Part shown: positions 1 through 30,107 of the stretch, in pieces
How the letters are laid out: every line of letters begins with the position of its first letter
How positions within the stretch are numbered: position 1 is the stretch's first letter
Translations under genes and position numbers: made by a program
Origin: a virus
Direction: 5' to 3' (one strand)
IMG/VR virus record: IMGVR_UViG_3300009185_000072
Span: 1 to 30,107 of that record
DNA: 30,107 nt
Notes under the pieces: model-generated
The model's input: only the letters and a program-made list of their open reading frames with translations
Database searches by the model: none
Told to the model about the DNA's origin: nothing

Positions 1-2072
1 CGAGTGAGGTGTGCGCCAAGAGTGGATGGAGATAGCGCTACGGTTGCAGAAGTTCCTGTGATGGCCTGAGCCGCCGTAGCGATGGCCGGAACCGCCGCCG
101 TGACGAAAGCCGTGGTGGCCAGCGCCGTGGTGTTGTTGCCCGGAGACTGCGTCGTGGCGATCGTGCCAGTCGGCAGGGTGGGCGTGCCGGTGAAGGTCGG
201 CGAGGCCAAGGCGGCCCTGCTGGTGTCAGTCGGGTGGACGTGGTCAGCCCTGGCGTAGCGCAAGGAAGTACCCACAGCAGCCGTACCATCGACGAGCGGG
301 GTGGCGGCAGCGGCCTGTGCGACGACAAAGGCCGTGGAAGCAATGACTGTGGAGTTAGTGTCTACTGCGGCAGTCGTAGTCGTGCCTCCACCTACAAGCG
401 ATGCGCCGTAAATCTGTGTATTATTAGTACTGGTCGAGCTTCCAAGCGTGATGTTGGTCGTAGACCCAGTGCCTCCGCTTGTACCGATGTTGATACTTTT
501 GGTCTGTCCAGTAGTCGTCGAGCCGCCTGCTAAAGTATAGGAGCCAGTTGCGGCAGAGTTTCCTAAATCAATAGTCGTACCAGTGGCAGTGATGTTACCC
601 TGGAGCGTGGTCGTCGAAGTGCCTGTGGTTGACCCGATGGCGATGTTCGTCGTGCTACCAGCGACGCCGTTCGTGCCGATGTTAACCGCCTTGGTCGTGG
701 CCGTCAGGGTTGCACCTGTGGCAAGGTTAAGGGTAGACGCGGCAGTCGTGCCACCGATCGTGGTGGTCGAAGCACCGAGCACGGGGCCTAGGGTCGTCGT
801 TGTGGTCGAGCCGGAGACGCCACCTGTGCCGATGTTCAGGGTCTTGGTCGAAGCGCTGATGGTCGCACCAGAGGCCACGTTGATCGTGCCGGTGGCCGTC
901 GAGTTGCCCAGGGTCTGGCTGGCGTTCGAGAAAGTGATGCTGCCCGAGACTGTCTGGGTATCGCTAAGCGTCATCAGCTGCTTGGTGGCAGCGTTGATAC
1001 GGGCGAAGACTGCACCAGTGGTCGTCCAGATGTCGCCGTTGACGGGGGCGGTCGGAGCAGCGCCGTGCGGGACGTTCAGCCCAGCAGTGGCCGTGGTCGA
1101 GGCCACCGTGGTCACTAGCCCAGTGAACGTAGCGCCTGCGAGCAGGGCGTACGGCGTCAGCGCCGAGGATGTCAGGTAGCCCTGCGAGGTCACCCAAGAC
1201 TGTTCGGCCAGCGTCTCAGTGACTCCACCGAGGCGGACCTGCAGATCGGAGCCGGTGTTCCAGAACTCGCCGTTAGTAGGGGAGGTCGGAGCCGTGCCAG
1301 GGAGGATGCTAAAGCCAGCCGTGCCAGTCGTCGAGGCAGGGGTGGACACTTCTCCCGTGAAGGTTGCGCCAGCGAGGGCCGCGTAGTCCGAAGCCGTAGC
1401 GGTCGCCATCGTGCCAAGACCTAGGTTGGTCCGGGCCGTTGAGGCAGAGGCTAGGTCGGATAGGTTGTTAGACTTGGCGAGGAAGGTCGAGTTTGCCGTG
1501 GCCGTTGTGATATATGGCGACAAGGCCGAGCTGGTGATGAAACCGCTTGGGTTGGTCTGAAGGTAGTACGTCGAGGCCGCGGTCGCGCTCGTCAGGTACG
1601 ACGACATCCCTGCGATGGTCTGGTAGGTGCTGGCCGCAGTCGCGGTGGTCAGGTAGGGCGTCAGCGCTGCCGACGTCAGGAAGCCCGATGGGTTACCGGA
1701 GAGGGGGTAATACAACGCCGCCGCCTGAGCCGTAGTCGAGTACGCCGAGAGGTCAACGGACAGGACGCCCGAGCCAACGGCCAGCGGAGCAGTTACCGAG
1801 GTGATAAAGTCCGCTGGGAGGGTCAGCCAGCCAGTGTCATAGGAGGTCGCAGAAAGTTTCTGAAGCACCTGCCCTGTAGTGCCGCCGACAGCCACGCCCG
1901 CACCAGTCGCACCAGTAGCGCCAGTCGCCCCCGTCGCCCCCGTGGCCCCGGTGTTTCCAGTAGGCCCGGGCGTACCGATGACGCCAGATAGGACGCCCCC
2001 AGCCGTGTTCTGAAACACGCCAGTGATGGTCCCACTAACGAGACTGTTAAACGTGCCGGTAATGACTGCCAT
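1..2072 (-). CDS. Tail fibre protein, C-terminal end cut off by the window edge
   Basis: An open frame from ATG at 2072 runs without a stop to base 1, giving about 690 residues with the C-terminus missing. Residues 33-59 are nine collagen-like Gly-X-X triplets (GPT, GNT, then GAT copies). Next come Thr/Ser/Ala-rich repeats typical of phage fibres, such as NPSGF and LAGATFTG, each seen twice. Three NIGT-x-G repeats follow, encoded near 827-835, 675-683 and 481-489. The last part has the familiar fibre phrases RADHVHPTD, SPTFTGTPTLP and TTAFV. It probably forms a trimeric host-binding fibre at the tail tip. It is the last tail gene in transcription order, as in lambda-like phages. The family-level call is firm; the receptor is unknown. 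Confidence 0.9.
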   Translation of the reverse strand, partial: MAVITGTFNSLVSGTITGVFQNTAGGVLSGVIGTPGPTGNTGATGATGATGATGATGAGVAVGGTTGQVLQKLSATSYDTGWLTLPADFITSVTAPLAVGSGVLSVDLSAYSTTAQAAALYYPLSGNPSGFLTSAALTPYLTTATAASTYQTIAGMSSYLTSATAASTYYLQTNPSGFITSSALSPYITTATANSTFLAKSNNLSDLASASTARTNLGLGTMATATASDYAALAGATFTGEVSTPASTTGTAGFSILPGTAPTSPTNGEFWNTGSDLQVRLGGVTETLAEQSWVTSQGYLTSSALTPYALLAGATFTGLVTTVASTTATAGLNVPHGAAPTAPVNGDIWTTTGAVFARINAATKQLMTLSDTQTVSGSITFSNASQTLGNSTATGTINVASGATISASTKTLNIGTGGVSGSTTTTTLGPVLGASTTTIGGTTAASTLNLATGATLTATTKAVNIGTNGVAGSTTNIAIGSTTGTSTTTLQGNITATGTTIDLGNSAATGSYTLAGGSTTTGQTKSINIGTSGGTGSTTNITLGSSTSTNNTQIYGASLVGGGTTTTAAVDTNSTVIASTAFVVAQAAAATPLVDGTAAVGTSLRYARADHVHPTDTSRAALASPTFTGTPTLPTGTIATTQSPGNNTTALATTAFVTAAVPAIATAAQAITGTSATVALSPSTLGAHLT
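440..900 (-). repeat. NIGT-type tandem repeats within the tail fibre gene
   Basis: Imperfect protein repeats of the pattern K-x-x-NIGT-x-G-x-x-GSTT recur three times in the fibre, spaced roughly 150-190 bases apart. Such Gly/Ser/Thr repeats are usual in beta-rich fibre shafts. Boundaries are approximate because the units have diverged and the spacers differ in length. Confidence 0.7.
1896..1976 (-). repeat. Collagen-like Gly-X-X repeat within the tail fibre gene
   Basis: Nine consecutive Gly-X-X triplets, most of them GAT, encoded by a near-perfect repeat of GGN GCN ACN codons. Collagen-like segments are common in phage fibres, where they form or stabilise trimeric stalks. The low complexity at DNA level makes this a likely place for length variation between relatives. 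Confidence 0.9.
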
Positions 2073-2076
2073 AGAA

Positions 2077-2394
2077 TTAGGCTTTGGTAACCGTGTCCGC
2101 AATCACCACGCGGAACTGTTGCGAGTGGGTCGTGGGCGAGCCATCGAAGACGAACCTGATATCCCAGTTAGCCTGACCGACCGCCCAGTCGGACGTATCG
2201 CCAGTGTAGTTTGTCGTAAAGGACAGGCCGTCCTCAGCGATGGTTACCGTAAGCGCGTAGAGGTTCCCGCAGCGGTCCTGAATGTCCGAGGTAATCGTCG
2301 TATCCAGCAGATCAGCAGGCTCACCAGCCCCGGGAGTCCATGTCCAAGTGCACCCGAATGAGTCTCCACGCGAGAAAGAAGCGGTGTTAGCCAT
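2077..2394 (-). CDS. Small tail-associated protein with a beta-sandwich-like pattern
   Basis: A 105-residue protein starting MANTASFSRGDSFGCTWTW. The opening (FxRGDxFxxxxxW), a middle with a Gly-asp-tyr type turn and a later WDIRFVFDG segment match a small phage protein type often found beside fibre genes and resembling baseplate or fibre-adaptor Ig-like domains. The start at 2394 is preceded by TCCCGCA (2404-2410) and AACCCTAC (2414-2421), a leader shared with other genes here. It lies four bases upstream of the fibre gene and is probably co-translated with it. A structural role is inferred from position; no catalytic motif is visible. Confidence 0.7.
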   Translation of the reverse strand: MANTASFSRGDSFGCTWTWTPGAGEPADLLDTTITSDIQDRCGNLYALTVTIAEDGLSFTTNYTGDTSDWAVGQANWDIRFVFDGSPTTHSQQFRVVIADTVTKA

Positions 2395-2425
2395 GCTACT
2401 TATTGCGGGAAAAGTAGGGTTTAGG

Positions 2426-2875
2426 TCAGAAGGCCGTCAGTTTGCCGATTATATTGATAGTCGGGGTGCTCGACGCGGTAAAGGTCTGGAACGGGGAGAC
2501 GAAGGCCGAGGCCGCCATGGTGATGCTTCCGCTGCTTAGAGCCACCGTCTCGCCTGTCAGCTGAGCCCGGTCTTCATTGACCAGCATACCTACGCTCGAG
2601 GTCTGGTATTCGGAAGCGAACTTAGCAGACGTGCCTGAGGTGATGTAGGCGTTGAAGTTCGGACCATACTGCTTTGAGGCATTGTTCAGATATAATGCCG
2701 AGTAATCCGTACGCACAAAGCCGTTGCCATCCGTTGTCTTGAAACCATGCACATACTCGACGTTGTGGTCCCCGCTATCAGTGACAGGCGACCCGGACAA
2801 AGTGCCGTTAAAGATAACGCTTCGCAGCGCTCCCCAGGTTGACGGGCCGAAGCCGACTCCAATCACTAGGCCCAT
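2426..2875 (-). CDS. Hypothetical tail-region protein (149 aa)
   Basis: The start at 2875 (MGLVIGVGFG) is chosen because its ATG overlaps the TAA of the preceding gene as TAATG, a translational-coupling arrangement; a longer frame to 2947 would overlap that gene by about 70 bases. The protein is rich in Ser, Thr, Gly and Asn with alternating hydrophobic residues, as in beta-rich virion proteins. No membrane segment or enzyme motif is seen. Its place between the tape-measure candidate and the fibre suggests a tail-tip or baseplate part. I do not recognise the family. Confidence 0.65.
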   Translation of the reverse strand: MGLVIGVGFGPSTWGALRSVIFNGTLSGSPVTDSGDHNVEYVHGFKTTDGNGFVRTDYSALYLNNASKQYGPNFNAYITSGTSAKFASEYQTSSVGMLVNEDRAQLTGETVALSSGSITMAASAFVSPFQTFTASSTPTINIIGKLTAF

Positions 2876-3426
2876 TAGATGCGGGCGTAGTAGTAGCGGG
2901 CCGTGTCCGTGCCGGTCTTGAGGCGATCGCCCCAGAGGGAGCCGCATCCCTTGTAGTTAAATGTCTGTAGCGTGTCCACGTCGTCGACTGTTTTACCTTT
3001 CACGATTCCAATCAGGACATAGCCGATATCATCGGTGTCAGTCAGTACGGTATCAGATACCAGAATGTAAGGTGGAACGGTCGTACTCGGGAAAGCATAC
3101 GTTGGTGAACCTTCATTCTCACAAGCAATATAGATATAGTTAGTCGTAAAGTCAGAACCAAGACCATCAAGGAATACTGGAATCTTTGGCTTTGGAGTAT
3201 TGCTCAAAGGGACGTCATCGTAATCAGTAACGCCAAGATTATTTACCATGCCAGGGCTTACATAAATGTAGTATGCTTCAGTGGTCGAATCATACCACAA
3301 GGACGTGATTACAAGCGCACAGGTTTGCCCACCGATGTCCCACTCGCTCCAAGGCTGTTGGATGTTTAGGCTTTCACCAAGGCTTGAGGCCGAAAAGGTG
3401 TAACCTGGTCCGGGTTGAATAGCCAT
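2875..3426 (-). CDS. Hypothetical tail-region protein (183 aa)
   Basis: Starts MAIQPGPGYTFSASSLGES and ends TARYYYARI. It is acidic and rich in Tyr, Thr, Asp and Val, with a beta-strand-like pattern throughout and no enzyme motif. The opening PGPGYTFSAS is typical of small phage virion proteins. It lies three bases after the upstream gene and overlaps the next start by one base. A tail-tip structural role is inferred from position only. Confidence 0.65.
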   Translation of the reverse strand: MAIQPGPGYTFSASSLGESLNIQQPWSEWDIGGQTCALVITSLWYDSTTEAYYIYVSPGMVNNLGVTDYDDVPLSNTPKPKIPVFLDGLGSDFTTNYIYIACENEGSPTYAFPSTTVPPYILVSDTVLTDTDDIGYVLIGIVKGKTVDDVDTLQTFNYKGCGSLWGDRLKTGTDTARYYYARI

Positions 3427-3429
3427 GGC

Positions 3430-4260
3430 TTAGAACTTCTTATATACGTCAAGTTCCCAGCCTACGCGAGAATAACGGATTTCGTAATTAACCTTAAAGA
3501 TAGAACCAAACTCTTCAGTGTTTACCTGAGCCAGTAGGTTTACCGGGTTGCCTGCAAAACCAGTACCAATCGGAGCCCAATCAGGGAGCAACGGGAAAGT
3601 GCTCCATGATCTAGTGACGCTAGATGACCCAAGAAGTTCGACAAGAACTGCCACCGATGACTTATCATCCACATACATGATGCCGGAATAGCTCGTCGTT
3701 GGCGCAAGGTACTGAGTCTTCCCATAGTATTGAGGATAGGTCGGATTAACGAAACCGATAAATCTGCCTCCGTTCTCCTTCTCAAAGCATGATCCGTTCA
3801 ACCCAAGGTAAGCAGGAGCGCCGCCAACGTTAGGGGCAAAGTTATTAGAGGCATCCTGAGTATAGGGTGCAGGTCCAGCGATTGGACCTAAATACGGTGA
3901 ACCAGCGTGAACAAAAAAGTTAGGATGTCCCGTGATATTATCAGCCGTTAAACCGTTAGCCGCAGAGCAGTTAGGGTTAGTCATGCTGCCGCTATTCACG
4001 GTCGGGTCGATTCCAACGTAATCGATACGCATGGTCGCCATACCTAAATCGTCGTAGCTGATGCTAGACTTATGTGCTTTCATGTACGACCACGCTGCCT
4101 TTGGGAACGCTTCGCCTCGAACATTAATAGCCGGAGCGTCGGCTGCGTTTACCTTGTAGGTAGCCGTGCAGGTGTTCAGGCCGAAGCCGTCAGACTGGAC
4201 AGACCAGCCTGGTTGAAGGAGTTTTACGCTGAGTGCAGCGCCTTTATTAATGCGGGACAT
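3430..4260 (-). CDS. Hypothetical tail-region protein (276 aa)
   Basis: A 276-residue protein beginning MSRINKGAALSVKLLQPGW. It has Gly/Asn/Pro-rich loops, several aromatic residues and a C-terminal YEIRYSRVGWELDVYKKF strand-rich end. No signal peptide, membrane span or catalytic motif is visible. It follows the tape-measure candidate by three bases, where lambda has its tail-tip genes M, L, K, I and J. It could be a distal tail or baseplate hub substitute, but the family is not recognised. Confidence 0.6.
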   Translation of the reverse strand: MSRINKGAALSVKLLQPGWSVQSDGFGLNTCTATYKVNAADAPAINVRGEAFPKAAWSYMKAHKSSISYDDLGMATMRIDYVGIDPTVNSGSMTNPNCSAANGLTADNITGHPNFFVHAGSPYLGPIAGPAPYTQDASNNFAPNVGGAPAYLGLNGSCFEKENGGRFIGFVNPTYPQYYGKTQYLAPTTSYSGIMYVDDKSSVAVLVELLGSSSVTRSWSTFPLLPDWAPIGTGFAGNPVNLLAQVNTEEFGSIFKVNYEIRYSRVGWELDVYKKF

Positions 4261-4263
4261 AAG

Positions 4264-5025
4264 TTAGGATACGTTACGGATGTCGATTGGGTTCTTAGTG
4301 AAGTCCACATCAGTGATGCCGGAGGTAGCGGGGCGGGTCTTCAGTAACTCAAGAATCTGCTGCTGAATGTCAGTCTGCCGCGTCATGTTTTCAAGCACCG
4401 GGTTAGCGCCGACGCCGATCACATTGGAGAAGCCTTGGGGGCCGGAGAAGGATGAGTCCTTTCCAGCCATTGTGATTGGCTTATTCTTTATATCCTCGGC
4501 AAGAAGGGCCTGAATCTCGTCTTGAATTCTTTTATTTTCCTTCAATCGATAATAAGGGATACTTAATCCTTCACCCCTAGTTGGTCCTCTTTGATATTTT
4601 CTCTGTTCCCTGAAATAAATATCTTGTCCTCTTGGATCGTTTTGTAGGAATTCAAGAGTCGTTTGTTCGCGTTGTGTCTTTGCTTCTTCGACAGTTTCCT
4701 TACCCTTCTTTTCGTTGTTTCGTTTATTGGCCCAGTATTGGTCTTCTGCAGACATCAGTTTGTTTGTCTGGTCAATGGCTGCTTGATTAGCGTCTTCGCG
4801 CTTCTTTGCATTGTCGGCAATCATCTTACCGATGAAACCCATGGCCGTACCAAGCAGGGCCATAGGTCCGAGGAAGGATAGGAAAATATCCTTAAAGGAT
4901 GTCTTAAACTTGTTACCAATTCCTTCCAGCTGTTTATCTAGTGAACCTACAGCTGCCTTGGCACGACCGGCTACCTGGTCGGCGTTAGTTTCCCCATCAA
5001 TGCTAAACTTTACGGAGTTGCTCAT
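4264..5025 (-). CDS. Candidate tape-measure protein, unusually short (253 aa)
   Basis: The N-terminus is polar and helical. A hydrophobic stretch around residues 46-72 (FLSFLGPMALLGTAMGFIGK) looks membrane-active, as in tape measures. A long charged helical region follows (QTNKLMSAEDQYWANKRNNE and onward) that could be coiled coil. Its ATG overlaps the stop of the previous gene (ATGA at 5022-5025), just where lambda-like phages place the tape measure after the tail assembly chaperone. Typical siphophage tape measures exceed 600 residues, so either the tail is very short or this is another inner-tail protein. Confidence 0.5.
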   Translation of the reverse strand: MSNSVKFSIDGETNADQVAGRAKAAVGSLDKQLEGIGNKFKTSFKDIFLSFLGPMALLGTAMGFIGKMIADNAKKREDANQAAIDQTNKLMSAEDQYWANKRNNEKKGKETVEEAKTQREQTTLEFLQNDPRGQDIYFREQRKYQRGPTRGEGLSIPYYRLKENKRIQDEIQALLAEDIKNKPITMAGKDSSFSGPQGFSNVIGVGANPVLENMTRQTDIQQQILELLKTRPATSGITDVDFTKNPIDIRNVS

Positions 5026-5555
5026 TCGGTTTCAAGTTTGGCAATCAGGTCTTCGTCTTCCTTAGTTAGTACCTTCATGTCAGCGCCTTCGCTGATTGCA
5101 AAGCAAGAGTGCAGCCAGATGGCTTGCGACTCGGGCATGGTCCAAGCGCGCTCTTCGGATACTCCATGGTTCATCAGGTTGCAGACTACCGTCAGGACCC
5201 AAGGCACACCAGTCGAGTTATGGTGCTTGGCCTTCTTGTCCCAGAACTTAGGCCAGGACTCAACTAGGACAAACTCTGCGAAGCGGGACATTTGCTTTAC
5301 GAAGTAGACTTCGCTAGCGCTCATGCGTCCAAGGTAGTAATGGTCCTTCAGGCTAAGTTTCCCAATAGGTTCACCGGCACAGATCTTAACTGCGATAAGT
5401 AAATCAAGCGGCCGGACTGCCTTAGTAGATACAACGAAGGGAGACTCGACCGATTCCAGCTGCACGCGCCGAAGCATGGAAAATGGAGAAACGAGACGGC
5501 CCAGCATCTTGATTGGAGCCGGGTCCGTGAACGCGCTTAAGAAGCGCTGGTCCAT
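5022..5555 (-). CDS. Candidate tail assembly chaperone (177 aa)
   Basis: An alpha-helical, charged cytoplasmic-type protein with no membrane segment. Its position between a tail-tube candidate and the tape-measure candidate matches the lambda gpG slot. The C-terminal part includes SEERAWTMPESQAIWLHSCF followed by an acidic tail (KEDEDLIAKLETE), features seen in chaperone-type proteins of environmental phages. It overlaps the next gene by four bases. I could not find a convincing slippery heptamer for a programmed frameshift at its 3' end, so the call rests mainly on gene order. Confidence 0.5.
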   Translation of the reverse strand: MDQRFLSAFTDPAPIKMLGRLVSPFSMLRRVQLESVESPFVVSTKAVRPLDLLIAVKICAGEPIGKLSLKDHYYLGRMSASEVYFVKQMSRFAEFVLVESWPKFWDKKAKHHNSTGVPWVLTVVCNLMNHGVSEERAWTMPESQAIWLHSCFAISEGADMKVLTKEDEDLIAKLETE

Positions 5556-5558
5556 TAG

Positions 5559-5939
5559 TTAGAGGATGGCCTCGTAGCCGACGGCAGTTACTGTAACAGC
5601 AGAAAAGTTTTTGTTAGATCCCTTATCTGAGATTTTGGTAACCCAGCCTTCAAAGGTAGTCGAAGCACCGCCGCCAGGATAAGCCGAGTTGGCATTAACC
5701 GTAACAGAAAAAGCACTACCAAGCACGGGCATGCTCGAAGTCTTAGCAATCATCTCAACGCTGATCTGCGTCTTGCGGTCATCGCCGCGCCACGTAACGG
5801 TCACACCAGTCTCATCAACGATAGTGGTTTCGTTGTTAAACTCGCCATCGTTGGTGTAAGACTGGCAGATAGCATTAGAGACGGTGGTATCACCGATTCC
5901 ATAGATTGCACTAACCCCATAAACTACAGCGGCGCACAT
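5559..5939 (-). CDS. Candidate major tail tube protein (126 aa)
   Basis: A small beta-rich protein (many alternating Val/Thr/Ser residues, GVTVTWRGDDRKTQISVEMI) without enzyme motifs. It stands between a tail-terminator-like gene and the chaperone candidate, the place of lambda gpV. The size fits small tube proteins. The start at 5939 is preceded by CAATAGTAT directly before ATG and by AACCTTACC at 5956-5964, a leader shared with other structural genes here. A neck or tail-completion protein is the main alternative. Confidence 0.5.
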   Translation of the reverse strand: MCAAVVYGVSAIYGIGDTTVSNAICQSYTNDGEFNNETTIVDETGVTVTWRGDDRKTQISVEMIAKTSSMPVLGSAFSVTVNANSAYPGGGASTTFEGWVTKISDKGSNKNFSAVTVTAVGYEAIL

Positions 5940-5962
5940 ATACTATTGTTTAAGTGGTAAGG

Positions 5963-6397
5963 TTACTGAGGGTTGACCACGATCAGGACGTCGTAACCGA
6001 ACACGGACGCCCAGGAGCGTTCGTTAACCCCTTCGTCCTCGGACAGTGGGGTGACGTCATAGCATAGGGCATCGCCCCCAGCTACAAAGACCGCCTTGAT
6101 GGCCGTAAGGTCCTGCATAGACCCAGCTACGGCAGCGCATCGGGCGCGGTGCTCGGCTAGGGTGTTATCGTCGGCAGACGAGAAGACAGTGATCCGTGTA
6201 CCACACGAATAGTTACCAAGCCCCTGGGGCATATCGTTAGGCGATCGTGCCGAGTCGCAGAGGACAATGGCCTTAGGCAGTACGTTGGTATCTGCACCGT
6301 CGCCGGTGTAGATGGAAACTCCGGCCAGCTCGGTCTGAGCTGATAGGTGGGAAGCGATAGCCGCTTCGAGGATTTGACGTGAGGATTTCGTGCCCAT
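5963..6397 (-). CDS. Candidate tail terminator / tail completion protein (144 aa)
   Basis: Begins with a helix (SRQILEAAIASHLSAQTEL), then alternating strands and helices, and ends in a strand-rich SWASVFGYDVLIVVNPQ. This pattern of one N-terminal helix with a following alpha/beta sheet is that of gpU-like and DUF3168-type tail terminators, which cap the tube and join it to the head. Its position just upstream of the tube candidate agrees. It is separated from the previous gene by eight bases. Confidence 0.55.
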   Translation of the reverse strand: MGTKSSRQILEAAIASHLSAQTELAGVSIYTGDGADTNVLPKAIVLCDSARSPNDMPQGLGNYSCGTRITVFSSADDNTLAEHRARCAAVAGSMQDLTAIKAVFVAGGDALCYDVTPLSEDEGVNERSWASVFGYDVLIVVNPQ

Positions 6398-6405
6398 AAA
6401 GTTGG

Positions 6406-7368
6406 TTATTTCTTGCGGTTGGCTCGGTCAATTGTGTCCCTAATTCTGGCTTGGACGGTTGCGTTCAGTTGCTTAACGCGGTTGCCGTAGACGATGTTCT
6501 CTGTACCGGCATCCGTTGCAACGTTATTGATGTTACCGATAAGGTTAGTGGCTTCCATGTGGACACTAGTCGCGTTAGCGCTCATTGTGAACTGGCCTGC
6601 GGAAGAGCGGTTAGCGTCAACCCATGGGGCATCGTAGACGCCATAGTTACGGGCAGTGCCCTTGGAACTAATCAGGGGTGGAATCAATTGAAGAGCCGAA
6701 GCCCATCCAGCCTTGACGCGACCTACCTTAAGTTGGCGCTCGGTAATGTAAGCCTGCAATTGAAGGTCAGTTGCTACCAAGTATTGAGGCCCACCTACAG
6801 GGGCTTTCTTAGGCCAGCGTCCACCGACTTTGCCTTTATACTTATCATGGATACTGCGTAAGTCATTAGTAAGTCCTTGAGGTGGGGTAATGCTTCCATC
6901 GGCCCGAGCTTTGCTTAGATAGTTCTGGGCCTTGGCAAATGCCCGGCGCGTGTCCGTGTCTTGCATGATCTTACGCATGACCGGGGACAAACCTTTGATG
7001 TTTTTTTCTGTCGGCTGCAGAGCGATGAAATCCATCCAGGAGCGACCACTAGGGCCTGTACCTTGGACGGCGTTGATGACCTGCCGTAGGAATACGCCCT
7101 TAGACCTACGGGGCTGATCCATAGGAATAAAGATGCGCTTAACGTCCTTAGCCAATTTCCCTTTACCCGCTTTCCAAGCGGCAACACCTAGCCCTTGACC
7201 GCCACCAGCAGGCATAGGCGGGGTGAAGATCATAGCGTCCCGGAGCATTAGGCGCATCTGCTCATTAGCAATAACGTCCCGGTCAACCTTAACGTCCTTA
7301 GCAAACTGGGTAATAGCCGCGTCAAAGTCGGCCTTACTCTTAGGGTCAATGCCGGACTTTTTAGCCAT
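6406..7368 (-). CDS. Minor tail / neck protein, gpZ- or HK97 gp10-like by position (320 aa)
   Basis: A basic protein with a Lys-rich N-terminus, a central region containing VGRVKAGWASALQLIPPL, and a C-terminal helical segment (NIVYGNRVKQLNATVQARIR). The motif with an Arg/Lys-Val-x-x-G-Trp core near the middle and the long C-terminal helix resemble gp10/gpZ-type proteins that line the head-tail neck. It is larger than lambda gpZ. Its ATG overlaps the stop of the preceding gene as TAATG. Position between the head-closure candidate and tail terminator supports the role. Confidence 0.55.
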   Translation of the reverse strand: MAKKSGIDPKSKADFDAAITQFAKDVKVDRDVIANEQMRLMLRDAMIFTPPMPAGGGQGLGVAAWKAGKGKLAKDVKRIFIPMDQPRRSKGVFLRQVINAVQGTGPSGRSWMDFIALQPTEKNIKGLSPVMRKIMQDTDTRRAFAKAQNYLSKARADGSITPPQGLTNDLRSIHDKYKGKVGGRWPKKAPVGGPQYLVATDLQLQAYITERQLKVGRVKAGWASALQLIPPLISSKGTARNYGVYDAPWVDANRSSAGQFTMSANATSVHMEATNLIGNINNVATDAGTENIVYGNRVKQLNATVQARIRDTIDRANRKK

Positions 7369-7739
7369 TACTGGTTATCGTCTACGCAGTCTAGTTCGAT
7401 GACGGCGCTAGTCTGCTTGTAGGACTGGCCCTTAATACGGAGGACCTGCCCGTTAACCGTGAACTTCTTACCTTCGCCCAGGGCGGCGATAGGGACCCCA
7501 GAGGCCAGAGTGGCTACCTGCCCTCCAACCCGGCCATCAGAAGCCGTCCAAGGGGCCGTAGCGGCAGCGAAACGCACCGTCCACATCTTCTGGTCAACGA
7601 AACCCCCAGCCCCAAAGCTTGGGGTATTCATCGGGCGGGACAGGCCAACTAGAAATGACTGGTCGTTAACTAGCGCCGGGACGCCGATATCTGCCAGCAA
7701 AGATTGGAAGTCTGGGAGAAATGTATCATAAATACTCAT
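7368..7739 (-). CDS. Candidate head-tail joining / head closure protein (123 aa)
   Basis: Short beta-rich protein. The C-terminal third (GKKFTVNGQVLRIKGQSYKQ) has the look of gpFII-like joining proteins. It is the first gene after the capsid terminator and begins the tail block, where lambda has FI/FII. The stop overlaps the start of the next gene by one base. No catalytic motif is visible. Confidence 0.5.
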   Translation of the reverse strand: MSIYDTFLPDFQSLLADIGVPALVNDQSFLVGLSRPMNTPSFGAGGFVDQKMWTVRFAAATAPWTASDGRVGGQVATLASGVPIAALGEGKKFTVNGQVLRIKGQSYKQTSAVIELDCVDDNQ

Positions 7740-7768
7740 GTGTTGGGAGGGTAGGGAATTGGAGATAC

Positions 7769-7793
7769 AAAAAAGCCCCCATCGCTGGGGGCT
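7769..7793 (-). terminator. Strong intrinsic terminator after the capsid gene
   Basis: On the minus strand a perfect seven-base-pair stem AGCCCCC/GGGGGCT with a six-base loop is followed at once by six T residues (7774-7769). It lies 21 bases past the stop of the major capsid gene and 30 bases before the next start. It probably ends or attenuates the head-gene transcript, so tail genes are made at a lower level or from another promoter. Confidence 0.93.
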
Positions 7794-7814
7794 GTTTCAG
7801 GCCGTCAGCCCAGA

Positions 7815-8669
7815 TTAGGGGTTGTAGACGGAGGCGATCGTGCCGGTCGTGATGCCCTTGTTCGCGCCGAACATCAGCTCGAAGGAGCCGACGAGGTTAC
7901 GAGTGGAAGGATCACCCCAGACATTGTAGAACACGCTCAGACCAAGACCCGGGAGAACGAGCGACTCGCTGACGAGGAACTGGTTCTGGGTAGCGGAGAA
8001 GTCCGGCTGGGCAGCGGCCATCGCCACGGCTTCGGACGAGCAAGCGAAACCAGCCAGTTTGGCCTCGGACGGGAAGAGGGAAGCGTAGTGAACGCCGCCT
8101 TCAAAACCGTAAGCACCTTCAGAGAGGGGCAGGGAGGTCGTGCTGGTCGGGATAAGCTGGGAGTAGATGCCCGGGTTCACGATGAGCGCCTTGCGGCCAG
8201 CCTTCGAGACGCCAGCCCAGAGAGCGCGGAGGTTGTCCGAGCCAGGGGTGACAGCCGAGTCGGCAGCGGTGACAGTGGCAGCGCCGAAGTTAGCGACGGT
8301 GATAGGAGCAGTAGCGGCGGCCCAGATGGCGTCGGCGAGCTTGTCCATGTTGATCTGCACGATGCGTTCCAGCTTGATGCCATTCTGGATATCGCCGTAG
8401 GCGAGACCGAAGGGCTGGTACAGGTGGGCGAGCGTGACGGCAGAAGCACCGAGCGTGGAAGCGCCGATGGTCGAGAAGTCAGTCGGGTTGGTGACAGTCG
8501 TGCTGCCAGCGGTCGAGAGCGAAACCTGGACGACGTCGGCCGGGCGCTTAACATCAGCGGAAAAATCCGTGGTGAAATGGCTGAGGGCCGCGAGACGGTT
8601 CGCGAGTTTGGTGAGGCCGTATTCGCTGACAGTGTCAACGATCAGGGCGCTGTTGATGGTATTAGCCAT
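7815..8669 (-). CDS. Major capsid protein
   Basis: A 284-residue protein starting MANTINSALIVDTVSEYGLT. It follows portal, protease and scaffold-like genes and precedes a strong terminator, the expected place of a highly expressed coat protein. The text has coat-like features: an N-terminal helical arm, a Ser/Thr/Ala-rich strand region, AGRKALIVNPGIYSQL in the middle and a C-terminal strand VYNP end. Composition (high Ala, Ser, Thr, few Cys or Lys) is typical of coat proteins with the HK97 or P22-type fold. The exact capsid family is not assigned. Confidence 0.85.
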   Translation of the reverse strand: MANTINSALIVDTVSEYGLTKLANRLAALSHFTTDFSADVKRPADVVQVSLSTAGSTTVTNPTDFSTIGASTLGASAVTLAHLYQPFGLAYGDIQNGIKLERIVQINMDKLADAIWAAATAPITVANFGAATVTAADSAVTPGSDNLRALWAGVSKAGRKALIVNPGIYSQLIPTSTTSLPLSEGAYGFEGGVHYASLFPSEAKLAGFACSSEAVAMAAAQPDFSATQNQFLVSESLVLPGLGLSVFYNVWGDPSTRNLVGSFELMFGANKGITTGTIASVYNP

Positions 8670-8692
8670 GGTAGGTTATATTGGGTAGGAGA

Positions 8693-9094
8693 TTATTTAG
8701 CGGAGAAAAGGAGAGCCTTATGCATCTTGAAGAAGGCGCGGCGTTCAGGACCGGCAGGCATCGAGGCGTACTGCTCAACGATGGAACCGATAGCGCCAGA
8801 AACGACAGGAGCGGCGACCGGGTCAACGCCAGAGGCGGCGAGGATGTTAGCGGCTTCGACGGAGCCAGTAGCCTTGGAGGCTTCCAGTTCAGCGTTCTTG
8901 GCGTTAGCCTCAGCGAGAGCGGCTTCGAGTTCCAGAATCTTCTGGGACTGGGCAGCGGACTCAACCTTGAGAGCGTCAAGGTCAGCAGAGACGTTAACGA
9001 CCGAAGCCTCGACGGTCTTGCGGAGATCGTCGCGTTCGGCGGTCAGGGAAAGGACGGAGGCTTCAGCAGCCTTAGCGCGCTCTTCGATAGTCAT
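8693..9094 (-). CDS. Candidate capsid scaffold protein (133 aa)
   Basis: Residues 1-75 form an almost continuous acidic coiled coil (ERAKAAEASVLSLTAERDDL, then heptad-rich Leu/Ala/Glu). The C-terminus is compact and basic (GPERRAFFKMHKALLFSAK). A helical coiled coil followed by a basic end between protease and coat genes is the usual design of phage scaffolds, where the basic end binds the coat. The start is preceded by CAATAGTAT, TCCGCA (9102-9107) and AACCTTACC (9111-9119). A tail-less decoration protein is less likely. Confidence 0.7.
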   Translation of the reverse strand: MTIEERAKAAEASVLSLTAERDDLRKTVEASVVNVSADLDALKVESAAQSQKILELEAALAEANAKNAELEASKATGSVEAANILAASGVDPVAAPVVSGAIGSIVEQYASMPAGPERRAFFKMHKALLFSAK

Positions 9095-9107
9095 ATACTA
9101 TTGCGGA

Positions 9108-10253
9108 TTAGGTAAGGTTAGGAATCACCCACAGCTTGCAGATGCCGTTAGGGTCGATGTCGCCAGCGACGATACCACATCCGCGAGGACCACGGTAGAA
9201 AACGCAGTTCTGGCAGAGGAGTCCTTCAGAGGCGAACGGGGAGACCGGGGCGTAGTGCGCGCCATCAGGCCCGGTGCTCTGGTCGAATGCTCCGAAGGTT
9301 TCTTCGATGTCGATATACGAATCGACCATTTCCTTTTGACGCGGGGTGAGCAGTTCAAGGACATCGTCCTCGACCTCGGACGCCAATGGCTTGGCGATGG
9401 CCTTGGCCTTCTTGCTAGTCTTAGCCATGGTAATGCGCTTAGCGTCCTGACCATCCGAACCCTCGAAGGATGCCAGGGCAGAAGCAAAGGACGTAGCAAG
9501 GCCGGTGATAAGGTTCTTAGCTGCGGCTTCTTCGCCCGTGAAAATCTGGCCTTCCATGTCGGCACGGTTAGCCATCGAGCGCTTACGCAGTACGACCTTT
9601 TTAAACTGTTCATGCATGGCGTCGATGCGGGCCTGCTCTTCAGCGCGCATCTCGTCAGAGTAGCCTTCTCCTGCCACATTGGCCGCCTTATACTTTCCAG
9701 CGCGGAAGATTTCCATTTTCAGACCAATCTGCTCGTAGTAAGCCGCGTAGGACTCATCGACCATGATCACACCGATGGAGCCGACGTAGGCGCTGTTACT
9801 AGCCACGACTTGATCGGCTTGGCTAAACGCGTAGACCGCCCCTGATGCCATCATGTCTTTAGTGTAAGCCATGGTAGGAAGCGGGATGCCTGCGACCTTG
9901 TCGGCAAGCTCAGGGGTTCCGAGGACAGTACCACCAGGAGAAGAGACGTTGAAAGCGATACGCTGCACAGCCGGGTTATCCAGCATATCGTCAATCTGGT
10001 TAGTAATGTCTTCCATGTCTACGCCCCCGGTCATGCGCTCAAACTTGGAAAGGCCAAGCCCCATGGCCCCCTTCACTGTGATTACGCCCGTGCCCGACTG
10101 AGTAACGTACGGCTTCTCGACAGGGTTAAAAAACATATCGAGCACGCCGTCGATAACGCCGTACTTCTCGGCGTACTTCATGTGATTGGCCGCCTTGATG
10201 GGGTCAATTAGCATCGGCTCTTGGCCGGACAATCCTGAGATTAAGCACTTCAT
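9108..10253 (-). CDS. S49-family prohead protease with a C-terminal cysteine cluster
   Basis: The protein carries the SppA/ClpP-like S49 fold: NVSSPGGTVLGTPELAD around residues 102-118, the nucleophile Ser137 in MMASGAVYAFS, SAYVGSIGV at 154-162 and the general base Lys189 in FRAGKYKAA. The 52-residue Ser-Lys spacing is the same as I recall for Bacillus SppA. It processes the prohead during maturation, as lambda gpC. Residues 347-373 add CxxC, then C and C (CQNCVFYRGPRGCG, NGICKLW), a possible metal or Fe-S site. An in-frame ATG at 9428 (residue 276) could give a nested C-terminal product. Confidence 0.9.
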   Translation of the reverse strand: MKCLISGLSGQEPMLIDPIKAANHMKYAEKYGVIDGVLDMFFNPVEKPYVTQSGTGVITVKGAMGLGLSKFERMTGGVDMEDITNQIDDMLDNPAVQRIAFNVSSPGGTVLGTPELADKVAGIPLPTMAYTKDMMASGAVYAFSQADQVVASNSAYVGSIGVIMVDESYAAYYEQIGLKMEIFRAGKYKAANVAGEGYSDEMRAEEQARIDAMHEQFKKVVLRKRSMANRADMEGQIFTGEEAAAKNLITGLATSFASALASFEGSDGQDAKRITMAKTSKKAKAIAKPLASEVEDDVLELLTPRQKEMVDSYIDIEETFGAFDQSTGPDGAHYAPVSPFASEGLLCQNCVFYRGPRGCGIVAGDIDPNGICKLWVIPNLT

Positions 10254-10256
10254 TGG

Positions 10257-11726
10257 TTAAGGGGTTTCTGGGGGAGGGGGGATGTCGAGGTTGTCCGCAA
10301 CGTCAGAAGGCGTCTGGGCCGAAGCCTGACCCTGCTGGAGCCAATTGAAGGCAGACTGGTAGAGCATCCAGAGGGGGAGGCTACGGTCCTTGGCTTTCTG
10401 TACGAGCTTCTCCATCTCGACAGCGCGCTGCTCTAGGACTTCGTCGTAGGTCATACCCTTCTTACCGAGGATAGCCTGAGCGGTCGTGAGACCCATCTGG
10501 AGGTCGGCACGGTCTTGAGAGGCTTCGCGGCCAGCGTCCACGGTGATGTCGCGGGGCGTGATCCAAGACTTGCGGTTAAAGTCAGGGTCGTCGGGAATCT
10601 TACCCTTAGCGATGCCGTCTGCGATAACGTAATCGTATACGCGGTCTAGGCTATCGATGAGAATTGACTGCCATTTATTGGCCCATCGTGACACACGACC
10701 GGCGACCAATCTTACTGAACTGCCCCCGAGCACTCCAGGGGTTACCTGATACTCGTACGGCAATAGGCGAACGATGTCGCGCTCGATGGCGGTCATCATG
10801 CCAATCCAAGCAGGGGAAGGGCGAGTCTGACTTAGCTGGGACAAATCCTCATTGGTATCTACCACAAGCATCTTACCGCCCATCTGGCTGGCAAGTTTTT
10901 CGCAGGAGTTAGCGTCGCCGGAGAATCGAGCGGCAGGGTCATCCTGCAAAACGCCGCCCTGCTTCTTCAGGATTAGAGTATGATCTGCCGAGTCGCGGGC
11001 CGCGCGAACCTCTAGTCCGAAGACTTCGAGGTGATCCTGCACGCTATTGAGGCTAGACTGAAGCACTGGGTAACCGCGTACTGCAGAGGGCCGCTCAAAC
11101 TCCATGACCTGCAGCATAGCCGAGGAAGGCACGTAGCGGTCCTTCGTCTGGTCATCGGTGTAGACATTCCAGCCTACAATTTCTCCGTAGGTTCCTAGGT
11201 ATGCACCGTCCACGTTCCTATCGTTAAACTCAGTGCGTGGAGACCCGACGCGGTGGGCTTCAAGAATCTGGATAGCCGGGACCCCGGTCTTAGGGTCGTT
11301 AGTCAGAATGCCAAAAGAATCACCGTCAATCAAGGCTCCGAGCATCCACATGGTCTGCAACTGTCCGAGATTGTAACGCCGGGTGAGGTCGCAACGCACT
11401 GACCAGTCGCGGAAGTATTTATCGTAGGCCACCGCAGTCTGCGGGTTCTTAGCCAGGGACTGAGCTACAAGGCCATCACCGACAGAAATCAAAACGGCCT
11501 CGTCGGCGCATTGCTTGTAGATTGGACTATTACGCACAGCCCAGCGGGATTTCGCCATCATTGCTGTCCGAGTTGCAGAGGTAACTTCCTTGCGCTGGTC
11601 GTTCACCCCACCGATAAACAGCATACGGCGCGCGCCGGATTGCGTCGTGCTTGCGAACTGCGAGTAACTCGCAGAGGGTTGCTTCTTAGCCGCCTTGGCT
11701 TTTGAGGTAAGTTTCTTAGGAGGCAT
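10257..11726 (-). CDS. Portal protein, lambda gpB family
   Basis: A 489-residue protein with a basic N-terminus. The segment around residues 60-140 (SRWAVRNSPIYKQCADEAVL, then GDGLVAQS and the DGDSFGIL motif) is characteristic of lambda-family portals: RxxVRNxxxxxxAVxxxxxxVVGxG and a later W-x-x-DGDxF. It forms the dodecameric DNA channel at one capsid vertex. It lies between gpW-like and protease genes, as in lambda. The start overlaps the previous stop as TAATG. The C-terminus is Pro/Gln-rich. Confidence 0.93.
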   Translation of the reverse strand: MPPKKLTSKAKAAKKQPSASYSQFASTTQSGARRMLFIGGVNDQRKEVTSATRTAMMAKSRWAVRNSPIYKQCADEAVLISVGDGLVAQSLAKNPQTAVAYDKYFRDWSVRCDLTRRYNLGQLQTMWMLGALIDGDSFGILTNDPKTGVPAIQILEAHRVGSPRTEFNDRNVDGAYLGTYGEIVGWNVYTDDQTKDRYVPSSAMLQVMEFERPSAVRGYPVLQSSLNSVQDHLEVFGLEVRAARDSADHTLILKKQGGVLQDDPAARFSGDANSCEKLASQMGGKMLVVDTNEDLSQLSQTRPSPAWIGMMTAIERDIVRLLPYEYQVTPGVLGGSSVRLVAGRVSRWANKWQSILIDSLDRVYDYVIADGIAKGKIPDDPDFNRKSWITPRDITVDAGREASQDRADLQMGLTTAQAILGKKGMTYDEVLEQRAVEMEKLVQKAKDRSLPLWMLYQSAFNWLQQGQASAQTPSDVADNLDIPPPPETP

Positions 11727-11977
11727 TAGCGGTCAACTCGGTAATCCCAGTTAATCTGCACGGAGGTATGAGCACCCCCATAACGTGAACTGTCGATTTT
11801 GGATAAAGCGTAGTTGATCTCTAGGATGCGCGTAGCCACGGGCATCCCTGCAGTCTTGTTAACACTCGTGCCGGAGTCACTGTATGACGTGACAGCCAAT
11901 CCGAGCTGGCCCAAAGCCTCCTCTTTGTAGGCAAGCAAAGTCTCCTCTGGTAAGCCGACATAGATGCCTAGAGCCAT
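11726..11977 (-). CDS. gpW-like head-tail joining protein (83 aa)
   Basis: A small protein between large terminase and portal, the position of lambda gpW, which binds the portal after DNA filling. The N-terminal half is helical (PEETLLAYKEEALGQLGLAV) and the C-terminal half has a beta hairpin-like segment. The ATG at 11977 is chosen over a TTG at 11995 because it follows CAATAGTT and the AACCTTAC box (11996-12003), a leader shared with other genes here; it sits four bases past the terminase stop. Its stop overlaps the portal start. Confidence 0.8.
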   Translation of the reverse strand: MALGIYVGLPEETLLAYKEEALGQLGLAVTSYSDSGTSVNKTAGMPVATRILEINYALSKIDSSRYGGAHTSVQINWDYRVDR

Positions 11978-11981
11978 ATAA

Positions 11982-13811
11982 CTATTGGGGGGCAAGTAAG
12001 GTTTGAGGCTCGTCCCTACCGATCAGCCCCCAACGCGCGGCGATGAGCATCCCAAGCAACTCACAGTCTAGGGCGTGGTTATGCTTAACCCCTTGGCGCA
12101 GTCGCCAGATAGGCTTCCCTGCTTCCTTTACCCTGAGCTCACTATCGAGCTGGGCGATATAGTCAGGCAAGGCATCACGGGCAAACGTGAAGACCTTACG
12201 AGCGCGCGTGCCCCAGAATAAATCCTTGCCCGAGAGATTCGACCACACGACCAGTGTCGTGGGGTTGCGGACGCCCGGCACGTGAATAGCCGTGGGCGTG
12301 TTGTAGAACCGACGCACCGCGTCACCGGCCTTCGTCTTGACGTTGAAATACTCCTGGCCTGAACCCTTGGCGCACTGCCAGCCACGGGTAGCGCATTGCT
12401 TGTAGACCTCCTGCGTAGAATTACCGTCACCAGAGTCTACCATGACAAGCTGCGGATGCACCCCATGCTTTGCCACTAGGGCATCTATCCCGCTCCAATC
12501 TGTCAGGCCATCGGTGCTCATAACTTTTCCGAACCAGACTAGGCGGCTATGCCCGGTACGCGCCCACTGCCTAAGCACAACCCACAGGTGGTCACCCTGA
12601 CAGTCGATAGCGGCGGTCAGGAACTTAACCGAGCCTTCAGGGGCATCGGCCTTGTCCACGATCTGACCGCGTGGGCCAATGTAGGCCACTGCCTCCCAAG
12701 GGTCTGCCATAGCGTAGTCCGAGGACTCAGTGCTTACCACCATCGACGCGGTGTCATCACTCCAAGGCTGTGCCAAATACTGGGTCTTGAATATTTTGCG
12801 GGGGGTCAGGTCACCCAACTCAGCGACCTCCTTCGCCTTGATCATGTCCACGGCCAGAGAACCCCAGCTCGTAGACGCCAGAGCGTTGACGTGTAGTCCG
12901 ACATACCCGGCCTTCTCGGCCTTGGCCGTCGAGAAGAACCCAGCGCCGCGTTCGACCTCGTTGCACGTCGTGCGGACCTCGTCGTTGTCCTCAAGCCGCG
13001 TCTTGCACTTCGAGCACTCGTAGGTCGTGCCGTTCTGCACGGCCTCAAGGTCCCAGCCGTCGATGCCCTTAGCCCCTTCTGGGAATCTGATGTAATCCCA
13101 TAGCCACGGCTGCCGGTGCTGGCACGTCTCGATCGGGCAGACGAACATCCACTGACGCTGGTCAGTCATCAGGTAGAACTTCCAGAACTCAGCGCCTTGG
13201 CCTTCGATATCCCCTGGCTGGCTTTCGTACACAGCTTTCGACGCGAACGCCGCCGCCTTCAGTCGGCTCATGCTCATGGCTATTGCACCGTTAGGCCATT
13301 GCCAGATTTCCGAGCCGAGGACGTATCGGACGTGCAGACTCTGCAGGTGCTTCTCGGTTGATGCCGATCGGTTGTGAATCAAGCAGCCGTCCGCAAACCG
13401 TAGCGTCCCTGACTTGTCGTTATCGTCGGCGCTCATCTGCGAGCGGATGTCACCGACCTGCTCGAACAGGGGCCGCAGCTCATTAAGCGTGAATCCCTTC
13501 GCCTTGTCCTGCGAGTCGAGGTAGATAGCCATCGACGCTCGGCGGTTAGCCATCAGGTAAGTCGCAATCAGTTTGAGCGTCAGCGTCTTCCCGCAGCCGA
13601 TGGCCCAGGGCATGAACATTCGGCTCGTTGTAGGCTGGTTGAATATCCGCACGGCCTCACCGATCCACGGCCAGCGCTTCGGGTTGTACCCTCCGTCGAA
13701 CACGCCAGCAGGAATCTTCTTAACGTTCTCCTTGAGGTACGCGACCGGGTCGCTCAGGGCTGACGGCCTCACGACCGCAAGTCCCTCCTGGAACAGTTCC
13801 TCGGCGTTCAT
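11982..13811 (-). CDS. terL: Large terminase subunit, lambda gpA (GpA) family
   Basis: A 609-residue packaging motor and DNA-cutting enzyme. The P-loop is IGCGKT (71-76). Nuclease acidic residues occur in AAIDCQGDHL (Asp403), VMVDSGDGNSTQEVY (Asp459) and NHALDCELLG (Asp582), the three signature positions of the GpA family. Cysteines 225/230 and 266/269 could bind zinc. The usual Walker B Asp-Glu is read here as YVLGSE (163-168), with Ser in place of Asp. The start at 13811 overlaps the previous stop as ATGA. GpA-type terminases usually cut at cos sites, so cohesive ends are likely. Confidence 0.95.
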   Translation of the reverse strand: MNAEELFQEGLAVVRPSALSDPVAYLKENVKKIPAGVFDGGYNPKRWPWIGEAVRIFNQPTTSRMFMPWAIGCGKTLTLKLIATYLMANRRASMAIYLDSQDKAKGFTLNELRPLFEQVGDIRSQMSADDNDKSGTLRFADGCLIHNRSASTEKHLQSLHVRYVLGSEIWQWPNGAIAMSMSRLKAAAFASKAVYESQPGDIEGQGAEFWKFYLMTDQRQWMFVCPIETCQHRQPWLWDYIRFPEGAKGIDGWDLEAVQNGTTYECSKCKTRLEDNDEVRTTCNEVERGAGFFSTAKAEKAGYVGLHVNALASTSWGSLAVDMIKAKEVAELGDLTPRKIFKTQYLAQPWSDDTASMVVSTESSDYAMADPWEAVAYIGPRGQIVDKADAPEGSVKFLTAAIDCQGDHLWVVLRQWARTGHSRLVWFGKVMSTDGLTDWSGIDALVAKHGVHPQLVMVDSGDGNSTQEVYKQCATRGWQCAKGSGQEYFNVKTKAGDAVRRFYNTPTAIHVPGVRNPTTLVVWSNLSGKDLFWGTRARKVFTFARDALPDYIAQLDSELRVKEAGKPIWRLRQGVKHNHALDCELLGMLIAARWGLIGRDEPQTLLAPQ

Positions 13812-14272
13812 GCCTTCGGCTCCTCGAACACTCCGGCCACCCGGGCAACCTTCTCGCGCGCATCTCTCGCCCAATCGGTCAGGACACCGATGGCTTTGAT
13901 TGGGTCCTTCGGGTTGCAGTTCTCACCGCACTCTGAGCCAAGCGCGTCTAGCCGCTCGACGATTAGGCCAGCCAGACGCAGCATCGCTTCGCGCGCTTCG
14001 ACCGCAGGAATCTGCTCCCGGGCAAACACTGATCGGCGCTCCTGCTCTTCGCGCAAGGCCACCGACTGCTTGAGCGATTGGTTATAAGTTACCTGGGCGT
14101 AACGAGCTTCGGCATCTCCGGCACGCAGGAGCCGCTCGTACTTCTCACGCGAGAGCACGACTAGCCTTTCATGCTTGGCAATCGTCTCGGCGAAGTTCGC
14201 GTCTGGGATTCCCTCCACGTCTAACTCGGGCCGCTCTTTTTTCGGTCGCCCTGGCTTACGCGGGGATTCCAC
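13808..14272 (-). CDS. terS: Candidate small terminase subunit (154 aa)
   Basis: A charged helical protein directly before large terminase, overlapping it by four bases. The N-terminus is basic and Pro/Gly-rich (RKPGRPKKERP, AT-hook-like), followed by long helices with coiled-coil character, and Cys at CGENC. Small terminases bind the packaging site and feed DNA to the large subunit. The only start in frame is GTG at 14272; no Shine-Dalgarno is seen. An ATG at 14312 lies in another frame beside an A6 run, so the exact N-terminus is uncertain. Confidence 0.65.
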   Translation of the reverse strand: MESPRKPGRPKKERPELDVEGIPDANFAETIAKHERLVVLSREKYERLLRAGDAEARYAQVTYNQSLKQSVALREEQERRSVFAREQIPAVEAREAMLRLAGLIVERLDALGSECGENCNPKDPIKAIGVLTDWARDAREKVARVAGVFEEPKA

Positions 14273-14316
14273 CGTTTCAGAATCAGGGGTTTTTTGCTCG
14301 TTTTCAAACTCATGTT

Positions 14317-14349
14317 AAAAAAAACGGCGGGGTGGCAAGCCACGCGGCT
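14317..14349 (-). terminator. Probable intrinsic terminator before the terminase genes
   Basis: On the minus strand an imperfect ten-base-pair GC-rich hairpin (core GTGGC/GCCAC) is followed by eight T residues at 14324-14317, immediately after the stop of the 14351-14866 gene. It should reduce read-through into terminase. Two mismatches in the stem lower the confidence. Confidence 0.7.
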
Positions 14350-14350
14350 C

Positions 14351-14866
14351 TTAGGGGGGGCATAAAAGATTCCTTTGAGGCCCTTTTACCCCTGTTTTCG
14401 CGTGTGCGGCTTTTACCGCCCGGATACCGGCATCTACACGTGCTTTGAAGGATGCCACCTGCCCCATCGCAGCTTCGCGTGAACAGCCGAGCAGTTTCCC
14501 GACTTGTCTCATGGTCAGCTTGGTCCCTATGCCTAGTCCAATACGGATCACCTCGGCTTGGCCGCGCATAGCCGGACAGCGCTTGCGTCCGATAGAGTCG
14601 AGCACGACCGATAGGATAGCCAGGACCTCGGCGCGGTCGAACGTCTGACCTCGAACGGTAGCGTCCTCTCCCTCGTCTTGCCTGAGTCGCCAGCACGCCT
14701 TGGCTTCATCAAGCTCCATGATGTTGTCGCCTGACCTGGGCAGTTCGCGGTACGGCCTGAAGCCAGCGGCCCTGGCCTTGCGCTGCTTGGCCGGGGACAA
14801 TGAATCGAAGTGAGCATCAACAAGTCGTTGGTGCTCTGGCGGGATGTTATCCTGAGTCTCGACCAC
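14351..14866 (-). CDS. Probable DNA-binding protein with a helix-turn-helix (171 aa)
   Basis: The C-terminal third reads like a sigma-type or terminase-type helix-turn-helix: LTMRQVGKLLGCSREAAMGQ followed by a basic helix. The N-terminus is charged and helical. Start is GTG at 14866, with AACCTTACC 22 bases upstream (14888-14896). It is alone between a repeat-rich region and a terminator. It could bind the repeats upstream, as a late regulator, or be the site-recognition part of the terminase. Function is not established. Confidence 0.65.
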   Translation of the reverse strand: MVETQDNIPPEHQRLVDAHFDSLSPAKQRKARAAGFRPYRELPRSGDNIMELDEAKACWRLRQDEGEDATVRGQTFDRAEVLAILSVVLDSIGRKRCPAMRGQAEVIRIGLGIGTKLTMRQVGKLLGCSREAAMGQVASFKARVDAGIRAVKAAHAKTGVKGPQRNLLCPP

Positions 14867-15191
14867 TGATCAGGTTATGGGGCTAAAGGTAAGGTTAAGT
14901 GAAACTATAACTCGGCGGGGTTGTATGCGGCCGTGTGCAGTTGTATGCAGGGCTTGCATACACCTTAACACACTGACTACCAGCATAGTTACAGAAGCCC
15001 CCTACTACTTACCTATAACAATAGATAGATAGATATAGAGAGAGAGAGGAGAGGAGGGGATAGGAGGGGGTATCCTATAAAGGGGGTTATATATCCCCAA
15101 GGCTGCATACAGTCCACGGCTAACCTAAAGCGTTACCGCTACAGACACTTAAGGTGTATGCAGTTACGGCTAGGCCGCGTGCATACAGCGA
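14867..15191. other. Gene-free region with iteron-like repeats: candidate origin or packaging (cos) site
   Basis: About 325 bases without a credible gene. The six-base word GTATGC occurs at 14923, 14943 and 15156, and its reverse complement GCATAC at 14956, 15105 and 15181; GTGTGC at 14935 is a near match. Longer matches include TTAAGGTGTATGCA at 15149-15162 and its inverted copy near 14957-14970. Between the repeat groups lies an asymmetric purine-rich tract (15020-15070) with ATAG and GA repeats and a TA-rich palindrome near 15085-15097. The place, between the primase-helicase and packaging genes, suits an origin, a cos site, or both. Confidence 0.6.
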
Positions 15192-17834
15192 CTAAGCAAG
15201 GAACGCAGTCCTCGGAATGCGGACGGCCCGATGGGTCGAAGCCCCAAATCGGATGCTAGATAGGTGCACCGCGCCCGGTACTCTTGCAAACTGATCCTTC
15301 CACTTGTCGGCCCATGAAGTGTTCTCGAAGAGGGTACGGAGAGCGGGGTGATGGTTCGAGATGGAGACGGTATCGTCTTCGAGTTTCAGCCCTGAGCGCA
15401 TCAGGTTGCTACGGATGTTATCCGCGTCATCCACGGTGACCTCGGTCGAGTAGTAAGCCTGCACCAGTTCGCCAATGGATCGGGTATAGGTTCGGTCGTC
15501 CTGCTCAAATCGGATGGACTTATCGAGCATCCAAGCAAGCGCGCGGACTTCATCCTGGTCGGCTTCATCGGGAAGGAAGCCGGTCCAGTTCTGCTTCTCA
15601 ACCCAAGCGGTGGCGTCCTCAAGGGAAAGGACACGGGTCGAGGTAAGGGAGAAGGCCCCGGAGAGCAGCGCGCCTAATTGGTCACCGATACGCTGGTCCC
15701 CTAGCTTGATGGCAACGGCCTTGGCAAAGGTTCGGGCGTTCTCGGTGATGCTCATGGCGTTGGCTAAAGAGCGTGAGCGGATACCCTCAGCGAAGCCAGG
15801 GCGGGCGATGGTATCGGCCCAGAGGACCTTCAGTTGCTCGAAGCGAGCCTGACCGCCGTCGGTGTTATCCTTCCGCAGTTCAAGGGAGGTGATACGGCTA
15901 GTATCGGCGCGCTGGTTAGCGGCCACGCCGATAGAGGCGAAGGCGAAGCAGGACCTGATCTGATACTCCATGGCCTTGCCTGACGCGGAACCCTTACCGA
16001 TACCGGCTCCAGTCTCAGCTGAGGCGGCGCGGGCCAGTTCAAGGATAGACTGCATCCGGGCTTGTCCGCGCTTGTCCTCGGACTCGGCCTCATCGAAAAC
16101 GACAGGGAGGGCGTCTGAGCGTAGGCGTTGACGTATGTAAGCCTCGGTGGTCGCTGACTGCACCGAAAGGGCAAGGCGGCCCACCAGCGGGTCTAGGATG
16201 TTATTCAGGAGCCACGTCTTACCAGACCCAGACGGACCGTTGACCCAGATATGGGGACGCCAGCCGAGCACGCCGCAGATCGGGGCGATGACGCACCAGC
16301 CAGCAAAGAACTTGGAGTAGATGGGTTCCTTCCAATTCATCATGTCGGTGAGGGCCATCAGCCGCGCGGCCTCGACGTTGGAGATGGGTTCAGCCTGGTC
16401 GGCCTCAAGGCGCTGGCCTTGGGTGTAAATCCACTTCGACTTAAAGGATGGGATGGATACCTCGGTGCTGCCGACTAGGAGACGGTCGCCCGCGTGGAAG
16501 ATGACCTGGGCTTCGTCTACCCAGCAGCCACGGCCACGGACTTTACGCGGGGCGAAGATGCCTTCACGGTGTCCGGCTTGGATGAGAGCGTTAGCGGCGG
16601 CTTTCCAGTCGGCTCCTTCACGCCCGGGGAAGTGAGTCTCCCACCAGTTAGCACCAGCAAGGCGCAGGAAGGGCAAGTGCTTGTGGTCGTTGGCGGTCAG
16701 ACTGACGATCTGCTGGCTAGAGTCGGGGAGGTAGAAGTAGACGCCGTCGTCGTGACCGAGGACCCGGAACGGCCAAGGCTCCTCTTGGATAGGGTCTGGC
16801 TCATGCAGGGGCTGGGCGTCTAGGTTAGCGTAGTCGATAGCCTCAAGCACTTCGGGGGGAGGGGGTGACTCGGCCGGCAATGGCTGGGCGACAGCCTCTC
16901 CACGGATGTGAGCGCGGACCATGTCGGTGGTCCAGCCTTCGGCCTCAGCGTTGGCAAGGTCCCAGCCCTCGGCCACGTTAGCGGGCGGGGTGACGATGCG
17001 GACGTCTGGCAGTTGCTTGCGGATTAGCTCGATGCACTTGCGACCCGGCTCATCGGCATCAGGCCAGAAGAGGACGCGACGACCAGCAAGGGATGACCAG
17101 TCGGCTAGGCTGACGGCCTTGGAGCCACCTGACCAGGTTGTGACGGTGAGGTTAGGCAGCAGACGGCTGGCGGCATCAGCGGTCTTCTCGCCTTCAACAA
17201 TCAGGACCCACTTGTTAGCGTCGGCGTGAACCACCTTTGGCAGATTGAACAGCGGGCGGGGCTTGGCGAATGACTTCCAGCGCCATGCCTGCTTGCCTGA
17301 TACGTGCTCGCACCAGGTGATGGGCAGGACTTCCTTGGAGCCATCGGCTAGGTCGAAGCGACAGATCAGGCCAACGCGGTTGCCGTCAGCGGTGAGGTAG
17401 GGCCAAGTGGCGACAGGCTGGCCGTGCTTGTAGTGGTTCAGGTCAGGCTCATGGCAACCCTCTGGAGCGTAGGGAAGAGGTTCCCACTCGGACGCAGCTG
17501 ATGGCTTGGACTCGTACTCGGCGCGGGGGGCGGTCGATGCGGTGACCCCAAGGGACAGACGCTCGGCCAGTTCGCGGGCGGCTTCGCCTTGCTTGCAACC
17601 CTTGATGGCGGCGAGCAGGGAGATAGGGTCGGAGCCTTTGTCGTCACCGGCGAAGTCGCACCACTTACCAGTCGTCAGGTTGATGGAGAGGCTGGAGCCA
17701 GGTTCACCTCGGACTGAGCCGACCTTAAACTCGTGGCCGTCTTTCTTGCCAGCGGGGAACCACTCGCAGCAGAGGGATTCAAGGGAGCCAAGCGCGGCGG
17801 CATTGACGGTAGCGAAGTCGAGACGAGGAGCCAT
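15192..17834 (-). CDS. Primase-helicase: TOPRIM domain plus P-loop ATPase (880 aa)
   Basis: The N-terminal part has CHC2-like but cysteine-poor features. A TOPRIM domain includes VLIVEGEKTAD (210-220) and WPDADEPG (257-264), the acidic residues that bind metal in primases. The C-terminal helicase has Walker A GPSGSGKT (533-540) and Walker B VVFDEAE (578-584), resembling DUF927-type or archaeal/phage replicative ATPases. It probably primes and unwinds DNA at phage replication. The start at 17834 is chosen because TCCCGCA (17839-17845) and AACCCTACC (17860-17868) precede it. No phage DNA polymerase was found, so the host enzyme is presumably recruited. Confidence 0.88.
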   Translation of the reverse strand: MAPRLDFATVNAAALGSLESLCCEWFPAGKKDGHEFKVGSVRGEPGSSLSINLTTGKWCDFAGDDKGSDPISLLAAIKGCKQGEAARELAERLSLGVTASTAPRAEYESKPSAASEWEPLPYAPEGCHEPDLNHYKHGQPVATWPYLTADGNRVGLICRFDLADGSKEVLPITWCEHVSGKQAWRWKSFAKPRPLFNLPKVVHADANKWVLIVEGEKTADAASRLLPNLTVTTWSGGSKAVSLADWSSLAGRRVLFWPDADEPGRKCIELIRKQLPDVRIVTPPANVAEGWDLANAEAEGWTTDMVRAHIRGEAVAQPLPAESPPPPEVLEAIDYANLDAQPLHEPDPIQEEPWPFRVLGHDDGVYFYLPDSSQQIVSLTANDHKHLPFLRLAGANWWETHFPGREGADWKAAANALIQAGHREGIFAPRKVRGRGCWVDEAQVIFHAGDRLLVGSTEVSIPSFKSKWIYTQGQRLEADQAEPISNVEAARLMALTDMMNWKEPIYSKFFAGWCVIAPICGVLGWRPHIWVNGPSGSGKTWLLNNILDPLVGRLALSVQSATTEAYIRQRLRSDALPVVFDEAESEDKRGQARMQSILELARAASAETGAGIGKGSASGKAMEYQIRSCFAFASIGVAANQRADTSRITSLELRKDNTDGGQARFEQLKVLWADTIARPGFAEGIRSRSLANAMSITENARTFAKAVAIKLGDQRIGDQLGALLSGAFSLTSTRVLSLEDATAWVEKQNWTGFLPDEADQDEVRALAWMLDKSIRFEQDDRTYTRSIGELVQAYYSTEVTVDDADNIRSNLMRSGLKLEDDTVSISNHHPALRTLFENTSWADKWKDQFARVPGAVHLSSIRFGASTHRAVRIPRTAFLA

Positions 17835-17872
17835 AGGGTGCGGGATGGCCCAAGGTGTCGGTAGGGTTGCGG

Positions 17873-18217
17873 TCAGGCAACCAGAAAAGCGACGTCCTCG
17901 ACTGAGCGCGCGACGATGGCGATGCCCCCGGCCCTTTGGACAGCCGCCCGCCACGTCTCCTGCTCAGGGGTTAGCCTGCCCTTGGGGGCCTTAACCTCGA
18001 CCGATAGGAACCGGGCAAACCTCTGGCCTACCATGTCAGGGGTGATCGTAAGCGTCTGCCAGCCGATCAGGTCAGCCGAGCCAGTGGTCAGGCCGTAGCG
18101 GATGACGCGGCCAGAGCGGGGGTCCTTGTATGCGCCGGAGTTATTGCGGAACATCCGCACGGCTGGACACTTGCCCAGGGACAGTCGGATGTCCTGCTGG
18201 ATGGCGGCTTCGCTCAT
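17873..18217 (-). CDS. VRR-NUC domain nuclease (114 aa)
   Basis: Matches the small PD-(D/E)XK VRR-NUC family: RNNSGAY (24-30), GSADLIG with Asp49, SVEVKAPKGRLTPEQ with Glu74 and Lys76, and Gln86 with Trp89. In phages such stand-alone proteins are thought to cut branched DNA or assist recombination. The start at 18217 overlaps the upstream stop as ATGA. It belongs to a tight run helicase, methyltransferase-like, nuclease, primase. The family call is firm; the substrate is not known here. Confidence 0.9.
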   Translation of the reverse strand: MSEAAIQQDIRLSLGKCPAVRMFRNNSGAYKDPRSGRVIRYGLTTGSADLIGWQTLTITPDMVGQRFARFLSVEVKAPKGRLTPEQETWRAAVQRAGGIAIVARSVEDVAFLVA

Positions 18218-18834
18218 AGGACAGCCCCCCACTGTTCAGCCATAGCTTCGGCGACACCTAAAAATGTCTTACTGCTCTCCTTAGCGTTCTTGCTGATGCC
18301 AATAGAGTAAGACTGACCACGCTTCTTGCCACCTGTGTTAGAAGGCAGGTAAGGTTTATAATTCTTAACAATGTTTGTGGCTGTCAGTGGCGGTAGGTTC
18401 TTTAGCCATAGCAAAGTCCGTTTACTGTATGGATGGCCGAATTGCCAAGGCTGGATTGCCTGACTAGATTTAGGTAAATCATAAACCTTTAATGGTGTCG
18501 GGTTTTCTACGGCAATGTGTTTGCAGTCAGCGTTTAGCATGGCCTCAAAGAAACTCTTAGCTGCCATGCCTTGAGCAAGCCTTGCCTGATTAATCTGGCC
18601 GCCTGCGTGTAGCCATCGAGCACCGGCCTTGCTAAGATATGTGTAAGGTGGGTGAGCTATAATCAAATCCCAGCCCTTATCTATGTGCTGTAGCACATCG
18701 CCCTTTAGATGCCATTCCGGATGTCCTCCAGAACAGTCCTGTATGTCGCAGCTGTAGGCATCAAATCCTTTAGACCTGAAAGCCTTACAGACAGTCTGGC
18801 TTTCTTCACAGGCAATTAATACGCGCTTGTTCAT
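18214..18834 (-). CDS. DNA methyltransferase-like protein with altered PPC motif (206 aa)
   Basis: Resembles a phage family often labelled DNA cytosine methyltransferase: an opening ACEESQTVCKAF, IIAHPPYTYLSKAGARW (58-74), AVENPTPLK (108-116) and a C-terminal WQFGHPYSKRTLLWLKNLPP. In the cytosine-C5 family motif IV carries the catalytic Cys as PPC; here the codon is TAC, giving HPPY. The protein may be inactive, may methylate an amino group like N4/N6 enzymes that use a PP(Y/F) motif, or may bind DNA for another purpose. AT-rich codon use differs somewhat from its neighbours, hinting at recent acquisition. Both ends overlap neighbours by four bases. Confidence 0.75.
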   Translation of the reverse strand: MNKRVLIACEESQTVCKAFRSKGFDAYSCDIQDCSGGHPEWHLKGDVLQHIDKGWDLIIAHPPYTYLSKAGARWLHAGGQINQARLAQGMAAKSFFEAMLNADCKHIAVENPTPLKVYDLPKSSQAIQPWQFGHPYSKRTLLWLKNLPPLTATNIVKNYKPYLPSNTGGKKRGQSYSIGISKNAKESSKTFLGVAEAMAEQWGAVL

Positions 18835-20207
18835 CGTTTAGAGTTTCGTGCCTTGAACACGTTGTGCGCCCAGCCGTAAGGGTTCTTCATGCCTCTGGCT
18901 TTGCCGACGCGGATCAGGTCCTCAAGAGTCTGAGCCGTGCCCTGCTCCCGCTTGCGGCTTCGGACGGCCTCACGTGCCTTCAGTTCCTCTAGCTCGCCAT
19001 CTACCACGTCAGGGATGCGGTCCTTGATTTCGTAGACGTGCAAGCACTGCGGACAGGCTGGGCTTGGAGTATGAACTGCGAAGCACTCCGGGCATTGGCG
19101 GGTGTCGGCCACATCGTCCTGCGGGCCACGCTTGCTCCGCTTGCGGATGCCGTCGAGGGACCAGTCTCGGACCTCTTCGGCTAGGCCGTGCCGCCTGCAG
19201 TTGCCTACATGGTCTAGGATGACGGCGCGTGGCTTGCCCGGTGACGGACGGAGGACTCTGCCCACTTGCTGGAGGTGCAGAGATAGAGATGCCGTCGGCC
19301 TAAGCAGGATGGCTGTCGATACGCACGGCAGGTCAAACCCCTCTGAGACGATGTCCACGCTGACCAGCCCTTGCAGTGCACCTGTGGACAGGTCGAGGAC
19401 TCGGCGCGCGCGCTCTTCTTTGGCGAGCGTACCGTCGATGACCTTGAACCGATAGCCTGAAGCGTTGAACGCCTGGGCCACGTGCTCGGCGTGCTTTATT
19501 CCTGTGCAGAACACGATGCACGGCTGTCCTTCGGCGTACTTGCGGTAATGAATGACGGCGTCGCCGGTGATGGTCGGGCGGTCCATACGCTCGGCTACTT
19601 CGGCACGGTTATAATCTCCTGCCACCATGTGCACACCTGTAAGGTCCACGGTCTTAGGGGCGTAATACACTGGTTTACATAAGTACCCCTCATCTATGAG
19701 TTTTGTAACCTCTGGCCCACGGATCAGGTCGTCGAACACTTGGCCGAGGCCCTTGCCGTCTAGGCGCTGCGGAGTAGCGGTGACGCCGAGGACGCGCGCT
19801 TCAGGGTACTGGGCGAGCACTGATGCCCAAGCACCGGCAGTGGCGTGGTGTGCTTCGTCGATAACGATGAGGTCAGGAGCCATGACGCGGTCGAACCTGC
19901 GGACGAGCGTCTGCACGCTGGCGATCTGCGTGAGATGAGAGCGGTCGGGCGTAAGGCCAGAAGCGATAAGGCCGTGAGGCACGTCCATCTGCGAGAGTGA
20001 GCGGTGGCACTGCTCCAGGAGTTCGGCGCGGTGGACGAGCACAAGGGTGCGGTTGCCCTTGGCCGCAGCTGAGGCGGTGATATAGGAGAAGATGACGGTT
20101 TTCCCGGAGCCTGTAGGGGCGACCAGCAGGGGACGGCGACGGCCAGCCCTGAAGGAGTCTCGCACCGCATCGACGGCGGTTTGCTGGTAGGGACGGAGGT
20201 CGAACAC
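18831..20207 (-). CDS. SF2 DEAH-type DNA helicase (458 aa)
   Basis: Clear superfamily 2 motifs: Walker A APTGSGKT (30-37), VIDEAHH (115-121), GVTATPQR (141-148), and motif VI QQVGRVLRP (313-321). A Cys4 zinc ribbon follows (C372, C375, C385, C388). This RadD-like arrangement of helicase plus zinc ribbon is common in phages and acts in replication-fork or recombination processing. Start is GTG at 20207, supported by TCCCGCA directly upstream (20209-20215). It opens the minus-strand replication block and overlaps the methyltransferase-like gene by four bases. Confidence 0.92.
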   Translation of the reverse strand: MFDLRPYQQTAVDAVRDSFRAGRRRPLLVAPTGSGKTVIFSYITASAAAKGNRTLVLVHRAELLEQCHRSLSQMDVPHGLIASGLTPDRSHLTQIASVQTLVRRFDRVMAPDLIVIDEAHHATAGAWASVLAQYPEARVLGVTATPQRLDGKGLGQVFDDLIRGPEVTKLIDEGYLCKPVYYAPKTVDLTGVHMVAGDYNRAEVAERMDRPTITGDAVIHYRKYAEGQPCIVFCTGIKHAEHVAQAFNASGYRFKVIDGTLAKEERARRVLDLSTGALQGLVSVDIVSEGFDLPCVSTAILLRPTASLSLHLQQVGRVLRPSPGKPRAVILDHVGNCRRHGLAEEVRDWSLDGIRKRSKRGPQDDVADTRQCPECFAVHTPSPACPQCLHVYEIKDRIPDVVDGELEELKAREAVRSRKREQGTAQTLEDLIRVGKARGMKNPYGWAHNVFKARNSKR

Positions 20208-20252
20208 GTGCGGGAAGGGGGCAGAGTAGGGGTCTGGAGGGGTCGGGGCAAG

Positions 20253-20281
20253 TTGTATAACTGAGGGGGTAGATTTATAAC
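20253..20281 (+). promoter_or_regulatory. Candidate sigma70-type promoter for the plus-strand operon
   Basis: TTGTAT (20253-20258) and TATAAC (20276-20281) are separated by 17 bases, close to the sigma70 consensus. They lie in the divergent gap between the minus-strand helicase and the plus-strand operon, about 55 bases before the first start. The same gap must also hold the helicase promoter, which I could not place with confidence. Confidence 0.55.
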
Positions 20282-20336
20282 GGTTAGTGCTTTACGGCAG
20301 ATGTAAGGGTGCTAGGTTGATGGCCTCCCGCACAAC

Positions 20337-20546
20337 ATGACTACTAAAAACCTGATCAAGATTGCCAATGCCTTTGCCGCTGCCTTTGCCGCGTGCAACG
20401 CCGCTAAGACTCGCGAAGAGTTTAAAGCCGCCGAGCCTACGCTCGACGCCGCGCTGATTGATTACCGCAAGGCCCATGGCCTGTGCGACGGCCTCGGCCT
20501 GCTGGACTGCATCAATCATTTTAACCGCACTTACGCTAACGCCTAA
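20337..20546 (+). CDS. Small hypothetical protein (69 aa)
   Basis: First gene of the plus-strand operon. Ala-rich helical N-terminus (IKIANAFAAAFAACNAAKTR) and a C-terminal GLLDCINHFNRTY segment that resembles the end of the next protein. The start follows TCCCGCACAAC (20326-20336), the shared leader. No function can be assigned. Confidence 0.7.
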   Translation: MTTKNLIKIANAFAAAFAACNAAKTREEFKAAEPTLDAALIDYRKAHGLCDGLGLLDCINHFNRTYANA

Positions 20547-20561
20547 TCTCCCGCACATGAA
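20544..20561 (+). repeat. 18-base direct repeat spanning a stop, leader and start (copy 1)
   Basis: TAATCTCCCGCACATGAA, identical to 20656-20673. It contains the stop of the gene before, the TCCCGCA leader and the start of the gene after. An exact junction repeat suggests duplication of a gene cassette or strong selection on the leader. Confidence 0.95.
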
Positions 20562-20658
20562 ACTCCTCATCGCCCTCCTCGCTGGCCTTGCGCTGGCCCT
20601 CTACATCCTGCTGCTGTCCGATGGCCCTAGCCTGCTGGACATCATTAACCGTTTTTAA
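20557..20658 (+). CDS. Very small membrane protein (33 aa)
   Basis: A single hydrophobic helix (LLIALLAGLALALYILLL, about residues 3-20) followed by SDGPSLLDIINRF. It is flanked on both sides by the same 18-base junction repeat, which includes the leader and start codon. The C-terminal LLDIINRF matches LLDCINHFN of the preceding protein. Short one-pass phage proteins can be inhibitors, lysis regulators or membrane anchors; the role is unknown. Confidence 0.65.
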   Translation: MKLLIALLAGLALALYILLLSDGPSLLDIINRF

Positions 20659-20673
20659 TCTCCCGCACATGAA
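20656..20673 (+). repeat. 18-base direct repeat spanning a stop, leader and start (copy 2)
   Basis: Second exact copy of TAATCTCCCGCACATGAA, again joining a stop codon to the next start codon. The distance between copies is 112 bases, enclosing the 33-residue gene. Confidence 0.95.
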
Positions 20674-20977
20674 CCACCGACCCAAAGCAATCACCGACCC
20701 TGTCCGTCTCGAAGCGGCCAAGGAACTCATCCTCAAACACCGGGCGAAGTCCGGCAAGCAGAGCCAATACGAACTATACGGCTTCCTCTTCGGCCTACGC
20801 GTCCAGATTGACCGCGTGGACCACGCTCCGACCTCTGGCGAGTTCGCCCCGCTGATCGGCAAGAAGCGCATCGCTTCGCTGTTCACGGCCTACGACCTGA
20901 TCGTCGAGTTCCGTGGCGTCTGGAAGACCGATGCCGAGGCTAAGGTCGTCGCATGGGAGGCCGCCAGCAATGCCTGA
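20669..20977 (+). CDS. Hypothetical protein (102 aa)
   Basis: Charged, helix-rich cytoplasmic-type protein starting MNHRPKAITDPVRLEAAKEL. The start at 20669 is set by the TCCCGCA leader at 20661-20667; an upstream extension in the same frame would overlap the 33-residue gene. A C-terminal LFTAYDLIVEFRGVW segment is hydrophobic but too short for a sure membrane span. No family recognised. Confidence 0.7.
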   Translation: MNHRPKAITDPVRLEAAKELILKHRAKSGKQSQYELYGFLFGLRVQIDRVDHAPTSGEFAPLIGKKRIASLFTAYDLIVEFRGVWKTDAEAKVVAWEAASNA

Positions 20978-20999
20978 CCCACTCTCTCACCATCCCGCC

Positions 21000-21335
21000 A
21001 TGCTCATCATCAAACCAAACTCCATGCCGCCACTCTGGTGGCTCTTCCCCTGGTCATACGCCCGGCAGTTGTACCGCAACGGTCAGGCGCTCAAGGCTCT
21101 CTGCGACAGGCAGGACGACCTGCTAAAGGTGAAGACCGGCAATCGTCAGCGCTGGTCCATCTGGATCAGTGGCCTCCCCGGCCCTGACCGCAAGTATATG
21201 TTTAAGGATAACGACGTTAATGGCAACACTGTCGGAGACTACCTTCACTGTGTTGGAAGTTCTTGGACCATTATGAAAGACCCAGAGGACGCCATCATCT
21301 TCTGCGACCGACTCAACAAGGGGGCAATCAAATGA
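21000..21335 (+). CDS. Hypothetical protein (111 aa)
   Basis: Begins MLIIKPNSMPPLWWLFPWSY, an aromatic and hydrophobic N-terminus that could touch the membrane, followed by a basic and then acidic soluble part (YMFKDNDVNGNTVGDYLHCV). The start at 21000 is chosen because TCCCGCC stands just before it; an in-frame ATG at 20970 would overlap the previous gene. The stop overlaps the next start as ATGA. Confidence 0.65.
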   Translation: MLIIKPNSMPPLWWLFPWSYARQLYRNGQALKALCDRQDDLLKVKTGNRQRWSIWISGLPGPDRKYMFKDNDVNGNTVGDYLHCVGSSWTIMKDPEDAIIFCDRLNKGAIK

Positions 21336-21538
21336 ACCTGACCCACCACCAGCTAGCGACCCGGCATATGGCGACCGAGGTCGAGCACATTAACCGCCTG
21401 ATCTACACGAAGGACTTGTCGGTGTCTAAGGCAAAAGAGATGCTGGCCGAAGCCGCTCACGCCGCCAAGCAGCACTGCAATGGCTGCACCATCAAGTTCG
21501 GTATCAACGCCGGGCGCGCCTGGTTCAACGTCCTATGA
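21332..21538 (+). CDS. Small hypothetical protein (68 aa)
   Basis: Helical N-terminal two thirds (ATEVEHINRLIYTKDLSVSK, EMLAEAAHAAKQHC) and a short C-terminal strand. The paired Cys in HCNGC could bind metal, but only one pair is present. Start and stop both overlap neighbours by four bases, so translation is probably coupled. Confidence 0.65.
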   Translation: MNLTHHQLATRHMATEVEHINRLIYTKDLSVSKAKEMLAEAAHAAKQHCNGCTIKFGINAGRAWFNVL

Positions 21539-21774
21539 GCGACATTAATCACAACCGAATGATTCCCCTGCACATCGCCGATCAGGCCGTGGCAAACTGT
21601 GAGGCCGAGATCACGACACTGAAGGCCGAGGTTCAGCGCCTCAAGCACCGCGCCGAAGGACTCCGAGAGGCTGGCGATGAGCTGTGGTTCTGCATCCGGC
21701 ACGGTAAGCGCCTGAGCCATGCCGAGGTCCAGGAAGCGGTCGAGGACTGGCAGGACATGAGGGCCAAGCAGTGA
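21535..21774 (+). CDS. Small coiled-coil protein (79 aa)
   Basis: Residues 15-48 form a heptad-like coil (NCEAEITTLKAEVQRLKHRA). The C-terminus is Trp-containing and acidic. ATGA and GTGA overlaps link it to both neighbours. The next gene has a similar coil plus ending, so the two may pair or derive from a duplication. Function unknown. Confidence 0.65.
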   Translation: MSDINHNRMIPLHIADQAVANCEAEITTLKAEVQRLKHRAEGLREAGDELWFCIRHGKRLSHAEVQEAVEDWQDMRAKQ

Positions 21775-22049
21775 GCGACGTACGACGCTACGACATCGAC
21801 GAGAATGGGGTCTGCACCCATCAGCTCGATGGGGCTTTTGTTTCCTACGAGGACTACGCCCGCCTACACTACGAACGTATCCACGACCTTAACCAGATCG
21901 GTGGACTGCAGGAGGAGAACGCCCGCCTCAAGGCACAGGTCGAGCGGCTGACCAAGGCAGGGGATGCGATGGCTGACCGCCTGATGTATCAAGGCTACCC
22001 CGCAACTGTCCCCGCATGGCTCGCCGCCAAGGAGGTCAAGCAGCCGTGA
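21771..22049 (+). CDS. Small coiled-coil protein (92 aa)
   Basis: GTG start at 21771 inside a GTGA overlap. Acidic N-terminus with SYEDYARLHYERIHDL, then a coil (LQEENARLKAQVERLTKAGD) and a short C-terminal segment. The phrase coil-then-AGD matches the preceding protein (LREAGDELW), suggesting distant relationship. Function unknown. Confidence 0.65.
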   Translation: MSDVRRYDIDENGVCTHQLDGAFVSYEDYARLHYERIHDLNQIGGLQEENARLKAQVERLTKAGDAMADRLMYQGYPATVPAWLAAKEVKQP

Positions 22050-22201
22050 CCCGCCCCCAGAAGCGACGCCCTGAGCGCCTGCGTCCTGGCCTTAAGCAGC
22101 AGACGCCGGTCGAAACTAAGGCCACCGCCCGCGAACTGGCCGAGCACCGCAAACGCTGGGAATACCTGTTCAGCCTCAACGTCTTTAAGTCTGCCCCATG
22201 A
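22046..22201 (+). CDS. Very small basic protein (51 aa)
   Basis: GTG start at 22046 in a GTGA overlap with the gene before and ATGA overlap with the gene after. The N-terminus is strongly basic (TRPQKRRPERLRPGLKQQ), the C-terminus aromatic (KRWEYLFSLNVFK). Nucleic-acid binding is possible from charge alone. Confidence 0.55.
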   Translation: MTRPQKRRPERLRPGLKQQTPVETKATARELAEHRKRWEYLFSLNVFKSAP

Positions 22202-22554
22202 CCAGTCCCTATAACTCCCACTCCTCGGCGATCAGTGCGATGAACAACCTGATTGATAAGCACGTCCCCATGCGGGAAGCCGCCCTGCAGGAGCATTACA
22301 TGAAGGCAGACGAGACGCGCGCGCTGCTCAAGGCGATGGGGTGCTGGCCGAAACCGACTGGCCGTCCCTCTGAGCTGAGAGGTAAGAAGCCCAAGAACGG
22401 TAAGACCGCCAGCGAGAAGGGGCGTGAGGCTTACGAATGGGCGCGCAAGAATAACGCCACCTATACCGAAGCCGCCGAACGGTTTCGCATCTCTGCTGAC
22501 TCCATACACTCCTACCGCCAATACCGCAAACTCCCTAAACTCAAAACCAAATGA
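22198..22554 (+). CDS. Probable helix-turn-helix protein (118 aa)
   Basis: Residues 78-110 (YEWARKNNATYTEAAERFRI then SADSIHSYRQYRK) read as a helix-turn-helix with a basic recognition helix. The middle is Lys/Gly/Pro rich (GRPSELRGKKPKNGK), like a flexible DNA-contacting linker. The N-terminus has a second helical segment around REAALQEHYMKADETRALLK. Likely a DNA-binding regulator. Overlaps both neighbours by four bases. Confidence 0.65.
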   Translation: MTSPYNSHSSAISAMNNLIDKHVPMREAALQEHYMKADETRALLKAMGCWPKPTGRPSELRGKKPKNGKTASEKGREAYEWARKNNATYTEAAERFRISADSIHSYRQYRKLPKLKTK

Positions 22555-22718
22555 ACCCCCCAGAATACTACGACGAACTGACCCGCCTCCGGCTACGACT
22601 AGCCGAGGTCGAACTCCAGCGCGACGCCTTCAAAGCCATGGCCTCCCACGTCCTGAAGGACCTTATCCGAGAGGTGCTGACCGAACAGGCTGGCGTAAGC
22701 AATCACCCCAATGGCTAA
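22551..22718 (+). CDS. Very small coiled-coil protein (55 aa)
   Basis: Start ATG overlaps the preceding stop as ATGA; the stop TAA at 22716-22718 overlaps the following gene by eight bases. Residues 5-45 are mostly helix (YYDELTRLRLRLAEVELQRD). The tight overlaps on both sides and the clear frame support a real gene. Function unknown. Confidence 0.6.
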   Translation: MNPPEYYDELTRLRLRLAEVELQRDAFKAMASHVLKDLIREVLTEQAGVSNHPNG

Positions 22719-23037
22719 CCGCGCTGAGTACGGAGCGGTGCAGGCCGCAGTCATCGCCGGGCATGAACATGGTATGTCGGTCAACGACATCGCCAAGCAC
22801 ACTGGTTTTAATATGCGGTCTATCCGATCCGCAGCTGAGGACCTGTCGATTGCCCTACGCCGTGAGCGTAAGCCGTTCGGGTCGGCCAAGGCTCTGGTTT
22901 ACGAAGCCCATGCCCAGGGTATGACCGTCCCGCAACTGGCAGAGGCGTCAGGGTTTAGCCGTCACACGCTTTACAGTGCCCTACGTCGGCACGGCCTGAC
23001 CCTGCCACGTGCCCGCCAAAGCCGTTTGACCCCATGA
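22711..23037 (+). CDS. Tandem helix-turn-helix protein (108 aa)
   Basis: Two copies of the same helix-turn-helix unit: residues 20-44 (HGMSVNDIAKHTGFNMRSIR) and 69-93 (QGMTVPQLAEASGFSRHTLY). Both follow GM(S/T)V-x-x-(I/L)A-x-x-(T/S)GF-x-x-x-(S/T)(I/L)-x-SA. Such paired domains let one chain bind a repeated operator. It may control the phage promoters or the downstream endolysin gene, whose start overlaps its stop as ATGA. No ligand domain is present. Confidence 0.8.
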   Translation: MANRAEYGAVQAAVIAGHEHGMSVNDIAKHTGFNMRSIRSAAEDLSIALRRERKPFGSAKALVYEAHAQGMTVPQLAEASGFSRHTLYSALRRHGLTLPRARQSRLTP

Positions 23038-23507
23038 CCCTAGTCCTAGCCCTATCGGCCGCATTGCTCACCTCTGAGGCCGTCCCAGAGGCAGTCGTTC
23101 AGGCCGTGGAACAGGTCGAGTCCTCTGGCCGTGGGGCTAAGACCCCCGATGGGGACCGGGGAAAGGCTATCGGATGCCTTCAGTGGCACTCTGCCGCGTG
23201 GTCCGACTGCTCGGCTGTCCGGCTCAAGGCCGGGCTGGCCGTCTACCCTTACTCTGACGCCAAGGCCCCGATCAGAGCGCGAGAGTATGCCCGCACCTGG
23301 CTAACTGTCCTGAAGGTCAGGCTCGCTACGCAGTTAGGTCGGCAGCCGTTCCCCGGTGAAATCTGGCTGGCATGGAATCTTGGCTGGTCTGGCTTTCAGC
23401 GCTACGGTTTCAGCTGGGCGTTCGTCTCCCGCGTCAAGTTCGATAAGGCTAGGCAGGTGAACACGCTGGCTTGGGGCTTGCCAAAACGACCTGCCATCTC
23501 AAGGTAA
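23034..23507 (+). CDS. Lysozyme-like endolysin (lytic transglycosylase fold), with N-terminal export signal
   Basis: Residues 1-17 (TLVLALSAALLTSEAV) are hydrophobic and suit a signal or signal-arrest segment. The domain then follows the lysozyme-like pattern: QAVEQVESSGRG with catalytic Glu at 29, a loop, GKAIGCLQWHSAAWSD (43-58) and helices with ARTWL and LAWNLGWSGF. This pattern belongs to goose-type or transglycosylase enzymes that cleave peptidoglycan glycan strands. It ends the plus-strand operon, far from the holin-like genes, and its start overlaps the regulator. A virion-associated enzyme is possible but less likely in this place. Confidence 0.8.
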   Translation: MTLVLALSAALLTSEAVPEAVVQAVEQVESSGRGAKTPDGDRGKAIGCLQWHSAAWSDCSAVRLKAGLAVYPYSDAKAPIRAREYARTWLTVLKVRLATQLGRQPFPGEIWLAWNLGWSGFQRYGFSWAFVSRVKFDKARQVNTLAWGLPKRPAISR

Positions 23508-23567
23508 CAGGTGAGGCCCGGACAATATCACTTGTGCGGGATCGCAACTGAGGGCAGTTCGGGCTTC

Positions 23568-23591
23568 GGGCCATCCGCAAGGGTGGCCCTT
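23568..23591 (+). terminator. Convergent hairpin between plus and minus operons
   Basis: A nine-base-pair stem GGGCCATCC/GGGTGGCCC (one T-G pair) closed by a GCAA tetraloop. It lies between the endolysin stop and the minus-strand stop at 23590. No long T run follows on the plus strand, so termination may be weak or rely on other factors; it could also serve the minus strand in part. Confidence 0.55.
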
Positions 23592-24087
23592 ACCGTTTAA
23601 TAAACAGACGGTCTAGGTCGGTCTTCTTGTAGTATGCGTTCTGGTGCAAGCCAATGATGCCCCTAGGAGTCTTGAAATACTTAGGCTTCAGGCCAGCCCT
23701 AGTAATGCGTCCACGTAGGGCCACATCAGATACCCTAGCTGATAGACAGTAGTCCATGACCCTGATCCATCCCTTCGGAACCTTGTCAGCCTGATGGGCG
23801 AACAGTCCTTCAGAGGCTTCCCGGATGGAGCGGTAAGGCGGGAGGGGCTTATAGACGTATGCCTTGTGGCACTGCCCGGTGTTGGCTTTAAACTTGTGGG
23901 CCTTGCGTTCCAGCAGTCCACGACGGAACAGATCGTAAGCGCGAGAGGATGCGTTCCTGGTATAAGCCATACGTAACTCAGCGCGGATATCTTCCACGGT
24001 ATAAAACCCGGCGGGGCAAGGGTGGTCCTCGGCGCTGGCCGTCAGTTCCCGCATTAGGCGGGCGAGTATGTCGGCAGGCTTGCTCAT
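23590..24087 (-). CDS. Probable DNA-binding protein with winged-helix-like parts (165 aa)
   Basis: The N-terminal half reads like a winged helix (GFYTVEDIRAELRMAYTRNA, then AYDLFRRGLLERK). The C-terminal half has a second helix-turn-helix-like segment (SARVSDVALRGRITRAGLKP) with a basic KYFKTPRGI loop. The start at 24087 overlaps the upstream stop as ATGA; a longer frame to 24192 is less likely. Last gene of the recombination block. A regulator is inferred. Confidence 0.65.
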   Translation of the reverse strand: MSKPADILARLMRELTASAEDHPCPAGFYTVEDIRAELRMAYTRNASSRAYDLFRRGLLERKAHKFKANTGQCHKAYVYKPLPPYRSIREASEGLFAHQADKVPKGWIRVMDYCLSARVSDVALRGRITRAGLKPKYFKTPRGIIGLHQNAYYKKTDLDRLFIKR

Positions 24088-24845
24088 ACGTTGATGCGCC
24101 AAGGTTGCCCGGCCAGTTCCTGCGGGTGGACGTAGAGGGTAGGCACGATCAGGTCGTCGGAGTACTCGCCATAGCAGATGGCCTGACCCCACGAAAACGT
24201 TTTACGCCTAGAGTTAGCGTAATCCATGCAGGCCATGCGCGTGAGCGTCCCGACGTTGATGCCGGTCGGCGCATCGTCGCGGCGTCCCTTGGCTATGCCA
24301 GGGGAATGAGTATGCCCGAAGATGACTACCGAGACGCCGCCCTTACAATACATCTCGGCCATGTCGCGGCAGGCTGACTCGTTGTAGATAGAACCGTGGG
24401 TAATCAGACCGTTACCGATGCGAGAGCCTTGCCAGATTCCCCGGTAAGGGATTTGCTTGGCCTTCAGCTTCTTGCAGTGCTGCTGGATTTGCACGATCAG
24501 GAGACGCGCGCACTCGGACACGACCTCGTTAGTAGACTGAGCCAAGCGGAAGAGGCGGGCCTCGTGGTTTCCGTCGTGCACGACTAGCTCTAGGTCCTTG
24601 TAGGCTTTCAGCTGCTCAAGGAAGTTGAGGCCCTCTTCAACGTCAGGGGCCAGCGGGTCGCCTTCGCCTTTGCCGCCGCCCATCATGGGGGACAGGTCCG
24701 TATAGTCTCCGGCATGGTCAAAGCGGTGGGGCCGGAATGCCTTAATAAAATCAGTCACCCCTTTCTGAGCGGACGGGTCTATGAAATGCCCATGCGAACA
24801 GGATACCACCGCGAACCGCTTCCATTTCCTGACGATGTTGCTCAT
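24084..24845 (-). CDS. Calcineurin-like metallophosphoesterase (253 aa)
   Basis: Motifs of the binuclear metal phosphoesterase fold appear in order: AVVSCSHGHF (near 12-21, SxxHG rather than the usual DxH), FDHAGDYTD, VVHDGNHEARL, LITHGS and VIFGHTHSPG. The changed first motif (Cys-Ser-His in place of Asp-x-His) is worth noting. In phages such proteins may remove phosphates from nucleotides, DNA ends or proteins. Start overlaps the upstream stop as ATGA. Confidence 0.85.
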   Translation of the reverse strand: MSNIVRKWKRFAVVSCSHGHFIDPSAQKGVTDFIKAFRPHRFDHAGDYTDLSPMMGGGKGEGDPLAPDVEEGLNFLEQLKAYKDLELVVHDGNHEARLFRLAQSTNEVVSECARLLIVQIQQHCKKLKAKQIPYRGIWQGSRIGNGLITHGSIYNESACRDMAEMYCKGGVSVVIFGHTHSPGIAKGRRDDAPTGINVGTLTRMACMDYANSRRKTFSWGQAICYGEYSDDLIVPTLYVHPQELAGQPWRINV

Positions 24846-25462
24846 CGGTACAGGCTCATGGACTGAGTGAACTTGCGTGCCCACTGGCTGATCAGTTCGA
24901 CGGAACCATCCGGGAAGCCTACTTGCAGAGCATTGTCCCTGGCGAAGTAACCGCGAGCGGCCATCAATCCAATCGACTCAGCCTCGGCGTTGTTGGCTGG
25001 CAGATTGCCTTGGCGCTCGATGTAGATAGGGACGTATGCCCAGCCGCGCTTAATGCACAGGGCCTCTAGCTTCTGGTACTCGTTGGCGTAGCGTAGGTCA
25101 GGGATCAGGACAACCGAGCCGGTGGAGTCTGAGTCAGCGACAGTCTCGTCTGCCCACGTGTTGATGTTCTCGATGACCTTATCCACCCAGACGTTCTGGT
25201 TCTGACTCCGGCAGTATTCGCCGTAGGCTACCAGCAATGGACGCAGTTCGGATTTCTTGGCCGTGTCTTCGGTATAGACATCTGACTTCACGCCCGCCTC
25301 GTTTAGCGAAGCCTGGAGGGAATGTTTCAGCGCGTCGGCAAACTTCATCACGATGACTGAGTAGCCCGGCTCGTCTTGCTCCAAGTGGTCGAAGATAGCA
25401 TCGGCCATCGTGTCCTTGCCCGCCCTTGCAAATCCCGCAATTGGGATGACGACGTGTCGCAT
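24842..25462 (-). CDS. Phage nucleoside-monophosphate-kinase-like P-loop protein (206 aa)
   Basis: Walker A GFARAGKDT (10-18) close to the N-terminus, then FADALKHSL, and later VVLIPDLRYANEY, a pattern I know from phage deoxynucleoside monophosphate kinases (T4 gp1-like). These make dNDPs for replication. ATG at 25462 is preferred over a longer start because a terminator hairpin sits in the extension. Its stop overlaps the phosphoesterase start. Confidence 0.75.
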   Translation of the reverse strand: MRHVVIPIAGFARAGKDTMADAIFDHLEQDEPGYSVIVMKFADALKHSLQASLNEAGVKSDVYTEDTAKKSELRPLLVAYGEYCRSQNQNVWVDKVIENINTWADETVADSDSTGSVVLIPDLRYANEYQKLEALCIKRGWAYVPIYIERQGNLPANNAEAESIGLMAARGYFARDNALQVGFPDGSVELISQWARKFTQSMSLYR

Positions 25463-25495
25463 GGATAGACTTTCTGCTGTCGTATCTGCACCTAC

Positions 25496-25532
25496 GCAAA
25501 CAATAAGGCCGACCCCCTTACGAGGATCGGCC
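25496..25532 (-). terminator. Intrinsic terminator after recT
   Basis: On the minus strand a nine-base-pair stem GGCCGATCC/GGGTCGGCC with an eight-base loop is followed by TTATTGTTT. It lies 27 bases past the recT stop and before the kinase start. It would separate or attenuate expression of the kinase-phosphoesterase genes from the recombination genes. Confidence 0.75.
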
Positions 25533-25558
25533 CGGCTACACGGCACTCCTGCGTTAGC

Positions 25559-26341
25559 CTAAATGTCGATAGGTTCGTCGGCGCTTACGACGGCCTCTGG
25601 TTCGGTGGCCTTAGCCTTCTTCACTGCTTCCTTGATGGCTTCAGCTGCGGGCTGGACTGGCTGGCCTTCAACCGTGCGGTGGCCGTACTCTGCCTCGTTG
25701 TCCTTGTGGATGGCTTCCTGCACGTCACGCGGCAAGCGGGGGAGCCACTTGGCAAGGCGCTTAAACGCGGTCTTCTTCCACATCTCCATCGGGTAGGTCG
25801 CCCAAGGGCCGGATGCACCAGAGCGGCTGGCCTTACGGATGGCTTCCACCTCAGCCTTGCTCATTTGAATAGCGGCAGTCTCACCGTCCTTGAAGCGAAC
25901 CATGGCGTAGACCGCGTAGGCTTCGCCCCGATCCTTGGACAAGTCCACGACGTGCTCCTCGACCTTGCCCAGGTTGAAGCGGTATTTGTCATTCTGGCAG
26001 ACAATGTCGGCGTGGATGTGGGCCACTTCGCCGGAGCGCATGACCAGCGCAAGGATGCCCTTGTAGTCGAACTGCAGGGTAGCATCGTTGCCGTAGGGGA
26101 TGAGGTGGGCATGGTGGCCGTCCGGCATCAGACCCCACTGAGCGGCTTGCAGGATGACCGAGGCCACGCTGGCGGGGGTGCAATCCCACAGCTTCGGGTT
26201 CTTGTTACAGGCGGTGATGACGCAGCGCATGAAGCGGCTGGCGTCTTCTGCGTTGGGCAGGGCCTTGGCGACCTGCTCCTGGAGGGACTGCGAGCGGACT
26301 AGCTCGATGGTATTCTTTGGCTGGACTGCGGGTGTGCTCAT
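25559..26341 (-). CDS. recT: RecT single-strand annealing protein (260 aa)
   Basis: Typical RecT pattern: NAEDASRFMRCVITACNKNP, then PASVASVILQAAQWGLMPDG, HLIPYGNDATLQFDYKGILA and PMEMWKKTAFKRLAKWLP. The protein coats single-stranded DNA and anneals it to complementary strands. The C-terminus is acidic and low in complexity, as in relatives. It lies directly downstream of the RecE-like exonuclease, the usual pairing. Length is normal for the family. Confidence 0.95.
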   Translation of the reverse strand: MSTPAVQPKNTIELVRSQSLQEQVAKALPNAEDASRFMRCVITACNKNPKLWDCTPASVASVILQAAQWGLMPDGHHAHLIPYGNDATLQFDYKGILALVMRSGEVAHIHADIVCQNDKYRFNLGKVEEHVVDLSKDRGEAYAVYAMVRFKDGETAAIQMSKAEVEAIRKASRSGASGPWATYPMEMWKKTAFKRLAKWLPRLPRDVQEAIHKDNEAEYGHRTVEGQPVQPAAEAIKEAVKKAKATEPEAVVSADEPIDI

Positions 26342-26352
26342 GGTGGGAAGGG

Positions 26353-27141
26353 TTATGCGTTAAACTTAGAGAGGTCCACTTCGATGACACCGGGGCCGGT
26401 CTTCTTAGGCCAAGCCTGCGGGTCCATACCCAGCGTGGTCTGGTAAGCGGCCATCAGGTCGAGTCCTTTGCGGTAGCGACGGCGTCCGACTTCGATGTCG
26501 GCCTCGGTCATTACGAACACTTGGACGAAGATTTCAGGGGCTTCCTTGCCCTCGATGGCGATGAAGGCAAAGCCTGTAGGTTTCTTGCCGGTAGCGATTT
26601 CGATGCCGTCAGTATACAGGGCCGACTGGCGGTCATATCCAAACTCCCAGCAGCTGCGCCTAAAAGCAAAGTGCTCAATGGATGGGGTAGTTTTTGCGTC
26701 TACGATTAGGCCGTCATCGCGGTAACGATCAGGACGGCAGCGCATCTCGATGCCGGTGATGGGGTCAGTCCAGAAGAACGAAGCCTCGTTGACGCCTTCA
26801 CCTGAAAGCAGGGTAGAAGCCTCAGTGTCCTCCTGCACAGCCTTGGCGATGTTGCAGAGTTGGACGTACTCGTCGTGGCTTACGATCTCCTTACCAATGC
26901 TTGCCATTTCAAACTCCTCTTCGCGGGCCTTGGCTCCCTTGCCCTTGTCGAGACCCTCGGGCATCACGGCCCATTCGGAGCCGACGAGCTGAGGCTCAAG
27001 GATGATGGTGTGGACAAGCGAACCCCAGCGGAGGGAAGGGGTCTTCTTGCGGGGGGTGTTCATGAGTCGGGGAGACTCAAGGAAGCGGGACAGTTTTGAG
27101 TTACTGACCGCCGGGCTGGCGTGGTATTCTTTGTTATTCAT
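26353..27141 (-). CDS. RecE-like PD-(D/E)XK exonuclease (262 aa)
   Basis: PDDEXK-type features: SFFWTDPITGIEMRCRPDRY with Asp138, LIVDAKTT with Asp148 and Lys150, and YDRQSALYTDG with the Q-x3-Y pair at 172-176. Length and the N-terminal MNNKEYHASPAVSNSKLSRF are typical of the DUF3799 / RecE C-terminal group. It would resect double-strand ends to expose single strands for RecT. The start follows TCCCCGCA (27143-27150). Confidence 0.9.
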   Translation of the reverse strand: MNNKEYHASPAVSNSKLSRFLESPRLMNTPRKKTPSLRWGSLVHTIILEPQLVGSEWAVMPEGLDKGKGAKAREEEFEMASIGKEIVSHDEYVQLCNIAKAVQEDTEASTLLSGEGVNEASFFWTDPITGIEMRCRPDRYRDDGLIVDAKTTPSIEHFAFRRSCWEFGYDRQSALYTDGIEIATGKKPTGFAFIAIEGKEAPEIFVQVFVMTEADIEVGRRRYRKGLDLMAAYQTTLGMDPQAWPKKTGPGVIEVDLSKFNA

Positions 27142-27168
27142 GTGCGGGGAAAGGGGTAGGCGTTACTC

Positions 27169-28056
27169 TCACTTGTCGCCTCGGATACGAGGGTGACGCA
27201 TTGAGCCATCTGGCGTCTTGCTCTGGAACGTGACCTCAAGCCAAGAGCCGATGACGGTGTCGCGGTTCGCCCAGATCGTGGCGCGCTGCTCGTCGGTGAA
27301 GCCACCGCCCACGCGGACTAGGCGACCGTTGTTCTCGACGACTACGTGTCCCATCGTGCCAGCCAGACGGCCTTCGCCTTCATGGACTGAGACTACCGGG
27401 CAGTCCTCAGCGTCCACGGCCTTGACCTTGAGCCACGCGTTAGAGCGCTTGCCCTGAGCGTAAGGAGCGTCCGCGTCCTTAATCATTGCTCCTTCAAAAC
27501 CCTGAGAGACGAAGCGACGGAACGCATCGTTAGGCGAGATGCCCATGAAGGACTCGACCAGTTGAACCTTGTCGGAGTAAGTGAAGCGAGCCATGACGGT
27601 GCGGCGCTCGCGGTAGGTTCCGACATCGTCGGGAACGTCAAGCAGCCAGAGGAACGCGTCCTCGGCACGGTCGTTAGAGCGGACAGCACCGACAGAATCG
27701 TAGAAGTCAGCGCCGGAGACGGCCTCACAGTCGAAGGTGAAGACGCCGTGCTTGCTGGCAGTGTCGGCGAACCATGCGCCGAGGTGAGCGATGGACGGAA
27801 GCGGGTTGCCGTTGCGGGTCTTCATGGCGACGGCCAGAGTCTGACGGCAGACCTCGACGATCACGCGGACGCCGTCAATCTTCGGCTCCACCGCGTAGGA
27901 CTCAGGAGTGATGCCCTTGTAGGGGCGGGCCAGCATAGCCTGGGACAGCGGGGCCTTGGCTTCCTTGCGCGGGCCAACCTTGAAACTAGGCTGGCTCTCA
28001 ATCATATTGAAAATGAACGCGTACAGCTCGGCGTTCGGGTCGGAGGGTGTGCTCAT
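27169..28056 (-). CDS. ATP-dependent DNA ligase (295 aa)
   Basis: Nucleotidyltransferase motifs: I VEPKIDGVRV with Lys59 as the AMP-accepting residue, III VFTFDCEA (105-111), IV FEGAMIKD (187-194) and V WLKVKAV (208-214), then an OB-like C-terminal part. It seals nicks in replication or recombination. The start at 28056 is set by TCCCGCACAAC and by a promoter-like sequence shortly upstream; an in-frame ATG at 28089 would overlap that promoter. It leads the ligase, RecE, RecT operon. Confidence 0.93.
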   Translation of the reverse strand: MSTPSDPNAELYAFIFNMIESQPSFKVGPRKEAKAPLSQAMLARPYKGITPESYAVEPKIDGVRVIVEVCRQTLAVAMKTRNGNPLPSIAHLGAWFADTASKHGVFTFDCEAVSGADFYDSVGAVRSNDRAEDAFLWLLDVPDDVGTYRERRTVMARFTYSDKVQLVESFMGISPNDAFRRFVSQGFEGAMIKDADAPYAQGKRSNAWLKVKAVDAEDCPVVSVHEGEGRLAGTMGHVVVENNGRLVRVGGGFTDEQRATIWANRDTVIGSWLEVTFQSKTPDGSMRHPRIRGDK

Positions 28057-28074
28057 GTTGTGCGGGATAGGCAA

Positions 28075-28103
28075 GGTATGCCCGGGCACGGGTGCTCCGT
28101 CAA
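28075..28103 (-). promoter_or_regulatory. Candidate promoter for the ligase-RecE-RecT operon
   Basis: On the minus strand TTGACG (28103-28098) and CATACC (28080-28075) are 17 bases apart. The -35 is good; the -10 matches at three of six. A start near 28068 would give a leader of only about a dozen bases that begins with the TCCCGCA box. CCTAGG repeats at 28122-28137 lie just upstream and could be an operator. Confidence 0.45.
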
Positions 28104-28152
28104 GGGGGAATCTGCCCCCCGCCTAGGATGCCCTAGGAGGTGGGGGTATGGG

Positions 28153-28479
28153 CTAGGATGGCTGTCTACCCCGCCAGACCCTTAAACCCCCCGCCACGGC
28201 CACGGCAAGGCATCCAAATGATAGGGCCAGCCCTAGGTCGCGGACGGACTGCAGGGCTAAGGTTGCCGAGGAGAGGTTAGACTCTAGTTCTTTGGAGTCC
28301 GACTTAATGCCCCCATCGGTCACTAGCATAACCATGGCGTCAGTGTTCTGCAGCTGGTCTAGGACGAACCCTGCCGTATAAGCGGTAGTCACAGAGGCCA
28401 GCCCAGCAAAGGCTACCAGCAGGCAGACCGCCAGCAGCAGGTTTCCCTCACTTGCGCTTCGATCGCTTGGCTTTGCCAT
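28153..28479 (-). CDS. Small two-helix membrane protein (108 aa)
   Basis: Two hydrophobic segments, about 14-40 and 82-101, with a polar loop between. The start at 28479 overlaps the holin-like gene by 32 bases in another frame. A holin partner or antiholin is a reasonable reading from place and topology, but no family is recognised. It is the last gene before the gap in front of the ligase. Confidence 0.6.
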   Translation of the reverse strand: MAKPSDRSASEGNLLLAVCLLVAFAGLASVTTAYTAGFVLDQLQNTDAMVMLVTDGGIKSDSKELESNLSSATLALQSVRDLGLALSFGCLAVAVAGGLRVWRGRQPS

Positions 28480-28810
28480 TGGGTTTAGGCTTGGACACCT
28501 TCTCGACCTCACGTTCGGCCCGGGCTTTGATTGCCCGCAGCATAGCGTCAAGGGCCTCAGGACTTGCGTAAGCCAGTGCGCCGATGGCTCCCATCCGAAG
28601 ACCAGGGCTGGCGATGTATTCGGTCAGGGCGTAACCAGCGACTGCGGCGGTAATCGAAGCAGCCATGACGCGGCGAGCCACCCAGCCCCAGGTATGCTTC
28701 TCTTCTGAAAGCAAAAGTCTGGCCGCCATGGAAAACGCCCCAATCACTGCCGCCACAACGCCGTCCTTCAGCTCCTTCGGAATGGACTCAGGGTCAAGGG
28801 GAGCACTCAT
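28448..28810 (-). CDS. Holin-like membrane protein (120 aa)
   Basis: Three membrane segments (about 17-33, 47-65 and 70-85) and a very basic C-terminus, the layout of phage holins of the LydA or related types. The segment RRVMAASITAAVAGYALTEY followed by SPGLRMGAIGALAYASPEAL supports this. The start at 28810 overlaps the stop of the 54-residue gene as ATGA and follows TCCGCA (28812-28817). Holins open the inner membrane to end infection. The endolysin is encoded elsewhere. Confidence 0.65.
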   Translation of the reverse strand: MSAPLDPESIPKELKDGVVAAVIGAFSMAARLLLSEEKHTWGWVARRVMAASITAAVAGYALTEYIASPGLRMGAIGALAYASPEALDAMLRAIKARAEREVEKVSKPKPNGKAKRSKRK

Positions 28811-28971
28811 TTGCGGACGCTCATTAGAAGCATAATATTGGCGCAGGAGTAACAGGCCCACATGACGCCAAGGGCAGGACGACCAACGCAGAAGCAAGCC
28901 ACCCCTGCGGATGCGTAAGCCAAGGACGCAATGCCTGGGACGACGATCGTAGTAAACGTCTCGGTGGTCAT
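28807..28971 (-). CDS. Small Cys-rich membrane protein (54 aa)
   Basis: A frame of 54 codons with ATGA overlaps on both sides. The protein has two hydrophobic segments (about 9-29 and 34-51) with four Cys (ACFC, WACYSC). Its tight coupling between the HExxH gene and the holin-like gene supports it as real. It may be a lysis accessory, but no family is recognised. Confidence 0.65.
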   Translation of the reverse strand: MTTETFTTIVVPGIASLAYASAGVACFCVGRPALGVMWACYSCANIMLLMSVRK

Positions 28972-29282
28972 TGAATCACAGTTCTACGATAGCCGAGTTT
29001 CCACATGGCAGAGGCAATCCTGTTGGCGGCTTTCTCAACAGCCTCTTCGTCGAGGTATGGCAGCGCATCGTGGACAAGCTCGTGAACTACTGTGTCTATC
29101 AACTCCTCTTCTGACTGCCGAGGGTCCACGTGTATATCGCCGAAGCCCTTCCAGCAGTAGCCGAAAGGAGTCGGGCACTTCGGATCGTGCGTAGGCTTGA
29201 CCCTGCCGAGGACGCGGAAGGTGAAGTGAGGCTCGCCGTACTGGACGGCAGGCGGGTCAGACTTGGGGCGGGGGCTGCTCAT
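28968..29282 (-). CDS. Small HExxH protein, possible zinc metallopeptidase (104 aa)
   Basis: Contains VVHELVHDALPYLDEE, a zinc-type HExxH followed by an acidic helix, preceded by a strand-rich segment with PKCPTPFGYC. Small phage HExxH proteins of this SprT-like appearance occur in accessory and lysis regions. The third ligand could be Glu in the next helix. It overlaps the lipoprotein gene by 26 bases and the 54-residue gene by four. Activity and substrate are unknown. Confidence 0.7.
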   Translation of the reverse strand: MSSPRPKSDPPAVQYGEPHFTFRVLGRVKPTHDPKCPTPFGYCWKGFGDIHVDPRQSEEELIDTVVHELVHDALPYLDEEAVEKAANRIASAMWKLGYRRTVIQ

Positions 29283-29979
29283 CGGGTTTGTTGTTGGCGT
29301 CTTTTACCTTATCCCAAAGATACCACAGGCCAAGGCCAGCAGCCAAGGCCATAGCCGTCCCGACGATGTAGGAAAAGTACTCAGACTCCACGATGAAAGG
29401 GAATGCCCCGATTGCCCCAGCTGAAAGCAATAGACTGATGCCCACCTTGGGACCCAGGAACGCCATCGCCAGAGCACCGGCTACTGCCGTCCCGACTGCG
29501 GCTAGACTCCAGAGGTTAGCAGCGGCCTCCTTCTTCACGCGCTCGACCTCGGCGGTAAGTTCGGCAATGCGGGCGTCCTTCAGCTGCGAGACGCGGAGGG
29601 CTTCCTTATTGTCGGCCTCGACCTTGGCCCAGTTCTTATCGATGGAGGCCAGCAGGTTCTTGCCGAAGGCGGTGGCGGCGGCGACCTCCTTAGGGTCATT
29701 CTTGGCGGCACGTGCCCGGGCAAGGGCGAGTTCGCCAGGTTCAGGGGGCGGGAGGAACGAGAGGGCCACGGACGTCTCAGAGCGGACGATATCGGGACGG
29801 TCGGCGTTCTCGCGGGCGATACTGACCGAAGCGGCGACCTTCTGATCGGCGGTGTCCCACTGCTTGGAGACTGTAGCCACAATACCCTCGGAGGTCGGGG
29901 CGTTCGGCTGCTCAGGGATGGGCGGGCGAGACGTTGAGCACCCGGCCATCAGGAGGGAGATGACCAGGAGCGCGCGCAC
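29257..29979 (-). CDS. Lipoprotein with C-terminal membrane helices, spanin-like candidate (240 aa)
   Basis: Start GTG at 29979. The N-terminus has a lipoprotein signal with lipobox LMAGC (Cys14). A polar region follows, a coiled coil around 128-155, then three hydrophobic segments (about 156-175, 178-197, 201-221) and a Pro/Gln tail. An outer-membrane lipid anchor plus an inner-membrane helix is the plan of unimolecular spanins, which fuse membranes at lysis; three helices instead of one is unusual. It is beside small membrane and holin-like genes. Confidence 0.7.
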   Translation of the reverse strand: MRALLVISLLMAGCSTSRPPIPEQPNAPTSEGIVATVSKQWDTADQKVAASVSIARENADRPDIVRSETSVALSFLPPPEPGELALARARAAKNDPKEVAAATAFGKNLLASIDKNWAKVEADNKEALRVSQLKDARIAELTAEVERVKKEAAANLWSLAAVGTAVAGALAMAFLGPKVGISLLLSAGAIGAFPFIVESEYFSYIVGTAMALAAGLGLWYLWDKVKDANNKPDEQPPPQV

Positions 29980-29982
29980 GGC

Positions 29983-30107
29983 TTACTTGCCCTTGAGGGC
30001 CTTAAGGATGTCCACGGCCTTCTCGACCTTGGCGGACTTGGCGTTCTTGACGCCAGCGTAGAAGCCGCCGATGAAGCCGATGAGGAGGGAGACGAGGATG
30101 GTGATCA
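29983..30107 (-). CDS. Very small membrane protein, start cut off by one base
   Basis: The frame reads ITILVSLLIGFIGGFYAGVK and ends DILKALKGK at stop 29983-29985. The codon at the window edge is xTG with its first base missing, very likely the start, so the protein would be 41 residues. One hydrophobic helix precedes a basic helix, a common form of short phage membrane proteins. It is close upstream of the lipoprotein. Confidence 0.65.
   Translation of the reverse strand, partial: ITILVSLLIGFIGGFYAGVKNAKSAKVEKAVDILKALKGK

Follow-up and report, generated by a model that had tools for sequence, protein, structure and literature searches.

Early genes of this freshwater virus carry a short, exactly repeated box directly in front of their start codons, and its occurrence is real and positional; chance is contradicted both by the statistics and by the conservation. 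The window analysed here, a linear phage contig from IMG/VR, has 30,107 nt; its genes are called early or late on the basis of their functions. In our reading, the box is a start-associated leader that works at the RNA level in early genes and is specific to the lineage; it is probably targeted by a phage small RNA derived from a folded element with which the plus-strand operon ends. We give this reading a probability of about one half. The leader part of the reading is supported by the positional enrichment and from conservation that is independent of the flanks and persists through gene exchange. The small-RNA part is suggested by the only other conserved copy of the box, which is antisense and lies in the folded, terminator-ended 3' element.

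The window has 42 called starts, inferred from open reading frames and homology. Exact TCCCGCA occurs 16 times, both strands counted, and its one-mismatch copies show no overall excess (98 found, 115 expected), so that the signal is positional. Together with CCCGCAC, TCCCGCA is the top 7-mer in the last 20 bases before the starts, where it stands at seven of the 42 genes, compared with a mean of 0.09 for permuted 7-mers in the same 20-base window and with 3 of 795 other ATGs (Fisher P 5e-8). The claim of the preliminary description that the box is commoner before starts than elsewhere is thus borne out. The refined box is TCCCGCAC, eight pyrimidine-rich bases in sense orientation, 0-5 bases 5' of ATG or, as previously described for the helicase, GTG (position 20207). 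Exact TCCCGCAC occurs eight times in the window: six copies are at starts, one is antisense in the folded RNA element and one lies within the fibre gene. The carriers belong to replication and recombination or are small genes of the early region: they are the helicase, primase and ligase genes and three small early genes, with the variant CCCCGCAC at an exonuclease gene (Table 1). All are either first in an operon or separated by a gap of at least 10 bases from the previous gene, and overlapping genes have no box. Most of the 42 starts have neither a Shine-Dalgarno (SD) sequence nor the box, and many overlap or closely abut the preceding gene. The "many starts" reported previously therefore amount to seven box genes, plus four genes with a second leader. 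Among the sites listed at that time, those at 20209, 20326, 20549, 20661, 17839 and 28061 were confirmed, and that at 27143 was recovered as CCCCGCAC. The sites at 2404 and 9102 are parts of the second leader, which is longer and stands before late genes. The one at 20993 lies inside a gene whose homologues begin at 20970 and is not at a start, and the one at 28812 (TCCGCAA-ATG) precedes a real start and is kept in the nearest relatives only.

Table 1. Start boxes, antisense copy, promoter-like element and late-gene leaders in the window.
Feature	Position	Strand	Context	Conservation or statistic
TCCCGCAC box	20208..20215	-	adjoins helicase GTG 20207	kept in 11/11 relatives, upstream identity 0.38
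TCCCGCAC box	20326..20333	+	3 bases before ATG 20337, first gene of + operon	kept in all 13 distinct divergent regions
TCCCGCAC box	20549..20556	+	adjoins ATG 20557 (33-aa protein)	
TCCCGCAC box	20661..20668	+	adjoins ATG 20669	7/7 relatives
TCCCGCAC box	17838..17845	-	3 bases before primase ATG 17834	TCCCGCA in 13/13 relatives
TCCCGCAC box	28060..28067	-	3 bases before ligase ATG 28056	exact in 91% of 23 relatives (start-anchored window)
variant box CCCCGCAC	27142..27149	-	adjoins ATG 27141, DUF3799 exonuclease-like gene	CCGCAC in 19/19 relatives
conserved folded RNA element and terminator hairpin	23508..23596	+	3' end of + operon	z -5.1
anti-box GTGCGGGA	23534..23541	+	exact reverse complement of start box, inside TTGTGCGGGATCGCAA	TTGTGCGGGATCGCAA invariant
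promoter-like TTATAAC	20275..20281	+	~50 bases upstream of + operon box	in most relatives of divergent region
late leader AACCTTAC...CAATAGTTAT	11978..12003	-	before ATG 11977	pattern conserved in relatives
late leader AACCTTACC...CGCAATAGTAT	9095..9119	-	before ATG 9094	
late leader AACCTTACC...CAATAGTAT	5940..5964	-	before ATG 5939	
late leader AACCCTAC...CCCGCAATAAGTAGC	2395..2421	-	before ATG 2394	

Relatives were gathered by four protein scans of viral contigs, and their leaders were aligned on the start codon. Leader identity 17-45 bases upstream of the starts falls to about 0.2-0.65 while the box is kept, values that may mix overlapping pieces of one contig. The exonuclease leader, for example, has an identity of 0.97 at -8..-1 and of 0.20 further up. 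In the divergent region, both boxes stay although the first plus-strand gene is exchanged among relatives. The box is not a coding artefact, in agreement with the previous remark that it does not stem from one reading frame. Twelve close relatives hold 60 distinct TCCCGCAC copies, of which 52 sit 0-5 bases before ATG or GTG, all in sense, and the remaining eight all represent the antisense copy, located in the intergenic gap where the plus-strand operon meets the converging minus-strand gene. The longer pattern TAATCTCCCGCACATG, the box at the 20557 gene, was found in 19 viral stretches, 18 of them encoding relatives of the phage, including a more distant group of roughly 25-60% protein identity. 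Helicase relatives of less than 63% identity showed no box enrichment. Matches to TCCCGCACAACATG across viral contigs were mostly chance, and two box-pattern scans gave 85 loci without a homologue of the window and with fewer than two boxes.

The second leader, AACCTTACC-N-CGCAATAGTATATG, precedes four late genes and is longer than the start box. ACCTT stands 13-14 bases upstream of CGCA in the ligase and primase leaders and also in the late leaders, and this shared spacing suggests that the two leader types may have a common ancestor. Genes of the named phage P8625 (L241; 5448, 10772, 15594) have in common a leader of the type TTATTGGATAC-N-ATG; one of them directly precedes the portal gene, the same place as one of the late leaders of the window. 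Three further features were observed on the minus strand. Gene 14351, with which the late operon apparently starts, has a conserved promoter-like sequence, TTATAGTTTCACTT (~14868-14910), ~43 bases upstream of its GTG. At ~14310, where the gene preceding terL begins, the window has ATGAGTTTGAAAAC where relatives have ATGAGTTTTGAAAAC; the one-base difference shifts the frame and is perhaps an assembly error. A conserved terminator-like GATGGGGGCTTTTTTGTATC (~7740-7815) lies between gene 7815-8669 and the next gene.

SD sequences are mostly absent, as previously noted: SD-type 4-mers are at background, occurring at 6 of 42 starts and at 9 of 42 in a control window. The 16S rRNA of Opitutales has the normal CCUCC end, to which the pyrimidine-rich box is not complementary, and this agrees with the earlier statement that the box cannot pair with the usual anti-SD. 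Elsewhere in 16S rRNA, the best complementary sites were no better than those for permuted boxes. Low leader structure did not mark the box genes, since all starts are open. The box bears a likeness to the 3' acceptor strand of initiator tRNA; in the ribosome that strand is far from the mRNA.

The host is likely an Opitutia bacterium, judging from one binned contig and distant relatives. A terminase 95% identical to that of the phage is encoded on a contig binned in an Opitutia metagenome-assembled genome (MAG; G001); in a sample of the phylum, no other genome had a closely matching terminase. A second, more distant terminase contig, in an Aurantimicrobium MAG, may be mis-binned. The best portal match among named phages is P8625, a phage of Puniceicoccales (Verrucomicrobia), which also has phosphoesterase, kinase and RecT genes and whose starts also largely lack SD sequences. 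Some Verrucomicrobia are listed as SD-scarce (PMC10783764), and in the Opitutia MAG SD 4-mers stand before 12% of starts, compared with 13% in a control window. The previous suggestion to look for the box in related phages and likely hosts gave a divided answer: the box is conserved in the former and was not in use in the MAG sample, where neither CCCGCA nor CCGCAC occurs in the 14 bases before 235 starts. Order-wide counts of TCCCGCACATG were only modestly above those of a reversed-pattern control. The box occupies the SD position. The view that it replaces the SD sequence is too strong, because most starts have neither SD nor box and the sampled host also lacks SD sequences.

The helicase box and the box of the plus-strand operon diverge, and the region between them holds conserved TATAAC elements, of a type rare in the genome. 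They are promoter-like by sequence, and a consensus promoter scan did not report them. For the in-operon box genes, the pattern used found no TATAAC-type element within 100 bases upstream. The earlier proposal of a conserved transcription start is therefore not supported: a box that serves as a core promoter fits neither with separate elements ~50 bases upstream of the plus-strand box nor with in-operon boxes that have no -10-like element before them, though promoters of an unusual kind may exist there. Lying downstream of separate promoter-like elements, the box is most likely in the mRNA leader.

The antisense copy is the only conserved non-start copy of the box in the 12 close relatives. 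It lies in a block that occupies the gap between the plus-strand operon and the converging minus-strand gene in every relative examined, and the block folds more strongly relative to shuffles on the plus strand (Table 1) than on the other (z -2.5). The surrounding 16 bases, TTGTGCGGGATCGCAA, are invariant in 15 sequences. Two pairs of the terminator hairpin show compensatory changes, and P1 pair 3 is G-U, G-C or A-U among relatives, or lost on both sides together. No relevant Rfam family matched the element. A scan with the 16-mer found the fold only in relatives of the phage, and its matches in non-relatives lacked matching context or fold. A covariance model gave no convincing match in the more distant group or in P8625, and its match in L311 was without the P1/anti-box context; in the partial contigs of the more distant group, the box was found at one gene and the element was not detected. 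Some members of the clade have, between recT and the actual kinase start (ATG 25462), a second conserved stretch with a terminator, GCAGGAGTGCCGTGTAGCCGGG...GGGTCGGCCTTATTGTTTG (~25462-25560, minus strand), which may represent a further small RNA.

The predicted fold places CGGGAU in a loop, from which CGGGA could seed on UCCCG of the box. Exact complementarity between leaders and element extends over 8-10 bases overall, and the ligase and 20337 leaders reach ten (UCCCGCACAA). When the hairpin by itself is paired with the leaders, the duplexes at box genes are the stronger ones (P 2.5e-4). When the full-length RNA was cofolded, box genes were not distinguished from other genes (P 0.11), and equally good scores were obtained elsewhere in the genome. 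Neither box nor anti-box varies among the sequences compared. According to the reading that we prefer, the leader would be transcribed, and UCCCGCAC in it would contribute to an open site at which ribosomes land without an SD sequence. The 3' element would be set free as a small RNA, and its GUGCGGGA, by pairing with the box, would cover the start region of early mRNAs. Its putative targets, namely its own operon and the helicase, primase, ligase and exonuclease genes, would be turned down together, by analogy with the action of 3' UTR-derived autoregulatory small RNAs. A bolder version, in which the phage has a translational control code of its own, with a common 8-base early tag and a cognate folded RNA whose loop pairs with it and switches the early genes together, is at present tentative, and we lean somewhat against it.

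The same positional and conservation evidence would also be expected if the box were simply a translation leader, aiding a host or phage factor at uncoupled early starts, with the antisense copy having another role, such as a long-range contact within the plus-strand operon mRNA, or being a coincidence. The start-associated sequences (SAS) of mycobacteriophages provide a precedent, and the full-RNA energies, which do not single out box genes, are in accord with a leader of this kind. This explanation gives no account, however, of an exact antisense copy that is the only other conserved one and lies in an invariant hairpin, and we regard it as rather unlikely. At the DNA level the invariant hairpin forms an imperfect palindrome, so that a protein that binds DNA is also possible. 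A phage regulator might then bind double-stranded TCCCGCAC at early genes and the near-palindromic TTGTGCGGGATCGCAA between the convergent operons, and the inverted box pair around the divergent promoter region would suit such an operator. On the other hand, the strict sense orientation and the 0-5 base spacing to the start codon, even at in-operon genes without a visible promoter, the position of the 3' site where two operons end, and the plus-strand fold with its compensatory changes, which point to RNA, make a DNA operator improbable.

That the first plus-strand gene is exchanged behind a constant box, in a phage that encodes RecT, might suggest a conserved linker at gene borders that promotes early-gene exchange by recombination and has no role in expression. 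Eight bases are short for recombination, though, the spacing is tied to the start codon, and the single-copy helicase, primase and ligase genes keep the box without being exchanged; such a linker is very improbable. Still less credible are chance and the view that the box simply reflects a C-rich context usual at host starts. The sampled MAG starts are indeed C-rich at -1 to -3 and G-poor, but they include no copy of the box core, and the exactness, conservation and statistics of the box in the phage speak against both.

The SAS/ESAS of Cluster K mycobacteriophages are 13 bases long, with consensus GGGATAGGAGCCC and the SD core AGGAG; some copies have an upstream extension, and their function was left open when they were described in 2011 (PMC3203893). 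Like the SAS, the box is a short asymmetric repeat a few bases before starts in one orientation (mostly so for the SAS, and for 52 of 60 distinct copies of the box), belongs to non-structural genes, is conserved in a clade and is uncommon in the host (0 of the 235 host starts sampled). Unlike the SAS, it has eight bases, is SD-free and pyrimidine-rich, and recurs as a conserved antisense copy within a folded RNA. Lacking the defining 13-bp/AGGAG feature, the box was not classified as an SAS. The 3' element can be compared with OppZ, a 3' UTR-derived autoregulatory small RNA (PMC7398697): both are located at an operon 3' end and have a terminator hairpin, and the element may, like OppZ, pair with start regions of its own operon. 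In contrast to OppZ, the element is in a phage and would have one common target box at seven genes, and its processing and repression are putative. In Bacteroidota, translation is SD-independent and uses upstream adenines (PMC10783764). The phage setting shares with Bacteroidota and the SD-scarce Verrucomicrobia a normal 16S anti-SD with little SD use, and differs from Bacteroidota in its C-rich, exact box at phage early genes only.

How starts are recognized in bacteria with little SD pairing is largely open, and a conserved, repeated phage tag offers a concrete handle on this question in Opitutia. Should the folded RNA indeed act on this tag, a single viral RNA would control an entire early regulon through a dedicated box, which would be unusual, and start-associated repeats would gain a possible function.
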